Part shown: positions 1 to 64,000 of the stretch, piece by piece
Position numbering within the stretch: the first letter of the stretch is position 1
How the letters are laid out: every line of letters begins with the position of its first letter
Assembly (NCBI GenBank): GCA_903825395.1
Contig: CAIKAF010000019.1
Span: 62,001 to 126,000 of the forward strand
DNA length: 64,000 nucleotides
Direction: 5' to 3'
Source of the DNA: an uncultured Flavobacteriales bacterium
GTDB taxonomy: Bacteria > Bacteroidota > Bacteroidia > CAIKAF01
Notes under the pieces: generated by a model
Databases searched by the model: none
Told to the model about the DNA's origin: nothing
Seen by the model: the letters and a program-made list of their open reading frames with translations, nothing else
Translations under genes and position numbers: made by a program

Positions 1-125
1 GCAACGATGTAATTAAGGAAATGGGCTTGGTCCCTGGAGCCAGCGACGATGAGGATTCCGATGTTGAGGATGATCCTGAGGATGAAGGCTCAAAAGATCA
101 ACCCATAAAAATCGATAAACGTTAA
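1..125 (+). CDS. C-terminal end of an OmpH/Skp-like periplasmic chaperone (partial)
   Basis: The reading frame is open from base 3 and stops with TAA at 123-125. It encodes the last 40 residues of a protein whose start lies outside the window. The tail is strongly acidic, with a run of Asp, Glu and Ser, and ends in a basic IDKR. Only one base separates its stop from the ATG of murI, so the two are cotranscribed. In many Bacteroidota an OmpH (Skp-like) outer-membrane chaperone gene directly precedes murI, which is the only basis for the name. The visible residues carry no diagnostic motif. Confidence 0.5.
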   Translation, partial: NDVIKEMGLVPGASDDEDSDVEDDPEDEGSKDQPIKIDKR

Positions 126-126
126 C

Positions 127-909
127 ATGGTAACCCGCATCGGGATGTTCGACTCAGGGGTCGGAGGTCTCACGGTTCTTAACGCATTCCGCAAAGCTTT
201 TCCTAAGGCCGACATTCATTATGTGGGAGATACCCTGCACATGCCGTATGGCGATAAAAGCCCTGAAAAAATTCAGGAATTCAGTCGGCAAATTGCTCGA
301 TATCTCTGCAGTCAAGGAGCTGAACTTATTGTTATTGCATGCAATTCAGCCTCCTCCTGGGCCTATCAAGAGGTCTGCGATGCGGCAGGCCCGATTCCCG
401 TACTCGATGTCGTGCGGCCCGTCGTACGCTTCTTGGCAAACTCGCCACAGCTTACTCAGGTTGGGCTAATAGGTACCCGCGCTACCATTCAGTCCGGCAT
501 TTATCCGACCTTGCTGAAGGCCGCCGCTCCCCAAATTCATGTTGAGGCCCTGCCAACTCCCTTGCTAGCCCCTTTGGTGGAAGAGGCCATTGAATTGCGC
601 GAACTCAATCGCTTGCTCATTGCTCATTACATTCATCAATTAAATACGGAATCCATTCAAGCCTTGGTTTTGGCCTGTACGCACTACCCGGTTCTGCAAG
701 ATATTTTTGTTGAGGTGGTCGGCCCCAATATTCAGGTTTTAAATCCAGGCGAGGTACTTGCCGAAGAATGCCGTTTAAATGGAATGAACTTCGAAGGCAC
801 CGGTAGCTTACGTTGTGAAATTACGGAATACACCCAAGCATTCGAAAAAACAGCTGAACGCCTGCTAGGCCAACCCATTCAACTAAAAACTGTTCAACTG
901 CCCGCCTAA
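127..909 (+). CDS. murI: Glutamate racemase
   Basis: Cytoplasmic, cofactor-independent enzyme that interconverts L- and D-glutamate to supply D-Glu for peptidoglycan precursors. The 260-residue length is normal. The N-terminal motif FDSGVGG (residues 8-14) carries the Asp-Ser pair of the family. The two catalytic cysteines are C72 in IACNSAS and C184 in LACTHYP. The first motif has Ser where most family members have Thr (CNTA), a mild variation. The gene follows the OmpH-like gene by one base, so it is probably the last gene of an envelope-biogenesis operon. Repeat copy A lies 54 bp downstream. Confidence 0.96.
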   Translation: MVTRIGMFDSGVGGLTVLNAFRKAFPKADIHYVGDTLHMPYGDKSPEKIQEFSRQIARYLCSQGAELIVIACNSASSWAYQEVCDAAGPIPVLDVVRPVVRFLANSPQLTQVGLIGTRATIQSGIYPTLLKAAAPQIHVEALPTPLLAPLVEEAIELRELNRLLIAHYIHQLNTESIQALVLACTHYPVLQDIFVEVVGPNIQVLNPGEVLAEECRLNGMNFEGTGSLRCEITEYTQAFEKTAERLLGQPIQLKTVQLPA

Positions 910-963
910 GCGCGTTCAGATTTCCCTTCCAATTCAAAATTGCTTTTTGAATGATTTTTGGTT

Positions 964-1104
964 GGGCGGCCGCGGGCTTTCACCGATAGTCCGCAGCGGC
1001 AAGTGGCTGGGCCAGCGGGTTTGCGTGGGCTCCCAAGGTCGCCTCCGCACCGCGCGGCCCAGGCACTTGCCGCTTTGCGGGCTATTCGGTTCAATCCCTG
1101 CCGC
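964..1104 (+). repeat. Structured intergenic element, copy A
   Basis: 141-bp member of a five-copy family in this window. It begins GGGCGGCC after a T-rich tract and ends TGCCGC. Conserved blocks in order are CGGGCTTTCACC, GTCCGC, CAGCGGG, GGCTCCCAAGGTCGCC, GCGGGCTA and GTTCAATCCC. The variable arms begin AGCGGCAAGTG and end CACTTGCCGCT, giving a roughly 19-bp stem with one mismatch. P2 is GATAG/CTATT, where copies D and E have GGTAG/CTACC. Small ORFs on both strands here are not credible genes. It sits downstream of murI in the same orientation. Confidence 0.9.
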
Positions 1105-1245
1105 AATGCCTCATGACCGAATATGGAAAGGAATTTATTCCGAGCCCCTGAATCACTCCTTTTTCCCCGTAAAACCAACATTCAAGCTGCTTTCCTCTTC
1201 AATATGAATTGCGGGTGGCACACTTTTGTTCCTTCATAATATTTG

Positions 1246-1253
1246 TACCTTCG
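1246..1253 (+). promoter_or_regulatory. Bacteroidota-type promoter (-7 box TACCTTCG)
   Basis: TACCTTCG is a one-base variant of TAnnTTTG. A TTTG at 1225-1228 lies 17 bp upstream and may serve as the -33 element. The predicted leader before the ATG at 1304 is about 45 nt. Confidence 0.6.
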
Positions 1254-1303
1254 AACATTGGTTCTGCTAACCAGAGTTTTACTAATCCATTAAATTTAAA
1301 ACC

Positions 1304-2284
1304 ATGAGCAGAGGAAAAATATTTGTTACCGGCGCAGCCGGATTCATCGGAAGTCGGGTAGTTAAATTTGCCCTTGATGCCGGCTACGAGGTGCGTTGCT
1401 TGGTGCGGAATTCCACCAATCTGCGCCGGCTCGAAGGCCTAAATTATGAACCTTTCATCGGCGATATTACCAGTTCTGATTCCATGCAGGAAGGAATTAA
1501 AGGATGCACGGCGGTAATTCACCTGGCTTCACTCTCAAATTGGAAAGACATTCATAGCCCTAAAATGCCCTTGGTGGTAATTGAAGGCAGCCGCAATGTG
1601 CTAAATGCTGCCCGAGACAATGGGAATCTCCCCATGGTGTATGTTTCCTCCTCAACTGCAGTGGATGGAACGGAAGAAAAGGTAATCCTGAACGAAGACA
1701 GCCCTCTGACCTTAAGCAAGTCTAATTTTGTGTATCCACATGCCAAAAAGCAGGTGGAAGGAATGTGCAAAGAATATGCCGCTGCAGGACTTCCGGTATG
1801 CATCGTCAATCCAACCGAAGTGTATGGCCCTCAAGATTGGGAAAAAATCACCTGTGGGAATTTAATTGATTTTGCCACCACCAAAACCATTCAGTTGGCG
1901 GAAGGCGGTACATCCATCGTTCATGTTGATGATGTGGCCCAAGGTATCCTAGCCGCTTTGGAAAAAGGAAAGCCCGGAGAACGTTACATCTTGGGCGGAG
2001 AAAATATGGAATTTAAAGATTTGGCCGCTCTGTCTATGGAAATCTTAGGCAAGCCTGCTAAAATTTCTATGATATCCAGAAAAATGCTCTTGACCTTGGC
2101 TTGGATATCTAAAACGTTTAAAATAAACATGGGCTTTGAACCGGCCGTAATCCCCTATGCGGTAAAGTACTGGTTTGTGGATAATTCTAAAGCGAAAAAG
2201 GACTTGGGTATTGAATTCCGCTCCCCCCGCGAAATCCTAGAACCCACCCTGAATTGGGTGAAGGAAGTGGGCTGGTTAAAGTAA
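1304..2284 (+). CDS. NAD(P)-dependent epimerase/dehydratase-family (extended SDR) protein
   Basis: 326-residue cytoplasmic oxidoreductase with a Rossmann fold. The nucleotide-binding motif TGAAGFIG is at residues 9-16. The catalytic pair is Y144 and K148 in YPHAK, preceded by the SSS motif near residue 116. The overall pattern, including VIHLAS and the NPTEVYGP segment, resembles the dihydroflavonol-4-reductase or hopanoid-associated epimerase branch. The substrate cannot be told from sequence; sugar-nucleotide, isoprenoid or flavonol-like compounds are all possible. It has its own promoter and is separated from murI by repeat copy A. Confidence 0.85.
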   Translation: MSRGKIFVTGAAGFIGSRVVKFALDAGYEVRCLVRNSTNLRRLEGLNYEPFIGDITSSDSMQEGIKGCTAVIHLASLSNWKDIHSPKMPLVVIEGSRNVLNAARDNGNLPMVYVSSSTAVDGTEEKVILNEDSPLTLSKSNFVYPHAKKQVEGMCKEYAAAGLPVCIVNPTEVYGPQDWEKITCGNLIDFATTKTIQLAEGGTSIVHVDDVAQGILAALEKGKPGERYILGGENMEFKDLAALSMEILGKPAKISMISRKMLLTLAWISKTFKINMGFEPAVIPYAVKYWFVDNSKAKKDLGIEFRSPREILEPTLNWVKEVGWLK

Positions 2285-2375
2285 GGTGTTTAAGTTCCAA
2301 TCTGTGGCTTGCATCCAATGATGTGGAGTTCTAACAAGTAATTAGTGTAGTGCTGCATACAACGTGGCGTAGTGT

Positions 2376-3155
2376 ATGAAAGGAAGAGTGTTAATAACAG
2401 GTGCTACCTCAGGAATTGGAGCAGCAACCGCACGTCGGCTCGCCCAAGAGGGCTATGATTTAATCTTGACAGGAAGAAGAGCAGATCGGCTAGCCGATTT
2501 AACCACCGAATTGCGCTCCAATTACAAACAGATTTCTATAGATTATGCCCCCTTGGATGTGCGTGATGAAGCACAGGTGAAATCCGTTTACGAAAATTTG
2601 GAACGGAACCATAAAATGCCTGATATTTTAATCAATAATGCAGGCTTGGCAGCCGGATTGGCTACTGTCGATGAGGCGTTGACAGAAGATTGGAATCGGA
2701 TGATTGATACCAATGTAAAAGGCGCCTTATACATGTGTAAATTTCTTATTCCGTACCTGAAAAGGCAGAACAGGGGGCATATTGTTCAAATGTCTTCGGT
2801 GGTAAGCCGCGAGGTGTATGCAGGAGGCAGTGTATATTCAGCCACCAAGCATGCCCTGGACGCAATTCACCGTTCGTTGCGGTTGGAATTGTTGCCCTGG
2901 AATATTCGATTAACATCCATAAATCCCGGTTTGGTTGAAACGGAATTTAGTTTGGTTCGTTTCCATGGAGATGCTCAGCGGGCACAATCGGTATATTCTG
3001 ACATTAAACCCTTACAGGCTGAAGATGTTGCCGATGCCGTTGCCTACTGTTTGGGCCTGCCTGCCCATGTAAATATTCCAGAACTTCATATCACCGCCGC
3101 CTGCCAAGCATCGGCCACACGAGTTCGTAAAGAGGACGGAAGTCTACGAGGATAA
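2376..3155 (+). CDS. Classical short-chain dehydrogenase (YdfG-like)
   Basis: 259-residue NAD(P)-dependent oxidoreductase. The cofactor motif TGATSGIG is at residues 8-15, NNAG at 87-90, the structural Asn is N113, and the active site is S140/S141 with Y154 and K158 in YSATK. The C-terminal part, with NPGLVETEFS and the region around INIPELHI-like residues, resembles YdfG, the NADP-dependent 3-hydroxy acid (L-allo-threonine, L-serine) dehydrogenase. That substrate assignment is an inference from similarity. It stops 8 bp before the convergent stop of the phosphatase gene. Confidence 0.82.
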   Translation: MKGRVLITGATSGIGAATARRLAQEGYDLILTGRRADRLADLTTELRSNYKQISIDYAPLDVRDEAQVKSVYENLERNHKMPDILINNAGLAAGLATVDEALTEDWNRMIDTNVKGALYMCKFLIPYLKRQNRGHIVQMSSVVSREVYAGGSVYSATKHALDAIHRSLRLELLPWNIRLTSINPGLVETEFSLVRFHGDAQRAQSVYSDIKPLQAEDVADAVAYCLGLPAHVNIPELHITAACQASATRVRKEDGSLRG

Positions 3156-3162
3156 AGGTGAT

Positions 3163-4767
3163 TTATCTTCCTTTAAAAATGGGTAAAATGCTCCCGACCG
3201 AGCCGTTCGGAGCAGGAATCCCTAACAATTGAGAAAGGGTAGGGGCAATGTCTTCTATTCCCACCTCCTGAACAAATATGTGGGGTTTAAACATACCGCC
3301 ATAAATAAGTAGGGGAACATGGGAGTCATACACAAACGGTGAACCATGGGTTGTCCCTTTTCCCAGCCGAAGACCTTCCATATATCCTGGTTTTGGAATG
3401 CCAATTAAATCGCCAGAACGCGAATGATGCACTCCTTTTGCAACCATTCCGGGCCCATGATTTAAACTGAGCATAGAATACAACTGATCAAATTCATATA
3501 CATCCAAAATACCAGGAAGAGCCCGCATGACACTCCTAAGTTTAACTTTAAGCTCTGCCGGGCAGTCCTCTTTCAAGTACACATTTAAGTTCAGAACATC
3601 TTCAATAAATGGCGCTGCCTCTGGCACGCTTTGAATGAGCTTTTCTTTTATGCCTCCTTCTATGACTCCGCCAGGAATGCGGTTTGCATTAGCCCGAAGT
3701 GGATTCTCCGCCGCTCCATGGTCAGCAGTAAGCACCACAACCCAATGTTCAGCGCCAATATATTGGTCTAAATAACCGAATAGCTTTGCCAACTCCTGAT
3801 CCAACTTTATATAGGTATCGGCTATTTCTAATGAACGGATTCCAAATTGATGACCTAAAATATCGGGTTGGGAAAAGCTAATATTTAAAAGGTCGGGAGT
3901 GTCGTCCAGCCCTAAGTGTTCTTGCCGAAGCATCTCAAGTGCAAATTCCACGGTCAAAGTGTTCCCGGCAGGCAGGTATTTTAATCGCTGGTAGCCCAAC
4001 TCCGAACTTGATTTTGAATTGTTGTGCGGAAAAATAGGATCAACCTCAGCAGGCAATGGAAGCTCCTCCTCCTGCCTGTCGAGATGCTTTAAGCCTTGAA
4101 GCTTTTTATCCAGTTCCCATGCCTGATTTAGCCCAACCTCTTTTTGCTTGCTTTGATTAAATGCATGGACCCACTGAGGCAATGCATCTACATAAAAGGA
4201 GGAACTAATAAAATGGCCATTGGCCGGATCTAACCAATATACGCCATCACTATGATGCCCTGACAAAAGGATTGCCGACCGGTCTTTTATAGCAACGGCT
4301 GTGTTTTTTGCATTGGGATAGGCCATTTTTAGTTCGTCTCCCAAGGTGCTGGTCCAAAGGTTCTTCGGACTCATTAATCCCGCTGTTGTGGTACTGCCTA
4401 TGGTACGAACAGACTGGTCTTCTACGCAATACACAGATTTTCCTAACCCCCGTTCATGCCAATCGTTGGCTACGATTCCATTGTACATAGGAAAAGTTCC
4501 GGTTGAAATGCAAGCATGGCCGGGCCCCGTATAGGTAGGTACATAATGGTACTTGGCATTTGAAAACCGAATCCCCTGACGCTTCAACCGCTGAAAGCCC
4601 CCCTCTCCAAAATAGGCATCAAAACGTTCCAAATAATCATTGCGCATTTGGTCAACTGAAATTACAACTACCAACCGCGGAGGAACCGGGCTGCCGGTGT
4701 AATTCTGCGCAAAGAGCTGAGCTGAAATGCAAATCAGGAAAGAAGCGAAGGCAATAATTCGATTCAT
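3163..4767 (-). CDS. PafA-type alkaline phosphatase family protein
   Basis: Secreted or periplasmic phosphomonoesterase of the alkaline phosphatase superfamily, close in pattern to PafA of flavobacteria. I chose the ATG at 4767 because it gives a clean signal peptide (MNRIIAFASF through LFAQ) and starts 2 bp after the upstream stop; the longer frame from 4821 overlaps that gene. Residues include metal ligand D39 in SVDQM, the likely Thr nucleophile T80 in TYTGPGHA, the KDRSA segment that contacts phosphate in PafA, and the later TADHGA metal-binding motif. About 534 residues. It likely releases phosphate from organic phosphate outside the cytoplasm. Confidence 0.88.
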   Translation of the reverse strand: MNRIIAFASFLICISAQLFAQNYTGSPVPPRLVVVISVDQMRNDYLERFDAYFGEGGFQRLKRQGIRFSNAKYHYVPTYTGPGHACISTGTFPMYNGIVANDWHERGLGKSVYCVEDQSVRTIGSTTTAGLMSPKNLWTSTLGDELKMAYPNAKNTAVAIKDRSAILLSGHHSDGVYWLDPANGHFISSSFYVDALPQWVHAFNQSKQKEVGLNQAWELDKKLQGLKHLDRQEEELPLPAEVDPIFPHNNSKSSSELGYQRLKYLPAGNTLTVEFALEMLRQEHLGLDDTPDLLNISFSQPDILGHQFGIRSLEIADTYIKLDQELAKLFGYLDQYIGAEHWVVVLTADHGAAENPLRANANRIPGGVIEGGIKEKLIQSVPEAAPFIEDVLNLNVYLKEDCPAELKVKLRSVMRALPGILDVYEFDQLYSMLSLNHGPGMVAKGVHHSRSGDLIGIPKPGYMEGLRLGKGTTHGSPFVYDSHVPLLIYGGMFKPHIFVQEVGIEDIAPTLSQLLGIPAPNGSVGSILPIFKGR

Positions 4768-4769
4768 AA

Positions 4770-5228
4770 TTAGGCTTTTACAACGATAGAGGCAATGATT
4801 AAACCACTGCGCAAGGTCCACAATCCCGCGCGAATGAAGGAGCTAACCTGAAGGGCTTTGAAGGTTGCCGGTTCGGGCTGCTTCCAATAAACCGCCCGTT
4901 GCTTTCGCAACAACATCAATGAAAAACCCCAAATGCCAAGCAACAGAAAAAAGGAAAGCCCATACAACTGTATAAATCTGGCCGCATCGGGACTTGCAGA
5001 CATAGACCGAACGGAGAAAATTAAGGTGGCAAATGAGGTGAAAAGTTCCAATGATACCAGCGGCAAATGCACTAATGTAGAGCGCTGTTGCAGCATTTTA
5101 GCCGCATCCTCCCTATGCTCTTTTGCTATCCACTGAAATGCCTGTAAACCCACTACAGAACTATGCCAGGCCATCCCTGTTAAAAGAAGGCTACACAGCA
5201 ATGAAATAATAAATGCCGGCGATACCAT
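4770..5228 (-). CDS. Small integral membrane protein, unknown function
   Basis: 152 residues with four predicted membrane segments at roughly 5-28, 55-75, 85-107 and 127-149. Charged stretches (KEHREDAAKM, RKQRAVYWKQ) lie between them. I do not recognise a named family. It sits between pdxH (3 bp upstream) and the PafA-like gene (2 bp downstream), so the three form one tight minus-strand operon with the pdxH promoter. Confidence 0.75.
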   Translation of the reverse strand: MVSPAFIISLLCSLLLTGMAWHSSVVGLQAFQWIAKEHREDAAKMLQQRSTLVHLPLVSLELFTSFATLIFSVRSMSASPDAARFIQLYGLSFFLLLGIWGFSLMLLRKQRAVYWKQPEPATFKALQVSSFIRAGLWTLRSGLIIASIVVKA

Positions 5229-5231
5229 GGC

Positions 5232-5876
5232 TTATGGAGCTAGGCGTTCTTTTTCCCAAGTGTTCCCTTCCTTCACAAATCGAATGCGGTCATGGAGCCG
5301 CCCCGGCCGACCTTGCCAAAATTCCATGCACACCGGTTCCAATCGGTACCCTCCCCAAAAGGGTGGGGTAGGAATCACATCTGTATTGGCAAACTTTTCT
5401 TCTGTTGCTTTTAATAATGCCTCCAAATGTGCCCGGTCTGGAATGGAAGAACTTTGAGGAGAGGCCCATGCCGTTAGTTGATTTAGCCTCGGCCGACTCT
5501 GAAAATACGCATCCGACTCAACTTTAGATAGTTTATGCACACGGCCCTGAACCCGAATTTGCCGCTCCATCTCTACCCAAAAGAAATTTAAGGCAGCCTT
5601 ATCATTTTGGTCCAACTGCTTTGCTTTTTCAGAGGTGTAATTGGTGTAAAATACCAAACCCAAATTAGAAAGGTCTCTCAACAATACGATTCTGCTGCTG
5701 GGAAACCCAGAAGCATCTACTGTGCTAAGGGTCATGGCGTTTGGTTCCGATTGACCAGCATTCGCGGCTTCTCCCAGCCATTTTTCCAATAAAAAAATAG
5801 GGTTAGATCCACAATCCGTTTCGGATAATGACATCAAATTATAATCTTTACGGAGTTTTGAGAGAAATTCTTTCAT
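5232..5876 (-). CDS. pdxH: Pyridoxamine 5'-phosphate oxidase
   Basis: FMN-dependent cytoplasmic oxidase that makes pyridoxal 5'-phosphate from pyridoxine or pyridoxamine phosphate, the last step of vitamin B6 synthesis and salvage. The 214-residue length is typical. Recognisable segments are the FMN-binding SSRIVLLRDLS and FYTNYTSEKAKQL, the RQIRVQGRV strand, FQSRPR, and the C-terminal signature GRPGRLHDRIRF ending in RLAP. It is the first gene of a three-gene minus-strand operon. Confidence 0.96.
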   Translation of the reverse strand: MKEFLSKLRKDYNLMSLSETDCGSNPIFLLEKWLGEAANAGQSEPNAMTLSTVDASGFPSSRIVLLRDLSNLGLVFYTNYTSEKAKQLDQNDKAALNFFWVEMERQIRVQGRVHKLSKVESDAYFQSRPRLNQLTAWASPQSSSIPDRAHLEALLKATEEKFANTDVIPTPPFWGGYRLEPVCMEFWQGRPGRLHDRIRFVKEGNTWEKERLAP

Positions 5877-5896
5877 ACCTTAACACATCTAGAAAT

Positions 5897-5904
5897 CAAA
5901 GGTA
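5897..5904 (-). promoter_or_regulatory. pdxH promoter (-7 box TACCTTTG)
   Basis: Exact TAnnTTTG match on the minus strand, 20 bp upstream of the pdxH ATG. It lies in the 33-bp gap between the divergent pdxH and GT39 genes. Confidence 0.75.
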
Positions 5905-5909
5905 CCTAA

Positions 5910-7886
5910 ATGGAATCAATCAGCACGGGCAAAAGCGAAAGAAAACTAGACCGAGTTAAATGGCTAGCCTTTATCATTATTGGAGTTTCATCCCTAATAA
6001 GATTGTTTTATGCTTCATCCATTTCATTTAGCCCGGATGAGGTCTATTCCATTTTTCAATTTTCCGATTTTGGATTTTCAGGCCTTCTCGATCACCTTAA
6101 TGAGCGCGGCGAAAACCACCCTGTGGTAGCCCAGGTTCTTTTCGGATTTTGGTATCAAATCATGCCGGCTCATGAATTTTTTGTTCGCCTTCCCTACATT
6201 TTGATTGGTTCTATGGGAATGTGGTGGGCCTACTTGCTGTTTTCAGGTTGGTTTGGAAGAAAGGTGGCAATCATGGTTATTATTCTAATGGGCTTCGCTG
6301 CTTTGAATATGGTGTTTAGCATTTATGCCAGACCATTTGTCTTGGGTATGGCACTGATTCTATTTGCAGCTTGGCGCTGGGATCGGGTGATTAACCGTAC
6401 CGGCCAAATTCCACTAAAAAAGGGATTGTTTCTGGGTGCTGCCTGGCTCTTAGCCGCCCACTCTCACTATGGCGCTCTCATGCTGGTGGGTATTATGGTG
6501 CTGGCTTCCCTATTGTTCATCACGCCCAAAAATATGCACGCCCTGGGCGCTGCAGCACTCATTTTACTTGTTGGATTGGCTCCCTTCTATTCCATTGGCA
6601 GGCTACATTTCACCATGGCTAACATAGGTCCTCATGGGCTTCCAGTTCCAGACCCTCAATTCGGTTGGATTTTAGATTGGTTGCTGTATCTAGTTAACCA
6701 CTCTTGGTTTGTCTTTTTGACTCTGCTGGGAATAATGGTTTACGCCCGTCCAAAGGCGCATGAAAAAAAGCAGAATTGGAGAGCCTCCAGATACCACATG
6801 GTGCTCGGAAAACAACAATTAATTTGGCTATCAGCTGCCCTAGGTTTCATTCCTTTTATCGGTTTAATGTTCTATTCCTTCGTTCAAAAGCCCGTTTTCC
6901 ACGTTTCGCTTATCCTGCCCACCTTTCCTTTTATGGCTGCATTTATTTTTCAATGGGCCTACCCCTTTTTCCGCAAAATGCCAACCTACCTCTTGGGCGC
7001 TTATGCTGTGGTTATACTTTTTACCTCTATGACAGAAAAGGAGGCCTTTAATATTATGCCATTTACGCATTTTAAATCAGCCATTTCAGATATTGAAGAA
7101 CGACTGGAAACAAATCCAAAAACAGCAGTTCTTTTTGTTTCTCCAACTCCTGAGGTACTTCGCTATTTTATTCAAGAGGAAAGCCCCCTGCGAAAAGTAG
7201 GAAGGATCTTTCACCCCGATAGCCTTGACTTAAATCTGATGGATTGGATGAAAAAAACAGAAAGCGACGGAAATGAAAATTTAATTTATGCCTGGTTTGA
7301 CGAAGAACCCGCCGTTGAAGTCCCTACCCAAATCCGAGCCTTTTATCCCAACTATGAAACCCGAAAACGCGGTAGCCAACAGGCTCAACATTATTTTTCC
7401 AAACGCAGGGTGAATTCCTCAATTTTAAGGGATCAGGATACCCTGCTTTCGTATCAAAAATTTTATCTCACCGCTTCCCTTGACTCAATGTTAAGTCAAC
7501 CCGCCATTTTTATGGATGCCGGTCCACTCCGCGATGATATGAATCCTTGGACGGAAATTGTGGGAAAAGTTGTAATTCAAAATTTAGATAGCCAATTGGT
7601 CAATTTTCAAGTGCACGTTGAAATTTTATCCGATTATGGAGCAAATTGGGAGAATATTTTAACGGCCGAAATTCCTCCAAACACAACGCGCGCCTTCTAT
7701 GTTGGAAGGAAATTAAGGGAGGAGATATCCTATAAAAAGGAACCTATTTTCAGAGTTAAAACAGACCCTATTGCCAGCAAAGGCCAGCCCGGAAAAATTA
7801 GAGTGCTTGAAAATTACATCTGCGTTTTGGTAGGAGATGAAAAGAATTTCCCCAAAATGATGTACCCCGGTCATCAAAAACGATAA
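5910..7886 (+). CDS. GT39-like membrane glycosyltransferase
   Basis: 658-residue inner-membrane protein of the GT-C (ArnT/PMT) type. The N-terminal two thirds (residues 17-390) hold about ten hydrophobic segments. An acidic pair D43-E44 in the first periplasmic loop (SPDEVYS) is where GT-C enzymes place the catalytic Asp-Glu. The last 260 residues are soluble. Such enzymes transfer sugars from polyprenyl-phosphate donors to protein, lipid A or glycan at the periplasmic face; donor and acceptor are unknown here. A second protein of this type is encoded at 30958-32772. It is followed 7 bp later by porZ. Confidence 0.8.
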   Translation: MESISTGKSERKLDRVKWLAFIIIGVSSLIRLFYASSISFSPDEVYSIFQFSDFGFSGLLDHLNERGENHPVVAQVLFGFWYQIMPAHEFFVRLPYILIGSMGMWWAYLLFSGWFGRKVAIMVIILMGFAALNMVFSIYARPFVLGMALILFAAWRWDRVINRTGQIPLKKGLFLGAAWLLAAHSHYGALMLVGIMVLASLLFITPKNMHALGAAALILLVGLAPFYSIGRLHFTMANIGPHGLPVPDPQFGWILDWLLYLVNHSWFVFLTLLGIMVYARPKAHEKKQNWRASRYHMVLGKQQLIWLSAALGFIPFIGLMFYSFVQKPVFHVSLILPTFPFMAAFIFQWAYPFFRKMPTYLLGAYAVVILFTSMTEKEAFNIMPFTHFKSAISDIEERLETNPKTAVLFVSPTPEVLRYFIQEESPLRKVGRIFHPDSLDLNLMDWMKKTESDGNENLIYAWFDEEPAVEVPTQIRAFYPNYETRKRGSQQAQHYFSKRRVNSSILRDQDTLLSYQKFYLTASLDSMLSQPAIFMDAGPLRDDMNPWTEIVGKVVIQNLDSQLVNFQVHVEILSDYGANWENILTAEIPPNTTRAFYVGRKLREEISYKKEPIFRVKTDPIASKGQPGKIRVLENYICVLVGDEKNFPKMMYPGHQKR

Positions 7887-7893
7887 TCGAACC

Positions 7894-10161
7894 ATGACCC
7901 ATTTCCGCTTTATTCGCTTCCTTTTTTTTGTTTTTGCGCTTTGTCCACTGTCGGCACACACCCAACTTAATCCAGAAGCATGGAGGGTACATTTACCCTT
8001 TTTTAGGTGCTCGCATATCGATTACCAAAATGGGAAACTACTTCTGGCATCCGATCAGGGAGCATGGAGCTACAACCTGGAAACCATTGAACGAGAACCC
8101 TTTTCAAAAGCGGAAGGCTTTAGCGCCGTTCAAAGTTCTGTTGTTCGGTCACACCCCAGCAAACCCTGGGCAATTGTAACCTACCAAACCGGACATGTAG
8201 ATCTTCAAAAGAATGGACGCGCTATTCCTCTGAATGCACTTTTAAATGCAGGTATAAATGACAGTAAATTTATACGGTCGGCAGAGTGGTATGGCGATAC
8301 AGTTATTTTGGCGGCCGATTTTGGAGTCGTTCTTATTGATGCAAAACAAGAGGTTTTTCGCAATTCAGCCATCCTTAAAAATAGCCCTCTTTTTACCACG
8401 GAAACCTGTCAGTCCGCCACCGTTTTTAATGGTAAGTACTGGTTTTCTCTATCCACCGGATTGTACAGTCTTCCTCTGTCTGGAAATATTAAAGACTTAA
8501 CTTCTTGGGTCATTCAACCCGAAGCAGGGCCAGGTTTTTATGCCCATGTGTCTGCATTCAATGGTAAATTATTCGCCATCAAAGGCCAACAAGGAGACAG
8601 TTTGTTCGCTTTTACCCCAGGAACCCCAGCCCAAATCCTTTCTTTTCCCGATTTCCCAACCTTCAACAGCCTAAGAACCATCGGAAATCGGCTCTATCTG
8701 CTTACCGATACCGTTGCCATTGCAGTGGATGCTTCTCAACAAATAGTTTGGAGCTTTCATTCCCCATTCGGTGCATTTAAAGACATCGTCCGCGACCCCT
8801 CAGGAAACCATTATCTGGCTACCTCAAGAAATGGCTTGTTGTTCTCCGCTACAAATCAAACGGCCTATGGCCCAGCGGGCCCCGAAACCCGAAACGCATA
8901 CGATATAAAAGTGCTTCCCAACGGAGATGTGTGGGTGGCTTCCGGAGGAAGAACTCCGCTATGGGGAGCCATTTTTCGGCGAGACCAACTGTTCTACCGC
9001 AGTCAAGGATTTTGGAGGGTTCTTCGCGAACCCGAAGCCGGCTATCCATTAGGACATGCGGACTTACTCGCTATAGCCCCCGATCCCGATGACCCCAAAC
9101 ATTTGTTTGTCGCCGCTGGAATTACAGGTCTGTATGAAATAAATAATTACACCTACTCTTCCATTCTGCAAGGCCCCCCTCTGCCCTTAGGCCTAAATCG
9201 ACCTGGTTTAGGTGGCCTGGCATTTGATCGCCAAAAAGACCTCTGGGTTTCTCCTTCATACGACCCCGTTGGATTGGTTTGCTTAAAAACAGACAATTCT
9301 TCTTTATCCGTAGATTTTCCAAATTTCACCTCAAATGCAGTTCCCACAGGAGATGTAGTTGTGGATGATTTTGGTTATGTATGGCTCGCCGTTTGGAGCC
9401 GTGGCATTGCCGTTTATAACCCCGCCAATGGACAAAAGCAGTATTTAACAGCAACCTTCAACAGTGGCGATTTACCCAATCTTCATATCCGAACCCTGGC
9501 AAAAGATAAAAATGGAGAAATTTGGGTAGGAACCGACGATGGCTTAAGGGTGTTTTCTCCCGGTCAATTGTTCAGCTCAAATCCGGTAAACGGACAGAAA
9601 ATTGTCCTCAGCGCCGACGACGGCAACAATGAACTCCTCTTGGCCCAAACCATCGTAAATGACATACAAGTGGACGGAGGAAATCGAAAATGGATCGCCA
9701 CCCAAGGCGCCGGTGTGCTTCTTGTCAGCCCCGATGGACGAACCATAATTCGTAGTTTCAATGCCGACAATAGCCCTCTACTGTCAGACAATGTTCAATG
9801 CATTGGTCTTGACCCCATTACCGGTGAGGTTTACTTCGGTACCGACCTCGGAATTATATCATACCAAGGGAATGCAACAGAAGCCTCAGATGATTTTGGT
9901 GATGTTATCGCCTTCCCCAACCCCATTAAGCCCACCTACGACGGCCCAATTACCTTCAAAGGTCTTGCACGAAATGCCAATCTGAAAATCACCGATATTG
10001 CAGGTAATTTAGTGTACGAACTCGAAGCCGCCGGCGGTACAGCCACCTGGAACGGAAGACGGTTTGACGGACGAAGACCTCATACCGGAGTGTATCTTGT
10101 GTTCGCTACCAATCAAGACGGATCCCAATCCATGGTGACCAAACTTATTTTTGTTAATTAG
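7894..10161 (+). CDS. porZ: Type IX secretion system beta-propeller protein PorZ-like
   Basis: 755-residue secreted protein with an N-terminal signal (FLFFVFALCPLSAHTQ). The first two thirds carry two-component-regulator-type propeller blades, visible as repeated DxxGxxWxA/GT stretches such as DKNGEIWVGTDDGL. The C-terminal 85 residues form a sorting-like domain beginning VIAFPNPI and ending VTKLIFVN. In Porphyromonas, PorZ is part of the surface complex that attaches anionic LPS to T9SS cargo. The call rests on this architecture and on adjacency to recO, which I recall from other Bacteroidota. A generic propeller T9SS protein is the alternative. Confidence 0.75.
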   Translation: MTHFRFIRFLFFVFALCPLSAHTQLNPEAWRVHLPFFRCSHIDYQNGKLLLASDQGAWSYNLETIEREPFSKAEGFSAVQSSVVRSHPSKPWAIVTYQTGHVDLQKNGRAIPLNALLNAGINDSKFIRSAEWYGDTVILAADFGVVLIDAKQEVFRNSAILKNSPLFTTETCQSATVFNGKYWFSLSTGLYSLPLSGNIKDLTSWVIQPEAGPGFYAHVSAFNGKLFAIKGQQGDSLFAFTPGTPAQILSFPDFPTFNSLRTIGNRLYLLTDTVAIAVDASQQIVWSFHSPFGAFKDIVRDPSGNHYLATSRNGLLFSATNQTAYGPAGPETRNAYDIKVLPNGDVWVASGGRTPLWGAIFRRDQLFYRSQGFWRVLREPEAGYPLGHADLLAIAPDPDDPKHLFVAAGITGLYEINNYTYSSILQGPPLPLGLNRPGLGGLAFDRQKDLWVSPSYDPVGLVCLKTDNSSLSVDFPNFTSNAVPTGDVVVDDFGYVWLAVWSRGIAVYNPANGQKQYLTATFNSGDLPNLHIRTLAKDKNGEIWVGTDDGLRVFSPGQLFSSNPVNGQKIVLSADDGNNELLLAQTIVNDIQVDGGNRKWIATQGAGVLLVSPDGRTIIRSFNADNSPLLSDNVQCIGLDPITGEVYFGTDLGIISYQGNATEASDDFGDVIAFPNPIKPTYDGPITFKGLARNANLKITDIAGNLVYELEAAGGTATWNGRRFDGRRPHTGVYLVFATNQDGSQSMVTKLIFVN

Positions 10162-10165
10162 GGCC

Positions 10166-10912
10166 ATGCCCCGACAATTGGAATGCTTACTTCTTCACAC
10201 CGTTCGATTTGGTGATAAAGGATATATTTTAAAAATACTTGGCGCCGACGGAGAACAGCGCGATGCAGTTTTTATGGCCTCGGCCAATTCTAAAAAGAAC
10301 AAACGCGCTTTTTTACACCCCCTGTCCGCTCTCCATTTGGTTTTAAGCGACAGCAAATCCAACAGCCTTCCCTATGCATCTCAGTTTGCATTTCAGCATG
10401 GTCGCTCTTTGGTGCATGCCGGCCCGGTAAAATTGTCCATCGCCCTGTTTATGGCTGAGGTGCTTACAAAAATATGCCAATGGCAAAAAAGCGATTTAGC
10501 TCTATATGATTTGGCAATCCATCACTTGGAAAGCACTCTGAATCAAATTCAACCTAAGGATCTGCCCATTTCTTTCCTGCTCGATGTAATTGAATGGGCA
10601 GGTATTTTACCCCTACCTCCTGAAAAACCAATATTCCCTTTGGTCTTTGGAATTCAATCAGCCTCCTTTTCTACTCCCCCAGGAAATGGATTGGAACCCG
10701 TCTTCTCTCCAGAAACATCAAAAGTATGGCTGGATCTGATTCTGCATAAAAATATACCTGAAAATTCAGCCCAAAGAAGAGATTTGCTCGATGCTATGAT
10801 ACGCTTTCTGGAATGGCAGTTTGAACGCCCAGGAAGCATCCAAAGCCATCGAATTTTTGCTGAAATGAATACGGCAAAAAACGAAATTGGACCTCTAGAC
10901 CAATTTCTTTAA
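10166..10912 (+). CDS. recO: DNA repair protein RecO
   Basis: Recombination mediator that helps load RecA on SSB-coated DNA in the RecFOR pathway. I placed the start at ATG 10166 (MPRQLECLLLHTVRFGDKG), which gives the usual N-terminal OB-fold beginning. The frame opens earlier at 10151, but that would overlap porZ. About 248 residues, typical. The zinc-finger cysteines of some RecO proteins are absent, as is common in this phylum. It begins 4 bp after the porZ stop, so the two are cotranscribed. Confidence 0.9.
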   Translation: MPRQLECLLLHTVRFGDKGYILKILGADGEQRDAVFMASANSKKNKRAFLHPLSALHLVLSDSKSNSLPYASQFAFQHGRSLVHAGPVKLSIALFMAEVLTKICQWQKSDLALYDLAIHHLESTLNQIQPKDLPISFLLDVIEWAGILPLPPEKPIFPLVFGIQSASFSTPPGNGLEPVFSPETSKVWLDLILHKNIPENSAQRRDLLDAMIRFLEWQFERPGSIQSHRIFAEMNTAKNEIGPLDQFL

Positions 10913-10997
10913 ATCTATGCTTACAGAAGTATACATCGACTCTGAACAGTCGAAAAATAAAAAGGTGGGCAAGGCAGGAATTAAGTCAAAACGGCCA

Positions 10998-11128
10998 ATT
11001 TTTACCACAGAGGCCGCAAAGTCAACCGCAATGTTCGCAAAGGCGCCTCCAAACTCCTGCACCCCCTTGTTATTACTACATTACCTCTGTGAACGTTGCG
11101 CCGACTTGGAGCCCTTTGCGGTAAAAAA
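10998..11128. repeat. Long imperfect inverted repeat (ACCACAGAGG / CTTTGCGGT type)
   Basis: The left arm reads TTTTTACCACAGAGG then CCGCAAAG. The right arm reads CTTTGCGGTAAAAA, complementary to the outer part with a short insertion, and CCTCTGTGAACGTTGCG lies inside. Low-complexity hairpins of this flavour occur as dispersed intergenic repeats in many bacteria. An 89-codon frame through it (10917-11186) has the composition of the repeat rather than of a protein. Confidence 0.65.
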
Positions 11129-11186
11129 ACCTCAAGACATACCTGTCCATTTTTTACCGCATCCGAGTACCAAGAAATCAAAATAA

Positions 11187-11208
11187 AAATGGGCCCGAAG
11201 GCCCATTT
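11187..11208 (-). terminator. Intrinsic terminator of the T9SS gene at 11228-12340
   Basis: AAATGGGCC and GGCCCATTT pair as a 9-bp stem around a 4-nt loop. On the minus strand it is followed by TTTATTTT, 19 bp beyond the stop codon. Confidence 0.75.
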
Positions 11209-11227
11209 CTAAAAATCAAATCAATGC

Positions 11228-12340
11228 TTAACGAATCACAAACCGACCTCGAGCTGTCGCCTGACCTTGCTCAGTTACAGTGAACAAATAAATTCCCGAA
11301 TTCAAAGCTGAGGCATCAATTCGGTTGCCCATCCGCTGAACGGGATGAACCCGACCGCTCAAATCAGTAATAATCAGTTTAGCACCGTCCTTTAAACCCT
11401 GAATGTAAAGCAGTCCTTGATCAGCAGGGTTGGGATATACCGCCAATTCAGGCGCATCTACCGGAGCAGTAGAAAGCTGGCTGGCATCGCTCTTAAACCG
11501 CGCATTGTCCGGATTCCCTTGGTCATCCATGCGCAAGGCAACTACCCCAAATTTCTCCCCATTGGCATACCAAGTATATACAGTGGTTGTTGTGGTAACT
11601 ACATTGCCAGGCAAACCGGCCAATTGAGCCAAGGTTTGTGGCATCAAATTCCAACCCGCAGGCATGTTGATTCCCAACAATAAACAATTGATGGGAATGG
11701 GATTGTAAACGAAAATTGAATCGGTTGTTGTTTCGTCAGATTTTGCACGAAGGGTTTGCAAGGTGTCTGTAGGTAAATACACCATGCCATCTGCATCAAA
11801 CAAGGTGGCTAAGGTAGTCCTTCTATTGATTCGGGTGGAATCAAATTGAAGTTGACAACCCAATACATTTGTATCTAAACCTAAATAGATGGCTGTTTTA
11901 AACGCCGAGGTGCTGCTCACCTGACTGTTCAATGAAGATGGAAAGGGCAACAAGGTTTGTTCCGGTTGATACACAGCTAAGGTGGGAACTCCATTTACAT
12001 CCGTCCCTAAAGCCACAGTGTTCACAGCCGAGGTTGTTTTGTTCAAGAAAAAGTAACCGTCGTTCGACTCGGTAACTAAATTGCATGCATTCAAGCCCGA
12101 AGAAGCAGGAACTGTCGAAGGGTCAAGAAAAAACAAGGTGTCCAGGGTGGTGGTATTCAAACCCCTGAAATCCCAGGTTTGGCCTGCGCCAGCTGCACCA
12201 GGCTGAATGGTGGGAGTATCATCTACTCCAATAATGAATTGATCCCCAATCGAACCAAAATCAGAAGAGGTTATGGTGACCTGGGCGTTCAGAGAACAAA
12301 AACTTGCTCCCATTAATAAATAAAAATACAATTGTTTCAT
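11228..12340 (-). CDS. Secreted protein with T9SS type A sorting domain
   Basis: About 370 residues. The start is placed at ATG 12340 (MKQLYFYLLMGASF), which gives a proper signal peptide ending near SLNAQ; the frame opens earlier at 12379 but with no signal. The central 270 residues are a beta-rich, Thr/Asp-rich region without a family I recognise. The last 80 residues are a type A C-terminal sorting domain: YPNPADQGLLYIQG, a Gly-Arg turn, then SGIYLFTV and a basic FVIR end. It is expected to cross the outer membrane by the type IX system. Confidence 0.83.
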   Translation of the reverse strand: MKQLYFYLLMGASFCSLNAQVTITSSDFGSIGDQFIIGVDDTPTIQPGAAGAGQTWDFRGLNTTTLDTLFFLDPSTVPASSGLNACNLVTESNDGYFFLNKTTSAVNTVALGTDVNGVPTLAVYQPEQTLLPFPSSLNSQVSSTSAFKTAIYLGLDTNVLGCQLQFDSTRINRRTTLATLFDADGMVYLPTDTLQTLRAKSDETTTDSIFVYNPIPINCLLLGINMPAGWNLMPQTLAQLAGLPGNVVTTTTTVYTWYANGEKFGVVALRMDDQGNPDNARFKSDASQLSTAPVDAPELAVYPNPADQGLLYIQGLKDGAKLIITDLSGRVHPVQRMGNRIDASALNSGIYLFTVTEQGQATARGRFVIR

Positions 12341-12364
12341 AGGTGGATTTTTTTGGTTGTTCAA

Positions 12365-12372
12365 CAAATCTA
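12365..12372 (-). promoter_or_regulatory. Promoter (-7 box TAGATTTG) of the T9SS gene
   Basis: Exact TAnnTTTG match on the minus strand, 24 bp before the ATG at 12340. It is divergent from the promoter at 12444. Confidence 0.6.
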
Positions 12373-12443
12373 ATGCCAAAATCCGATTTTTCCCTCATTT
12401 GACCATTTTTCATCTTTTTTATTCAAAATTTCGCCGCTATGCT

Positions 12444-12451
12444 TACCTTTG
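12444..12451 (+). promoter_or_regulatory. Promoter (-7 box TACCTTTG) of the DUF6341 gene
   Basis: Exact match to TAnnTTTG, 17 bp before the ATG at 12469. No clear TTTG is seen at the -33 position; the upstream DNA is T-rich. Confidence 0.7.
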
Positions 12452-12468
12452 ATTAAATCTTAAATATT

Positions 12469-12651
12469 ATGGATTGGTTGTTTGTACCCCTAGGAAATTT
12501 TATCAAATGGACTTTTCAATTCATTGAACTGGCCGGAATGAATTTCAATATTCTTATGATTTTGGTTGGTAGTGGACTAATTGTATATTGGGTATTGCAA
12601 ATGCTCAAAAACAAGCAATCGGAAGATAAGGGTGTTTTTCGCCCTAAATAA
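12469..12651 (+). CDS. Small single-pass membrane protein, DUF6341-like
   Basis: 60 residues. An amphipathic N-terminal third is followed by one clear membrane span (about residues 24-45, ILMILVGSGLIVYWVLQML) and a charged C-terminus (KNKQSEDKG). It matches my memory of the DUF6341 small proteins of Bacteroidota, which share the VYWVLQ segment. Function is unknown. A consensus promoter directly upstream and monocistronic placement support a real gene despite its size. Confidence 0.75.
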   Translation: MDWLFVPLGNFIKWTFQFIELAGMNFNILMILVGSGLIVYWVLQMLKNKQSEDKGVFRPK

Positions 12652-12689
12652 TTCCAATCACTTTTTCTTTTCTTATCGCCAAAACATGG

Positions 12690-12704
12690 TTCCCTTTAAG
12701 GGAA
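12690..12704. repeat. Short perfect palindrome downstream of DUF6341
   Basis: TTCCCTTTAAGGGAA, 7 + 7 bp around one base, 39 bp after the stop. It could be an operator or a weak hairpin. Apart from this, the 293-bp gap 12652-12944 shows nothing I can name. Confidence 0.4.
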
Positions 12705-12944
12705 TATGGAATGGATGATTAGCTGCTCCGACTTTCCTGTTTGCAATCTCAAAAGCTCAGTCAGGAAATAAACGAGCACAATCCGATTGGATTTTTCATT
12801 TCAACTGTACATAACCGAATTCTCAATCCCGGTAATTCTTCTAGAGTGAAGCAGCCGGTATAATTTACCTATGCGGTTGATTCAACTTCCAATAGTCAGT
12901 TCCCTTAGCCTTCACTTAAGCCACCCCACAACCGCTCTTGAGTT

Positions 12945-14735
12945 TTAATCGTTCAGTTTTAGAACAGCTAAAAATGCCTGTTGAGGAATCTCAACACTGC
13001 CCACTTGCCTCATGCGCTTTTTACCCTCTTTTTGTTTTTCAAGCAGTTTTCGCTTCCGGCTTATATCGCCCCCATAGCATTTGGCTGTAACATCTTTCCG
13101 CAGCGCTTTTACCGTTTCACGTGCGATGACCTTAGCCCCAATTGCAGCTTGAATGGCAATTTCAAATTGCTGCCTAGGCAACAATTCCTTAAGTTTTAAA
13201 CACAGTTTTTTACCTAAGTCAAACGCATTATCCCGGTGAATTAAACTGGACAAGGCATCTACTTGCTCACCATTTAATAATATGTCCATTTTCACCAACA
13301 CAGAAGTCCTGTAATCACTCGGATGGTAATCAAAGCTGGCATACCCCTTAGAAATGGTTTTAAGCCGATCGTAAAAGTCAAATACAATTTCCCCCAACGG
13401 CAACTCAAAACTCAGTTCTACCCGATCTTGTGTCAGATAAACCTGGTTCTTCAATATCCCACGTTTCTCCATACACAAAGTCATTACCGGACCTGTGAAT
13501 TCTGATTTGGTAATGATTTGAGCCTTGATATACGGCTCCTCAACATATTCTAAGTGGTTGGGCTCTGGTAAATCTGAAGGATTATTGACAATGAGTTTCT
13601 CTCCCTTCTTGGTGTAGGCTTTATACGAAACGTTGGGTACGGTGGTAATGACATTCATGTCAAATTCCCGCTCCAACCGCTCTTGAATGATTTCCATATG
13701 CAGCATCCCCAAAAACCCACACCTGAAACCAAATCCCAAGGCGGCGGACGACTCCGGCTCAAAGGTCAAACTACTGTCGTTCAGCTGCAATTTTGCCATA
13801 GCCTCACGTAGCTCTTCGTAGTCCTCCGTATCTACCGGATAGATGCCCGCAAATACCATGGGTTTTACATTTTCAAACCCATGAATCATATCGGAACAGG
13901 GCCGCGCAACATGCGTAATGGTATCTCCCACTTTTACTTCCTTTGCGGTTTTTATTCCCGATACAATATACCCTACATCGCCGGCTAAAACACTGTTTCT
14001 GGGCGACAAATCCAATTTTAAGACTCCAATTTCATCTGCTTCGTATTCTTTCTCGGTAGCCATGAATTTAACCTTGTCTCCCTTTCTTAAACTTCCGTTC
14101 ATAACACGGAAGTATGCAATAATACCTCGGAATGGATTGAATACAGAATCGAAAATCAGCGCCTGTAAGGGCGCCTCTGGATCACCTTTGGGTGCTGGAA
14201 TACGCGCAATTACCGCTTCTAAAATTTTATCAACACCTTGACCTGTTTTCCCCGATGCAGGAATAATATCGTCCAGCGAACAACCAATTAAATCCACAAT
14301 TTGATCTTTCACTTCCTCTGGCATGGCCGAGGGCAAATCCATTTTATTTAAAATGGGAATGATTTCTAAATCATGCTCAATGGCTAAGTACAAATTAGAA
14401 ATGGTCTGAGCCTGAATTCCTTGCGTAGCATCTACAATCAAAAGGGCCCCCTCGCATGCAGCAATACTTCTACTAACTTCATACGAGAAATCGACATGCC
14501 CAGGTGTATCAATTAAATTTAAAATATACGACTCCCCCCCCAAAGAATATTCCATTTGTATGGCTTTACTTTTAATTGTAATGCCACGCTCCCGCTCCAA
14601 ATCCATATCGTCTAAGGTCTGCGCCTTCAAATCCTTGCCACTAATGGTGTTGGTAGTTTGGAGCAGCCTGTCGGCCAACGTTGATTTCCCATGGTCAATA
14701 TGGGCAATTATGCAAAAATTTCGAATGTGCTTCAT
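12945..14735 (-). CDS. lepA: Elongation factor 4 (LepA)
   Basis: 596-residue ribosome-associated translational GTPase, the usual length. GTPase motifs are AHIDHGKST (residues 11-19), DTPGH and NKMD. The conserved [12 protein letters not shown] segment and the lysine-rich C-terminus ([19 protein letters not shown]) unique to LepA are present. It acts on stalled or mis-translocated ribosomes and affects biogenesis of the small subunit. It has its own promoter and no close operon partner. Confidence 0.97.
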
Positions 14736-14745
14736 AGCTGAGTGG

Positions 14746-14753
14746 CAAAGGTA
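14746..14753 (-). promoter_or_regulatory. lepA promoter (-7 box TACCTTTG)
   Basis: Exact TAnnTTTG on the minus strand. Only 10 bp separate the box from the lepA ATG, predicting a very short leader. Confidence 0.7.
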
Positions 14754-14823
14754 AAAAAAGGCAGCTAGGAAGGCCTTGCCTTAAGTCACTTCAAACAATA
14801 AAATGCCAGGCTTTTTGTTTTTT

Positions 14824-14967
14824 GGGGAGGGTACCGGGCTTTCACCGCTGGTCCGCGGTCCAATGGCTTTGCCCCAGCGGGGTTACGGTGGCTCCCAAGG
14901 TCGCCTCCGCCCCTCGCGGGGCAGAAGCCATTGTTCCTTGCGGGCCAGCTGGTTCAATCCCGCCCGC
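14824..14967 (+). repeat. Structured intergenic element, copy B
   Basis: 144 bp, preceded by GTTTTTTG. The terminal stem is GGGAGGG with CCCGCCC (one mismatch). P2 is GCTGG/CCAGC, a full set of compensatory changes relative to GGTAG/CTACC in copies D and E. The variable stem starts GGTCCAATGGC and ends GCCATTGTTCC. It is the only copy that lies between divergent genes (lepA and elbB) rather than just 3' of a gene on its own strand. The rest of the 14968-15157 gap holds no recognisable feature. Confidence 0.9.
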
Positions 14968-15157
14968 AGCCCCTCTAAAGTTGACCCAATTTGATGGGTT
15001 GAACGCCTTTCTCCTTTCCTTCACCCGATTAATTTTCATAGTACCGGGCAAAAAAAATACGGCCCAACTCCCCCCGGGTTTAGTTGTTTCAATTCAAATT
15101 TAAGGCAACAATCTTGCTTCCCTTTCTGTTTCCGCAATTTTTTCGCATCTTAACTTC

Positions 15158-15832
15158 ATGAAAGCACATGTAATTTTATCGGGCTGCGGAGTGTACGACG
15201 GCAGCGAAATTCAAGAATCGGTATTGGCTTTACTGGCCTTACAACAGTTTGGTTTTGAGTACTTATGCTGGGCTCCCAACATGCCCCAGCACCATGTCAT
15301 TAATCATCTGACCGGTGAAGAAATGCCCGAAGTCCGTAATGCCCTGACGGAAGCCGCTCGAATCGCCCGGGGACAGGTGATGGATTTGGCAGAATTTTCA
15401 GCTGAAAACTGCGATTTGCTGCTGCTGCCAGGCGGCTTTGGTGCCGCTAAAAATCTCTCCGATTGGGCTTTTTTAGGAGCCCAAGGAACAATTCACCCTC
15501 AGGTGGCCAAAGCCATTCAACAGGTACATGCCCAAGGAAAACCCATTGTTGCATTGTGCATGGCTCCTGTGCTACTGGCCCACGCCTTAGGAAATCTCCA
15601 TCCCAATATTAGCCTTGGCCAAAGTGGGAATGATTCCCCATACGACATTGCCTCAATCCATGAAGGCGCTGAGTGCTTGGGCGCTAAAACAGCTGAAATT
15701 CCAGCCGGTGAAATTTGGGTCGATGCCAATCTTAAACTAATTTGTGGCCCTTGCTACATGATGAATACAAACATTTCAGAAGTGTACACAACCATCATGA
15801 AGTCGGTTGAACAGGCGAAATCTTGGGTGTAA
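15158..15832 (+). CDS. elbB: Isoprenoid biosynthesis glyoxalase ElbB
   Basis: 224-residue cytoplasmic protein of the DJ-1/PfpI class I glutamine-amidotransferase-like superfamily. Diagnostic segments are SGCGVYDGSEIQE at the N-terminus, LLLPGGFGAAKNLSD, and the nucleophile elbow ALCMAP with C134. E. coli ElbB has glyoxalase III activity and was linked to early isoprenoid synthesis; its physiological role is uncertain. It is monocistronic in appearance, with recR starting 90 bp later from its own promoter. Confidence 0.92.
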   Translation: MKAHVILSGCGVYDGSEIQESVLALLALQQFGFEYLCWAPNMPQHHVINHLTGEEMPEVRNALTEAARIARGQVMDLAEFSAENCDLLLLPGGFGAAKNLSDWAFLGAQGTIHPQVAKAIQQVHAQGKPIVALCMAPVLLAHALGNLHPNISLGQSGNDSPYDIASIHEGAECLGAKTAEIPAGEIWVDANLKLICGPCYMMNTNISEVYTTIMKSVEQAKSWV

Positions 15833-15908
15833 TTTCCACTCCAAATTTCTGTTTCAATTGAGTCGGCCTTCTCCTTTTTATTACCCCGGAACATCTTTGT
15901 TTTTACTC

Positions 15909-15916
15909 TATCTTTG
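15909..15916 (+). promoter_or_regulatory. recR promoter (-7 box TATCTTTG), near-leaderless
   Basis: Exact TAnnTTTG match whose last base is 6 bp before the recR ATG at 15923. This implies transcription starting at or next to the start codon. Confidence 0.65.
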
Positions 15917-15922
15917 AACCCG

Positions 15923-16549
15923 ATGGCTCAACCTATTGCCTCATCAAAGGTGTTTGAAACCGCCGTGGATGCCCTGGCCGGATTGCCCGGAATAGGGCGG
16001 AAATCGGCCATGCGCTTAGCCTTGTTTTTGCTGAAACAAGACAAGGAAAGAACAATGGGCTTAGGTTCGGCTTTAATCGATTTGGCTGAAAATGCCTGCT
16101 TTTGCAAAACCTGCCATAATTTAAGCGATACTGATCTCTGCGCAATTTGCGCCAATCCCGTTCGAAAAGGCAAGGGCCTCTGTGTTGTTGAAGACCTGCG
16201 GGATGTTCTTGCTATTGAAGCTACTGCTCAATTTCATGGTCTGTATCACGTCCTTGGAGGTCGAATATCACCCATGGATGGAGTGGCTCCAAGCGATTTA
16301 AACATTGAATCCCTATTAGATCGAATTCGTCTTCGCGAATTTGATGAAGTGATCTTGGCCTTGAGTCCAACCATGGAAGGAGACACAACGGCGTATTTTT
16401 TGTACCGAAAACTCGCCGAATACGCCTTGCGCATCACAACCTTGGCACGTGGAGTTGGATTTGGAGATGAATTGGAATTTGCAGACGAAGTGACTTTAGG
16501 ACGTAGCATTCTGCAACGGCAACCCTTTGAACAAACACTACGCAACTAA
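15923..16549 (+). CDS. recR: Recombination protein RecR
   Basis: 208 residues from ATG 15923; a TTG three codons upstream is inside the promoter box and is not used here. It contains the helix-hairpin-helix LPGIGRKSA, a four-cysteine zinc finger (CFCKTC and CAIC), the Toprim motif LCVVEDLRDVLAIE, and the GGRISPMDG segment. It works with RecO (encoded at 10166) in RecFOR-dependent loading of RecA at gaps. The TAA overlaps the ATG of the next gene by one base, so the glycosyltransferase fusion is translationally coupled to it. Confidence 0.97.
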   Translation: MAQPIASSKVFETAVDALAGLPGIGRKSAMRLALFLLKQDKERTMGLGSALIDLAENACFCKTCHNLSDTDLCAICANPVRKGKGLCVVEDLRDVLAIEATAQFHGLYHVLGGRISPMDGVAPSDLNIESLLDRIRLREFDEVILALSPTMEGDTTAYFLYRKLAEYALRITTLARGVGFGDELEFADEVTLGRSILQRQPFEQTLRN

Positions 16550-18507
16550 TGGACCCCGCCGTAAAGCTTAGTGTGGTCATTGTGAATTACAATGTGCGCT
16601 ACTTCCTAGAGCAGTGCTTAAAATCGGTAGAACAAGCAGGAGATGCCCTTCGAGAAAAACATGGAACCAATTCCCTTGAGGTTTTTGTGGTCGATAACCA
16701 TTCCGTAGATGATTCTATGGAAATGTGCCAACAGCTTTTCCCTTGGGTACATCGCATTGAACTGAATGAAAATATAGGGTTTTCAAGGGGCAATAATTTG
16801 GCCATTCGGAAGGCAAAGGGTCAATACATTCTTTTGCTGAATCCAGATACAGTCGTTGAGCGCGATACCTTTATTTCGACTGTCGAGTTCATGGATTTAA
16901 ATGCCGAATGCGGTGGCTTAGGGGTTCGCATGGTAGATGGCTCTGGCCGGTTTTTGCCGGAAAGCAAACGCGGATTGCCCACCCCTGCTGTTGCCTTTTA
17001 TAAAATGTTTGGTTTGGCTACCATCTTCCCTCGGTCAAAACGGTTTGGAAAATACCATTTGGGCTATTTGCCCCCCGACCAAATCCACGAGGTAGATGTG
17101 TTGTCTGGTGCGTTCATGATGTTGCGCTCAACCACACTCGATAAGGTAGGTTTGTTGGATGAGACCTTTTTTATGTATGGGGAAGACATTGACCTGAGTT
17201 ACCGCATACAACAAGGTGGTTGGAAAAATTTTTATTTCCCCGACACAACAATCATTCATTACAAAGGCGAAAGCACCAAAAAACGCTCTGTGAATTATGT
17301 GGTGGTCTTTTATAAGGCCATGGTCATTTTTGCAGAAAAACATTTCTCTCAAGGCAATGCCGGAGTTTTTCGCACCCTAATACATGTTGCCATTGTGTTT
17401 AGAGCATCTCTGGCCTTGGTTCGTAGGGCCGTAGAATGGTTGTGGATGCCTTTAATCGACGTGGTAGCCTTGACAGGACTTTTTTTATGCTTCTCTCGAA
17501 TTTGGGCCCGTCTGGTTACCTATCCCAAGGGGGGCCACTATCCTGATTTGGTTGACTTTTTTATAAGTCCAGGAATTGCCCTTGTTTTTGTTTTGATGAT
17601 TGGATTAAATGGAGGGTATCGAAAGCCCTTTAAATGGGTTCCTTGGATTCGAGGTGCTGCCTATGGAATGGGCTTGGTTTTACTGTTGTACGGGTTGCTC
17701 CCAGAATCCTTGAGGTTTGGAAGATCATTGGTCCTACTCGGTGCTGCAACTTCTATGGCGGGATTGACCTTATTGAGAGGAAGCTTAGGTCGGTTTTTTC
17801 CAAAAGGACCTTGGGGTGGAACCCGCCCTAAAATGAAACATGTACTTTTGATTGGCTCTACAAAAGAAGAAAATCGAATTTTACCCCTGCTGTCAGCATC
17901 CGGGCAAAATATCAATTACGTAGGACGGATCGATGCACAAGGAGAAGTTACTCAATTGGGAAGCCTTGCCGATGCTGAAGAAATTTTAGAAATAAAGAAA
18001 ATTGATGAAGTGATTTTTTGCGCTGCAGACCTGGCCGCCACCTCAATTATTAGTAATATGACGGCTTGGGAGTCCAAGAACATTGAATTTAAAATTGCCC
18101 CTCCCAACAGTGCCTTTATTATTGGAAGTCAAAGCATTCATAGCCCTGGAGAGTGGTACTTAGAGCAAATCAGTACCTTGGCGCAACCTGCAGTTCGCCG
18201 TCAAAAACGCATGTTTGATGTAGCCATATGCTTGATTTTCCCACTCTTAGGTCTGATTCTTCCAGGAAAGCTTGGCAAACGAAAAATGCTTCAACATTGG
18301 GCGCCGGTGTTGGTTGGTCGAAAAACCTGGGTAGGTTATGCTCCAAATGAATCTCAAGAGGGATTGCCGCCTTTGCCGCCATCTGTATTTGGACCGGGAG
18401 GACCAGAACAAGCGGCAGGTGCAGATTATGTTAAAGACCTAAATATACTGTATGCCCGAAATTATTCGGTGGCTTACGATTGGAAAGTGTTAATGGATTC
18501 ATGGTAA
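16549..18507 (+). CDS. GT2 glycosyltransferase fused to a degenerate polyprenyl sugar-transferase module
   Basis: 652 residues in three parts. Residues 5-250 are a GT2 domain: SVVIVNYN, VVDNHSVD, the LLNPDT donor site and the FMYGEDIDLSYR acceptor region. About residues 280-410 hold four or five membrane segments. Residues 425-560 look like the Rossmann domain found before the catalytic part of WcaJ-type phosphosugar transferases (HVLLIGSTKEE onward). The end resembles the start (RRQKRMFDVAICLIFP) and finish (LNILYARNYSVAYDWK) of that catalytic domain, but its KFRSM and DELPQ core is missing. Function may be a membrane-bound rhamnosyl- or similar transferase. Confidence 0.8.
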   Translation: MDPAVKLSVVIVNYNVRYFLEQCLKSVEQAGDALREKHGTNSLEVFVVDNHSVDDSMEMCQQLFPWVHRIELNENIGFSRGNNLAIRKAKGQYILLLNPDTVVERDTFISTVEFMDLNAECGGLGVRMVDGSGRFLPESKRGLPTPAVAFYKMFGLATIFPRSKRFGKYHLGYLPPDQIHEVDVLSGAFMMLRSTTLDKVGLLDETFFMYGEDIDLSYRIQQGGWKNFYFPDTTIIHYKGESTKKRSVNYVVVFYKAMVIFAEKHFSQGNAGVFRTLIHVAIVFRASLALVRRAVEWLWMPLIDVVALTGLFLCFSRIWARLVTYPKGGHYPDLVDFFISPGIALVFVLMIGLNGGYRKPFKWVPWIRGAAYGMGLVLLLYGLLPESLRFGRSLVLLGAATSMAGLTLLRGSLGRFFPKGPWGGTRPKMKHVLLIGSTKEENRILPLLSASGQNINYVGRIDAQGEVTQLGSLADAEEILEIKKIDEVIFCAADLAATSIISNMTAWESKNIEFKIAPPNSAFIIGSQSIHSPGEWYLEQISTLAQPAVRRQKRMFDVAICLIFPLLGLILPGKLGKRKMLQHWAPVLVGRKTWVGYAPNESQEGLPPLPPSVFGPGGPEQAAGADYVKDLNILYARNYSVAYDWKVLMDSW

Positions 18508-18698
18508 TGATAGCGAATGAATGCCCTAGTATGAGCAGAGGGCAGAAGAACCACAGCGGACTTTTTGCTGTTGTTGTTCGCTTCTTAAACTCCCCCAACT
18601 GCATCTTAAAAGTCAATAGTTAGACTTTAATCATTAAAATCCAATTTTATAGCTTGGGAATCTGTTGAATTCCAGTACTTTTATGCATATTTGAAGCT

Positions 18699-21257
18699 AT
18701 GAGAAATCTATTTGCTCTTGCACTTATCTTCCCACTGGGAGGATTGCTATTGACAACTCGAGCCCAACAATCTTGTTACCAAAATCCGTCCTTAGAAGGG
18801 CCCTCACAAGCTCACGTTGTCCCGGCGCCTTGGCAAGCATGTTATGGTTCTCCAGATACTCAACCTGGGCAGTGGGGCTTTACACAACCCCCCTCAAATG
18901 GCACCAGCTATGTTAGCGCTTTACACGATGGGTACAACCCAAATGGATATGCAGAAGGCATGACTCAGTTGTTGACCCCCTGTTTGGTGGCAGGTCAAAC
19001 CTACACGATTTCAGTTGACTTAGCCCATTCGCCCATCTACAATACTGCCTCCCCGGGCGATTGCCCCAGCTCCCTGGCCATTTACGGCGGCAACAATGCC
19101 TGCGGTATTGCCGAGACATTGTATACCTCAGGACCAATTACACACACCAATTGGCAGACCTACAATATCACCTTTACCCCAAGCCAAAATTATTGCTACA
19201 TCAGCTTTGCTCCATACCATGTTCAATATTGTTCAGGATACATCAACATTATGATTGACAATTTTTCATGTGTTGAAAATGTGGCAATAGCAACTACGGC
19301 AACTCCGGTTTCATGTGCCGGCAATTGCGATGGTTCAGTAACAGCAACACCAAATACAGGTGTGCCGCCTTTTACTTACCTCTGGACACCAGGAAATTAT
19401 ACCACTCAAACGGTGAATAATTTGTGTGCTGGTACTTACCAAGTGTTGGTGACCGATTCCAATGGATCCACAGCCACTTCATCAGTAGATGTTCTTAGCC
19501 CACAACCAATTACGGCCAGTTTTCAAACCATAAATCCATTGTGCAGTGGCCTTCCCAGTGGTAGCGCTCAGGTTTCAGGAAATGGAGGAAATGGCATTTA
19601 TTCCTACAGCTGGTCGCCCGGTGGTTTAACAGGGCCCTATATCGCTGGCTTAACAGCAGGTACCTACATCGTTACTGTGACCGATACCAATGGATGTACG
19701 GGAACAGATAGTGTAATTATTAATGCCCCTGCGCCCATTAACATCTCAGCACCTCAAATTACTCCCATTTCCTGTTTTGGAAATACCAACGGAGGAATAA
19801 GCTTCAATCTGTCCGGAGGAACAGGGAATTTGGTGTCCAGCTGGAATCCCAATATCGGTACAGGGACACAAGTTCAAAACCTAGGACCAGGAACCTATAT
19901 TTTATCCGTGGTAGATGACAATGGATGTACCGCAGCCGATACTGTTGTTTTAATTGAGCCTGCTGTACTTCAGCACAGTATGCAAAATACGCAGGTGTTG
20001 TGTCATGACTCAGCCAATGGCTCAGCAACAGTTGCGCCTCAAGGAGGAACGGCCCCCTATCAATTTGTCTGGTCAAACGGTCAATCAACTGGCTCAATTT
20101 CGGGTCTAGATACGGGTTACTATGCGGTTGTTATTACAGATGCAAACGGTTGTACCGATACGGGTTTAGTGGCCATAACTCAACCACCGCCTCTGGAAAT
20201 TAGCCTTCAAATCATTGACTCCATTTGTCAAGGTACCTCAATGAATTTGACTACTCAGCTACTTTCTTCTGGGGCAGGCGGAGTCAGTTATGTTTGGCAC
20301 AATGGTCAAGGCGCCCCCTCCATTCAACCCATAGCTACTGCATCCGGACCAACGCCAATTTGGGTTAATGTTACTGATGCAAATGGTTGTACATTTAGAA
20401 TTGACACCCTTGTGCAGGTGGGCAGTTTACCACAAATGCAATTAACGGTTCCAGATTTTTGTGCAGAACAAGCTCAATCCTTCAATTATCAGTTGGTTAA
20501 CCCTCATGGTCAGGTTCTTCAGCACCTGTTTGAAATGGATAGAAATGGAGTTCCTTTCATCGGCCCTGTGGATACCCTAAATCCTACATTTCAATTCAAT
20601 CAACCAGGTCAGTACACCTATACAGTTGAAGTGGAAACTGATTTTGGCTGCAGTACAACAATTCAGGGAAACTTTGAGGTATTCCCTTTGCCAACAGCTT
20701 CCTTTTCAACCGATCCTTTTTGTTTTTATGAGGTTACCCTGATCAATACCTCAACAGGAGGTTCCGGGACGTTGACCCCTACTTGGACTGTTCCAGGTTG
20801 GAATGGAGATACATTGATTTTAAATCAAAATGAGGCTGTTCACGTATTTCCAAATGTGCTGAATGCAGATGTAACGCTGCAAATTACCGATGCAAATGGA
20901 TGTAGGGATGATAGTACTCAGACAATTGATATTATCGGAGTTCCTGATCCACCAGCCATGCCAAATGTGCTAGTAATCAATCCCGAGACTAGTGGCAATG
21001 ACCGCCTCGATTTTACCACATTTGCTCCCTTCTTTAATTTATGTTATGACTATACATTGCATGTGTACAATCGCTGGGGAATTGAGGTGTTTTCTACAGT
21101 AAATTCGATAATCCAGCCAGATTTGACGTGTCAGGCTTGCTTTAAAAGTTTGAATCAAGCCGGACAAGAACTAAGCAATGGAAGTTATTTTTGGGTAATC
21201 CAAGGTTCTGAAGGGTTAGAAATGCAAGGAAGGTTCAGTATTTTTAGGCGGAATTAA
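18699..21257 (+). CDS. SprB-repeat protein with T9SS type B (gliding-type) sorting domain
   Basis: 852-residue secreted protein. The signal peptide is MRNLFALALIFPLGGLLLTTRAQ. Residues about 20-195 form a carbohydrate-binding-like N-domain (CYQNPSLEGPS onward). Four tandem SprB repeats follow at roughly 198-268, 269-345, 346-425 and 426-500, each with a cysteine near the start, a YxWxPG-type strand and a VTDxNGC end. The last 85 residues carry the gliding-motility-associated C-terminal pattern (YNRWGIEVF, LSNGSYFWVI, then a basic end). SprB is a surface adhesin for gliding in Flavobacterium; adhesion is inferred here. A CATATTTG box ends 5 bp before the ATG. Confidence 0.85.
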   Translation: MRNLFALALIFPLGGLLLTTRAQQSCYQNPSLEGPSQAHVVPAPWQACYGSPDTQPGQWGFTQPPSNGTSYVSALHDGYNPNGYAEGMTQLLTPCLVAGQTYTISVDLAHSPIYNTASPGDCPSSLAIYGGNNACGIAETLYTSGPITHTNWQTYNITFTPSQNYCYISFAPYHVQYCSGYINIMIDNFSCVENVAIATTATPVSCAGNCDGSVTATPNTGVPPFTYLWTPGNYTTQTVNNLCAGTYQVLVTDSNGSTATSSVDVLSPQPITASFQTINPLCSGLPSGSAQVSGNGGNGIYSYSWSPGGLTGPYIAGLTAGTYIVTVTDTNGCTGTDSVIINAPAPINISAPQITPISCFGNTNGGISFNLSGGTGNLVSSWNPNIGTGTQVQNLGPGTYILSVVDDNGCTAADTVVLIEPAVLQHSMQNTQVLCHDSANGSATVAPQGGTAPYQFVWSNGQSTGSISGLDTGYYAVVITDANGCTDTGLVAITQPPPLEISLQIIDSICQGTSMNLTTQLLSSGAGGVSYVWHNGQGAPSIQPIATASGPTPIWVNVTDANGCTFRIDTLVQVGSLPQMQLTVPDFCAEQAQSFNYQLVNPHGQVLQHLFEMDRNGVPFIGPVDTLNPTFQFNQPGQYTYTVEVETDFGCSTTIQGNFEVFPLPTASFSTDPFCFYEVTLINTSTGGSGTLTPTWTVPGWNGDTLILNQNEAVHVFPNVLNADVTLQITDANGCRDDSTQTIDIIGVPDPPAMPNVLVINPETSGNDRLDFTTFAPFFNLCYDYTLHVYNRWGIEVFSTVNSIIQPDLTCQACFKSLNQAGQELSNGSYFWVIQGSEGLEMQGRFSIFRRN

Positions 21258-21281
21258 TCCGTTTTTGGTACGACGTTCCAC

Positions 21282-21306
21282 AAATAGGCCTCGATAGACC
21301 TATTTT
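21282..21306 (+). terminator. Possible intrinsic terminator after the SprB-repeat gene
   Basis: AAATAGG pairs with CCTATTT around a 10-nt loop, followed by a short T tract. The stem is weak (7 bp), so the call is tentative. Confidence 0.4.
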
Positions 21307-21332
21307 AGTTGCTTTTGCCCGTACTTTAAACT

Positions 21333-22367
21333 ATGACATTGCTTAGAAAGACAAATTTACCCTTACGTATTGGATTGATACGGATCAGCTCCCTTGGAGA
21401 TATTATCCTAATTACACCAATAATTAGGTGCTTGTATCTTCAATTGCAAAAACCGGAATTGGTGCTAATCACCCATCCCGATATGCTTTCCTTATTTGAA
21501 CACAATCCGTATTTGCATTCTGTGATTGGATATGACCGACATGATACCGGAAAATCAGCCGCAGAGTTTTTAGGGACCATGCCAGATTTAATTATTGATT
21601 TGCAAAAAAACCTGAGAAGCCAAGCATTGACCCTGGGTGCTGGAGTTCCAATTTTGTCCTTTAAAAAGGAAAACATAAAAAAGTGGATGCTGGTAAACGC
21701 CCCTGGTTTTCATAGCAAATGCAGTCATGTGGTATCTAGGATGTTGAAGGCCTTAAGTCCTCTTAACATCGCTGACGATGGAGCTGGTGTAGAGCTACAT
21801 TTGCCTCCTGGTGAAGGGTCTGAAGAAAATAAGGAGGCTGTCATTGCAGGAGATTATGTGGCCATCGGCATTGGCTCAGCCCACGAAACAAAAGCCTTAT
21901 CGTTTGAGTTTTTAGACCGTTTTTTGGCCATTCAAACCTTACCTTGTGTTTTATTAGGCGGACCAAATGACCGAAAAAAAGGAGAGGCGATTGAAAAAAA
22001 ATACCCCAACATGGTGAGGTCAATGTGTGGAAAAACATCGCTTCTGCAAACGGCCATACTCGTTCAAAATGCCGCTCACGTTGTAACTGGCGACTCATTT
22101 ATTATGCACTTGGCCGCTTGCTTTTCTAAACCAATGGATGTTGTTTGGGCCAATACGATTCCTGAATTTGGGATGGAGCCCTACTATGGAACCAAAAGGC
22201 AATTTAGGGCCATATATCACCAAGTACATGAATTAGCATGTCGTCCATGCTCTAAAACAGGATTTAGTTCCTGCCCTAAAAGGCATCATAAATGCATGAC
22301 TCAAATTGCGGCATGGATTGTGCAGGTGTCCAATAAACAAAAATACCCTGAACCCATAACATTTTAG
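21333..22367 (+). CDS. Glycosyltransferase family 9 (heptosyltransferase-like)
   Basis: 344-residue cytoplasmic or membrane-peripheral enzyme. The N-terminal IRISSLGDIILITPII is the hallmark of ADP-heptose:LPS heptosyltransferases. The C-terminal donor half has AIGIGSAHETK, the conserved VVTGDSFIMHLAA and the region near WANTIPEFG. GT9 enzymes add heptoses to the lipid A-KDO core. The kdsB gene in this window shows that KDO-type LPS is made, although the sugar actually used is not known. It starts a run that continues with the TlpA operon 29 bp later. Confidence 0.88.
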   Translation: MTLLRKTNLPLRIGLIRISSLGDIILITPIIRCLYLQLQKPELVLITHPDMLSLFEHNPYLHSVIGYDRHDTGKSAAEFLGTMPDLIIDLQKNLRSQALTLGAGVPILSFKKENIKKWMLVNAPGFHSKCSHVVSRMLKALSPLNIADDGAGVELHLPPGEGSEENKEAVIAGDYVAIGIGSAHETKALSFEFLDRFLAIQTLPCVLLGGPNDRKKGEAIEKKYPNMVRSMCGKTSLLQTAILVQNAAHVVTGDSFIMHLAACFSKPMDVVWANTIPEFGMEPYYGTKRQFRAIYHQVHELACRPCSKTGFSSCPKRHHKCMTQIAAWIVQVSNKQKYPEPITF

Positions 22368-22396
22368 TAAACTTGTACCCGAACAAAAAACGCCCT

Positions 22397-22921
22397 ATGA
22401 AAAACCGATTTCTAGTCCCATTGGTACTTTTAGGTTTATGTTTTGCAGAAGCTTTATCTTCTCAAAAAACCTATACCCTGCCTGCTGCCGAGGTTCAGGA
22501 TTTAAAAGGTCAAACAGTTTCGACCTCCACATTTTCAAACGAGGGTAAGCCTGTTGTTATAAGCTTTTGGGCCACATGGTGCAAACCCTGCATTGCAGAG
22601 CTAAGCGCTATTCATGAGGAATATGAATCCTGGGTTGAGGAGACTGGGGTGAAATTAATTGCGATTTCAATTGATGACCAAAGAAATGTAGCAAAGGTTG
22701 CGCCCTTCATCAATGGCCGAGGATGGAATTATGAAGTGTATTGCGACCCCAATGGGAATTTTAAACGTGCACTATCGGTGAATACCGTTCCTCATACTTT
22801 TTTATTGGACGGAAATGGGAATATAGTTTGGCAGCATAATGCCTACAATCCTGGTGATGAAGAACATCTTTTTGAAATGATCCAACACGTCGCAGCCGGC
22901 AAGAAAATTGAATCAAAATGA
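22397..22921 (+). CDS. TlpA-like thioredoxin-fold protein
   Basis: 174 residues from ATG 22397; the frame also opens at a TTG at 22373, but only the ATG start puts the signal peptide (MKNRFLVPLVLLGLCFAEAL) at the N-terminus. The catalytic motif is WCKPC inside SFWATWCKPC, and the cis-proline VPHTFLLDGNG follows. Such proteins are periplasmic thiol-disulfide reductases. It overlaps the DUF6029 gene by ATGA (22918-22921), so translation is coupled. Confidence 0.9.
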   Translation: MKNRFLVPLVLLGLCFAEALSSQKTYTLPAAEVQDLKGQTVSTSTFSNEGKPVVISFWATWCKPCIAELSAIHEEYESWVEETGVKLIAISIDDQRNVAKVAPFINGRGWNYEVYCDPNGNFKRALSVNTVPHTFLLDGNGNIVWQHNAYNPGDEEHLFEMIQHVAAGKKIESK

Positions 22922-24603
22922 CGAGGACATTTAATCGAGTCCTTGTTGGGATTTTGACCTTGTGGTCTTGTTTTGGACTTAAGTCGCAAACCATTACTGA
23001 TTATGGAGAAATTCATGGTAATATTGGTGTAGATGCACAATATTATTTAGACGATGCGGCAATAAATACCCAGCCAGTCCCCGACATATTTCGCGCCAAT
23101 TCCTTTCTGAATTTAGTTTATACTCGAGGTAATTTCAGAGCAGGCTTAAGGTATGAGGCGTATATGCCCAAACCCTTACTCGGTTTTCCCGTGGCATTTG
23201 AAGGTCATGGAATTCCTTTCCGATACGCTGGATACACCTTAGGTCGCTTGGATATAACGGCGGGGAATTTTTACGAACAGTTTGGCAATGGACTTATTTT
23301 AAGGTCGTATGAAGAACGCGCCTTGGGGTTTGATAATGCTCTGGATGGCATCCGATTAAAATACCAACCTGTTGACGGGCTAAGGCTCACCGGATTTATC
23401 GCCAGACAGCGTTTTTATTGGGATTTTAGTCCAGGAAATATTAAGGGGTTTGATGCAGAAATAACCGCTAGAGAATTACTTCCTAAATTGGATTGGAAAA
23501 AGTGGAATATCATTTTTGGCGGGAGTTTTGTCAGTCGTTATCAAGCAGGACAAGAAATACCCAATCCAGAAAATCCTGCCAATCTGCTTGAAATTCCATT
23601 AAATGTGGGAAGTTTTTCGGGCAGATTAAATTTGGGATATGGCGGTTTTCAGCTTAACGCCGAATATGCATACAAAATCAATGACCCTAACGCATTAAAT
23701 AAATTTATTTACAAACCAGGCTCGGCTGCCTATGTAAGTGCAGCCTATTCAACCAAAGGTTTGGGGATCAGTTTGCAGGCAAAGCGGGTTGAAAACTTCG
23801 ATTTTAGAAGCGACCGCAATGCTCAAGGCAATGATTTGCTCTTGAATTTCATTCCCATGCTGAACAAGCAGCATACCTATGCTTTACCCGCAAGCATTTA
23901 TCCCTATGCTGTTCAGGCCAACAGCGAATTGGGCTGGCAAGCCGATGTGAATTTTACGACTCCTAAATGGTGGAGAAAAAAATACGCAACTACGGTTAAC
24001 CTAAATTTTAGCATGGTTTCTGCTCTTGATACCACTCCAACAGGTGATCGGTATGGGTATACGAGCTCTGCATTCGATTTGGGTAAACAGTACTATCTGG
24101 ATGCCAATATCGAAATCCAGCAGCCATTAAGTAAAAAGATGAAATTGTCAATGATGTATATGTACTTATGGCAAAATCAACGCTTGGTACAAGGTCAAGG
24201 TACTTCTGAAGACAATCTGATTGCCGCTCACATTGCTGTAATTGATGCTACCTGGAAGTTGGCAAAAAAGCATACCCTTCGCTTTGAACTGCAGCACTTG
24301 GCCACTCCTGCTCTTCAAAATCCACTGAACCCACTGGTGAACGGTAGCTGGGCTATGGGGCTGATAGAATATAATTTTAATCCATTGTTTTTTGCCAGTG
24401 TCATGAATCAATGGAGTTACGGAAATCCAGACGCTCAAAAACAATTGCACTATCCAACGGCCATGTTGGGTGTTACATTAAAAACAACCCGGATTGCCAT
24501 TGGATATGGTCGTCAACGAGAGGGCATAATTTGCATTGGTGGAGTATGTCGGCAGGTTCCCGCTAGCAATGGGCTAACGTTTAGTCTGATGAGTAGTTTC
24601 TAA
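22918..24603 (+). CDS. DUF6029-family outer-membrane beta-barrel protein
   Basis: 561 residues with a signal peptide (residues 1-24, ending KSQ). Alternating hydrophobic and aromatic strands fill the rest, typical of a large beta-barrel, and it ends in TFSLMSSF with the terminal Phe expected for outer-membrane insertion. The NFYEQFGNGLILRSYEER segment is the part I associate with DUF6029. Function is unknown. It lies between a TlpA-like reductase and an Omp28-like lipoprotein that also has a CxxC motif, an order I recall from other Bacteroidota. Confidence 0.8.
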   Translation: MTRTFNRVLVGILTLWSCFGLKSQTITDYGEIHGNIGVDAQYYLDDAAINTQPVPDIFRANSFLNLVYTRGNFRAGLRYEAYMPKPLLGFPVAFEGHGIPFRYAGYTLGRLDITAGNFYEQFGNGLILRSYEERALGFDNALDGIRLKYQPVDGLRLTGFIARQRFYWDFSPGNIKGFDAEITARELLPKLDWKKWNIIFGGSFVSRYQAGQEIPNPENPANLLEIPLNVGSFSGRLNLGYGGFQLNAEYAYKINDPNALNKFIYKPGSAAYVSAAYSTKGLGISLQAKRVENFDFRSDRNAQGNDLLLNFIPMLNKQHTYALPASIYPYAVQANSELGWQADVNFTTPKWWRKKYATTVNLNFSMVSALDTTPTGDRYGYTSSAFDLGKQYYLDANIEIQQPLSKKMKLSMMYMYLWQNQRLVQGQGTSEDNLIAAHIAVIDATWKLAKKHTLRFELQHLATPALQNPLNPLVNGSWAMGLIEYNFNPLFFASVMNQWSYGNPDAQKQLHYPTAMLGVTLKTTRIAIGYGRQREGIICIGGVCRQVPASNGLTFSLMSSF

Positions 24604-24616
24604 AAATCGTTTTATC

Positions 24617-25495
24617 ATGAAGATGAATAACCTGTTGTTTTTTTTACTTCCAATTTTGATTCTGTCAATGTCGGGCTGCGATGTTATTGAAAACCCAGAC
24701 GGCCCGCCTGCTCCAGTTATTCCATTTTGTTCAGATACTCCAAGTTTTGAATCGCGTTCTACGCCCTTGGTAAAGGTTCTACTTGAAGATTATACCGGAC
24801 ACCGCTGTGGTAATTGCCCTTTAGCAGCGAAGGAACTTCATGACCTTCAAGAAATGTACCCCGGTCAAGTGGTTGGAATGGCCGTTCATGCTCAGGCTGC
24901 CGGGTATTTTACTGCTCCAAAAACGGGTTCAAAGTTTACCCACGATTTCAGAAATGAAGTGAGTAATACCTTAGATGACTTTTTTCAGGTTGCTGCTACA
25001 GGCCTACCTAAGGGAGTGATTAATCGGAAAACTGTTAATGGTGCCTATGACTTACCTCTGTCCATTTGGGGTCAAGTTCTACAGCAAGAATTGAATTTAG
25101 AACAGCGTGCAGATATTCAAATTAAATCCATTTGGGATAGCACCACATCTTCCTTGTGTGCTTTTGTTTTTGTTGAGGATATTTCAGGAAGTTTGCCCGA
25201 TAGCCTGATGCTAAGTATGTATCTTACCGAAAATAATTTTGTGAACTGGCAAGCAGATTATTCCATTCCAGGTGAGGAAATTGAATTTTATGAACACAAC
25301 CATATTTTGAGGGCCAGCTTAGGCCCGATTTGGGGAAAACCAGTTAAAATGAACGGGAATTCTTGCATAATTTCCTTCAGCAAGAACTTTGAAGGTGCGT
25401 CTTGGGTAATGAGCAATTGCAATCTCGTTGCGGTACTGCAAAATGGGTTTACCCGAGAGGTTATACAGGTAGAAGAAATTATAGCACTGCCTTGA
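24617..25495 (+). CDS. Omp28-like lipoprotein with thioredoxin fold
   Basis: 292 residues. The lipobox LSMSGC puts the acylated cysteine at residue 21. Just after a Pro-rich linker, VLLEDYTGHRCGNCPLAAKEL carries the CxxC that defines the Omp28-related group, followed by VGMAVHAQAAGYF and the LPKGVINR segment equivalent to the cis-proline loop. The C-terminal 130 residues form a beta-rich domain. It is probably outer-membrane anchored and may be the redox partner or client of the TlpA-like protein two genes upstream. Confidence 0.83.
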   Translation: MKMNNLLFFLLPILILSMSGCDVIENPDGPPAPVIPFCSDTPSFESRSTPLVKVLLEDYTGHRCGNCPLAAKELHDLQEMYPGQVVGMAVHAQAAGYFTAPKTGSKFTHDFRNEVSNTLDDFFQVAATGLPKGVINRKTVNGAYDLPLSIWGQVLQQELNLEQRADIQIKSIWDSTTSSLCAFVFVEDISGSLPDSLMLSMYLTENNFVNWQADYSIPGEEIEFYEHNHILRASLGPIWGKPVKMNGNSCIISFSKNFEGASWVMSNCNLVAVLQNGFTREVIQVEEIIALP

Positions 25496-25556
25496 TGCAA
25501 AGTTCAAAGTCCATTTTTTTTTCATTTCAACCAAAATTGGTTCTATACCTCCCCGT

Positions 25557-27323
25557 ATGAATATTGGAATTTGGGATTGGGTCATCATTTTAGCCTATTT
25601 CTGCTTGACTTTAGGAATTGGTTTGTGGGCATCCAGAGGATCCTCGAGCAATTCTCAAAGTTTTTTCTTGGCCGGAGGGAAGATGCCTTGGTGGCTGTTG
25701 GGCGTTAGTATGGTGGCAACCACATTTTCAACCGATACTCCGAACCTAGTTGCAGGATTGGTTCGTGAACATGGTGTGGCTGGAAATTGGGTTTGGTGGT
25801 CTTTCCTTTTGACAGGAATGCTGACGGTATTTTTTTACGCCAAGTTGTGGAAGCGTTCTGGAGTGATGACAGATATCTCCTTTTATGAATTGAGGTATGG
25901 AGGAAAGGCTGCGGCATTTTTAAGAGGTTTCAGAGCGATATATTTGGGGTTGATTTTCAATGTTTTGGTTATGGGGGCCGTTTCTTTAGCCGCAGTGAAA
26001 TTAGGGTCAATTTTATTGGGATGGCCAGGTTGGATGACTCTTTTAATCGCCGGAGGCATAACCCTTGTTTACTCCTCCATAGGCGGGTTAAAGGCAGTAA
26101 TTTGGACTGATTTTATGCAGTTTATGTTGGCCATTATTGGCTCCATCGCAGCATGCATTTACCTGATGAATTTAGATTCAATTGGGGGTATGACTGCCAT
26201 GATTCAGAATCCAATAGTTCAAACCAAAATGAATCTGTTGCCTGATTTTTCAAATGTAAATTCATGGGTTCCTTTGTTATTTATTCCTCTTGCTGTTCAA
26301 TGGTGGAGTAGTTATTATCCCGGGGCTGAACCTGGCGGCGGTGGCTATATTGTTCAACGAATGCTCAGCGCAAAAAATGAACAGCATGCCCTGGGGGCAA
26401 CCTTGTTGTTCAATATTGCTCATTACGCATTACGCCCTTGGCCGTGGATATTGGTGGCTTTTGCTTCTCTAGTAGTTTTTCCAGATTTGCCCTCTTTGCA
26501 ACGCGCATTTCCACATTTGGCAAGCCATCAAATTGGTCACGATATGGCCTATCCCGCCATGCTAAGTCTTTTGCCTACAGGGTTATTGGGTTTGGTTGCA
26601 GCATCTTTGTTGGCTGCATATATGAGTACCATGTCTACTCAATTAAATTTGGGCGCGAGTTATTTGGTGAATGATGTTTGGTTGCGCTTTATCAACCCGA
26701 ATTCTAGTGAGGGGCAGCAAATATCGGTTGGACGTTGGGTTACCTTTATTTCGTTGTTATTGGGTTCTGCATTAGGACTTTATCTGAAAAATGCAGGGCA
26801 GGCCTTCGAATTGCTATTGTTGTTGGGATCGGGTACAGGGGGAATTTTTCTACTTCGTTGGTTTTGGTGGAGAATTAGTGCTTTGACCGAACTTGTTGCC
26901 ATGTTCAGCTCACTCATTATTGCTGTTTATTTCACGTTTATCCATGATGGTTTGGGGATTTTTGAATTGGAATCATATGAAAAACTAATTGTAGGAACCC
27001 TTTTAACAACATTAATTTGGTTGCTAAGCTGTTTTATTTTGCCCCCGGAAAGCGAATCGGTGTTGGGTGCTTTTGTTCAAAAGGTGAGGCCTGGTGGTCC
27101 AGGCTGGAAGCGCTATGCGCAAGATGAACGCGAAGACAGGAATCCATTCATTTGGCAGTTCTTAGCCGTTATTTTCGCAGTAATGGCTGTATATGGGATG
27201 CTTTTAAGCACAGGAAATCTAGTGTATGGCAATTGGGGAATTGGGTTGGTTTTAGTTGGGGTGGCTGCCTTTGCATCTTGGGGATGTTTTTATTCTTTAA
27301 AAAGCATTAAAGGCTGGGATTAA
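25557..27323 (+). CDS. Sodium:solute symporter (SSS family)
   Basis: 588-residue inner-membrane protein with about 13-14 hydrophobic segments. N-terminal features (FFLAGGKMPWWLLGVSMVATTFS) place it in the SSF/SLC5 group, where the TTFSTDTP stretch contributes to the sodium site. GGLKAVIWTDFMQ is the family signature in the middle. The substrate cannot be inferred; relatives carry sugars, sialic acid or amino acids. No metabolic gene next to it gives a hint. Confidence 0.88.
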   Translation: MNIGIWDWVIILAYFCLTLGIGLWASRGSSSNSQSFFLAGGKMPWWLLGVSMVATTFSTDTPNLVAGLVREHGVAGNWVWWSFLLTGMLTVFFYAKLWKRSGVMTDISFYELRYGGKAAAFLRGFRAIYLGLIFNVLVMGAVSLAAVKLGSILLGWPGWMTLLIAGGITLVYSSIGGLKAVIWTDFMQFMLAIIGSIAACIYLMNLDSIGGMTAMIQNPIVQTKMNLLPDFSNVNSWVPLLFIPLAVQWWSSYYPGAEPGGGGYIVQRMLSAKNEQHALGATLLFNIAHYALRPWPWILVAFASLVVFPDLPSLQRAFPHLASHQIGHDMAYPAMLSLLPTGLLGLVAASLLAAYMSTMSTQLNLGASYLVNDVWLRFINPNSSEGQQISVGRWVTFISLLLGSALGLYLKNAGQAFELLLLLGSGTGGIFLLRWFWWRISALTELVAMFSSLIIAVYFTFIHDGLGIFELESYEKLIVGTLLTTLIWLLSCFILPPESESVLGAFVQKVRPGGPGWKRYAQDEREDRNPFIWQFLAVIFAVMAVYGMLLSTGNLVYGNWGIGLVLVGVAAFASWGCFYSLKSIKGWD

Positions 27324-27337
27324 TACTTGCCTTTACC

Positions 27338-27345
27338 TACCTTCG
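27338..27345 (+). promoter_or_regulatory. Possible promoter (-7 box TACCTTCG) of terC
   Basis: TAnnTTCG variant 17 bp before the ATG at 27363, located in the short gap after the symporter gene. Confidence 0.45.
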
Positions 27346-27362
27346 CAGCAAGCATCTTTTTT

Positions 27363-28130
27363 ATGGATTTTTCCGTTTTTTCGGACTCTGCAGCCTGGGT
27401 TTCATTATTAACTCTGACCTTTCTTGAGGTCGTTCTGGGGATTGATAATATCATTTTTATATCTATTATTAGCAATCGGCTGCCTTCAGACCAGCAAAAG
27501 CGTGTTCGTAATTATGGCTTGCTTTTGGCCATGGTGTTTCGTCTAATTTTATTGTTATCCATCTCATGGATTTTAGGGTTTACTGAACCGATTTTTCAAA
27601 TTCCCCCAATTACATGGGTGGAATCATTGAAAGATGGGTTAGCCATTTCCATTAAGGATTTGATTTTAATGGCAGGGGGACTTTTCCTTATTGCGAAAAG
27701 TACCACAGAAATTTTTCATAAAATGGAGGGTAAAGAAGAGGCTCAAAAAACATTGAATGCGGGAAAGGGTTTGGCCATCATCTTGGCCCAGATTGTCCTA
27801 ATTGATCTTGTTTTTTCCTTTGATAGCATACTTACAGCGGTTGGTCTGACCCCCTGGGTGGAAGTAATGATGGTTGCTGTGGTCATTTCAATTTTAGTCA
27901 TGATGCTGTTTGCGGGAGTAATAAGTCGTTTTGTTAACAATAATCCATCTCTTCAGCTGTTGGCCCTTAGCTTTTTAATTCTAATTGGGTTTTTATTGAT
28001 TTTGGAAGGCGTGCATTTGGAAGTACCTAAAGGATATTTGTATTTCGGTGTTTTGTATGCCCTTTTCATCGAGTTGCTAAATATGCGTAGGCGCCGCCGG
28101 GCCTTAAAAATGGAAAAAAAGCAGGGTTAA
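27363..28130 (+). CDS. TerC-family membrane protein
   Basis: 255 residues from ATG 27363; an upstream TTG at 27327 would add an unlikely leader covering the promoter. It contains about seven membrane segments. The family motifs are LEVVLGIDNIIFISII near the N-terminus and LIDLVFSFDSILTAVG in the second half, each with the Asp/Asn residues thought to handle metal ions. TerC proteins are linked to manganese export during metalation of exported proteins and to tellurite resistance. The basic tail RRRRRALKMEKK is cytoplasmic. Confidence 0.92.
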   Translation: MDFSVFSDSAAWVSLLTLTFLEVVLGIDNIIFISIISNRLPSDQQKRVRNYGLLLAMVFRLILLLSISWILGFTEPIFQIPPITWVESLKDGLAISIKDLILMAGGLFLIAKSTTEIFHKMEGKEEAQKTLNAGKGLAIILAQIVLIDLVFSFDSILTAVGLTPWVEVMMVAVVISILVMMLFAGVISRFVNNNPSLQLLALSFLILIGFLLILEGVHLEVPKGYLYFGVLYALFIELLNMRRRRRALKMEKKQG

Positions 28131-28290
28131 ATCATGTATGAAATGGTGCTCTTCGATTTTGTTGAGCTGTTGATACTGTTTATAATCTTGAGTTTAACAC
28201 GGCCTTGTTTTGGTATTTTATCCCTCTTGTAGATTTCATTTTGCCCTCTTTTTACTATGGCAATTCTAAACTTCTATCAGATTTGCTTTG

Positions 28291-28298
28291 TATTTTCG
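28291..28298 (+). promoter_or_regulatory. Promoter (-7 box TATTTTCG) 4 bp from an ATG
   Basis: TAnnTTCG variant ending exactly 4 bp before the ATG at 28303, which predicts a leaderless transcript. The upstream 28131-28290 region shows no gene. Confidence 0.5.
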
Positions 28299-28302
28299 TC
28301 CC

Positions 28303-29151
28303 ATGAATCTATGGATAGCTGATGCCGGTGGCACAAAAACAAGTTGGTTGAGTTCAGAAGGGCTACTAATAGAAGGTTCAGGAATCAATCCAAATACCAT
28401 GTCGGAGAATGAAATCATAGATTCCATTCCACAGGTGGTTCTTGAATCGAATTTGACCGAACTTCATTTTTATGGGGCGGGATGCAGTTCAGAATCTTCT
28501 GTCCAAAAAGTAAATCATGCCTTTCACAAGGTATTGCCATTGGCAAAAAGGATCGAAATCAACCATGATATTTTGGGGGCGTGCCGAGCGTTGTGTGGGA
28601 GCCAACCAGGTATTGCGGGAATTTTGGGCACGGGTTCGAATAGCGCCCTATTTGATGGACAAAATATTCTAAAAACAGTAGCAAGTCCAGGGTTTTTATT
28701 TGCAGATGAGGGCGGAGGAACCTGGCTGGGAAAGAGATTGTTGCTGGCCTATTTTCGTTCAGATTTCTCTCCTGCTCTTCAGCGGGAATGGGCATTAACG
28801 TATCCTGAATGGGATACTGAACGATTGATTCGATTTGCCTATGGACCAGAACTTAAAGGAGCTTGGTTGGCTTCGTTTGTTCCATTTATGCATCGACATA
28901 TGGATTCCTTTCCTGAAATGAAATCATGGGTTATAGAGGGATTTTCCTTGTTCATTGACCAACATTTGATGCGCTATACAGAAGCGAAACAGCTGCCCAT
29001 CCATTTCACAGGTTCTGTTGCCTATTTTTTTCAAGCTCAGTTGAGTGAAGCACTTAAATTAAAAGGGATGAAACTTGGCCGAATTGTACGTCGTCCAATT
29101 GAAGGGCTTGCCGCATTTCACGGGATTAATTTGAAAAGCACCCATGCCTGA
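28303..29151 (+). CDS. BadF/BadG-type ATPase or N-acetylglucosamine kinase-like protein
   Basis: 282 residues from ATG 28303 (the frame opens earlier at 28288, inside the promoter). It has an ASKHA actin-like fold. The phosphate-1 motif is IADAGGTKT (residues 5-13), GILGTGSNS is phosphate-2, and ADEGGGTWLGKRLL is the conserved central segment of BadF-type GlcNAc kinases of Bacteroidota. It probably phosphorylates an amino sugar released during cell-wall turnover. It overlaps the ppx-like gene by 8 bp. Confidence 0.85.
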   Translation: MNLWIADAGGTKTSWLSSEGLLIEGSGINPNTMSENEIIDSIPQVVLESNLTELHFYGAGCSSESSVQKVNHAFHKVLPLAKRIEINHDILGACRALCGSQPGIAGILGTGSNSALFDGQNILKTVASPGFLFADEGGGTWLGKRLLLAYFRSDFSPALQREWALTYPEWDTERLIRFAYGPELKGAWLASFVPFMHRHMDSFPEMKSWVIEGFSLFIDQHLMRYTEAKQLPIHFTGSVAYFFQAQLSEALKLKGMKLGRIVRRPIEGLAAFHGINLKSTHA

Positions 29152-30073
29152 GTTAACCTTAACATTTGCAGCAATTGATATTGGGTCTAATGCGGTTCGA
29201 TTGTTGTTCAACCATGTTTATCTGAATCCTCAGAATCAGCCTGTTTTTAAAAAGGTGGCATTGACCCGCGTGCCTGTGAGGTTGGGCGCCGATGTGTTTG
29301 GAGAGGGTTTCATAAGTCAAAGAAATAAAGAACGGCTATTGCATACCATGAAGGCGTTTAAGAGTTTGATGCTTGTACACGGGGTGAATGACTGGATGGG
29401 ATGTGCAACTTCTGCCATGAGGGAGGCGGCAAATGGGCAAGAGATTATCCAAAAAATAGAACAGGAATCCGGTTTGAAAATCGATTTAATTGATGGAAGT
29501 ACAGAAGCCGATTTGATTTTTAAAAATGACGTCGCCGGTCAACTAATCCCCGGGAAACCTTACCTATACATAGATATTGGTGGTGGAAGTACGGAATTGA
29601 CTTTGTTTTTTGAGGGAGAAAAGAGATTCGCTCACTCGTTTCCGATAGGAACAGTTCGAGCTCTAAGCGGTAAGGTAAGTTCAGAAACCTGGTTGGAGCT
29701 AAAAGATACTTGCTTGAACTTAAAAGGGACTTTTCCTGAGTTAAGTGGGATTGGATCTGGTGGCAATGTGGTTAAGCTCTTCGCATTGGCCGACATCCCA
29801 GCTGGTAGACCTTTGTCCGCGGAAAAAACTAAAACCATCCTAAAGCATCTCCAATCTTTGTCGTATGAAGACCGCATACGGCATTTGAATCTAAATCCTG
29901 ACCGCGCGGATGTTATTGTTCCGGCAACGGAAATTCTCTTATTTATTTGTCGGCATGCAGGAATCCGTAGGCTGTGGGTTCCACAGGTGGGTTTGTCGGA
30001 TGGAATTGTTCATCATTTGTACGAACGATGGCTTCAATCTAGCCCTTATCACGGTCCTTTAAACATCGTTTGA
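29144..30073 (+). CDS. Ppx/GppA-family exopolyphosphatase
   Basis: 309 residues with an actin-like fold. AAIDIGSNAVRLLF at residues 10-23 is the N-terminal phosphate loop, ATSAMREAANG follows, and YIDIGGGSTELTLF is the second phosphate loop. The length matches the short, catalytic-domain-only forms without the HD extension. The enzyme cuts polyphosphate or the pentaphosphate side chain of pppGpp. The start codon lies within the end of the kinase gene. kdsB begins 11 bp after its stop, so the three probably form one operon. Confidence 0.9.
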   Translation: MPELTLTFAAIDIGSNAVRLLFNHVYLNPQNQPVFKKVALTRVPVRLGADVFGEGFISQRNKERLLHTMKAFKSLMLVHGVNDWMGCATSAMREAANGQEIIQKIEQESGLKIDLIDGSTEADLIFKNDVAGQLIPGKPYLYIDIGGGSTELTLFFEGEKRFAHSFPIGTVRALSGKVSSETWLELKDTCLNLKGTFPELSGIGSGGNVVKLFALADIPAGRPLSAEKTKTILKHLQSLSYEDRIRHLNLNPDRADVIVPATEILLFICRHAGIRRLWVPQVGLSDGIVHHLYERWLQSSPYHGPLNIV

Positions 30074-30084
30074 TGAATTAAATC

Positions 30085-30858
30085 ATGAATTCAGCCTTTC
30101 TTATAGTCATTCCAGCTCGATTGAATTCCAGTCGGCTGCCTCGAAAGATGCTGGCAGACATTGAAGGTAAGCCCATGGTGCAATGGGTATATGAAGCCTG
30201 CAAAAAGGCCGGATCTGAGTTTCGTGTAGAAATCGGGGTGGATAGCCTAGAACTACTTGAGGTCTGTAGGTCATTCGGTGCCGATGTAATAATGACCTCT
30301 ATCCATCATGAATCAGGTAGTGCTCGATGCCTGGAGATTTGGAACCATTTACAGGCTCAAGGGCATCGATTTGCGGGACTGATTAATGTACAAGGAGATG
30401 AGCCATTTTTGGAGCCTACATTGCTTCAAGAGATGGGTGCTGCACTGTTAAGGTCAGAACACACCATCGTTACAGCTGCCAGCCCAATTTCAACACCACA
30501 AGAATTAACGGATCCCAATTGTGTGAAGGTCGGATTTAATAAAAATACCCATTTGGCTACGTATTTTAGTCGAGAAGTTTTATTTGAGTCTGCCCCCAAC
30601 AAAATTCAAGAGGAAGATATTAATGGTTTGTTTTATAAGCATTTAGGGATATATGGTTTCCCTTCTTCTATGCCAATAGAGTCAATTCTAGGCGCAACAA
30701 CCCCCAATTCTAAGCAACAACGCCTTGAACAATTGGCTTGGATGGATGCTGGAATTCCCATTGAGGTAATTCCTGTTTCTACCTCATTTGGCGGCGTTGA
30801 TTCTGCAGAAGATTTGCTACGTGCGCGTGCCTATGCGGCCCTACAGGGAAAGGTTTAA
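30085..30858 (+). CDS. kdsB: 3-deoxy-manno-octulosonate cytidylyltransferase
   Basis: 257-residue cytoplasmic enzyme that activates KDO as CMP-KDO for the inner core of lipopolysaccharide. The N-terminal VIPARLNSSRLPRKMLADI is the nucleotide-binding signature. NVQGDEPFLEP holds the metal-binding Asp, and LEQLAWMDAGIPIEV is the C-terminal family signature. It shows that the organism makes KDO-type LPS, consistent with the GT9 gene at 21333. It ends 100 bp before the convergent GT39 gene. Confidence 0.96.
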   Translation: MNSAFLIVIPARLNSSRLPRKMLADIEGKPMVQWVYEACKKAGSEFRVEIGVDSLELLEVCRSFGADVIMTSIHHESGSARCLEIWNHLQAQGHRFAGLINVQGDEPFLEPTLLQEMGAALLRSEHTIVTAASPISTPQELTDPNCVKVGFNKNTHLATYFSREVLFESAPNKIQEEDINGLFYKHLGIYGFPSSMPIESILGATTPNSKQQRLEQLAWMDAGIPIEVIPVSTSFGGVDSAEDLLRARAYAALQGKV

Positions 30859-30957
30859 GTGGATTGTATTCCCTTTGATTTGTTGTGGTGTTTTTGCTAA
30901 AGGTTCCGTCACCCCCGTTTGTACCATTCTATTTCTGTTGATTAAAACAAAAGGCCC

Positions 30958-32772
30958 TCATTTCCAATCTGTTTTTTTAAATGGGGCGTCCATGATTCTG
31001 TTTCCTAGCCAGCATTCAACGTTAACCTCGAGGAAATCAATTTTAGCTGAGTCTTTTGCCCAAGCATAACTTTGCAATTTCCCGAATCCAGAGCGTCTTT
31101 CTATGTCATGCATAGGAATGGCAGACGCGTACCATAGCGTGTCTCCACGTTGACGTATTGGCAGTACACTTCTCCACAATATGTGTTCCTTTCCGTTTCG
31201 TATTTCAGTCACCCAGCGCGGTGGATTTCCATCTTTGAGAAGCATTTTTACTTCTTGGTACAACCAATCTGATTCATGTTGGATGGTGCTATCGAGATTC
31301 ATTTCAACCTTTCCGAAGAAAACACCATTTTTGTTGCCTTTGAAACGCCAATTGGTTTTTAAATGTGGGCTTAAATGGGATTGTTGACCGATTTCAGATC
31401 GGTTAAAATCCCAAATCATGCCTCCTGTAAAATCTATTCGTCTTCGGATTATTGGAAATTGGAATTTTATGGCCGCCCAAACATCGGGATTGGTTTCCCG
31501 TACCTGACCTAAAATAACGCGATGTAGTCCTGATACTGAATCAAAATTTGGTAATTGTTCCGGATTTTCAAGTTCGGGTGCCAAGGCCAATCTTCCTTTC
31601 ATCTTTTCCTTTACATACCAAGTCCATCTTTCTGGCGCGATATCGCATAGGAAATAGGCTGCTGCATTGTCGTTGTGTTTCATCCAAATTGGAATTCCTT
31701 TAAAGGGCTCTTTGCTTTGCATGTAGGGATGCCTGCGGACTATAAATAAAGTTCCGGGTACCAAAATCAAGAAACATCCAAAGATGAGGTTGGCCCAGCG
31801 GCCGGGTAGTCTTTCTATCCCTGAACTCAAAAACAAAAGAAAAAAGGGTATGCTGAAGTGCATGGTGGAAAATTGCAGCACTGGATTCCGGAAGACAGAA
31901 TATAAAAATGCAGTTGCTGCAGGAAGAATAAACCAAAGCAATCCAATAAACCATGCATTCCGGCGTATGGCTAGAACAAACAGGAATCCCGCCAACAGAT
32001 ATAAGGGAATGAAATAATGGAACAGGTAAGCAAAAAAGTCAAGAAAAAAATCAGGTTTGGGAGCCCCCAACCAGCCCTGTTCGCCCCCTACGCCACCCAA
32101 TTTAAACTGGTCAATCCAAAGGGGCAATGCCGGCAAAAAAAGCAAAAAACCCAGTAGGGCGGCACCCACCCACTCCCGTCGTAGTGATGGTCTTAATTTG
32201 AGAATGCCGGTTAGCCAAATAATCCCAGCGCTTAATGCTGCCAGATGGTGGATGTACACGGCCAAAGCCAGTAAAATACCATGTAAAAGGAATCTTTTCT
32301 TTGAAATTTTTATTGCATTTTGACTTGTCACATAAATTAGACTTAGGCCCAAAATAACCGTGGTGCCAGGGGCATACATGCGAGCCAATTGCCCATAAAA
32401 AACCGGAAATTGAAGGGCGGACATACAAAGGGCTGCCAAGTAAGCTGATTTTTTAAGGTTTAATCTTCGCCCAAGCAGCCAGGTTAGGTACACATTCAAT
32501 ACACTTAAGCCTATAAAGGGAAGTTTGATCCACCAAGCTTGGTCAATAAAAACTCGATTCCAGAAAAATAAAAACACCTGAATTCCAGGGGGATGTACAT
32601 CGGTTTTAAGTCCACCTTCTACAAATTCCTGCCAACTTGCATAATGGGTTCGTAGCAATGCACTGAGGTCATCACCAACAAGTACCATGCCCCCGGGAAC
32701 ATAAATACGGAGGGCTAGGCCCATCAGCAAGAGGCCCATTAAGGCTCCATATTTTCCGAACCACGTGCGCAT
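30958..32772 (-). CDS. GT39-like membrane glycosyltransferase (second)
   Basis: 604 residues. There are about ten membrane segments in residues 10-370 and a soluble C-terminal third. The first periplasmic loop has the acidic pair D34-D35 (LVGDDLSALL), and a conserved TDVHPPG motif occurs near residue 60, both typical of GT-C dolichyl- or undecaprenyl-phosphate sugar transferases. It is related in plan to the protein at 5910 but not an obvious recent duplicate. Acceptor unknown. The ATG is 4 bp from a TAGCTTTG box, so the mRNA may be leaderless. Confidence 0.8.
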   Translation of the reverse strand: MRTWFGKYGALMGLLLMGLALRIYVPGGMVLVGDDLSALLRTHYASWQEFVEGGLKTDVHPPGIQVFLFFWNRVFIDQAWWIKLPFIGLSVLNVYLTWLLGRRLNLKKSAYLAALCMSALQFPVFYGQLARMYAPGTTVILGLSLIYVTSQNAIKISKKRFLLHGILLALAVYIHHLAALSAGIIWLTGILKLRPSLRREWVGAALLGFLLFLPALPLWIDQFKLGGVGGEQGWLGAPKPDFFLDFFAYLFHYFIPLYLLAGFLFVLAIRRNAWFIGLLWFILPAATAFLYSVFRNPVLQFSTMHFSIPFFLLFLSSGIERLPGRWANLIFGCFLILVPGTLFIVRRHPYMQSKEPFKGIPIWMKHNDNAAAYFLCDIAPERWTWYVKEKMKGRLALAPELENPEQLPNFDSVSGLHRVILGQVRETNPDVWAAIKFQFPIIRRRIDFTGGMIWDFNRSEIGQQSHLSPHLKTNWRFKGNKNGVFFGKVEMNLDSTIQHESDWLYQEVKMLLKDGNPPRWVTEIRNGKEHILWRSVLPIRQRGDTLWYASAIPMHDIERRSGFGKLQSYAWAKDSAKIDFLEVNVECWLGNRIMDAPFKKTDWK

Positions 32773-32776
32773 GGTT

Positions 32777-32784
32777 CAAAGCTA
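32777..32784 (-). promoter_or_regulatory. Promoter (-7 box TAGCTTTG) 4 bp from an ATG
   Basis: Exact TAnnTTTG on the minus strand, separated from the ATG at 32772 by only GGTT (reverse-strand AACC). Confidence 0.65.
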
Positions 32785-32892
32785 CTTTATTTGGCTCAAC
32801 TCAAAAGTGGTTTTTTTACCGTTTTCCTTAAAAATAAACCCCTTCATTTTCGTTTTACGGGCAATGAGCCCGTACATCGCCCGTCAATTTCG

Positions 32893-32900
32893 TACCTTCG
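32893..32900 (+). promoter_or_regulatory. hbd promoter (-7 box TACCTTCG)
   Basis: TAnnTTCG variant, 18 bp before the ATG at 32919. Confidence 0.55.
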
Positions 32901-32918
32901 GAATCTAATTTTAAAAAG

Positions 32919-33824
32919 ATGCTAAACAACGTTTCAGTTATTGGTGCCGGTACAATGGGCAATGGTATTGCTCATGTTTTTGCGATGCACGGCCACAAAG
33001 TTACTTTGGTTGATGTTTCAGAGCAGGCTTTGGAAAAGGCCTTGGCAACCATAGAAAAAAACTTAGAGCGGATGCTGACAAAGGGCAGTATCACAGAAGC
33101 CGATAAGGCTGCGACACTTTCGAATATTCAAATTAGTACTTCATTGGCAACAGGAGTGGGCTCTGCTGATTTGGTGGTTGAAGCGGCCACTGAGCGGGTT
33201 GAATTAAAGTTGGAAATTTTTAAAACTTTAGATCAACATTCTCCAGGCCATGCCATTTTGGCCTCTAATACCTCTTCTATTTCCATCACGCGTATAGCCT
33301 CAGTTACAAATCGTCCCAATCGGGTCATTGGTATGCACTTCATGAATCCGGTGCCTGTTATGAAACTGGTTGAAATTATCAATGGCTATAGTACCGATTC
33401 AAGGGTGACCGATCAGATTGTGCAATTGAGCCAAGCGTTAAACAAGGTGCCTGTGGTGGTTAATGACTATCCCGGTTTTGTAGCGAATCGCATTTTAATG
33501 CCCATGATAAATGAAGCCATTGAAACCTTTTTTGAGGGTGAAGCCGGAGTCGAAGAAATTGATACGGTGATGAAGTTGGGTATGGCTCATCCGATGGGTC
33601 CCTTGCAACTTGCTGATTTTATTGGTCTTGATGTTTGTTTGAGTATTTTAAACGTACTTCACGAGGGTTTTGGTCGTCCCAAATATGCTCCATGTCCATT
33701 GTTGGTCAATATGGTTCAAGCCGGCAAGTTGGGCGTTAAATCTGGTGAGGGCTTTTATGTGTATACGCCAGGAAGCAAGGAGTTGGTGGTTTCGCCGCGG
33801 TTGGTTCTCGGTAGAGGCGTATGA
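32919..33824 (+). CDS. hbd: 3-hydroxybutyryl-CoA dehydrogenase
   Basis: 301-residue NAD-dependent enzyme of the 3-hydroxyacyl-CoA dehydrogenase family. The Rossmann motif is VIGAGTMGNGIA (residues 6-17). The catalytic region has SNTSSISIT and GMHFMNPVPVMKLVEI with the catalytic His. The second domain has GFVANRILMPMINEA and MAHPMGPLQLADFIGLD. It acts in fatty acid, butyrate or aromatic breakdown. The last residues (LGRGV) and stop codon are supplied by the left arm of a REP-like hairpin, so the natural C-terminus may have been replaced. Confidence 0.95.
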   Translation: MLNNVSVIGAGTMGNGIAHVFAMHGHKVTLVDVSEQALEKALATIEKNLERMLTKGSITEADKAATLSNIQISTSLATGVGSADLVVEAATERVELKLEIFKTLDQHSPGHAILASNTSSISITRIASVTNRPNRVIGMHFMNPVPVMKLVEIINGYSTDSRVTDQIVQLSQALNKVPVVVNDYPGFVANRILMPMINEAIETFFEGEAGVEEIDTVMKLGMAHPMGPLQLADFIGLDVCLSILNVLHEGFGRPKYAPCPLLVNMVQAGKLGVKSGEGFYVYTPGSKELVVSPRLVLGRGV

Positions 33825-33900
33825 TTATACGCCTCTACAACGGTGGGCATGGAGGCATGGAGGCATGGAGGCATGGAGGCGTATTGTTATACGCCTCTAC
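33811..33900. repeat. Two REP-like hairpins joined by tandem 8-bp repeats
   Basis: Hairpin 1 (33811-33838) is a perfect 12-bp stem, GTAGAGGCGTAT with ATACGCCTCTAC, loop GATT. Hairpin 2 (33876-33897) has a 9-bp stem, GAGGCGTAT with ATACGCCTC, loop TGTT. Between them CATGGAGG is repeated four times (33848-33879), and its last copy merges into the left arm of hairpin 2. The unit fills the whole space between hbd and smpB. Confidence 0.85.
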
Positions 33901-33904
33901 GGGG

Positions 33905-34354
33905 TTAATCGCCGCGGCGTTCGATGTCGCGTTGGATGTCTTTTTCTTTGAGGCTTTGGCGTTTGTCGTAGAGTTTTTTGCCTTTGGCCAGGCCGATGTG
34001 CAATTTGGCTAAGCCCTTTTCATTTAGGAACAGCTTTAAGGGAACGATGGTGAGGCCTTTTTCTTTGACTTTGTGCTCCCATTTGTCGATTTCTTTGCGG
34101 TTCAATAGGAGTTTTCGTTGTCGTCGGGGGCTGTGGTTGGCGTAGGTTCCAAGGCTATATTCGGGTATGAACAAATTGCGGACGAAGGCTTCTCCTTCTG
34201 AAATCGCACAAAAGGCTTCATTCAAACTTCCTTTTCCCTCCCGTAGTGATTTGATTTCAGTGCCGGTGAGTACCATGCCTGCCACCAATTCCTCCAGAAT
34301 TTCGTATTCAAAATACGCCCGTTTATTTCTAATGTTCACCGAATTCATTCCCAT
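33905..34354 (-). CDS. smpB: SsrA-binding protein
   Basis: 149 residues from ATG 34354; the frame opens at a TTG at 34369 that overlaps the promoter box. SmpB binds tmRNA and brings it to stalled ribosomes. Conserved parts are [51 protein letters not shown] and the basic C-terminal tail needed to enter the empty mRNA channel. No tmRNA gene is present in the window. Confidence 0.96.
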
Positions 34355-34358
34355 ACCA

Positions 34359-34366
34359 CAAAAATA
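34359..34366 (-). promoter_or_regulatory. smpB promoter (-7 box TATTTTTG) 4 bp from an ATG
   Basis: Exact TAnnTTTG on the minus strand, ending 4 bp before the ATG at 34354. A leaderless mRNA is predicted. Confidence 0.65.
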
Positions 34367-34405
34367 CAACTAATTCATGCATGCTGCTTTAGGTTGATGC
34401 CGCCC

Positions 34406-34548
34406 GCGGGCGGGATTGAACAAGGTTGCCCGCAAAGCCGAAAGGGTATGGGCCCGCGAGCGGCGCAGGCGACTTTAGGAGCCCGCGTAACGCCGCTGGG
34501 ACCAACCCTTTTGGCTGCGGACTACCTGTGAAAGCCCGGTACCCGCCC
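34406..34548 (-). repeat. Structured intergenic element, copy C
   Basis: 143 bp on the minus strand, 10 bp beyond the stop of the sugar-transferase gene. The terminal stem is GGGCGGG/CCCGCCC. P2 is GGTAG/CAACC with one mismatch. The variable stem starts AGCCAAAAGGG and ends CCCTTTCGGCT. The inner hairpin differs from the other copies by a paired change (CGCGGGC with GCCTGCG), and AGCGGCG/CGCCGCT extends it by 7 bp. Confidence 0.9.
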
Positions 34549-34558
34549 TAAAAACATC

Positions 34559-35989
34559 CTATTTTCCTTCGCCTCGAAGAACGATTAAAAAGGTGTGCAG
34601 CAGGATTTTGATGTCGAGCAATAAGCTGGCATTGTGGATGTAGAGCAGGTCAAATTTGAGTCGCTCCACCATTTCTTCTACGTTTTCGGCGTAGCCAAAT
34701 TTTACTTGCCCCCAAGAGGTGATGCCGGGCTTTACGCGGTGCAATAGTCGATAATGCGGAGCTACGGTTGTGATTTGCTCAATGAAGAATGCTCGCTCTG
34801 GTCGCGGACCTACCAATGACATGTCGCCCCGCAATACATTGAAAAATTGAGGGAGTTCATCCAATCTATACTTGCGCATGATTCGGCCCCAAGGAGTTAT
34901 GCGGCGGTCTGCATCGCTGCTTAAGCGAGGGGTGTGCGACTCTGCATTTACTACCATGCTGCGAAATTTGTAAATCCTAAACGGTCTGCCATTTAAACCA
35001 ATTCGTTCATGGTGATAGAAGATTGGCCCCCGGCTATCCATTCGAACACGAATCGCAATGAATGCGAAAATTGGCGATAAAATAAGCAGCATCAGCCCTG
35101 AAATCACTATGTCAAGAGCTCTCTTTACAAATTGTTGCCATGGTGGCATTTTGAGTGCATGGACCTCCATTAATGGAGTTTCAAAAATATTGGAGAAGCG
35201 AACAGTGCCGGAGGTGATATCGTACAAATCAGGTCGGATTCGGATGCGCACTCCAGCCAAATGCAATCGACTGATGAGCTGTTGTAAGCTAACATGATCT
35301 GTGTGACGAAAGCAAATTACCACATCGTCAATCAGCTGTTGATGTAATACTGTTTCTAATTCATCCAGATTTCCAAGGTACGGCAAATCGGTCCATGCTG
35401 AATTTGAATGCTGGCTTATGTATCCTAAAATTTCAGTTCCGGAAAAAAGGCGCTGTGGATTTAATTTAGAAAAAACCTCCTGTACTCCCTCGGAATCACC
35501 AATTAAAAGGGTAGGGAAGGTGAGTTTCCCGCTGCTAATTTGTTGGTGGTATCTGCTAGTTTGAATTACCCTGAGAATCCAGGTAAAACTAAATTGCAAA
35601 CCAATCAGAACCGCCAACGACCGGTAATAATCGGTATAAAGAAACACGGTGTCATCTAAAATGATAAAAAAGAACAGGACTAATCCCCCAAAAATGGAAG
35701 CGAATAGAGTCCGAAAGAATTCCATGAGCCGGCTTTTTCGGTCTACTTCTTTGTAGTATCCACTTAAAGCATGAACTGCAAGCCAGAAGGGAGGCAGTAC
35801 AAGTAGGCCCCAGCGGTAATTGACATCAATCAAGTGGTCATGCCATGGCGACAGATGAAAGTTCCACAGGGTTTCAGCCTTTCTAAACAAGAAGAAAAGC
35901 GTCCAGGCGGGGAAGCAAGCCAATACGTCGCCCAGCATATAAAAGGCGCGTTTTTTTCGAATCCGTTGAAGAGCCTGTCTTGCCTGCAT
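34559..35989 (-). CDS. Polyprenyl-phosphate hexose-1-phosphate transferase (exopolysaccharide initiation)
   Basis: 476 residues of the WcaJ/EpsE type. Four N-terminal membrane segments are followed by a Rossmann-like domain (residues 150-260) and the catalytic bacterial sugar-transferase domain from about 275. The catalytic part is complete: KRALDIVISG, FRIYKFRSM, RKYRLDELPQFFNVLRGDMSLVGPRPE and VKPGITSWGQV. It attaches the first sugar phosphate to undecaprenyl phosphate. It overlaps the upstream lipoprotein gene by one base. No other polysaccharide genes lie nearby. Confidence 0.93.
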   Translation of the reverse strand: MQARQALQRIRKKRAFYMLGDVLACFPAWTLFFLFRKAETLWNFHLSPWHDHLIDVNYRWGLLVLPPFWLAVHALSGYYKEVDRKSRLMEFFRTLFASIFGGLVLFFFIILDDTVFLYTDYYRSLAVLIGLQFSFTWILRVIQTSRYHQQISSGKLTFPTLLIGDSEGVQEVFSKLNPQRLFSGTEILGYISQHSNSAWTDLPYLGNLDELETVLHQQLIDDVVICFRHTDHVSLQQLISRLHLAGVRIRIRPDLYDITSGTVRFSNIFETPLMEVHALKMPPWQQFVKRALDIVISGLMLLILSPIFAFIAIRVRMDSRGPIFYHHERIGLNGRPFRIYKFRSMVVNAESHTPRLSSDADRRITPWGRIMRKYRLDELPQFFNVLRGDMSLVGPRPERAFFIEQITTVAPHYRLLHRVKPGITSWGQVKFGYAENVEEMVERLKFDLLYIHNASLLLDIKILLHTFLIVLRGEGK

Positions 35990-36870
35990 CAGTACACCAG
36001 CTTTAGGTTGTCAATATAGACGCGTTGATCGGCGATGGAAGTATCTTGTGGTACTCGAATGAAGAGGTGGACGGCTTCAGATGTGCCGCTCAACTGATCG
36101 ACCAGATTTGTAATATTTACATAGAGTTTATTGTATTCTTGGCGTGGTCGGACTCCAATAAGTGAAGCCGCTTGATTTGAGCCTGCGGCTCGTAGGCCCA
36201 ATAAGAAATCGCAATTGTTGCGGTAATCCATTTCGATAAAATAACCTGCTTTTCCTGTTGGAACGGGTAGGCTGCTGGTTTCCAGAATCATATCTTGATC
36301 ACCTTCGGGAAGGTAAAGCTGTAAGCAGCCCTGTCCCTCGTAGGCTTCCGTTTCATTTAACAAAATGGAATAAAAACCACCACCTTGAACAATGGCCAAG
36401 GACATTCCGTTCAACTGAGCTTGATCAAAGGTTTGATTTACCGGAACTACAAATCCTTTTGGATACCGAACTCTGGGGAAGACCGTTGCAGTATCCATCG
36501 CATTAAGGTTTATCTTTTTTTGCCAGGGGGCATAAAAGGGATATCTGCCGGCCTGAGTGGCAATCCCGTTTTCAGATATCCCTCCAAAAACAGTAATTTC
36601 AACTTCACCTTCTTCTAAGACGGGAATTACCGCAGGCAGCCAGAAAACTCCAAGGAGGTTGTCGTTGGCATACACCCAGGCGTAGCGAATGGCATGTGAA
36701 ACGGTACCTGTGGAATCGAAAGAAGTGCTATCTACGGCAATGGTATCAATGTGCAGGAAGCTGGGTGTTGCTGCGGGTGAAGTGTCGCAACTGCTTGAAC
36801 ACAAAATTGCCCCTAGACAAAAGCCCAGAATATGTATTGGAGAAGGAATGAAGCCTTTATTCAACTGCAT
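35989..36870 (-). CDS. Putative lipoprotein, unknown function
   Basis: 293 residues. A hydrophobic N-terminal stretch ends in a lipobox-like SSSC with Cys28, although the signal is longer than usual. The remainder is beta-rich and ends in a jelly-roll-like stretch (YFIEMDYRNNCDFLLGLRA, YVNITNLVDQL, VYIDNLKLVY). I do not recognise a named family. It overlaps the oxidoreductase gene by 14 bp on one side and the sugar transferase by one base on the other, so a link to surface polysaccharide is likely by context only. Confidence 0.75.
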   Translation of the reverse strand: MQLNKGFIPSPIHILGFCLGAILCSSSCDTSPAATPSFLHIDTIAVDSTSFDSTGTVSHAIRYAWVYANDNLLGVFWLPAVIPVLEEGEVEITVFGGISENGIATQAGRYPFYAPWQKKINLNAMDTATVFPRVRYPKGFVVPVNQTFDQAQLNGMSLAIVQGGGFYSILLNETEAYEGQGCLQLYLPEGDQDMILETSSLPVPTGKAGYFIEMDYRNNCDFLLGLRAAGSNQAASLIGVRPRQEYNKLYVNITNLVDQLSGTSEAVHLFIRVPQDTSIADQRVYIDNLKLVY

Positions 36871-37765
36871 AAATCAAAGATTGCATAATTTTTTCAGCCA
36901 ATTCAACATTTTTTAATCCGGCCTGTAGGTCAACCTTGGGCGAGCTGCCATTAAGAATCGCAGTGCCCCAATCTTCCAATTCATCTAAAATGGCATTGTT
37001 GGGTTGAATTAAGGGAGATAGGCTGTCTTGAAGCGGAGGTGTCCAGGATTGGATGGTCAGGGAATGGTTGAGTAAATCTAAATCAATGGTTTTATTATGT
37101 TCATAGACAGTAAGGCTTCGGTACTTTCGCACATGGGCTCGGCTGGCAAGCATTAAAGCCGTAGCTCCGTTTGCAAATTCCAGTTGCACCTCGGCCGTAT
37201 CGCAAGACTGAGTGAACGAGCGGTGGCCCCTAGCCTGAACGGAAACCACGGGACTTTGAATTAAAGCAAGAATCAAGTCGATGTCGTGAATCATCATATC
37301 GAGCACCACTGACACATCCAATCCTCGACTACCTTGGGTGGCATATCGAACTGCTTCAATGCGTTGAGGTTTAGAGATAAAGGGCAGAGCGGCAGAGAAT
37401 GCAGGATTAAAGCGTTCAACATGTCCAACCGCCCCAATCGTATTGTTTTTTCCAATCAGCTCTACAAGCTTTTGTGCTTCTAGCGCGGTTTGTGTAACGG
37501 GTTTCTCAATAAAAACATGCTTTCCACCGAGTATAGCAAATTGGGCCAGTTCAAAATGGGCGCTGGTGCTGGTGCAAATGCTTAATGCCTCCACCTGATC
37601 AATGAGCTCATTTAGGCTATTGAAAAACGTATGCTCTGCTGAGAGATTCGAAACCTGCGGATCATAAAAGCCTAAAAAATCGAACATGTTTGAGTTTTGC
37701 AGCAGTTTTCCATGGATTTTCCCCATGTGGCCAGCTCCAATTACCCCAACTTTCAAAACGCCCAT
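36857..37765 (-). CDS. Gfo/Idh/MocA-family oxidoreductase
   Basis: 302-residue NAD(P)-dependent enzyme. The cofactor motif VGVIGAGHMG is at residues 6-15, followed by ALSICTSTSAHFELA and the catalytic EKPV motif. GHVERFNPAF and DMMIHDIDLIL supply the His/Asp of the sugar site. The pattern resembles WlbA-type UDP-sugar dehydrogenases of surface glycans. It heads a three-gene minus-strand operon with the lipoprotein and the sugar transferase. Confidence 0.88.
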   Translation of the reverse strand: MGVLKVGVIGAGHMGKIHGKLLQNSNMFDFLGFYDPQVSNLSAEHTFFNSLNELIDQVEALSICTSTSAHFELAQFAILGGKHVFIEKPVTQTALEAQKLVELIGKNNTIGAVGHVERFNPAFSAALPFISKPQRIEAVRYATQGSRGLDVSVVLDMMIHDIDLILALIQSPVVSVQARGHRSFTQSCDTAEVQLEFANGATALMLASRAHVRKYRSLTVYEHNKTIDLDLLNHSLTIQSWTPPLQDSLSPLIQPNNAILDELEDWGTAILNGSSPKVDLQAGLKNVELAEKIMQSLIYAVE

Positions 37766-37781
37766 TGTTAGTATGTTTTCA

Positions 37782-37789
37782 CAAATTTA
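37782..37789 (-). promoter_or_regulatory. Promoter (-7 box TAAATTTG) of the oxidoreductase operon
   Basis: Exact TAnnTTTG on the minus strand, 16 bp before the ATG at 37765. The identical box TAAATTTG serves the divergent pcm gene 24 bp away. Confidence 0.65.
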
Positions 37790-37813
37790 CACTTTTTAGG
37801 CCCCCCATCGATT

Positions 37814-37821
37814 TAAATTTG
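37814..37821 (+). promoter_or_regulatory. pcm promoter (-7 box TAAATTTG) 4 bp from an ATG
   Basis: Exact TAnnTTTG ending 4 bp before the pcm ATG at 37826; a leaderless transcript is predicted. Confidence 0.65.
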
Positions 37822-37825
37822 TCCT

Positions 37826-38473
37826 ATGGATTCATATCGGTATATGGGGTTACGGAAGCAGCTGGTAGATCTGCTATCCTCGAAGGGAATTAAGGATGAA
37901 AAGGTATTGGCTGCCATTGGTAAGGTGCCTCGTCATGCATTCATAGATACTCAATTTGATCAATATGCCTATCAGGATATGGCCTTTAAAATAGGAGCAG
38001 GGCAAACAATCAGTCAGCCCTTCACTGTTGCATTTCAAACGGAGCTTTTGAATGCATCGAGGGGGATGAAGGTCCTAGAGATTGGAACAGGTTCTGGCTA
38101 TCAAACCTCTGTATTGATGGAATTGGGCTTAAAAGTTTTTTCAATTGAGCGGCAGCGAATTTTATACGAAAGAGTCAAGATATTGCTGCCTCAATTGGGT
38201 TATTCTCCGAAATTGTTTTTTGGGGATGGTTTTGCGGGGAAGTCGGCCTTTGCTCCTTTTGACCGCATTTTAGTTACATGTGGAGCGCCCTTTGTGCCTC
38301 AGGCTTTATTGGAACAGCTTAAGGTTGGAGGAGCCTTGGTAATACCGGTTGGAGAGGGTGAGGTACAGGAGATGCTTCGTATTGAAAGGGGCCAAGACGG
38401 AAATACTAGAACTGAAAGTTTTGGGGAATTCAAATTTGTGCCCATGCTTCCAGAGCGATCAAACGACATTTAG
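37826..38473 (+). CDS. pcm: Protein-L-isoaspartate O-methyltransferase
   Basis: 215-residue cytoplasmic SAM-dependent repair enzyme that methylates isoaspartyl residues in aged proteins. Signatures are the substrate loop KIGAGQTISQPFTVAFQTELL, the SAM motif VLEIGTGSGYQTSVL, FSIERQ, FFGDGFAG, FDRILVTCGAP and the C-terminal GGALVIPVG. It has its own promoter, and 229 bp without an identifiable gene follow before the DUF2256 gene. Confidence 0.95.
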   Translation: MDSYRYMGLRKQLVDLLSSKGIKDEKVLAAIGKVPRHAFIDTQFDQYAYQDMAFKIGAGQTISQPFTVAFQTELLNASRGMKVLEIGTGSGYQTSVLMELGLKVFSIERQRILYERVKILLPQLGYSPKLFFGDGFAGKSAFAPFDRILVTCGAPFVPQALLEQLKVGGALVIPVGEGEVQEMLRIERGQDGNTRTESFGEFKFVPMLPERSNDI

Positions 38474-38702
38474 GGTATTTGGGTACTCCTAATTTGGGTT
38501 TAGGGATGGACGGGCGTATTTGAATTTTTTGGAACGATTTGATAGGAATAGGTGTGAAACCCGCTTTCAAATTGGAAAAAATCCGTTTTCTATTGCTTCA
38601 AGTTTGATTTAGGCATTTTAATGAGGTAGCAGGTTTGCGGCTTTATGATAAAATTAAACATGTCTACAAGTCCATTGTTGTTTATATGGTAAAACGACCT
38701 AG

Positions 38703-38858
38703 ATGCATAAAAAGAGAAATTTACCTGAGAAAACGTGTGTAGTTTGCTTGCGGCCATTTTCTTGGCGGAAGAAATGGGAGAAGAATTGGGAGGAGGTGAA
38801 ATATTGTAGCCGAGCGTGTCGGGAAGGGAAGTGGAAGTTAGAAAGGGTTGGGGAGTAG
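38703..38858 (+). CDS. DUF2256-like small zinc-ribbon protein
   Basis: 51 residues: [19 protein letters not shown], then the Trp/Lys-rich [16 protein letters not shown], and a second cysteine pair (C35, C39). With C12 and C15 this makes a C-x2-C ... C-x3-C metal site. The pattern fits the DUF2256 family, whose members are about this size and of unknown function; they often sit near photolyase or cryptochrome genes, which I do not see here. No clear promoter box is visible, and the following DNA is unusually G-rich. Confidence 0.85.
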
Positions 38859-39119
38859 GGGGGCAACATTTCAGAGAATTCTTTTTGAGATGAATTGGAG
38901 TTGATTTTTTTGATGGGATTGGGTTGGGGGTTTGGGTTGGAGGTGTTCAAGGGAGATGGTATTTGGTAGAGGGTGGTGAGGGTTTGTGATTTAATGGAGT
39001 GCCCTTGGGTGCCTTTGGAAACGGTTGTTGCCAATACGTTTGCATCCGAACCAAAAACTGGCTGGATGTCTTCCCTTGGGCCGGGCCGCCTTTTGCCAAG
39101 AAAACGAGAGTGATTAAAA
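38859..39119. other. G-rich intergenic stretch with a G-quadruplex motif
   Basis: No gene is recognised here. The plus strand has four G-runs at 38915-38936 (GGG, GGG, GGGGG, GGG with loops of 2-3 nt), a canonical quadruplex pattern, and further G-runs at the end of DUF2256. Frames of 60-148 codons on both strands are low-complexity and look like chance. Confidence 0.45.
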
Positions 39120-39415
39120 AGATGCTCAGGCGAAGTAACCCTCATTCAAGCTCCCGCCGATTATCCTTTTTACTCTCCTAAGTTGTAAAGGCTGATCTGC
39201 CGCACCAACCCAGTCTCATACCCGAGATTCCCGCTTTCCCATTTTTCAAAGTTTCCTTTGATAAATACGAAAGCATTTCTGAGACCCCCCATATGAATTC
39301 AGACAAACCTTTCGGTTTATCTTACCTTCAAACAAACTTCACATCATAAAAATAACCCGAAGTGTTCCTCGCCACCCCAATACGTGACGAAGCAAAAAAG
39401 AACGTTTCCACCAGT
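39120..39415 (-). ncRNA. Candidate structured non-coding RNA, family unknown
   Basis: Hairpin 1 (39302-39321) is an 8-bp stem, GATAAACC with GGTTTGTC, capped by GAAA. Hairpin 2 (39213-39285) stacks GTCTCA/TGAGAC, GCTTTC/GAAAGC, ATTT/AAAT and TCAAAG/CTTTGA under a second GAAA loop. Both hairpins contain T-G pairs that only work if the minus strand is the RNA. A consensus promoter with no gene behind it lies just upstream (39422-39429), and a T5 run occurs at 39116-39120. I tried to fit RNase P, tmRNA, SRP RNA and cobalamin riboswitch patterns by eye without success; 6S RNA is not excluded. The 3' end is approximate. Confidence 0.5.
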
Positions 39416-39421
39416 GTCCTA

Positions 39422-39429
39422 CAAAGATA
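39422..39429 (-). promoter_or_regulatory. Orphan promoter (-7 box TATCTTTG)
   Basis: Exact TAnnTTTG on the minus strand, with a CTTG 20 bp upstream as a -33 candidate. No protein gene follows on that strand for over 900 bp, but the structured RNA candidate does. Confidence 0.6.
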
Positions 39430-39623
39430 CCGAAGTTGAGTTTAACTGTCAAGGGTAATGGAGCACTTTTTTTACAATAGGCACATTTTCGCTTGGATTA
39501 AGGGAATAATAAAGGCCCATTTGTAAGCAAGAGGTTAAGTTGAATGAAAGCCAATCCCCTTTCTATTTTAAAATTCCAAATGGAAGAAAGGTTAGGAATT
39601 TGAATTTAGATATGCTCAGGAAA

Positions 39624-39653
39624 GCAAAAAAAAGCCAGTTTCATACTGGCTTT
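39624..39653 (-). terminator. Intrinsic terminator of rplS
   Basis: AAAGCCAGT and ACTGGCTTT form a 9-bp stem with a 5-nt loop, followed on the minus strand by a run of eight T. It lies 12 bp after the rplS stop. Confidence 0.85.
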
Positions 39654-39664
39654 AAAGATGAAAT

Positions 39665-40021
39665 TTATGCTGTAACGATTTTCTCTTTGATTCTTGCCGA
39701 CTTGCCGGATAGGCCACGAAGATAGAATAATCTTGCCCGACGAACCTTTCCTTTACGTAACACGGTCAAAGAATCGATAAATGGGGTATTTTCCGGAAAA
39801 ATACGTTCTACCCCTACACCGCCTGAAATTTTGCGAACTGTAAAAGTAGCTGTGGAACCACTGCCTCTTCGCTGAATAACTACCCCTTGGAACTGTTGAA
39901 TACGCTCTTTGTTGCCCTCACGAATCTTATACGCCACATTGACAGTGTCTCCGGCTTTAAATGACGGCAGTTCATTTCTTTTGGTCAACTGCTCTTCTAC
40001 AAACTGAATTAGTGATGACAT
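39665..40021 (-). CDS. rplS: 50S ribosomal protein L19
   Basis: 118 residues from ATG 40021 ([19 protein letters not shown]); the frame opens at a TTG at 40039 in the leader. Conserved parts are [48 protein letters not shown] and the basic C-terminal [21 protein letters not shown]19 sits at the subunit interface. Its usual partner trmD is not here; rpsP and rimM occur 1.7 kb away on the other strand instead, so the classic rpsP-rimM-trmD-rplS cluster is rearranged. Confidence 0.96.
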
Positions 40022-40058
40022 AATGGTATTCTTTAACAAGCATTCCCGAATGGGTTGG

Positions 40059-40066
40059 CAAAATTA
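40059..40066 (-). promoter_or_regulatory. rplS promoter (-7 box TAATTTTG) and short leader
   Basis: Exact TAnnTTTG on the minus strand. The leader of about 37 nt contains a small hairpin (CATTC/GAATG) that could be part of L19 autoregulation, which is a guess. Confidence 0.55.
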
Positions 40067-40228
40067 ACTTGAAAATTCCGAAATTCCAAAGGTGAAAGGA
40101 AATTGAGGGCTGATGGGCTATGATTTTTGGGTGGGGTATGGTTAAAAATAGTTGATAAAGCAGTACTTTTATGGTCTAAAAATAGCAATTTCAGAGTTTC
40201 AACTGAGTTGTTTAAAACAAGATAAGCT

Positions 40229-41269
40229 ATGCAAGTTAAGCCCATGGATTTGGTTCGGGAGATTCGTTCTTCTGGGGCTTCTCCGTTGATTTTAGTTGGT
40301 GGGGCAGAGGGTTTTTTCTTAGATGAAGTCGAGCAGGCCTTATTGGAAACTGTATTATCGGAGGAGGAAAAATCCTTCAACTTGGATATAATTTATGGTT
40401 CTGAAGCCAATGCTGAACAGATAATTTCGATTGCCAAAAGTTATCCGATGATGGCGGAACGAAGGTTGGTTTTGGTGCGAGAAGCTCAAAATTTACATGC
40501 AAGAGAATGGGAAAAGCTAGCACCTTATTTGAATGCTCCATCTTCCAGTACCGTATTGGCTTTTTTACATAGGAATAAAGATCCGGATAAACGTAGATCG
40601 GCAATCAAGTCAATTATATCATCTAAATCCGCTCGTTTTTCTGAGGCAAAACCAATGTCAGAAGAGGGGTTGGTAGATTTTATTTTTGCTAAGGCTGGGC
40701 AGAACCAATTAAAGTTTGATGCTCGTGCTGCTTTTGCTCTTAAGGAATTGTTGGGATCGAATTTGTCGCGCATTGTATCTGAGATTGAGAAAATTCGGCT
40801 TTCAGTTCCTGCTGGCGCTGAAATTAAGTTGGAAAAGGTTATTGATCAGGTTGGTTTGAGCCGTGAATTTAACATGTTTGATGTTCCAAACTACCTTGCC
40901 CAAAGGAATGAGGTGAGGTTGATGCGTACTACCATGTATATGGCGAGAAATACCAACAAATATCCCTTACCTATGTTGGTTGGGGTATTGTATAATTTCT
41001 ATTCAAAATTGTTGGCGATTCAAAGTATCTATTTTGAAAATCAACGTTTGCAAAAACAGGGTAAGCCAGGTCGAGATCCCTTTAGGGTAATTCGGGTTTT
41101 TGATTCTGCCAACATGCATTCAGCACTTAAATCCTTAACGATGGAAAAGACGGCTAAATCTCTTGAGATTTTACGGGAATATGACCATAAATCTAAAGGT
41201 ATTCATCGGTCTTCAGCCCCTGAGGACGCTTTAATGAAGGAACTTATGTTGAAATTGTTGTACGTATGA
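40229..41269 (+). CDS. holA: DNA polymerase III, delta subunit
   Basis: 346-residue clamp-loader subunit that opens the beta clamp. Recognisable parts are LILVGGAEGFFLDEVEQALLE at the N-terminus, SYPMMAERRLVLVREAQ, the PDKRRSAIKSI region, and the C-terminal collar domain (DVPNYLAQRNEVRLMRTTMYM and the DHKSKGIHRSSAPEDALMKELMLKLL end). It overlaps the next gene (EVE) by 4 bp and opens the plus-strand run to rpsP-rimM. Confidence 0.93.
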   Translation: MQVKPMDLVREIRSSGASPLILVGGAEGFFLDEVEQALLETVLSEEEKSFNLDIIYGSEANAEQIISIAKSYPMMAERRLVLVREAQNLHAREWEKLAPYLNAPSSSTVLAFLHRNKDPDKRRSAIKSIISSKSARFSEAKPMSEEGLVDFIFAKAGQNQLKFDARAAFALKELLGSNLSRIVSEIEKIRLSVPAGAEIKLEKVIDQVGLSREFNMFDVPNYLAQRNEVRLMRTTMYMARNTNKYPLPMLVGVLYNFYSKLLAIQSIYFENQRLQKQGKPGRDPFRVIRVFDSANMHSALKSLTMEKTAKSLEILREYDHKSKGIHRSSAPEDALMKELMLKLLYV

Positions 41270-41697
41270 ATTCTAGAATTTGGTTGATTAAGTCGGAGCC
41301 CTTTAAGTACGCATGGGAGAATATGTTGGCCGATGGTCGTACTTTTTGGGATGGAGTGCGTAATCATCAGGCAAAGAACAATCTGTTGGAGATGCGGGTA
41401 GGAGATTTCGCTTTTTTTTATCATAGCAATGAGGGAATGGAAATCGTTGGAATTGTTCAGGTGGTTCGTGAGGCCTATCCCGATCCAACCGCCACGGAGG
41501 GACCATGGGTTGTTGTGGACGTTGAGCCCAAGCTTTCATTTGAAACTACCGTTTCTTTGGCGCAGCTTAAGGCGGATCCCATATGCTCAGGTATGGCATT
41601 GGTCCGTCAAAGTCGATTATCGGTTTCGCCAGTAACAGAATCTGAATTCAATCGGATTTGTGAATTGGCGAATTTGAATCCAGCGGGTTTTGTTTAA
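41266..41697 (+). CDS. EVE domain-containing protein
   Basis: 143 residues, a stand-alone EVE domain of the PUA-like fold. It opens with WLIKSEPFKYAWENM; WDGVRNHQAKNNLLEMRVGDFAFFYHS is the core and GIVQVVREAYPDPT follows. EVE and YTH domains recognise modified bases in DNA or RNA. The start overlaps the holA stop by ATGA, suggesting coupled translation. No restriction or modification genes are nearby. Confidence 0.92.
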   Translation: MNSRIWLIKSEPFKYAWENMLADGRTFWDGVRNHQAKNNLLEMRVGDFAFFYHSNEGMEIVGIVQVVREAYPDPTATEGPWVVVDVEPKLSFETTVSLAQLKADPICSGMALVRQSRLSVSPVTESEFNRICELANLNPAGFV

Positions 41698-41726
41698 AAG
41701 AAATAGGAAAATTCGAAAATTCGTTG

Positions 41727-41734
41727 CACCTTTG
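41727..41734 (+). promoter_or_regulatory. Probable rpsP promoter (CACCTTTG)
   Basis: One mismatch to TAnnTTTG (C for the first T), 46 bp before the rpsP ATG in the 83-bp gap after the EVE gene. Confidence 0.45.
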
Positions 41735-41780
41735 CCCCCTCATAAATAACCTTTTACAGTAACACTTAATCTTAAGGACC

Positions 41781-42392
41781 ATGGCTGTACGCATCCGACT
41801 TAAAAGACAAGGAAGAAAACAACGACCTTACTACCACATCGTTGTTGCCGACGCTCGTTCACCACGTGACGGTCGTTTTATTGAACGTATTGGAAACTAT
41901 GACCCCAATACGCAACCTGCTACCATAGAAATTAACGTTGAAAAGGCTGTTAATTGGCTGCAAAATGGTGCTGAGGCTACGGACACAGTGCGTGCCATAC
42001 TTAGTTATAAAGGAGTTTTATACAAAAATCACCTTTTGAATGGAGTTCGCAAGGGTGCGTTGACTGAAGAACAAGCGGTTGCCAAATTTGAATCTTGGTT
42101 GAAAGATAAGGAGTCTAAAATTTCTGGCCATGCCAAGTCAATCACCGATTCTAAAGCCTCTGAAAAGGCGGCGCGATTAGAAGCTGAGCGTAAGGTTAAC
42201 CAGGCACGCGAAGCAGCATTAGCTCAAGCAGAGGCCGAAGTTCAAAGTGAAGAAGCTCCAGAAGCTGAAGTAGCTGATCAAGATGCACCTGAAGTAGAGG
42301 CTCCTACAGCTGAAGCTTCTGTTTCAGAAGAAGTGATTTCCGAAGATGCTCCTGCTATTGAAGGTGCTTCAGAGGAAAGACCTGAGGCTTAA
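41781..42392 (+). CDS. rpsP: 30S ribosomal protein S16 with acidic C-terminal extension
   Basis: 203 residues. Residues 1-80 are S16 proper ([40 protein letters not shown]). Residues 80-125 are the region found in Bacteroidota S16. The last 75 residues are rich in Ala, Glu, Val and Ser and must be disordered. Such tails are common in the phylum; their role is unknown. rimM follows 14 bp later. Confidence 0.96.
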
Positions 42393-42406
42393 GCCTATAA
42401 ATTGGT

Positions 42407-42949
42407 TTGGAAAAGACGCGCTGTTTTTTCTTGGGTAAAATAAAAAAACCCAATGGTCTTTCTGGGGCGCTTGAATTGTTTTTGGATGTGGACGATTTCA
42501 ATCCATATTTAAACTTAGATTATGTTTTTGCAGAACGGCACCATCAAATGGTGCCGCTGTTTTTTTCTCAACCCATTCAAGTAGCTGGCAATAAACTTTT
42601 AGCTCGATTCAAAGAAATCAATCACATTGACCAAGCCTCTGAATGGGCTGGAGCCGAATTGTACTTGCCGCTTGGTTTTCTTCCCGAGTTGGAATCAAAT
42701 CAACAATATTATTTTCACGAATTGCCTGGATTTACAGCATGTACCCCTGAGGGAAATGCCTTGGGCACCATAAAAAGTATACTTGAACATGGTCCTTTGC
42801 AGTGGTTGGTAGTTCATCGGAATGATCAGGAGGCTCTCCTGCCTCTCAACGATGAATTGTTTGGCCATATTGACCGAGAAACCAACCGGTTTTTCATCTC
42901 ATTACCCCCTGGAATGGAGGAATTATATCCTTTTTTATTTGAAGAATGA
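42407..42949 (+). CDS. rimM: Ribosome maturation factor RimM
   Basis: 180-residue factor for 30S subunit assembly that binds S19. It carries the N-terminal FFLGKIKKPNGLSGALELFLDVDD, then a beta-barrel, then the C-terminal PRC-barrel part (YYFHELPGFTACTPEGNALGTIKSILEHGPLQWLVV, LLPLNDELF). Translation must start at TTG 42407, as there is no ATG in frame near the conserved N-terminus. It overlaps the next gene by ATGA. Confidence 0.94.
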   Translation: MEKTRCFFLGKIKKPNGLSGALELFLDVDDFNPYLNLDYVFAERHHQMVPLFFSQPIQVAGNKLLARFKEINHIDQASEWAGAELYLPLGFLPELESNQQYYFHELPGFTACTPEGNALGTIKSILEHGPLQWLVVHRNDQEALLPLNDELFGHIDRETNRFFISLPPGMEELYPFLFEE

Positions 42950-44550
42950 AAGGGTTGAGCAAGTGGCATATTGGGCTACAGTTTGCTATTGGACTAATCT
43001 TGGTGTCTTGCTCTACTTCCAACCCGAAAGATCAGGGTGTTTTTTTGTACAACGAACATTCAGGTATTACATCTTTAGATCCGTTGTATGCCCGTAATTT
43101 GGCAAATATATGGGCTGTTCAATGGACGTATGAAGGGTTAACCCGATTAAATTCAGCGGATTCCATTGTTTTAGCCCTTGCTGAGTCTTGGACCCGAGAT
43201 TCGTCGGCAATGATTTGGACTTTTCAACTGAGGAAAGGCGTGTACTTTCATCCTAATCCTAAACTTCCTAACGGATATTCATTAACAAGTCGGGATGTGG
43301 TTCAGAGTTTTTATCGAGCACGGAATCATCCTTTTAGCGCATGGATTTTAGAAGATTTGGATACTCTTATTGCCGAAGATTCGCATAAAATCGAATTCCA
43401 TTTTGTTCATCCCAAACCCGATTTGCTTGCACTATTGTCTGTACCGGCCTTGTCGATACTTCCTGCTTCATTGATTGAAACAATGCCGGTTTCATTTTGG
43501 AGAACGAATGCCTGTGGAACGGGGCCATTTCAGTTTCAGGCTTGGGAAGAGGGAGAGAAGATGGTTTTACCTGTATTTTCCCAATATTGGCGGCGGAGTT
43601 CCACTGATCAAAAAACAGATAAGATTAAGGGTATTGCAATTCAGTTCGTGAAGGAATTGCAAAGCGCTAAGCTTGATTTTTTAATGGGGAACCTGGCTGT
43701 TTTTCAAGGTTCTGATCCTCAAATAAATGATGAGTTGGTTCAATTGGCCAAACAGCCGAATTCCCCGTTTAGGGTGGTTAAAGGGAATTTTCTTAATACC
43801 GAATATTTAGGGTTTAATCTGAAAGGCAAGCATCCTGTTTGCCGTTCTTCTGCCCTAAGGAAGGCATTGCGGACTTTACTGGATGTTCCAAAGGTAATTC
43901 AAGAGGTCCGTAGTGGTTTAGGCGAGGCAAGTGGCTTAAGATTTTGTTCTTCAGTCTTAATTCCTGAAAAAGTTACCAATCAGCCTGATTCTAAGATAAA
44001 CCAACGCCAAGAAGCTATGAAGTGGCTAAGGAAAGCGGGCTACAATCATCCCAATGAGGTCCCTCCCTTAATTTTGCATACCGATCCGGCATATGCTTAT
44101 TTCTGTTCTGCTTTGATTTATCCCTGGGTTGCAGAGGGGTTTAATGTGCGTCTTGAAGTGGTTGAAAGATCCACCTTAAAGTCGATGGTGGCGAAAGGTC
44201 AAATAGATTTTTTTAGAGCTTCTTGGATTGCGGACTATCCCTCAGCTTTTAATGTGCTTGGGATTTTCAAATCCAATCGAGTGCCTCCCAATGGCCCGAA
44301 TTATACTTATTTTGAAAACGACACGGTTGATGCAGCCTTACACATTTTAGAAACGCGTACAAGTAATTTTGAGCGAGGATTGGCTATTGAAACGATTGAA
44401 TCTGTTTTAATGGAACATGCCCCAGTTATTCCCCTATATTTTGATGCGTTTGTTCGCTTTGAACAAAAAGAATGTATGGGGCTAAAGTCCAATTCGCTAA
44501 ATCAATTGGATGCTGTTGATGTTTATATGGTCGATCTTGAGGCTCCTTGA
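42946..44550 (+). CDS. ABC-type peptide substrate-binding lipoprotein (SBP family 5)
   Basis: 534 residues. The lipobox LVSC gives acylated Cys22. The extended bacterial extracellular solute-binding family 5 fold is seen in GITSLDPLYARNLANIWAVQWTYEGLTR, LAESWTRDSSAMIWTFQLRKGVYFH, LTSRDVVQSF, ACGTGPFQF and LNTEYLGFNLKG. It should bind oligopeptides or a similar ligand at the outer face of the inner membrane. No permease or ATPase genes adjoin it; it is coupled to rimM and followed 95 bp later by a sensor kinase. Confidence 0.88.
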   Translation: MKGLSKWHIGLQFAIGLILVSCSTSNPKDQGVFLYNEHSGITSLDPLYARNLANIWAVQWTYEGLTRLNSADSIVLALAESWTRDSSAMIWTFQLRKGVYFHPNPKLPNGYSLTSRDVVQSFYRARNHPFSAWILEDLDTLIAEDSHKIEFHFVHPKPDLLALLSVPALSILPASLIETMPVSFWRTNACGTGPFQFQAWEEGEKMVLPVFSQYWRRSSTDQKTDKIKGIAIQFVKELQSAKLDFLMGNLAVFQGSDPQINDELVQLAKQPNSPFRVVKGNFLNTEYLGFNLKGKHPVCRSSALRKALRTLLDVPKVIQEVRSGLGEASGLRFCSSVLIPEKVTNQPDSKINQRQEAMKWLRKAGYNHPNEVPPLILHTDPAYAYFCSALIYPWVAEGFNVRLEVVERSTLKSMVAKGQIDFFRASWIADYPSAFNVLGIFKSNRVPPNGPNYTYFENDTVDAALHILETRTSNFERGLAIETIESVLMEHAPVIPLYFDAFVRFEQKECMGLKSNSLNQLDAVDVYMVDLEAP

Positions 44551-44645
44551 TTTGAGGGTGGATTAACTTCAATTCTCAACTCCGTTCGTAAATCCAATAC
44601 GTCCACTTGTAAAGTTGTTCGTTTTGGGGTTTCAACCTAGATGAA

Positions 44646-46982
44646 ATGCCTGAATACCTAAAGTATATTTGGCCTGTGATTGGGAGATTGCTATTTATTT
44701 TGGTTTTCAGTTTGGATTTCTGCGGTGCAGGATATTGTGGTAGGCTCTTTCCGATGGAGAATACAGACACCCTTCTTTTTCTTCAAAGGTTGGAATTCAA
44801 CTGTCAAAGAAATTTGCAGCATGGGGAATTGGATTCCTTAAGGAAGGCTTCGTCCGAATTGATACAGTTGTCTGGGGACTGGTTGAAAAGCCGACCAAGC
44901 AATCCGAAGGGCATTTTTTATTTGATGGCAGGCATTCTACATCGCAGCAACGTGTTTCATTTAACCGCTAAAAACGAAGAGGCACTGGGTGGATATGAGA
45001 AGGCTCTGGAACTTTCTCTTCAAATTGGTGATACGGTAAAGCGCCATATGATTTATAACAACCTGGGAATACAACACCATCAAGCGGGTAATTATGAGAA
45101 GGCAATATCTTATCATTATTCCGCATTAAGGGAAAGGTTAAGAATAAACGATTCCTTATTTATAGGAGATACCTATAACAGTTTGGGTAGTATTTATTTT
45201 GAATTGAATCGGATTCCTCAATCCTACAGGTATCATAAATTGGCATTCAGGTATAGAAAAGCGACTCGTGTTCCACCTGGCAAATTGGCAGATACCTACA
45301 ACCAACTTGGTCGAATAGCTATGAAAACGCCCAATTGGAACCAGGCTATTGTAGCTTTTTCACTGGCTTGGCAAATTTATGCCCAACAAAAAGACAATCA
45401 AGGTAAAATGTTCATATTGAACAATTTGGCTGTTGTTTTGAGTCAATTTAATTTGACATCTAAGTCCAAGTTGCTGTTTCAATACGCTTTAAAGATTATT
45501 CCTGATTCCCACTCGGTATTTGCGGGAGATATTCATATGAATTTGGGCTCATTCTGGTTGAATTCCGGCCAATTGCTGCATGCAAAATGGCATTTTACAC
45601 AGAGTAAGATAATATATGCCCGTTTGGGTAATGCGTATAGAATGGCATTGCTTGATCGACTTTGGGCCAATTTATTTATAGCCAATTACCGCCCTCAAAT
45701 GGCTAGACAAGCTCTCAGACAAGCCATGATATATTTCAAGGGGAACGGATTGCATAAAGAATATTCTGAAGCTCTTTTGGATTATGCTCAAACCTATCCA
45801 TTTAATTATAGCGATTCTGCTCACTATTTTTTTAATCAATTGTTGGATTGTATTGAGGAGAATAAGCTCAATTCATGGAGTGGACAAAGCTACTTGGCGA
45901 TTGGGGAATTTTATTTAAAGCAAGGCCGATTCCAAGACGCAAAATGGATGTATCAAAGGGCTAGTTCTAGTGCCATAGAATCAAAAAATCTAAATCAATT
46001 GAATTCGGCTCATTTGGGCTTACTATCCTGTTTTCATGAAGCTGGAAACGATGAGGCTGTAAAAAAAGAAAGTCAATGGTTCAAAAGGGTGACCGATTCC
46101 ATTGGCAATAAAGGAACCGACATAGCAGAGAAGTTATCCCTGTTGATTGACTCGTATAGTTCCAAACAATCCCTTTTGAAGGAAATCAATCGAGAATATA
46201 ATTATAGGAGGAGTCAACGGGAAGTACAGAGGGAGTATGGTTTGGCTTTATTGGCAGTTTTGTTGGCTCTTGCAATTTCAGCTATTGTTTTATTGCTAGC
46301 CTATATTAAGAAGAAAGAGCAGCATAACGTGAGGGTGAAATTGGAGTCGGATTTAGCTGGTTTAAAGGGGATGATCAATCAGCATTTCATTGCCAATACG
46401 ATGAATGCCATTAAATCTCTGGTTGCCCAAAATAAAAATGATACTGCAGATGTGTACTTAAACAAGTTTTCGGCCTTGCTTCGGGGTGTGTTGCAGCAGT
46501 CTAAAAACACATTAATTTCTCTTGGAGACGAACTGCAATTTTTACGCTTGTACATTGATTTGGAGCAGTTGCGGTTCACTGGCCAAATTGAATTTAATTT
46601 ACTGGTAGATCCTCAAATTGATCCTTCAAACGTGCTTATTCCTGCAATGATCATGCAGCCAATCGTTGAAAACTCAATTCAACACGGCCGCAAAGGTGAA
46701 TCCGGTCCATTGAACCTTAATATAAAAATTTTCAAGCAGGGCTTAGTCTTAGTTTGTTTACTTGAGGACGATGGGATTGGGTTTGAAGCAAGCCAGATTG
46801 AACAAAAAGGTGCACACACCTCTTTTGGACTTGAACTTACAAAGCAGCGCATTAAATTGCTTGGAAATCATCTCGATGTACCGGTGGATTTTCATGTTGA
46901 AGAAATCATTGGGTTGGGTGGCCGGGTGGAAGGAACCCGGGTAATACTTCAAATTCCTTTAACGATAACACCATTTTCATGA
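44646..46982 (+). CDS. TPR-repeat sensor histidine kinase (LytS-type)
   Basis: 778 residues. An N-terminal signal or anchor (residues 8-30) is followed by a periplasmic region (30-525) with many TPR units such as YNNLGIQHHQAGNYEKAISYHYSAL and YNSLGSIYFELNRIPQSYRYHKLAF. A membrane span lies at about 530-552. The His_kinase box is NQHFIANTMNAIKSLV (H at about 578), slightly degenerate from NPHFLFN. The HATPase domain has MQPIVENSIQHG and DDGIGFE. It overlaps the response regulator by ATGA, so the two are a dedicated pair. Confidence 0.93.
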   Translation: MPEYLKYIWPVIGRLLFILVFSLDFCGAGYCGRLFPMENTDTLLFLQRLEFNCQRNLQHGELDSLRKASSELIQLSGDWLKSRPSNPKGIFYLMAGILHRSNVFHLTAKNEEALGGYEKALELSLQIGDTVKRHMIYNNLGIQHHQAGNYEKAISYHYSALRERLRINDSLFIGDTYNSLGSIYFELNRIPQSYRYHKLAFRYRKATRVPPGKLADTYNQLGRIAMKTPNWNQAIVAFSLAWQIYAQQKDNQGKMFILNNLAVVLSQFNLTSKSKLLFQYALKIIPDSHSVFAGDIHMNLGSFWLNSGQLLHAKWHFTQSKIIYARLGNAYRMALLDRLWANLFIANYRPQMARQALRQAMIYFKGNGLHKEYSEALLDYAQTYPFNYSDSAHYFFNQLLDCIEENKLNSWSGQSYLAIGEFYLKQGRFQDAKWMYQRASSSAIESKNLNQLNSAHLGLLSCFHEAGNDEAVKKESQWFKRVTDSIGNKGTDIAEKLSLLIDSYSSKQSLLKEINREYNYRRSQREVQREYGLALLAVLLALAISAIVLLLAYIKKKEQHNVRVKLESDLAGLKGMINQHFIANTMNAIKSLVAQNKNDTADVYLNKFSALLRGVLQQSKNTLISLGDELQFLRLYIDLEQLRFTGQIEFNLLVDPQIDPSNVLIPAMIMQPIVENSIQHGRKGESGPLNLNIKIFKQGLVLVCLLEDDGIGFEASQIEQKGAHTSFGLELTKQRIKLLGNHLDVPVDFHVEEIIGLGGRVEGTRVILQIPLTITPFS

Positions 46983-47692
46983 ATGCAATTATTATAGATG
47001 ATGAGCCCCTATCTGTTGCCCTTCTAGATTCTTACATAAAGCAGGAATTACCGGATGTACAAATTTTAGGTACTGCTGAAACTCTTGGGCAAGCAAGAGG
47101 GCTATTGGATTCTGTGAAACCCGATTTGATTTTTTTAGATGTTCAACTTGGTCGAGAAAACGGTTTTGATTTGTTGGAATCAATTCAACCCCATTTTTTT
47201 CAAGTCATATTTGTGACGGCTTTTGCTGAATTTGCCGTTCGTGCTTTTCGGTTTAGCGTAGTTGATTATTTACTTAAGCCTATTGTTAAGGAAGAACTTG
47301 TTGAAGCAGTAAAGCGCGCACAACGTGGCCAAGAGCTTGCATTCCATGGTCAAGTTAGAACATTACGGATTCCTGGAAGCAGAGGTGCTGTTTTCGTCCC
47401 CACACGCGAAGTTGTACGTTTAATCGCTAAAGGAGCTTATACTGAAATTACCTTAACCCAAAACAGGGTTCATTTGTGCTCGGGAAATCTTAGTTTTTTC
47501 GAGGAACATCTAACTGAGCGCTTTTTCCTAAGGGTTGGTCGTTCTTGTATAATAAATCTACATTTTTTAATGAAGGTAGAGGCTCAAACAAAGGCGGCAA
47601 TTGAAATGAGGGATGGATATACCATTCCAATTCCAAGGCGTCAGAAAAGATTGATTATAGAACGATTAAATGCCATTAATACGCAGACTTGA
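46979..47692 (+). CDS. LytTR-family response regulator
   Basis: 237 residues. The receiver domain is residues 1-118, with acidic pocket D7-D8, phosphoacceptor D54 in LIFLDVQ, and the conserved Lys in DYLLKP. The LytTR DNA-binding domain (135-235) has VRLIAKGAYTEI, the FFLRVGRSCIINLHFL segment and IPIPRRQKRLI. It is the cognate regulator of the upstream TPR kinase. Targets are unknown; LytTR sites are too short to find by eye. Confidence 0.95.
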   Translation: MNAIIIDDEPLSVALLDSYIKQELPDVQILGTAETLGQARGLLDSVKPDLIFLDVQLGRENGFDLLESIQPHFFQVIFVTAFAEFAVRAFRFSVVDYLLKPIVKEELVEAVKRAQRGQELAFHGQVRTLRIPGSRGAVFVPTREVVRLIAKGAYTEITLTQNRVHLCSGNLSFFEEHLTERFFLRVGRSCIINLHFLMKVEAQTKAAIEMRDGYTIPIPRRQKRLIIERLNAINTQT

Positions 47693-47706
47693 GTCAATTT
47701 TTTACA

Positions 47707-48126
47707 TCATGACCCAAAATACTCTACGGAATTGCGTTCGGTTTCTGCAATTCGAACGCTATGCAGCCGACAACCTAGGTTAGCGATGGGCTGTTCCAAT
47801 TGAATCCAAACTTGAATGGCCAAATTTTCTGTAGAGCTAAGTAAGCCAAACATAAATGGAACGTCCAGATTCAAATTTTTATGGTCTAATTTTTCAATTA
47901 CGGTAGAGCGGATAAGCTGGGATAAGTCTTTTAAATCAACAACAAATCCTGTTTCCGGATTAGGCTCACCCTTTACAGTTACCCACAAATCATAATTGTG
48001 ACCATGCCAATTTTTATTGGCACAGGGACCAAAAATATGCTCATTCTTTTCATCGGACCAATTCGGATTATAGAGCTTGTGGGCCGCATTAAATTGCTCT
48101 TTTCTGGTAACGTAAACCAAGGGCAT
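47707..48126 (-). CDS. queD: 6-carboxytetrahydropterin synthase / 6-pyruvoyl-tetrahydropterin synthase family protein
   Basis: 139 residues of the T-fold PTPS/QueD family. Zinc ligands are the His in FNAAHKL and the two in WHGHNY, and the catalytic Cys lies in FGPCANKNWHGH. A Cys located before the HGH motif like this resembles eukaryotic PTPS (FGKCNNPNGHGH) as much as E. coli QueD. It may make the queuosine precursor 6-carboxy-tetrahydropterin or a biopterin. No other queuosine genes are adjacent. Confidence 0.82.
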   Translation of the reverse strand: MPLVYVTRKEQFNAAHKLYNPNWSDEKNEHIFGPCANKNWHGHNYDLWVTVKGEPNPETGFVVDLKDLSQLIRSTVIEKLDHKNLNLDVPFMFGLLSSTENLAIQVWIQLEQPIANLGCRLHSVRIAETERNSVEYFGS

Positions 48127-48138
48127 GTTTGTTTTTCA

Positions 48139-48146
48139 CAAAGGTA
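48139..48146 (-). promoter_or_regulatory. queD promoter (-7 box TACCTTTG)
   Basis: Exact TAnnTTTG on the minus strand, 12 bp before the ATG at 48126. Confidence 0.7.
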
Positions 48147-48259
48147 CATTTCACAATTCAATCGGAGCTCTTTATTGTATGCAAATTGAATGATGAAGAC
48201 CAAATGTTTCGTTAAAATGCTCAACATGGTTGACTTAAAAGTAAATATTGGATATTCCT

Positions 48260-48290
48260 TTTGCCTTTGCTTAGGTTCTGCTTACTTTTG
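48260..48290 (+). promoter_or_regulatory. eno promoter, perfect TTTG-N19-TAnnTTTG
   Basis: TTTG at 48260-48263, a spacer of exactly 19 bp, then TACTTTTG at 48283-48290. It is the best match in the window to the Bacteroidota housekeeping promoter, followed by a 19-nt gap to the eno ATG. Confidence 0.8.
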
Positions 48291-48291
48291 A

Positions 48292-49608
<1,317 letters not shown>

Positions 49609-49612
49609 GCAC

Positions 49613-49948
49613 TTATACATTGTCTTCACCCAAAACCCGAACCTTAATTTTGCTGGGGCAATGTTCGGGACGGAGCTGACAACTCAATCTAGATGTTCGA
49701 GTAAGAATCGGAAGGCTTTCCAACATGTCAAGTTCTTCGTTGGAAGGTTCGGGTAAATCTTCAAATCCCTCAAGAACTTCAATGTGGCAGGTAGCGCATA
49801 AGGCCATTCCTCCGCAAGTGGCAAGAATGGGAAATCCTTCTCCTTTTAGGACTTCCATGATTGAAAGTCCCATATCGGTTGGAATGTCCATTTTTAATGA
49901 CTTCCCGTTTAAATCTTCGGCTTCCAATTCTATGAATGGATTGGACAT
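49613..49948 (-). CDS. Adrenodoxin-type 2Fe-2S ferredoxin
   Basis: 111 residues. Four cluster ligands fit the C-x5-C-x2-C ... C pattern: C45, C51, C54 (CGGMALCATC) and C90 (RLSCQLRPE). The loop ESLPILTRTSRLSC is typical of adrenodoxin-like ferredoxins. It is a one-electron carrier. The gene starts 3 bp after the ferredoxin reductase stop, so the two are a functional pair that probably feeds the desaturase encoded at the head of the operon. Confidence 0.93.
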   Translation of the reverse strand: MSNPFIELEAEDLNGKSLKMDIPTDMGLSIMEVLKGEGFPILATCGGMALCATCHIEVLEGFEDLPEPSNEELDMLESLPILTRTSRLSCQLRPEHCPSKIKVRVLGEDNV

Positions 49949-49951
49949 GGG

Positions 49952-50968
49952 TTAAAAGGCATTTACACCGTTAACGGTGGTGTATTTGAAACTTAGTTTT
50001 TGATCGGGGAAAACCCTAGGAAAGGCTGACTGCGCCATTAATGCAGCTTCATGAAAACCGCAGAGGATTAATTTTAGCTTTCCAGGATAGGTATTTATAT
50101 CACCAATGGCATAAATTCCGGGCACATTGGTGCTGTAATCTTCTGTTTGAACCAGAATGGCATTTTTGTCAATGTTTAATCCCCAGTCTGCAATTGGCCC
50201 TAATTTGGGTGTAAGACCGAACAAGGGAATGAAGAAATGGGCATCGACGTGGTAGGTTGAATCCAAACCAGATTCGCTGATTTCAATTTGTTCCAAATGC
50301 GAATCTCCTGAAAGGGACTGAACTTCCGCATTTAATATAAGACGTATTTTTCCCGCTTTGGCAAGTTCAAAAACCTTTTCAGCACTTTCTGGAGCACCTC
50401 GGAAGGTCGCACTTCTGTGAATTAATGTTAATTCAGAGGCCACATCGGCTAAAAAAATAGCCCAATCCAAGGCAGAGTCTCCACCACCGGCTAGAACTAC
50501 TTTTTGATTCCGGTATTTTTCAGGATCTAAAACCATATAAGCAACCCCTTTGCCTTCATAGTTTTCAAGGCCTGCTATGGCTGGTTTTCGTGGTTCAAAG
50601 CATCCTAATCCTCCGGCAATGACAACCACTTTGCACTCAATTTGAGTGCCAGCCGAGGTACGCACCGTAAACCCATCTTCTGTTTTGTCCAGCGATTCAA
50701 CCCGTTCTCCCAGAGTAAAGCCCGGTTTGAACGGGGCGATTTGTTCCATTAGATTTGTTACCAAATCACCCGCTAGAATAGAAGGAAATCCTGGGATATC
50801 GTAAATGGGTTTTTTGGGATAAATTTCTGATAATTGTCCACCAACCTGAGGTAAGGCATCTACCAAATGGCAGCGCATTTTTAATAAGCCCGCTTCAAAG
50901 ACGGCAAATAGGCCGACGGGACCGGCTCCAACTATACATAAATCAGTTTGTATGGCTTTTGAATTCAT
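49952..50968 (-). CDS. Ferredoxin-NADP reductase (thioredoxin-reductase-like type)
   Basis: 338 residues from ATG 50968; the TTG at 50977 opens the frame three codons earlier. FAD-binding LCIVGAGPVGLFAVFEAGLL is near the N-terminus, VVLAGGGDSALDWAIFLA is the NADPH site, and GIYAIGDINTYPGKLKLILCGFHEAALMA is the second FAD motif. There is no CxxC redox motif, separating it from thioredoxin reductase and matching the YumC-type FNR. It lies between the desaturase (48 bp upstream) and the ferredoxin (3 bp downstream). Confidence 0.92.
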   Translation of the reverse strand: MNSKAIQTDLCIVGAGPVGLFAVFEAGLLKMRCHLVDALPQVGGQLSEIYPKKPIYDIPGFPSILAGDLVTNLMEQIAPFKPGFTLGERVESLDKTEDGFTVRTSAGTQIECKVVVIAGGLGCFEPRKPAIAGLENYEGKGVAYMVLDPEKYRNQKVVLAGGGDSALDWAIFLADVASELTLIHRSATFRGAPESAEKVFELAKAGKIRLILNAEVQSLSGDSHLEQIEISESGLDSTYHVDAHFFIPLFGLTPKLGPIADWGLNIDKNAILVQTEDYSTNVPGIYAIGDINTYPGKLKLILCGFHEAALMAQSAFPRVFPDQKLSFKYTTVNGVNAF

Positions 50969-51016
50969 GCGGTGCAACGTATCGGGAGCATAAAAAAAAC
51001 CTTAGGATGGAATGCG

Positions 51017-51979
51017 TTAACCTTTTACAGGCGGTTTCTTTCCATCAAGTCGTTTAGACCCATATTTTACCTCAACCGGCACTGGCCGAATGTTCCATAC
51101 AATTCCAAACAATGCCAATGTTTTAAGCACATAATAACTTGGATCAAACTCCCACCAGAAAAATCCTTGGCGGCAAGATCCTTGATAATAATGGTGATTG
51201 TTATGCCAACCCTCACCCATTGTAATTAATGCCAAAACGGCATTGTTCCGAGAATGATCTTTTGTACGGTATCTGCGGCGGCCGATTTTATGCATTAAGG
51301 AATTGATGGAAAAGGTTCCATGGTACAAAATAACTGTACTTGTTAAGTACCCTACAACCACGGTTGACCAACCTGCATTCCAATCGGTTAACCCTTGACC
51401 ATTTAACATATTGCCTATGAAGTAAATGATTACAGCCATAATGATGGGAGGAACCATAAAGTACTTGTTCAGGAACCGAAGCTCAGGATATTTGGCAAAA
51501 TCCTGAATCAAATCATAGCGGGTTTTTTGATAATCAGGACCCATAATCCAACCAATATGAGCATAAAAGAAACCATAAATATTGGCAGAATGAGGGTCAT
51601 GTGCCGTATCGCTATGCCGGTGATGAATCCTGTGTTGAGACGCCCACCAAAGAGCCCCTTTCTGTATGCTTGTCTGGGCAAAAAATGCAATCAGAAATTG
51701 AAAGAATCGACTTGTTTCATAGGTTTTATGGGAAAAATACCGGTGGTAACCAGCACTAATAAAAAACATTCGGAAGTAGTACATAAACAAACATACCAAC
51801 CAATCTTTCCATGTAAAACCGCTCCATATCATGAGCAGAGGAGTTAAATGGATAAGACCAAATCCGTATTGATCAATCAGTCGAGGCTGGTTTCTATTTT
51901 CTTTTTTTACGGCTTCTGGGGGTGGGCCTTCCGGAGATGTATACAACGATTCTACAAGGGGTGCAGTAGCTTCACTCAT
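51017..51979 (-). CDS. Acyl-CoA or acyl-lipid desaturase (delta-9 type)
   Basis: 320-residue membrane enzyme with four or five hydrophobic segments and the three histidine boxes of stearoyl-CoA desaturases: HRYFSH, HRIHHRHSD, and EGWHNNHHYY. These bind the di-iron centre that introduces a cis double bond into a saturated acyl chain. It needs an electron donor, and the next two genes on the strand encode ferredoxin reductase and ferredoxin. A consensus promoter (52015-52022) precedes it. Confidence 0.93.
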   Translation of the reverse strand: MSEATAPLVESLYTSPEGPPPEAVKKENRNQPRLIDQYGFGLIHLTPLLMIWSGFTWKDWLVCLFMYYFRMFFISAGYHRYFSHKTYETSRFFQFLIAFFAQTSIQKGALWWASQHRIHHRHSDTAHDPHSANIYGFFYAHIGWIMGPDYQKTRYDLIQDFAKYPELRFLNKYFMVPPIIMAVIIYFIGNMLNGQGLTDWNAGWSTVVVGYLTSTVILYHGTFSINSLMHKIGRRRYRTKDHSRNNAVLALITMGEGWHNNHHYYQGSCRQGFFWWEFDPSYYVLKTLALFGIVWNIRPVPVEVKYGSKRLDGKKPPVKG

Positions 51980-52014
51980 GCGTTAAAATTATAAGGCCAA
52001 ATTTTGTTGGCGGA

Positions 52015-52022
52015 CAAAGGTA
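52015..52022 (-). promoter_or_regulatory. Desaturase operon promoter (-7 box TACCTTTG)
   Basis: Exact TAnnTTTG on the minus strand, 35 bp before the ATG at 51979. The rest of the gap up to 52242 shows no supported gene. Confidence 0.7.
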
Positions 52023-52241
52023 GGCAGAATCGTTGAGTGATAGGATTTATTGAATAAACTAATTTTTTAAATTTCTTTCATGGAATCATTTAAATGCCTG
52101 ACAATAATTGCATTGATTGGTTTTCTACCCATCCCAACCAAAGTGACAGCAACCATGAAAAGGGGCCGGTTGGTATAGGGCATGGTTTGCCGCTTGTTTT
52201 GGTTTAATCAAGCCCAATCCATGGTATGCTTTCACTCGCAA

Positions 52242-52772
52242 TTAGGGCGTAAAACTTAAATTTAAGTCAATATGTACAACCTCACTCAGCAAAGCCGAGT
52301 CACCGATGTTAAAACTGCTCCTGCGAATGCTGAATTTCGATTTGAGCAGGTAGCCGTCTCCTGTTTTTGTTATTTCCGCCTGAATTTGAATGGGTTGACT
52401 GATGCCCTTCATACTTAGCCAGCCTTTTACTAGCCATAATTTTCCGGAACTGCTGATGCGTTCAGATCGAAATTTTATGTTGGGATGGCGAGAAGCATGA
52501 AAATAATCCGGTTTCATGAGGTGTCGGTCTCTCATCGCTATTCCCGTCGAGATGCTATTTACCTCAATTTCACCAAACAGAAATTCGGGCAGACCTGAAG
52601 TTGGATTGACATTCAATTGGCCTTTCAAGGAGCTAAACCTTCCGTCTACCTCTATGCCAAGGTTTTTAATAGTAAAATTTACCTTGCTGTTTGAGGGATG
52701 AAGTAGAAGGGTTTGGGCTTGAATCCAAAGTGGAGCGAACACCAAAAGCCAAGTAAAACATGCCTTTCGCAT
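52242..52772 (-). CDS. YceI-family protein
   Basis: 176 residues from ATG 52772 (MRKACFTWLLVFAPLWIQAQ is a signal peptide); a TTG at 52784 opens the frame four codons earlier. The YceI lipocalin-like barrel shows in SKVNFTIKNLGIEVDGRFSS, the region around IEVNSISTGIAMRDRHLMKPDYF, and NIKFRSERI. YceI proteins bind polyisoprenoid-like lipids in the periplasm. Ferritin lies 22 bp upstream on the same strand, so cotranscription is possible. Confidence 0.9.
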   Translation of the reverse strand: MRKACFTWLLVFAPLWIQAQTLLLHPSNSKVNFTIKNLGIEVDGRFSSLKGQLNVNPTSGLPEFLFGEIEVNSISTGIAMRDRHLMKPDYFHASRHPNIKFRSERISSSGKLWLVKGWLSMKGISQPIQIQAEITKTGDGYLLKSKFSIRRSSFNIGDSALLSEVVHIDLNLSFTP

Positions 52773-52794
52773 TCTGTTTTTCAAATTTTGCTGC

Positions 52795-53316
52795 TTAATT
52801 TGCTGGCTCAGATGCAGCAGGTTTTACCGCAGCCAATGCTCCAATTTCTTTATCAATAAGGTACAATCCATTGGCTTCCAACCCAATCAAGTTGATTTTG
52901 TCTTTGATGTTTCGGGCTGTTGTTTCTTCCTCATGTTGCTCTGCTACATACCACTGAAGGAAGTTGAGGGTGGTATAATCTTTTTCTTGAGTAGCAATGT
53001 AAACCAGTTTGTTGATTCCATCCGATACCCGTACCTCTCCTTTTAAAAAGTACTCTACCACTTCCATAATGTCTGAAAAATCAGTCCGGGGCTGATTTAA
53101 TGCCGGGGTCAAGGCCTTACCACCAGAATCGTTGATGTATTTGAAAAGACGAAGCATGTGGGCGCGTTCCTCCTCAGATTGCAGGTAAAAAAATTTCGCA
53201 GAACCTTCCATTCCTTTGGTTTCGCACCAAGAGGCAAGTGCCAAATAGGCATTTGAGCTGTGACTTTCAATCGAAATTTGGTCGTTCAAGGCGGATTCAA
53301 CGGTTGGACTGAGCAT
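52795..53316 (-). CDS. Ferritin
   Basis: 173-residue FtnA-type, non-haem ferritin that oxidises and stores iron in a 24-mer shell. Ferroxidase ligands appear in NDQISIESHSSNAYLALASW (Glu), SEEERAHMLRLFKYI (Glu and His) and AEQHEEETTARNI (Gln/Glu). It has its own promoter, and the YceI gene follows 22 bp later. Confidence 0.95.
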   Translation of the reverse strand: MLSPTVESALNDQISIESHSSNAYLALASWCETKGMEGSAKFFYLQSEEERAHMLRLFKYINDSGGKALTPALNQPRTDFSDIMEVVEYFLKGEVRVSDGINKLVYIATQEKDYTTLNFLQWYVAEQHEEETTARNIKDKINLIGLEANGLYLIDKEIGALAAVKPAASEPAN

Positions 53317-53332
53317 GGCTGTTTGTTTTTTA

Positions 53333-53340
53333 CAAAGGTA
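53333..53340 (-). promoter_or_regulatory. Ferritin promoter (-7 box TACCTTTG)
   Basis: Exact TAnnTTTG on the minus strand, 16 bp before the ATG at 53316. Confidence 0.7.
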
Positions 53341-53358
53341 GCCGATTCCATTCCAAGT

Positions 53359-54270
53359 TCAAAGTTGAAGGCGGTACCCGTTGAATCCCAAATGGGTGTT
53401 ATTGAACTTGGTTTTTGCTTCTTCCAGCAGTTCATTTACATTGGGGTATCGAACAGAATAATGCCCTAAAATTAGCACCGAAACGCCCCATTTATCAGCA
53501 ATTTCAGCCGCTTCATAGGCTGTAGAGTGCTGTGTTTTTTTTGCCCGATCTTTGTGTTTTTCTGAAAAAGTAGACTCGTGGTACAGCACCATTGGAGCTG
53601 AAGTTTTTAACAAAGTTTGTAAAACAGGGCGCGTATCGGTTAGGTAAGCATAGCTGCGCACCTTTGGTCCCGCCCGTCCTACCTGGTTTGCGCTTAACCA
53701 TACTCCATTGGAAAGACAAACATCATTTCCTTGCTTTAATTCTATTATTTGAGGAATACTGAGGTCGAAGGCCGCAAGTTTTAGTTTATTTAAAGTAAAG
53801 GCATCCCGAATTTCTCTAAACAAAAATCCACGGCAGGGAACAGCGTGTTTGAGCGGTATGGCTTCCACCTGTAGTGATTTTGCGCTGTAGATGAGCCCTC
53901 CCGATTTCCAGGAGCTGGAATCGATGGTAATTGGAAACGAGGGCTTAAAGTCCACCGAATTCCAATACTGTTCTAAAAAAAGCTGAACGGATTCAGGACA
54001 AAAAATGGTCAGCTCTTTTTTTCGTCCCAATAAGTCCATGGTTGATAGCAATCCCGGTAAACCTAAGAAGTGGTCAGCATGGGCATGAGAGATGAAAATT
54101 ACGGATAGGCGTTGAAGGGGGAGGCCCTCCTGCCGTATTCGAATTTGGGTTCCTTCACCACAGTCCAGCAGATAGTGTTGATGATGGATTTCAAGCCATT
54201 GCGCGCTCAATCCTCTTTCGGCAGTAGGAATGGCGGAGCTACAACCCAAAATACATACTTCAAAATTCAT
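53359..54270 (-). CDS. rnz: Ribonuclease Z
   Basis: 303-residue metallo-beta-lactamase-fold endonuclease that trims the 3' ends of tRNA precursors. The zinc motif is SHAHADHFLGLPGLL, with LLDCGEGTQIRI before it, LKHAVPCRGFLF and YLTDTRP in the middle, YHESTF near residue 215, and LILGHYSVRY at the end. Normal length for the bacterial short form. The trimming partner cca is encoded in the same window. Confidence 0.95.
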   Translation of the reverse strand: MNFEVCILGCSSAIPTAERGLSAQWLEIHHQHYLLDCGEGTQIRIRQEGLPLQRLSVIFISHAHADHFLGLPGLLSTMDLLGRKKELTIFCPESVQLFLEQYWNSVDFKPSFPITIDSSSWKSGGLIYSAKSLQVEAIPLKHAVPCRGFLFREIRDAFTLNKLKLAAFDLSIPQIIELKQGNDVCLSNGVWLSANQVGRAGPKVRSYAYLTDTRPVLQTLLKTSAPMVLYHESTFSEKHKDRAKKTQHSTAYEAAEIADKWGVSVLILGHYSVRYPNVNELLEEAKTKFNNTHLGFNGYRLQL

Positions 54271-54333
54271 GGTTTGACGTTTAAATTGGGGGTTGTTGCA
54301 GTGGGCTTTTTACTAGGGCTAGACATTAAAAAA

Positions 54334-54363
54334 AACCACCCTTTGCCTAAGCAAAGGGTGGTT
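54334..54363 (-). terminator. Strong intrinsic terminator of the T9SS gene at 54386-55237
   Basis: A 13-bp perfect stem, AACCACCCTTTGC with GCAAAGGGTGGTT, 4-nt loop, followed on the minus strand by a run of eight T. It lies 22 bp beyond the stop. Confidence 0.9.
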
Positions 54364-54385
54364 ATAGTATGAATCGATTAAATCA

Positions 54386-55237
54386 TCAATCGTGCTGTAC
54401 CAACACCTTGCCGCTGGCATTTACTCCATTTACTTCCAAAGAATACAGGTACAAACCTGAGGCTAAATGTGCTGTTGGAACATGAATGGATTGCTCACCA
54501 ACTGAGATAACTCCCGCTTGCTGATTTACCACCCGACCTGAGGCATCCTTCATCAAAAAGGTAAACGCTCCTGATTCGGTTGAGCTAAAATTCAACGTTG
54601 CAGTTGTATTCGCCGGATTGGGGAACATGGGTTGAAGGAATAATCCGTTTTGATTTTCAATTCCGGCAGAAGCGCAGACTGGGAATGCAATGTAGAATGA
54701 AAGATCTCCGCTGGGGGGAGGAACATCGTTGCATCCAATTCCAAGGTCGATGCGGCCGCGTACATCCACTTTAAAGTAAACCGTATCGCAGGGTGTATTA
54801 ACGGGACTTGGAACATTGTTGGAATTCAGACGCAGACAAACACGTTGCAACGAGGTTCCAGGTGCAATGGTAATGGGCGTTGATGCGCTGTTTGAGGCAT
54901 TGATTTCAGTATTGCCTTGGTATGCTGCCCAATTGAAATTGAAGCCAGCCGGAATGGACTGGTTGTATGAGGCTGCCGTATCCAAACCAACGGAAAGGAT
55001 TTTCACACCACATAAATCAATCGAGTCGCCAGGGGTTGGGGTTAGGGTGTTGTCCACTTTGCCGGGCAAAACAACGGTGTTTTGGTGGGAGTAATTCGAT
55101 CCCGTTACGGCCGCAGGCAACGGATTGGGATTAAATCCCAATTGGGTGGCCGTAGGATCGGGAGGGTTGGGATTGCAAATTTGAGCTTGTGCTAATCCGG
55201 CACTAAAAATGCAGGCGAAAAGTAAAAGGTGTTTCAT
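54386..55237 (-). CDS. Secreted protein with T9SS type A sorting domain
   Basis: 283 residues. Signal peptide MKHLLLFACIFSAGLAQAQ. Residues 20-195 are a Pro/Asn/Thr-rich beta domain with several cysteines that I cannot assign. The last 85 residues form a type A sorting domain: MFPNPANTTATLNFSS, MKDASGRVVNQQAG, SGLYLYSLEVNG and a VLVQHD end. It is predicted to be surface-exposed or released by the type IX system. Confidence 0.85.
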   Translation of the reverse strand: MKHLLLFACIFSAGLAQAQICNPNPPDPTATQLGFNPNPLPAAVTGSNYSHQNTVVLPGKVDNTLTPTPGDSIDLCGVKILSVGLDTAASYNQSIPAGFNFNWAAYQGNTEINASNSASTPITIAPGTSLQRVCLRLNSNNVPSPVNTPCDTVYFKVDVRGRIDLGIGCNDVPPPSGDLSFYIAFPVCASAGIENQNGLFLQPMFPNPANTTATLNFSSTESGAFTFLMKDASGRVVNQQAGVISVGEQSIHVPTAHLASGLYLYSLEVNGVNASGKVLVQHD

Positions 55238-55263
55238 AGGGTTTGGGGTTTAATTTTAGTGTT

Positions 55264-55641
55264 TTATTCTTCTTCGTCCAATAAATCATTGGCGATGTTG
55301 GTCATGATAATGAAATCTTCAATTTCATTTTCGTTGTGAATCAAATTTAATACAGAATCCAACTGGCAAATTTGAAGGATTTTCATTACTGCAGGCTGAA
55401 CTCCAGTTAAAACAAAAACTCCATTGGCCTTTTGGGTTATTCTATTTCCTACTAAAAGGGCCGACAATCCGCTTGAATCAACGAAATTAACCTGCTGAAG
55501 ATCGACCACTAAGTTTTTATGGCCAAGGGAAACCAACCGAACCAGTTCTGATTTTAATTCGGGTGCTACTTGTGCGGTCAGGTGAGCGTCGCCAAGGCTG
55601 ATGCCTAAATAATGTGGTTTTTCAGTGCTGGTCAGAATCAT
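55264..55641 (-). CDS. STAS-domain protein (anti-sigma-factor antagonist-like)
   Basis: 125 residues. A STAS fold with the phosphorylatable serine in FVDSSGLSALL (S56 or S57). It ends in an acidic tail, IANDLLDEEE. Proteins of this type bind anti-sigma kinases or act in partner-switching and lipid-asymmetry systems. No anti-sigma factor or Mla gene is adjacent, so the partner is unknown. It is preceded by a TAACTTTG promoter box. Confidence 0.88.
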   Translation of the reverse strand: MILTSTEKPHYLGISLGDAHLTAQVAPELKSELVRLVSLGHKNLVVDLQQVNFVDSSGLSALLVGNRITQKANGVFVLTGVQPAVMKILQICQLDSVLNLIHNENEIEDFIIMTNIANDLLDEEE

Positions 55642-55659
55642 GTATCAACATATGTTCAA

Positions 55660-55667
55660 CAAAGTTA
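55660..55667 (-). promoter_or_regulatory. STAS gene promoter (-7 box TAACTTTG)
   Basis: Exact TAnnTTTG on the minus strand, 18 bp before the ATG at 55641. Between it and copy D (55668-55883) I see no feature. Confidence 0.65.
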
Positions 55668-55883
55668 AAAAAAAACCGATGCCCTATCTCTATATCATAC
55701 ACGGAATAGCGCAATGGCTTAAAGTTGGTTTTGATGGTTTGGAATTTCAATGCTCTGTACGTTTACCGCCGAAAAAATGCTCCAACCATGAACCTTGAAA
55801 GGGTTCAGCGACGGCAAATTATGCAATGAAGCAATTGAAATGAGTAAAGAACCACCAAGTCAATGAACGTGTAGAGGTGGCCT

Positions 55884-56026
55884 GCGGCAGGGATTGAGCC
55901 GGGTAGCCCGTACCGTTTCAGTGGCTGTGCTGCGCGCGGCGCGGAGGCGACCTTGGGAGCCCACGCAAGCCCGCTGCAGCACGCCACTGAACGGGCGGAC
56001 TACCGGTGAAAGCCCGTTTGCCGCCC
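55884..56026 (-). repeat. Structured intergenic element, copy D
   Basis: 143 bp on the minus strand, 23 bp beyond the pyrB stop. The terminal stem is GCGGCA with TGCCGC, a paired change relative to GCGGG/CCCGC in copies C and E. P2 is a 10-bp helix, GGTAGTCCGC with GCGGGCTACC wobble-paired at one position. The variable stem starts CCGTTCAGTGGC and ends GCCACTGAAACGG, with two bulged A residues on the 3' arm. GTTCAATCC of the other copies reads GCTCAATCC here. Confidence 0.9.
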
Positions 56027-56049
56027 TCAAAAACAAAGGGTAAAAAGGT

Positions 56050-57021
56050 CTAATTGAAATGTATTCCGGTGTCGGCAGTGGATTGTTGCCCCAGCAAATA
56101 CAGCACAGCCATTCGTACGGCAACCCCGTGCTGGACTTGGTCTAAAATGATTGAATTTGCGCTGTCGGCCAGGCGGCCATCCAGCTCAACACCCCGGTTT
56201 ACCGGACCGGGATGCAAAATTATCGGTTTATGCTGCAGCCGTTCCCAGCGCTCCATGTTCAGACCGAACAGGCGATGGTACTCGTATGCGCTTGGAAAAT
56301 GCTGAACGTTTAGCCGTTCTTCTTGAATGCGAAGCATGTTGACGGCATCGACCCGCTGTAGCGTTTGATCCAGGGAATGGCTAATCCGAACGCCCAATTT
56401 CTCAATGCCTTTGGGAAGCAGACTTGGCGGAGCACACAGCTCCACGTGTACCCCCATTTTTTGAAGCAAAAGCATATTTGACAGGGCCACTCGGGAGTGT
56501 AAAATATCGCCCACCAGCGCTACCTTTTTTCCGGCGAGTGGGCCTAGGGATTGCTGCAGCGAAAAGGCATCCAGCAGCGCTTGGGTGGGATGTTCATGCG
56601 TTCCATCGCCGGCGTTGATGATGCGTGCCTGAGCAGAATGCTTGAATCGGGGTAAGTGTTTTGCAAGGAAGATGCCCGCTCCAGGACTGGAATGCCGGAG
56701 TACAATCATATCCACCTTCATAGCCAGAATATTGTTGACGGTATCCAACAGGGTTTCTCCTTTGCTCAAGCTGGAACCGGAGGCCGAGAAGTTAATTACA
56801 TCGGCCGACAGTCGTTTTTCGGCCAATTCAAACGACAAGCGGGTGCGGGTTGAATTTTCGAAAAACAGATTGGCAATGGTTTTATCGCGCAGCGAAGGGA
56901 CTTTTTTGATGGGCCTTTGCAGCACATTATAAAATTCTGCCGAGGTTGACATCAGGAGCTCGATGTCCGCATCTGTTAAGGCTTTAATGCCGAGCAGGTG
57001 ATGGCAGCTTAGCTGGGGCAT
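56050..57021 (-). CDS. pyrB: Aspartate carbamoyltransferase, catalytic subunit
   Basis: 323 residues from ATG 57021; TTG 57027 would start two codons earlier. First committed step of pyrimidine synthesis. The carbamoyl-phosphate motif is FFENSTRTRLSFE, the HxxQ motif is EHPTQALLDAF, and HPGPVNRGVELDG is the aspartate-site segment. It starts 2 bp after pyrR, its regulator. No regulatory chain pyrI is adjacent. Confidence 0.96.
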   Translation of the reverse strand: MPQLSCHHLLGIKALTDADIELLMSTSAEFYNVLQRPIKKVPSLRDKTIANLFFENSTRTRLSFELAEKRLSADVINFSASGSSLSKGETLLDTVNNILAMKVDMIVLRHSSPGAGIFLAKHLPRFKHSAQARIINAGDGTHEHPTQALLDAFSLQQSLGPLAGKKVALVGDILHSRVALSNMLLLQKMGVHVELCAPPSLLPKGIEKLGVRISHSLDQTLQRVDAVNMLRIQEERLNVQHFPSAYEYHRLFGLNMERWERLQHKPIILHPGPVNRGVELDGRLADSANSIILDQVQHGVAVRMAVLYLLGQQSTADTGIHFN

Positions 57022-57023
57022 AG

Positions 57024-57575
57024 TCAAGATTTATTTTCAATCCAAATCGCATCATTTCCATGGTGTTCAGCCCAATGTACTCGTACTTTTTGTCCTTCAA
57101 AAGCATCGACCGACCAGCCGTAGAAATCGGGATGAATGGGCAATTGACGGGCAAACCTTCGTTCCACCAATACCAGCAGCTTAATCCATTCCGGCCGGCC
57201 GAAGGTATGTACGGCATCTAAGGCTGCCCGAATGGTTCGGCCGGTAAATAACACATCATCTACCAACACCACGCGTCGGTTTTCCAAGGAGAAACTAAGT
57301 TGGGTTGCCTCAGGAATCAGCACTTTAGATTGGTTGAAGTCGTCTCGGTAAAAGGTAGGATCCAACACTCCAAAATCAAGGCTAGCCGTTGGCATATGGG
57401 ATTTCCATGCGGCTTGTAGCCGCTGAGCCAGATAAACACCACGGGGTTGAATACCGAGCAAGACCAAAGGGGATTGGTCTTGGTGCATTTCTGCCAGCAT
57501 CAACGATAGCCGATGAATACGCTGACGCATGGCTTCTGCATGCGCGTAGGGTTCGGAAGTTGATGCGGTGTTCAT
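57024..57575 (-). CDS. pyrR: PyrR bifunctional regulator / uracil phosphoribosyltransferase
   Basis: 183 residues. The PRPP-binding motif is VVLVDDVLFTGRTIRAAL; LLGIQPRGVYLAQRL is upstream and LDFGVLDPTFYRDD follows. In Bacillus PyrR binds pyr mRNA in the presence of UMP and promotes termination. Here it sits directly before pyrB and 46 bp after rpsA, with a terminator-like hairpin in that gap and no obvious promoter, so it may be expressed by readthrough or from a promoter inside rpsA. Confidence 0.94.
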   Translation of the reverse strand: MNTASTSEPYAHAEAMRQRIHRLSLMLAEMHQDQSPLVLLGIQPRGVYLAQRLQAAWKSHMPTASLDFGVLDPTFYRDDFNQSKVLIPEATQLSFSLENRRVVLVDDVLFTGRTIRAALDAVHTFGRPEWIKLLVLVERRFARQLPIHPDFYGWSVDAFEGQKVRVHWAEHHGNDAIWIENKS

Positions 57576-57588
57576 GCTGTAAAATTAA

Positions 57589-57615
57589 AAAAGCCCTTCA
57601 CAAGGAAGGGCTTTT
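57589..57615 (-). terminator. Terminator-like hairpin between rpsA and pyrR
   Basis: An 11-bp stem, AAAAGCCCTTC and GAAGGGCTTTT, 5-nt loop, followed on the minus strand by TTTTTT. It ends 13 bp before the pyrR ATG. Confidence 0.8.
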
Positions 57616-57621
57616 CGTTCA

Positions 57622-59487
57622 TTATTCTGCCGATTCATCCGAGGCGGCGTCCGCCTTTTTTGACTTGGCTTTGGATTTTGGTTTGGAGCTTTCCTTTTCG
57701 GTAGCCTCCATTTCCTTTTTCAAGTCAGACAAAGCACTGATGTCTCCCAACGTAGTAACGTCAGCCTTTTGGACTTTCGATGCTGCCGCAGGAGCCTTGG
57801 ATTTACTGCTGGCTTTCGGCCTTGGTTCGGCACCGGCTTCTGGCTTGCTTTCGTCCCAAGTGCGGGTGTGCGAAACCAAAATCTTTTTGTCGTCTTTCGA
57901 AAACTCCAAGATGCTGAATTCCAGTTGTTCGTCCACAGAGGCTTTGCTGCCGTCTTCTTTTTTGAGGTGCTTCATTGGAGCGAAACCTTCAATTCCATAA
58001 GGTAAAGCAATAATTCCGCCTTTGTCGTTCAATTCCAACACGGTTCCTTTGTGTTTCTCGTCGGCATTGAATACGGTGGCAAATACTTCCCATGGATCTT
58101 CTTCCAACTGCTTGTGACCTAAAGACAACTTACGGTTGGTGGTGTCGATTTCCAATACTGAAACCTCGATTTTCTCTCCAATTTTGGTGAAATCGGAAGG
58201 ATGCTTGATTTTTTTGGTCCAGCTCAAATCAGAGATGTGAATTAAACCATCAATTCCTTCTTCCAATTCAACGAAAATTCCATAGTTGGTAAAGTTCCGA
58301 ACTACAGCCGTATGACGGCTGCCTTGAGGATACTTTCCTTCAATGTTTTCCCATGGATCGGTAGTCAGTTGCTTCATGCCCAACGACATTTTACGCTCTT
58401 CACGGTCGATAGACAACACAACTGCTTCAACTTCATCCCCGATTTTCAAGAAATCGTGCGCGGTACGCAAGTGCTGTGACCAGCTCATTTCTGAGACGTG
58501 AATAAGGCCTTCTACACCAGGAGCAATTTCAACAAATGCGCCATAATCGGCTAGAACTACCACTTTGCCTTTTACTTTGTCGCCGTCTTTCAACTCAGCG
58601 CTCAGGGCTTCCCATGGATGTGCGCTCAATTGTTTCAAGCCCAATGCGATCCGGCGCTTCTCGTCGTCGTAATCCAAGACCACAACGTTGATTTTTTCAT
58701 CCAGATTAACCACCTCTTCAGGATGGTTGATGCGACCCCAGCTGATGTCGGTAATGTGAATCAATCCATCTACACCGCCCAAGTCCACAAATACTCCATA
58801 GGAAGTGATGTTTTTGACTATTCCTTCCAATACCTGACCTTTTTCCAGTTTGGAAATGATGTGTTTTTTCTGCTCTTCCAGCTCCTCTTCCAACAGGATT
58901 TTATGAGAAACAACCACGTTCTTGAATTCCTGATTGATTTTAACCACTTTGAATTCCATGGTTTTACCCACATATACATCGTAATCACGAATGGGTTTCA
59001 CGTCGATTTGAGAACCGGGCAGGAAGGCCTCGATACCAAATACATCGGCAATTAACCCGCCTTTGGTGCGGCACTTAATGACGCCGGTAATCACTTCATC
59101 CTTGGTATGTACTTCGTTCACCCGATCCCAGGCGCGAATTGCCCTTGCTTTCCGGTGGCTTAGCAACAATTGACCATTCCGATCTTCCAATTGATCGATG
59201 TACACTTCAACTTTGTCACCAACGGCCAGCCCGGCATTGTAGCGGAATTCGGTTCTTGGAACTACGCCTTCAGATTTGTAGCCAATATTGATAACTACGT
59301 CTTTCGGGGTAAGGTGAACAACCTTTCCATCTAAAATTTCATGTTCGGCAACACTGCTTAAGGTTTGCTCGTACATGCTTGAAAGGCTAACTTGTTCCTC
59401 CTTGGAATAGTTTTGACCTCGTTTGCTTACGGTTGACCAGTCAAATGCTGGTTGGGACGCAGCTCCCTGTTTTGTTTCTTCTGACAT
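57622..59487 (-). CDS. rpsA: 30S ribosomal protein S1
   Basis: 621 residues from ATG 59487 (MSEETKQGAASQPAFDW). The frame is open back to 59628, but that part is the mRNA leader. Six S1 RNA-binding domains are seen, with clear repeats such as GVFVDLGGVDGLIHITDISW, GAFVEIAPGVEGLIHVSEMSW and GIFVELEEGIDGLIHISDLSW in domains 3-5. The first two domains bind the ribosome. The C-terminal 80 residues are Lys/Ala/Ser/Glu-rich. Its promoter (59599-59606) and structured leader suggest autoregulation. Confidence 0.96.
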   Translation of the reverse strand: MSEETKQGAASQPAFDWSTVSKRGQNYSKEEQVSLSSMYEQTLSSVAEHEILDGKVVHLTPKDVVINIGYKSEGVVPRTEFRYNAGLAVGDKVEVYIDQLEDRNGQLLLSHRKARAIRAWDRVNEVHTKDEVITGVIKCRTKGGLIADVFGIEAFLPGSQIDVKPIRDYDVYVGKTMEFKVVKINQEFKNVVVSHKILLEEELEEQKKHIISKLEKGQVLEGIVKNITSYGVFVDLGGVDGLIHITDISWGRINHPEEVVNLDEKINVVVLDYDDEKRRIALGLKQLSAHPWEALSAELKDGDKVKGKVVVLADYGAFVEIAPGVEGLIHVSEMSWSQHLRTAHDFLKIGDEVEAVVLSIDREERKMSLGMKQLTTDPWENIEGKYPQGSRHTAVVRNFTNYGIFVELEEGIDGLIHISDLSWTKKIKHPSDFTKIGEKIEVSVLEIDTTNRKLSLGHKQLEEDPWEVFATVFNADEKHKGTVLELNDKGGIIALPYGIEGFAPMKHLKKEDGSKASVDEQLEFSILEFSKDDKKILVSHTRTWDESKPEAGAEPRPKASSKSKAPAAASKVQKADVTTLGDISALSDLKKEMEATEKESSKPKSKAKSKKADAASDESAE

Positions 59488-59523
59488 TTTATTCAGAACT
59501 GTCGAACCATGTTGGGGCTTCCC

Positions 59524-59587
59524 GGGGTGCCTAGGGATGGCCTTACAATGCTTCGGGGTTAAACGGAAAATTTGAGTCGGGCACCCC
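59524..59587 (-). promoter_or_regulatory. rpsA leader stem, possible autoregulatory site
   Basis: On the minus strand GGGGTGCC pairs perfectly with GGCACCCC, 48 nt apart, within the roughly 110-nt leader between the TAGCTTTG promoter and the ATG. It could be a target for S1 feedback control; this is an inference from position. Confidence 0.4.
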
Positions 59588-59598
59588 CAAAGTGGGCG

Positions 59599-59606
59599 CA
59601 AAGCTA
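59599..59606 (-). promoter_or_regulatory. rpsA promoter (-7 box TAGCTTTG)
   Basis: Exact TAnnTTTG on the minus strand, 111 bp before the rpsA ATG. Confidence 0.65.
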
Positions 59607-59712
59607 GGCAAATCTTCGTCAAATCCAAAGAAATTCAAGCTTTTATACTTCAAATCCGGCCCTTTATTTTTATTTTTTTTAACAAAATGAGGTCTCTCCC
59701 AAAATATTGTGC

Positions 59713-59720
59713 TAAGTTTG
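59713..59720 (+). promoter_or_regulatory. Promoter (-7 box TAAGTTTG) of the methyltransferase gene
   Basis: Exact TAnnTTTG, 20 bp before the ATG at 59741. Confidence 0.7.
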
Positions 59721-59740
59721 TCCGCTTTAAAAAACCTACT

Positions 59741-60940
59741 ATGAGCAAATCTCCATTAGATTTCATTGTTGCAAAAACACCTTCTGCAAGCCGAAAATAC
59801 GTTTCCGGCAAAAAAATTCCTTTTTCTGAGTTCATTCACGATTACGCCAATGGCGACGTAGATATCGAGGGCGATTTCATTGAATTTATGAAATGCCGGA
59901 ATGAGGTCTTCGATTACCGATTGACCTGGAAGCACATCAAGTTTTTCTTCACCCGCATGATTCCTGAAGTAGCCATCCACTCTAAGAGTCAGGATGAGCG
60001 CATTGTTCGCGACCACTACGACCGCGGCAATGACTTCTTCTCTTCTTTCCTAGGTCCACGTATGATTTATACTTCTGGATTTTGGAATGATGTTGCCAAT
60101 GAAACCCTTGAGCAAGCTCAAGACCGCAAAATGACAATGGTTTGCGACAAACTGCTCATGAAACCCGGAAATAAGCATTTGGATATCGGTTGCGGTTGGG
60201 GAACGTTGGTGGCTTATGCTGCCAAGTACTACGGAACCGATTCTACCGGTATCACTTTGGCTCAAGACGGTACCGATCATGGTAACGCTCAAATTGCCCG
60301 TCATGGTGTGGCTGATCGGGCGCGCATCCTACGCATGGATTACCGCGACATGATTACCCCAGGTAAAAACAATGAAATGTTCAATCACATTACTTGTTTG
60401 GAAATGGGTGAACACGTTGGAATCCGTAAATTCGGCCGGTTTATCAAAAACATTTATGATAAACTCGACGACGACGGAACCTTTTACCTTCAACAAGCCG
60501 GTCTGCGGGCCAATCCCGGCCTACTAGCCCGTGGAGAACACTGGGAAGACTTGGTGTGGGGCTTATTCATGAATGAATTTATTTTCAGTGGAGCCGATGC
60601 TTCTACTCCCTTGGCTTTCTTGGTTCAAACCTTGCAAGACGCCAATTTCGAGGTACAAAGCGTCGAAAACATCGGAATTCACTACTCGCATACAATGACC
60701 TGCTGGTACCACAATTGGGAAGCCAATAAAGAGTACATTTTGCAGCATTATGGAGAATGGTGGTACCGCACTTGGAGGGTATTCTTGTATTGGTCTGTAA
60801 TCATTGCAAGCCAAGGCTCTTCTACCTGCTGGAGCATCATCGCGCACAAAAATTACAACCGAGTAGATCGCAATCGGTACATCGGTCGCGCAAATCTGGG
60901 CGAGCGCATGGAAATGGGCAACGTTCGTATTTTCGAATAA
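59741..60940 (+). CDS. Cyclopropane-synthase-family SAM methyltransferase resembling sphingolipid C9-methyltransferase
   Basis: 399 residues from ATG 59741; an upstream ATG at 59687 precedes the promoter box and is unlikely. SAM motif I is HLDIGCGWGTLVAYAAKYYG, preceded by DHYDRGNDFFSSFLGPRMIYTSGFW. GPRMIYTSG, the ETLEQAQDRK segment and the C-terminal membrane stretch with ASQGSSTCW match, from memory, fungal sphingolipid C9-methyltransferases better than ordinary Cfa. Bacteroidota make sphingolipids, so methylation of a ceramide base is plausible. A general lipid methyltransferase is the alternative. An intrinsic terminator follows. Confidence 0.78.
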   Translation: MSKSPLDFIVAKTPSASRKYVSGKKIPFSEFIHDYANGDVDIEGDFIEFMKCRNEVFDYRLTWKHIKFFFTRMIPEVAIHSKSQDERIVRDHYDRGNDFFSSFLGPRMIYTSGFWNDVANETLEQAQDRKMTMVCDKLLMKPGNKHLDIGCGWGTLVAYAAKYYGTDSTGITLAQDGTDHGNAQIARHGVADRARILRMDYRDMITPGKNNEMFNHITCLEMGEHVGIRKFGRFIKNIYDKLDDDGTFYLQQAGLRANPGLLARGEHWEDLVWGLFMNEFIFSGADASTPLAFLVQTLQDANFEVQSVENIGIHYSHTMTCWYHNWEANKEYILQHYGEWWYRTWRVFLYWSVIIASQGSSTCWSIIAHKNYNRVDRNRYIGRANLGERMEMGNVRIFE

Positions 60941-60962
60941 AAAGTCAGTAAATGTAAGCACA

Positions 60963-60990
60963 GCCCCCGGTTCAAATCGGGGGTTTTTTT
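60963..60990 (+). terminator. Intrinsic terminator after the methyltransferase gene
   Basis: CCCCCG and CGGGGG pair around TTCAAAT, followed by a run of nine T. It separates the gene from repeat copy E. Confidence 0.88.
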
Positions 60991-61002
60991 TTGATTTTTT
61001 TT

Positions 61003-61146
61003 GGGCGGGTAACGGGCTTTCACCGGTAGGCCGCAGTTGGCAGGCAGGGTGGCAGCGGGCTGCGGTGGCTCCCAAGGTCGCCTCCTCGCCGCGCGCCACC
61101 AGCTGCTGCCAACTTGGCGGGCTACCGTGTTCAATCCCGCCCGCAA
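61003..61146 (+). repeat. Structured intergenic element, copy E
   Basis: 144 bp, preceded by TTTTTTTT. The terminal stem is GGGCGGG/CCCGCCC. P2 is GGTAG/CTACC. The variable stem starts AGTTGGCAG and ends CTGCCAACT. It lies beyond the terminator of the upstream gene, so it is not simply a 3' UTR. The bases after its end (GCAAT, CCTCATGACC) match those after copy A, suggesting that the element is about 15 bp longer. Confidence 0.9.
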
Positions 61147-61197
61147 TCCTCATGACCTCAATCTGAGTATGCTAAATAAATGGGATGTAGATTCAGC

Positions 61198-62046
61198 CTA
61201 GATGGACTGCTCTGTTTTAAATTTTTTAAACCATGTAATTTGCCTTCGCGCGTATTGACGGGTATGGGCGTTGATTTGTTGCTCAATTTCCTGCTCACTT
61301 GTTTCGGTTTTTGAATACCATTCTTGATATCCAACCGTTTGTAGTACAGGCATATTGGCGAATGGAGCAAGGCGAAGTGCCTCCTCCTTCAGCCCTTGCT
61401 TCAACATCTCCGTCGTTCTTACCTCAATTCGATGATGCAAGGCCGCCCGCTCAGGTTCTAATATTTCTAGGTTCAATTTGGCCTTGAACAGCATTTCTTT
61501 TTTTGAGTGGCCCGATGTTCTAAATTCGGACCAAGGTCGCCCAACTGTTCGCCAAATTTCAAGCGCCCGCCTCAACCGAGCTGGATTTTGTTGGTCCACT
61601 TCCTTGAAATAAATGGGATCAATTCTAGATACTTCATTTTGCAATTCGGCCAAAGGCAATTGGTTTACTTCAGCTCGAATTGAATTTGGAATGTTCGGCA
61701 TGGGGTCAAGTCCATACAACAAAGCCTGCAGGTAAAAGCCAGATCCGCCAACCAAGACGGCCGATCCATGGGTGTCAAGAATCTGCTGCAATACCGGTCT
61801 GGCTTGTTCGGCAAAGGTTGCAGCATCGAGTGGCGCATGAATGGAATGCGTACCAAGAAAATGGTGTGGAATCCCTTGCCATGAATCGGGTAGGGGCCGC
61901 GCTGTTCCAATGTGCATTTCCTGGTAAAATTGCCTGGAATCAAAAGAAATGATTTCGGTGTTCAGTTGCCCTGCCAACTCAATTGCTTTGTCGGTTTTGC
62001 CAGATGCCGTAGGCCCTCCTACTACAAAAAGTTCAGGAAGTTTCAT
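61198..62046 (-). CDS. miaA: tRNA dimethylallyltransferase
   Basis: 282 residues. It adds a dimethylallyl group to A37 of tRNAs reading UNN codons. The P-loop is GGPTASGKTDKA, IISFDSRQFYQEMHIGTARP is the substrate motif, and the C-terminal region has TVGYQEW and the RQYARRQITWFKKF end. It is a little shorter than the usual 300 residues. It overlaps cca by ATGA, so the two tRNA-processing genes are coupled. Confidence 0.96.
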   Translation of the reverse strand: MKLPELFVVGGPTASGKTDKAIELAGQLNTEIISFDSRQFYQEMHIGTARPLPDSWQGIPHHFLGTHSIHAPLDAATFAEQARPVLQQILDTHGSAVLVGGSGFYLQALLYGLDPMPNIPNSIRAEVNQLPLAELQNEVSRIDPIYFKEVDQQNPARLRRALEIWRTVGRPWSEFRTSGHSKKEMLFKAKLNLEILEPERAALHHRIEVRTTEMLKQGLKEEALRLAPFANMPVLQTVGYQEWYSKTETSEQEIEQQINAHTRQYARRQITWFKKFKTEQSI

Positions 62047-63458
62047 TTCTGTGGCTCAGTCAAGCCAAATTTAATCCCCAATTCAATCATTAAATTCCAT
62101 GCGGCTTCGCGCTCATTGGGAATGTGTCCGTCAAGAATGGATTCTTTAATGCTGCTTTTTATTTGGCCCACCACTGGGCCAGGGGCGATGTTAAAATGCT
62201 GGATAATCTCTTCACCAGAAACCGGAGGCTGAAAGTTTCGTATTTGATCTTTTTCCTCTACTTCTTGCAATTTTTGTTTGACGATTTCATAGTTGCGAAG
62301 GTATCTTGCTACTCGATTCGGATTTTTTGAGGTGATGTCTGCTTGACACAGCAGCAACAAGGACTCTAAATCTTCCCCGGCATCCATCAACAAGCGGCGC
62401 AAGGCAGAATCGGTGATTTCATGCTTTGCTAAAACGATGGGTCGCAAATGCAACCGCACCATTTTTTGAACAAATTTCATTTTTTCATTTCCGGGCAAGC
62501 CAAGTTTTTTGAAAATTTTCGGAACCATTCGGGCTCCCAAATCTTCATGCCCATGAAAGGTCCAACCGTGTCCGGGTTCAAATCGCTTGGTTTGCGGCTT
62601 AGCAATGTCGTGCAATACAGCGGCCCACCGAAGCCAAATATTGTCAGTCAATTGGGCTAAATTATTCAGGACTTCAATGGTATGGTAAAAATTGTCTTTA
62701 TGGCTCAATCCGTTCACTTTTTCAACTCCTTTGAGCAAAGAAAATTCAGGGAAAATGGTTTCGAGCAATCCAGCTTTATCCAGCATTAAAAACATGCGAC
62801 CGGGTTCTTTGCAGGCCATCATTTTATTGAGCTCATCGGCAATGCGTTCTTTGGCTAAAATATCCATACGGGGAGCAAGAAGCGGCATTGCCAACCACAA
62901 ATTATTTTGAATTTCAAAATCCAATTGCATAGAAAACCGTAGCGCCCTTAACATGCGCAACGGGTCGTCATCAAAGGTTTTTTCGGCTTCTAGGGGAGTA
63001 CGAATTAGCCCTGAATTCAAATCTGAAATGCCATCAAAGGCATCCACCAATTCTCCAAAACGTTGGGTATTGACACAAACCGCTAGGGCATTAATGGTAA
63101 AGTCTCGGCGGTTCAAGTCATCGTCCAAGGTTCCTTGGCTTACCTGCGGATTCCTGGAATTTCTCGTATAACTTTCTTTTCTGGCGCCCACAAATTCAAT
63201 GTCTAAATCTTCCCAGTTAAAATGGGCAGTGCCAAAATTTTTAAAAACGCTTAGAGAATCGGTTTTTCCTAGGCGAAGGGCTACCCGCTGAGCGAGTTCA
63301 AGTCCGTCTCCAACGCACATAAAATCAATGTCTTTGCAGGGCCTACCCAGCAATAAATCCCTAACATAACCACCAACGACATAACAATCCAGTCCTAACG
63401 CATCGGCTTCCTCACCAACAATGTTAAAAATGGGCTGATTTAGTTCCAAACAAGCCAT
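62043..63458 (-). CDS. cca: CCA-adding tRNA nucleotidyltransferase / poly(A) polymerase family with HD domain
   Basis: 471 residues from ATG 63458 (MACLELNQPIF), 14 bp after the upstream stop; the frame opens at 63560 but then overlaps the glycosyltransferase gene. The nucleotidyltransferase motif is VVGGYVRDLLLGRPCKDIDF, followed by RRDFTINALAV and DDPLRMLRALRFS. A metal-binding HD domain (AAVLHDIAKP and TFHGHEDLGARM) is in the second half. It adds or repairs the CCA end of tRNAs. Confidence 0.93.
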   Translation of the reverse strand: MACLELNQPIFNIVGEEADALGLDCYVVGGYVRDLLLGRPCKDIDFMCVGDGLELAQRVALRLGKTDSLSVFKNFGTAHFNWEDLDIEFVGARKESYTRNSRNPQVSQGTLDDDLNRRDFTINALAVCVNTQRFGELVDAFDGISDLNSGLIRTPLEAEKTFDDDPLRMLRALRFSMQLDFEIQNNLWLAMPLLAPRMDILAKERIADELNKMMACKEPGRMFLMLDKAGLLETIFPEFSLLKGVEKVNGLSHKDNFYHTIEVLNNLAQLTDNIWLRWAAVLHDIAKPQTKRFEPGHGWTFHGHEDLGARMVPKIFKKLGLPGNEKMKFVQKMVRLHLRPIVLAKHEITDSALRRLLMDAGEDLESLLLLCQADITSKNPNRVARYLRNYEIVKQKLQEVEEKDQIRNFQPPVSGEEIIQHFNIAPGPVVGQIKSSIKESILDGHIPNEREAAWNLMIELGIKFGLTEPQK

Positions 63459-63472
63459 GCGCAAAAATAGGG

Positions 63473-64000
63473 CTAATTCCTGTTTGCTACAAGGGAATAC
63501 AAACCAATCCATGAAGGAGATAACTGCCCGGCAGAAAATTGTTGAAGTTGCACAGTACAATCTTCAGTGTGGCGATGCCCAGTATTTTCTAAAACGTTCA
63601 TCATAGCCGCTGCCAGTGCTTCTGGCTGATTGGGGTCAACATACACGGCGCAATCTCCCCCGGCTTCTTCCATAGAGGTCCCCCGGCTTGTTATGACAGG
63701 TTTCTGTGCATGCAAGCCTTCTAAAACCGGTAAACCAAACCCCTCTAGAACGGAAGGATAAATCAAGGCATCGCATGCATTAAGCCAGCCCAACTTTTCT
63801 TCTTCAGTGATTTTTCCGGTAAATAGAACCCGACCTGTGAGGTCCATATTTTTAACAAACTCTTCTAAACTTTGACGCATGCCGGCGTCTTTTCCTGCCA
63901 GAACCAAGGTATGAGGAATCCGTTTGCAAATCAACCGAAACGCTTCCAATAAGGCACCTAAATTTTTTCTGGCTTCTAAATTTCCAATGTATAAAAAATA
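63473..64000 (-). CDS. Glycosyltransferase family 4 protein (partial, N-terminus outside the window)
   Basis: The C-terminal 175 residues of a GT-B enzyme; the frame is open through base 64000. The visible part starts with YFLYIGNLEARKNLGALLEA, which is the donor-domain signature of GT4, followed by LVLAGKDAG and the conserved EX7E motif in PSVLEGFGLPVLEGLHA. GTSMEEAGGDCAVYVDP follows. The N-terminal acceptor domain is missing, so the sugar cannot be guessed. It precedes cca by 14 bp on the same strand. Confidence 0.88.
   Translation of the reverse strand, partial: YFLYIGNLEARKNLGALLEAFRLICKRIPHTLVLAGKDAGMRQSLEEFVKNMDLTGRVLFTGKITEEEKLGWLNACDALIYPSVLEGFGLPVLEGLHAQKPVITSRGTSMEEAGGDCAVYVDPNQPEALAAAMMNVLENTGHRHTEDCTVQLQQFSAGQLSPSWIGLYSLVANRN

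Follow-up and report, generated by a model that had tools for sequence, protein, structure and literature searches.

What is the 143-nt palindrome that lies between two divergent genes in an uncultured Bacteroidota genome, and is it kept folded as an RNA or as an extruded strand of DNA? The window analysed here is a stretch of 64,000 nucleotides (positions 62001-126000 of contig C19) of G000, a Bacteroidota genome assembled as 33 contigs with 2.63 Mb in total, whose closest named relatives by LepA are Cryomorphaceae and Crocinitomicaceae metagenome-assembled genomes with 80-81% protein identity. The window contains five copies of the element, A-E, which were scored with a covariance model (R1) built from 13 copies (alignment A1). 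Copy B (14825-14967, + strand, 143.6 bits) is flanked by genes at 12945-14735 (-), which we take from its sequence to be lepA, and at 15158-15832 (+), by its sequence presumably ElbB-like. The remaining copies are A (964-1104, +, 134.2 bits), C (34406-34548, -, 135.3 bits), D (55884-56026, -, 133.1 bits) and E (61003-61144, +, 134.1 bits), the last with a terminator-like hairpin and T-run immediately upstream.

The element is dispersed throughout the genome in high copy number. R1 gave a full-length match in all 150 candidates scored in G000 (E 5.8e-27 to 4.5e-16); these were part of 740 first-look candidates, so the genome holds at least 150 matches. Five stretches were searched completely (contigs C5, C20, C23 and C29, and the window) and yielded 80 copies in 777 kb, or 1.03 per 10 kb, from which a total of ~270 copies in the genome is extrapolated. 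When as many as 2 mismatches were allowed, TTCAATCCCNSCCGC, the end motif, had 281 sites, as against 16 for a reversed control. The length of the element is 141-144 nt, as measured on 111 distinct sequences among 112 matched copies.

Each copy is one long interrupted hairpin. From its base upwards it consists of P1, the CGGGCTTTC/TCAATCCC internal loop, P2, P3, an inner helix that has one A bulged out, P4 and the apex. In copy B (all on the + strand), P1 pairs 14827-14831 with 14963-14967, with one A-G mismatch. The conserved CGGGCTTTC motif (14835-14843; conserved to at least 97% among the 111 copies) pairs through its GGG with the CCC at 14959-14961, within the conserved TCAATCCC motif (14954-14961; at least 97% conserved), which matches the Flavo-1 consensus on its other strand. 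P2 joins 14844-14850 to 14946-14953, and P3, a long stem of variable sequence, joins 14853-14874 to approximately 14919-14943. The inner helix with its bulged A (14875-14882 with 14911-14918; 97% paired in 111 copies) lies below P4 (14885-14892 with 14903-14910), which carries the apical loop TCCCAAGGTC (14893-14902). The hairpin does not extend outwards: pairing between matched flanks (10.18) does not exceed that between shuffled flanks (10.31).

Covariation was analysed on a structure-blind MAFFT alignment of the 111 distinct copies with a FastTree tree. As the null, parsimony substitutions were reshuffled over columns along the tree in 60 simulations (a procedure of our own, modelled on R-scape), and 9 alignment columns occupied in fewer than half of the copies were excluded. 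Fifteen column pairs scored above the largest null value, all 15 of them on the hairpin diagonal: one in P1 (7-138), four in P2 (20-128, 21-127, 22-126, 24-123), nine in P3 (33-112, 36-109, 38-107, 39-106, 40-105, 41-104, 42-103, 49-96, 50-95) and one in the inner helix (58-87), the strongest support thus falling on the long P3 stem. The P4 pairs (61-68/79-86) are 94% Watson-Crick in the 111 copies and show no significant covariation, because P4 is nearly invariant. Single copies at four loci (L008, L164, L167, L171) carry replaced P4 sequences with pairing retained. Folding of copies B and E as single-stranded DNA gave z-scores of -5.4 to -6.8 for both strands.

The original prediction had drawn its helices from compensatory changes among the window copies. 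The strings it quoted are present: GCGGG/CCCGC (C, E) and GCGGC/GCCGC (A, D) in P1; GGTAG/CTACC (D, E), GCTGG/CCAGC (B) and GATAG/CTATT (A) in P2; and the P4 forms given for copies C and D. The same copies also contain exceptions: a P1 pair is broken in copy B itself (GGGAGGG, A against G), P2 of copy C has an A-A mismatch (GGTAG/CAACC), and the outer P2 pair of copy A is G-T. Genome-wide covariation, which had been proposed as one check for P1, P2 and P4, is significant in the first two, whereas P4 is well paired but below significance. The four helices had been regarded as independent; all are stacked parts of one hairpin. The 15 covarying pairs strongly support the conserved folded single-stranded form that had been proposed.

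The 10-nt apical loop had been described as nearly invariant and as a possible recognition site, and on this point the analysis gave a different picture. Two forms are about equally common among the 111 copies, TCCCAAGGTC in 54 and TCCTAAAGTC, the form of copy C, in 51, with other forms in 6. Columns 72 and 75 (window 14896 and 14899) change together, reading CG in 56 copies, TA in 51 and TC in 4, so that the apex switches between C-AA-G and T-AA-A and is coupled in 107 of the 111. Since the two forms differ at two coupled positions, the apex is itself a small paired unit, and what had been called the loop is an apex that has two states and a coupled pair; it is at most a candidate recognition site. 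Overall, what had been seen in the sequence holds for covariation and fails for the loop, and the interpretation placed on it is supported in part. Written as the complement, the apex is exactly C-CTTG-G or C-TTTA-G, both of which are classic two-residue DNA loops. A TTTA loop in DNA is described in PMC8037738.

The known family nearest to the element is Flavo-1 (RF01705), catalogued in 2010 as a candidate RNA and entered in Rfam as 'Flavo-1 RNA; sRNA', a class without known function; the literature found gives none. At the gathering score (42 bits), RF01705 has 0 matches in the window and 0 hits in G000. At three loci from relatives, R1 and Flavo-1 both match over the full length, sharing their ends but lying on opposite strands: L048 1149-1287 (R1 41.1 bits, Flavo-1 27.8 bits), L246 from G059 (33.2 and 47.1 bits) and L252 from G027, where R1 is weak (17.1 bits, E 0.16) and Flavo-1 scores 34.7 bits. 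Among 19 loci chosen for Flavo-1, R1 (E up to 1) matched in 3, and at the place of the Flavo-1 match in 2 (L246, L252). Once brought to the same strand, members of Flavo-1 have GGGCTATCCGCT...CCGCTTCTATCCC and CCCGCTTTCCGCT...CCGCTTCAATCGGGG. The outer scaffold and conserved motifs of Flavo-1 are common to L246, L252 and L048, and extend to the G000 copies by motif comparison only.

The two models differ in their distribution. RF01705 was found in 24 of 60 related genomes (13 above the cut-off), with up to 34 matches per genome and 27-34 in each of G024, G036, G051 and G056. R1 matched 8 of 40 genomes, namely G000, five congeners (80 of 80 scored in G001, G003 and G005; 41 in G002; 35 in G004) and, weakly, G009 (1 match) and G014 (6); it had no match in the 30 loci searched out of 80 from other named genomes. 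Because R1 matches are mainly restricted to congeners and some relatives are matched by both models, the element, judged by sequence comparison, is a genus-level, enlarged, high-copy subtype of the Flavo-1 scaffold. It shares with Flavo-1 the outer stem, the CTTTC / TTCAATC internal-loop motifs, a P2-like helix, a variable inner part and the presence of many copies per genome in several Bacteroidota, but differs in its fixed 143-nt form, its elaborate apical domain and its ~270 copies, and the G000 copies fall below Flavo-1 significance.

Individual copies are maintained in place between species. The gene order of the window is kept in G001 and G005, with aligned blocks of ~67-83% DNA identity, and copies occupy orthologous places across species of ~71-77% DNA identity. 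Window copies were found at orthologous sites in 5 of 5 cases in G005, 4 of 5 in G001 and 3 of 3 testable cases in G003: A, B, C and E are in place in both G001 and G005 (C with a nearly identical P3 stem), B and E also in G003, and D is present in G003 and, in the form of a different subtype, in G005, but absent from G001. In 13 pairs of copies from G000 and G003, the elements are 98.5% identical (1821/1848), compared to 96.0% for the 250-nt 5' flanks (3120/3249; p 1.7e-7, for the 5' flank only) and 86.3% for the alignable 3' flanks (2356/2730), several of which are shortened. This persistence in place, together with change slower than that of the flanks, points to selection acting copy by copy, and the constant blocks could owe something to short gene conversion.

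Copies are also gained and lost. In the stretch L255, 4 of 4 testable copies are present in G003, and three copies (3531, 4136 and 7410) have, by spacing, no room in G001 and G005, where the first two are missing together with ~2.7 kb. G001 and G005 share further copies at 2 places that are empty in G000, and G005 has one extra. No target duplications could be demonstrated at the empty sites, which are too diverged. Several draft contigs of G003 (L259, L260, L262) start or end in or beside a copy, indicating that assemblies of the genus break at the element.

Such gains and losses, like the high copy number and the genus-restricted expansion, would suit a non-autonomous mobile element, MITE- or REP-like, which a putative enzyme would spread in the form of a folded single strand, an explanation that we consider unlikely, although it survives better than the other rivals. 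It would also fit the T-rich sequence at one end and the two genes for REP-type Y1 transposases, one of which lies 158 nt from a copy; G000 has three Y1_Tnp genes, these two (68.0 and 56.1 bits with NCBIfam, below the 80-bit cut-off) and one IS200-like. However, both REP-type genes adjoin other, short palindromes. The gene at L163 11002-11860 has its own AGAGACGCAC palindromes, most around it and one of them inside the gene, and adjoins the truncated 3' end of a 143-nt element; the other has a CTACCCTGCATAGGGTAG palindrome behind it. The 143-nt element is therefore unlikely to be their cognate. Further points against mobility are the persistence and slow change of single copies, the diversity of the copies (mean identity 0.754, with 11 of 6105 pairs at 0.95 or above) and the lack of a Pfam match to Y1_Tnp in G001 and G005, although Pfam detects the REP-type genes weakly (E ~1e-4 to 1e-3). 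No reverse transcriptase domain (PF00078, RVT_1) was found in G000, G001, G003 or G005; given its absence from these four element-rich genomes, retrotransposition as a SINE-like retroelement was rejected.

The element resembles REP/REPIN sequences with their RAYTs in being a dispersed intergenic palindrome with close pairs inverted. It differs in length (143 nt versus 20-40 nt) and in lacking a GTAG or CGTC end tag, and a cognate relation to RAYTs was rejected on these grounds and on the other palindromes of the RAYT genes. Around Bacteroidetes genes of subclass 2.6, PMC6006769 mentions 'atypical secondary structures'. The window also carries a second, unrelated interspersed repeat, ACCACAGAGGCCGCAAAG...CCCTTTGCGGTAAAA, at 10940-11180, which gave 36 blast rows among the loci compared, many with 70-85% identity in G000 and G003.

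RNA or extruded DNA had been left open by the original prediction, and the evidence leans to DNA, because copies show no link to gene orientation, G-T pairs are rare and Flavo-1 hits are indifferent to strand. If the element were a structured RNA, each copy would be transcribed from its own promoter or by read-through, as a small RNA or an element of a transcript. The covariation is of the kind seen in RNA, Rfam annotates Flavo-1 as such, and many copies have a T-rich stretch just upstream (a T-run of at least 4 in 70 of 111); we nevertheless regard this explanation as improbable, and as somewhat less likely than mobility. No rule relates the element's orientation to gene direction. Both neighbours were called for 79 of 86 rows from G000 and relatives (orthologues included), of which 24 are divergent, 21 convergent, 20 sense and 14 antisense. 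For 74 copies on four contigs, annotated with a home-made gene caller, 7 overlap a called ORF, 2 are at edges and 65 could be assigned to a class (16 convergent, 10 divergent, 23 sense, 16 antisense); all gaps of at least 60 nt comprise 42 convergent, 47 divergent and 143 co-directional ones for comparison. The median distance from a copy to the neighbouring gene is 38 nt, which leaves little room for a promoter, and no promoter-like conserved block occurs in the 45 nt before or the 40 nt after the 111 copies, the downstream flank showing a weak RGGCC block. In the F. psychrophilum transcriptome, according to PMC9723704, Flavo-1 hits lie indifferently sense or antisense, many of them outside transcribed regions.

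The rarity of wobble pairs, whichever strand is considered, also speaks against an RNA. At positions paired in at least 80% of copies there are 33 G-T and 27 A-C to 4200 Watson-Crick combinations (G-T ~0.8%), compared to 8.7% wobble in a tRNA control (acceptor and T stems of 24 tRNAs; 25 G-T and 1 A-C of 288 cells). Alternatively, template switching, or strong selection on an RNA rich in GC, could account for the low wobble. The complement was considered as the folded strand after a first mismatch count of 18 G-T versus 49 A-C origins on the strand as originally read, a count that excluded 22-126 (25 G-T cells, ambiguous register), 35-110 and 44-101 to 48-97 (poorly aligned). The counts over the full set of 17 P3 pairs are 59 G-T and 33 A-C. 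The proposal was abandoned, as per-copy alignment did not support the 18:49 count (54:22 to 11:9 for isolated mismatches, by choice of sites). A tRNA-like element, suggested by the resemblance of GGTTCAATCC to a T arm, was likewise rejected, with no tRNA called in the window.

Tentatively, we prefer a DNA site that forms a hairpin or cruciform to either a REP/RAYT element or an RNA gene, and hypothesize that this site is maintained by the host for a possible chromosome-level role. Each copy would be an intergenic DNA site, one or both strands of which fold as a cruciform or single-stranded hairpin. The constant parts (the CGGGCTTTC/TCAATCCC internal loop and the apical domain) would probably be read by a putative host protein, and P2 and P3 would need pairing only. 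A density of about one copy per 10 kb, occurrence in any gene orientation and upkeep in place would make chromosome organisation or supercoil handling the most likely service, by analogy with known sites. In enterobacteria, BIME / REP-gyrase sites are high-copy intergenic hairpins proposed for supercoiling, and favour transcribed 3' ends. The element is likewise a high-copy intergenic hairpin, but without a gene-orientation rule. That the copies are functionless ancient dispersed palindromes, in which template-switch correction in replication keeps the stems perfect, is very improbable: low wobble would fit, as would the multi-base compensatory changes that template switching can produce (PMC8794818), but conserved mismatches, bulges and unpaired motifs persist, the length is fixed at 141-144 nt and the element changes more slowly than its flanks.

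Extended to the whole family, the DNA-site hypothesis would turn the Flavo-1 'RNAs' into DNA hairpins of a system that organises the chromosome in Bacteroidota: a protein would read the folded DNA, and neighbouring sites would work as pairs of opposite orientation; as a general statement this is a speculation with a low probability. Should the element indeed act as DNA, Rfam has misfiled a class of its annotations in Bacteroidota. The subtype is rigid and easy to recognise, and its ~270 copies, together with its graded relatives, make the folding molecule, its binder and its upkeep directly testable.

Neighbouring copies tend to alternate in orientation, which is a constraint for any model. 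In a merged, incomplete list of 208 copies, 113 of 167 neighbours at least 1 kb apart alternate (mean with shuffled labels 83.7, p 0.0005). Within the completely searched stretches, orientation is opposite in 31 of 35 neighbours less than 8 kb apart, as against 21 of 40 beyond. Of the pairs closer than 1 kb, 10 of 11 are + then -. Selection against deletions between direct repeats is a plain explanation, and accounts for the dependence on distance. Recombination between copies does occur, since in G005 the segment L255 16183-18614 is inverted relative to G000, with its breakpoints at two inverted copies.

Follow-up and report, generated by a model that had tools for sequence, protein, structure and literature searches.

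How can the two arms of a stem differ completely between the copies of a repeat, and yet remain complementary within each copy? This question is raised by five related elements in a window of 64,000 nucleotides from an uncultured Flavobacteriales bacterium. A preliminary description of the window had reported such arms, with two possible causes: selection on structure alone, or a mechanism that rewrites both arms together, for instance by templated copying of one arm. The arm sequences quoted there are present in the window, when read on the strand on which GCGGAC appears as GTCCGC. The stem is real, but it is not an isolated feature, since the element as a whole, 143 nt in length, forms one long hairpin.

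The five copies are located at positions 964–1104 (copy A, minus strand; 147.0 bits, E 2.2e-32), 14825–14967 (B, minus; 133.5 bits, E 3.8e-29), 34406–34548 (C, plus; 141.6 bits, E 4.4e-31), 55884–56026 (D, plus; 133.5 bits, E 3.8e-29) and 61003–61144 (E, minus; 119.2 bits, E 1e-25). The scores are those of R2, a covariance model for which relatives supplied the sequences; the five copies match it with E-values of 1e-25 to 1e-32. Copy D, a long imperfect hairpin with a fold energy of about -91 kcal/mol (RNAfold), has orthologs in the genomes G003 (139/143 identical) and G005. Copy C has an ortholog in G001 (133/144), and copy E, which lies between the convergent ORFs 59687–60940 (plus) and 61198–62046 (minus), has orthologs in G003, G005 and G001.

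Folding of the copies reveals a common anatomy of about 55 base pairs, with interruptions at fixed places. At the base, a foot (GCGGCAGGG/GCCGCCC) is followed by the conserved internal loop ATTGA/GAAAG. Above this loop stand helix P2 (GGTAG/CTACC, with variants) and helix P3 (CCCGC/GCGGAC), then the variable inner stem, a stretch with two conserved bulges and finally the apical core GGCGACCTTGGGAGCC. Within the core, two G-A juxtapositions lie inside a GGC/GCC stem together with a CTTG loop, the closing letters of which covary to TTTA (pair 68–71 is CG in 27 and UA in 18 cases). As an RNA tetraloop, CUUG is stable and contains an internal C-G pair. The G-A steps would read as T-C on the minus strand, and thus the CTTG loop and the G-A motifs suit the plus strand. 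The outer module conserves GGATTGA/GAAAGCC.

In copy D the 5′ outer module (55884–55912, plus strand) comprises the foot GCGGCAGGG, the internal loop GGATTGA, P2 (GCCGGGTAG) and P3 (CCCG). It occupies conserved alignment columns and stays a unit when the inner part of its relatives is replaced. It is followed by the left variable arm CCGTTTCAGTGGC (55913–55925, plus), which pairs with the right variable arm GCCACTGAACGG (55983–55994, plus) leaving one bulged T; the columns of both arms covary. Between them, the apical core (55946–55961, plus) falls in conserved columns. The 3′ outer module (55995–56026, plus) contains GCGGAC (P3), CTACCGG (P2), the conserved GAAAGCCCG and the foot GCCGCCC, and matches GCGGACTACCGGTGAAAGCCCG with 0 mismatches, against a chance expectation of 0.00. 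Read on the minus strand, positions 55890–55901 belong to a conserved part that in many copies has the sequence GGTTCAATCCC, reminiscent of the T-loop (B box) of a tRNA. As the window was found to contain no tRNA gene, this likeness is probably a coincidence.

Changes on both sides of the stem keep the arms of each copy complementary. An alignment of 46 copies without gaps, drawn from three genomes, has 93.7% of its cells paired, compared with 79.4% when the letters of the 3′ side are shuffled, and sliding the partner by 1–3 columns reduces the pairing from 93.7% to 32–51%. Changes on both sides are observed for 34 of the 55 pairs, amounting to 311 cells; the shuffle means are 23.8 and 85.2, respectively, and none of 500 shuffles reaches either 34 pairs or 311 cells. 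Chance is thus excluded, and the observation that the arms differ between copies while remaining complementary within each is confirmed. The stem does not extend into the flanks, where flank-flank pairing (6.66) is no better than with shuffled flank partners (6.27).

The five copies belong to a large family. With up to 3 mismatches the core GGCGACCTTGGGAGCC has 240 matches in the 2.6-Mb genome, compared with 20 for the reversed control, and by the core pattern the genome of origin (G000) holds about 200–220 copies. With up to 2 mismatches, 195 matches are found in G000, 196 in G001, 156 in G003 and 171 in G005, all of the same genus, and only 6 in G002 and 9 in G004. Covariance models detect divergent copies in the latter two genomes (58–63) and in G014, from another genus (52), together with one or two matches each in G009, G008 and G012. 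Several of the divergent copies fold alike, with recognisable GGATGGA/GACAGCC and GCCCG/AGGAC parts. The divergent copies in the sister species G002 and G004 (L155:2032, L158:7979, L258:7228) carry other conserved letters, GGACCGAACGG ... GGGAGGGCCGG. The same copies occur in the Bacteroidota metagenome-assembled genomes ErkenSummer bin-6618, K_DeepCast_35m_m2_130 and casp15-mb.160, the names of which suggest lakes or brackish water. At least four species carry the family at high copy number. A pattern search of 395 genomes of the phylum gave matches in the genome of origin only; of the stray pattern matches, R2 supports L231 (on a contig labelled Psychroflexus) and L258, but not L220 and L241. 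In Rfam 15 no family matches the window above its gathering score, the best match in the region (E=1.0) being below gathering.

A comparison of orthologous loci changes the meaning of the variability. Copies were matched between genomes by their flanks, at loci that were sampled non-randomly from the part of each genome that was read. Between G000 and G003 (flanks ∼95% identical) 44 pairs show an element identity of 0.92–1.00, and none has been replaced. Among 34 pairs between G001 and G005 (flanks ∼84%), 25 have identities of 0.88–0.99 and 9 of 0.63–0.83, and between G000 and G005 (flanks ∼75%) 5 pairs lie at 0.92–0.96 and 12 at 0.66–0.83. Such a gap between two identity groups is predicted by replacement, unlike by slow drift. 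In the G000/G003 pairs, none of which was left out, the element accumulated 0.017 substitutions per site, versus 0.086 and 0.064 in the adjoining 100 bp. For G001/G005 the corresponding values are 0.055, a rate lowered by leaving out the strongly diverged (replaced) pairs, versus 0.269 and 0.159. The element thus evolves 3–5 times slower than the adjoining 100 bp, with indels almost absent, and the inner stem (0.058 substitutions per site) is about as well conserved as the outer part (0.050). At a given locus the element is therefore conserved above its surroundings, and the stem that had been called hypervariable deserves that name among paralogs only; among orthologs the same stem is well conserved. 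Position and orientation are kept as well, at all 31 flank-matched loci in G003 and at 13 of 15 in G005. The gene order around the copies is conserved, and nearly all copies stand at orthologous sites across 5–25% divergence.

The orthologous loci reveal two ways in which both arms have changed. At 16 of 69 conserved ortholog pairs, a total of 25 double changes from one Watson-Crick pair to another is observed, with 1–4 per locus, compared with about 1–2 that we estimate for independent hits in G001/G005. In the same conserved ortholog pairs there are 81 pair-breaking single changes and 38 single changes between Watson-Crick and G.U pairs. The second way is the exchange of the entire inner hairpin, including both arms (∼80 nt), as a module between loci. 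One example is L138:1050 in G005, in which 32 nt at the start and 34 nt at the end equal its G001 ortholog L175:9644 except for one letter (outer identity 0.98), including a rare P2 helix (AGTGCTTAG/CTAAGCCTGA). Its middle 80 nt are 53% identical to the ortholog and 99% identical to another G005 copy, L137:12708. Similarly, L143:3911 of G005 has an identity to its ortholog of 0.98 in the outer and 0.56 in the inner part, with a best paralog at 0.99 for the latter. The inner part of copy D itself is 96% identical to another copy in G000 and 59% to its own ortholog in G005; G001 has no element at this locus. The boundaries of the swaps fall in helix P3 (CCCG/GCGGAC), which is common to nearly all copies. 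The reverse pattern, with a changed outer and a retained inner part, is seen in 5 milder cases in G001/G005, and the tracts are therefore not always the inner ones.

Ectopic gene conversion accounts for the replacements of the inner module; as part of each genome was read, some of the donors would not have been seen. As a trigger for conversion, breakage of the hairpin tip by SbcCD was considered and dropped as unsupported: SbcD is expected to cut such hairpins, and among 10 genomes of the bacterial family none has an SbcD match above the cut-off. Of the two causes originally proposed, selection on structure is favoured by the covariation, by the slow change of the element relative to its flanks and by the double changes at orthologous loci. 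Joint rewriting does occur, as replacement of the whole inner hairpin from a paralog, but the joint changes can be explained without one arm serving as template for the other. A simultaneous change of both arms between orthologs, which had been suggested as a sign of rewriting, is found in the replacements at greater divergence; among the 44 pairs with 95% flank identity no such replacement is seen. Unpaired single substitutions accumulating freely in one arm, which would have spoken against maintained pairing, are found in part: there are 81 pair-breaking singles, yet the rate of change stays well below that of the flanks.

The copies have a preferred position and orientation with respect to genes. 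An antisense ORF has its stop codon within 60 nt of the 3′ end of the element in 138 of 261 copies, most often at 10–12 nt, and a sense stop lies on the 5′ side in 58 of 259 copies; the 3′ and 5′ distances differ with p=2.5e-8. At copy D this gene is the ORF at 56050–57027 (minus strand), which from its protein sequence we take to be pyrB, encoding an aspartate carbamoyltransferase-like protein. Its stop codon abuts the 3′ end of copy D across a spacer of 23 nt (56027–56049, minus). This spacer and its equivalents are T-rich when read along the gene and A-rich on the plus strand, where the frequency of A is 0.55–0.65 in the 9 nt beyond the element. Gaps between convergent genes are preferred (40/105 versus 37/213, p=8e-5), and where two elements stand 41–140 nt apart, they are arranged 5′ to 5′ in 12 of 13 cases, as if each of the two convergent genes owned a copy; several of these pairs are mutual orthologs. 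The close pairs are found at L007, L011, L037, L039 and L116 in G000, at L073, L084 and L200 in G003 and at L163, L192, L214 and L234 in G005. In these close pairs the two elements differ from one another; the copies of one tandem pair (L160:7760, 7962) are 99% identical. At L162:16863–16940 in G005, the element-free ortholog of L101:6411, a different stem-loop (TTTGAAC...GTTCAAA) directly follows the stop codon, as though it had taken the place of the element. A promoter of its own at the 5′ end of the element (Bacteroidota TAnnTTTG) was considered and rejected, with a weak enrichment in G000 only and none in G005 or G001.

The single changes between orthologs point to one of the strands. Read on the plus strand, changes between Watson-Crick and G.U pairs outnumber those between Watson-Crick and A-C by 38 to 15 (p=0.002), and by 21 to 8 in a strict subset (p=0.024). 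Transitions in the flanks show no such bias (728:698). The asymmetry, as weak to moderate evidence, suggests that the plus strand probably folds on its own, either as RNA or as single-stranded DNA. The call uses the ortholog changes, since the asymmetry is unclear from the arm alignment and from static counts in three length classes (GU 68, AC 59). Of the 2371 standard pairs in alignment A2 only 33 are G.U, fewer than we would expect for an RNA that evolves via G.U intermediates; together with the symmetric static counts this makes the inference of the strand weak. The mRNA of the neighbouring gene would carry the minus strand, whereas the asymmetry favours the plus strand.

Among the other explanations, template switching within an inverted repeat (quasipalindrome correction) would copy one arm onto the other in the absence of selection. 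It is a known mutation process that creates and maintains stems with multibase compensatory changes (PMC8794818), and the numbers between paralogs, with 311 doubly changed cells versus ∼20 cells in one-sided G.U states, would agree with it. As in the RNA stems described there, both arms change together; those stems, however, copy the opposite arm, whereas here the joint changes are scattered pairwise or derived from another copy. Close orthologs display 1–4 doubles per locus rather than tracts, 81 pair-breaking singles remain uncorrected, fixed mismatches such as ATTGA/GAAAG have not been mended to perfect pairs, and the wholesale replacements have a source in a paralog. Template switching is accordingly considered quite unlikely. 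An ordinary role as strong transcription terminators would fit hairpins near stop codons that are enriched between convergent genes, but is improbable given that neither strand has a T-run behind the hairpin, the plus strand being A-rich there, that no terminator-like site is found at copy D, and that conserved internal loops over 143 nt go beyond the needs of a terminator. A retroelement or SINE-like origin via a resident reverse transcriptase was rejected, PF00078 not being detected in G000, G001, G003 and G005.

Mobility requires a comparison with known repeats. REPINs are extragenic hairpins, present in many copies, in which the ends are conserved and the stems show compensatory changes (PMC3116915). 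The present family of hundreds of extragenic palindromic copies shares all of these features with REPIN and REP/BIME elements, and could be a non-autonomous element of this type, mobilised by a Y1 (RAYT) transposase that recognises the conserved parts as hairpins, with copies that are alike only on account of their youth. Matches to PF01797 (Y1_Tnp; E≤0.001) indeed occur in G000 (3) and G003 (2, weak), but there are 0 in G001 and G005, two of the four high-copy genomes, despite their 196 and 171 core matches, while G002 and G004, with few core matches, have 3 and 4. One Y1-transposase-like ORF (L127, G003:C206, 1327–1893) lies amid short repeats translating as ETHNRASL / TIVRLY and looks like an ordinary RAYT with short REPs of its own, distinct from the 143-nt element. 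Unlike in REPINs, 143 nt fold here into one hairpin with fixed internal loops, the inner module is swapped, and nearly every copy stays at its orthologous site over 5–25% divergence. Target duplications and polymorphic empty sites are marks of MITEs; at the loci that seem to lack the element (that of D in G001 and that of L101:6411 in G005) we recognised no target duplication, but the two or three element-free sites are too diverged to read one. A mobile element of this kind is thus unlikely. Integron attC sites, folded single-stranded DNA recombination sites, are likewise imperfect palindromes with freely varying arms, retained pairing and bulges and a fixed orientation after a stop codon, and according to PMC2727003 it is their bottom strand that folds, which would correspond to the asymmetry for the plus strand, opposite to the abutting gene. 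The 5′ to 5′ close pairs also fit an attC-like site. Nevertheless, such a site is highly improbable: no integron integrase (TIGR02249) exceeds the cut-off in 8 genomes (best weaker match 111.6 bits versus 265), cassette arrays are absent, the copies being single, far apart and beside core genes in conserved order, and no match to both R boxes is seen by eye. The bcr1–bcr18 and ERIC-type repeats (PMC2267715, PMC3446304), dispersed structured intergenic repeats of about 100–170 nt, resemble the element, as compared by description, in length, dispersal, intergenic location and common predicted structure. They belong to other phyla, and the present family has a higher copy number, with conservation locus by locus and exchange of modules. 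In summary, the family is matched in no catalogue searched. It is most REPIN-like in form and somewhat attC-like in organisation, but lacks a defining feature of each, in the case of a RAYT-dependent REPIN as far as PF01797 shows.

The explanation that we favour, with a probability of roughly 60%, is that of an old, host-retained family of 143-nt gene-end hairpins, selected for the shape of the plus strand, with inner modules that are swapped between loci. The plus strand alone, whether RNA or single-stranded DNA, would be the functional form, with the 3′ end of the hairpin pointing at the stop codon of an antisense gene. Starting before the species separated, each locus would have drifted through compensatory changes, and occasionally ectopic gene conversion would have swapped the inner module, altering both arms in one step with retention of the pairing. 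Such drift per locus, combined with occasional conversion, would explain why the arms differ between copies. The shared P3 helix may serve as the boundary of the swaps, keeping the modules compatible. The position of the copies suggests a role at gene ends; our guess is a 3′-end hairpin that protects, processes or insulates the transcripts of neighbouring genes.

A broader reading is offered tentatively. The family may represent lineage-wide structured single-strand elements with a fixed orientation at gene ends, under selection at each locus, with an inner module passed on by gene conversion and with divergent forms in other genera; it is possibly a new family of regulatory RNAs or a folded-strand recombination site. 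Each genome offers about 200 natural replicates of a single hairpin, retained in shape but nearly unconstrained in sequence, and at least four species carry them. Two questions thereby become testable: in what proportion the joint changes of a stem arise through successive point mutations or through a single event, and what anchors intergenic hairpins of high copy number to fixed positions at gene ends. The chimeric copies provide a clean route for the single event, in which ectopic conversion of the inner part changes both arms and no unpaired intermediate is passed.
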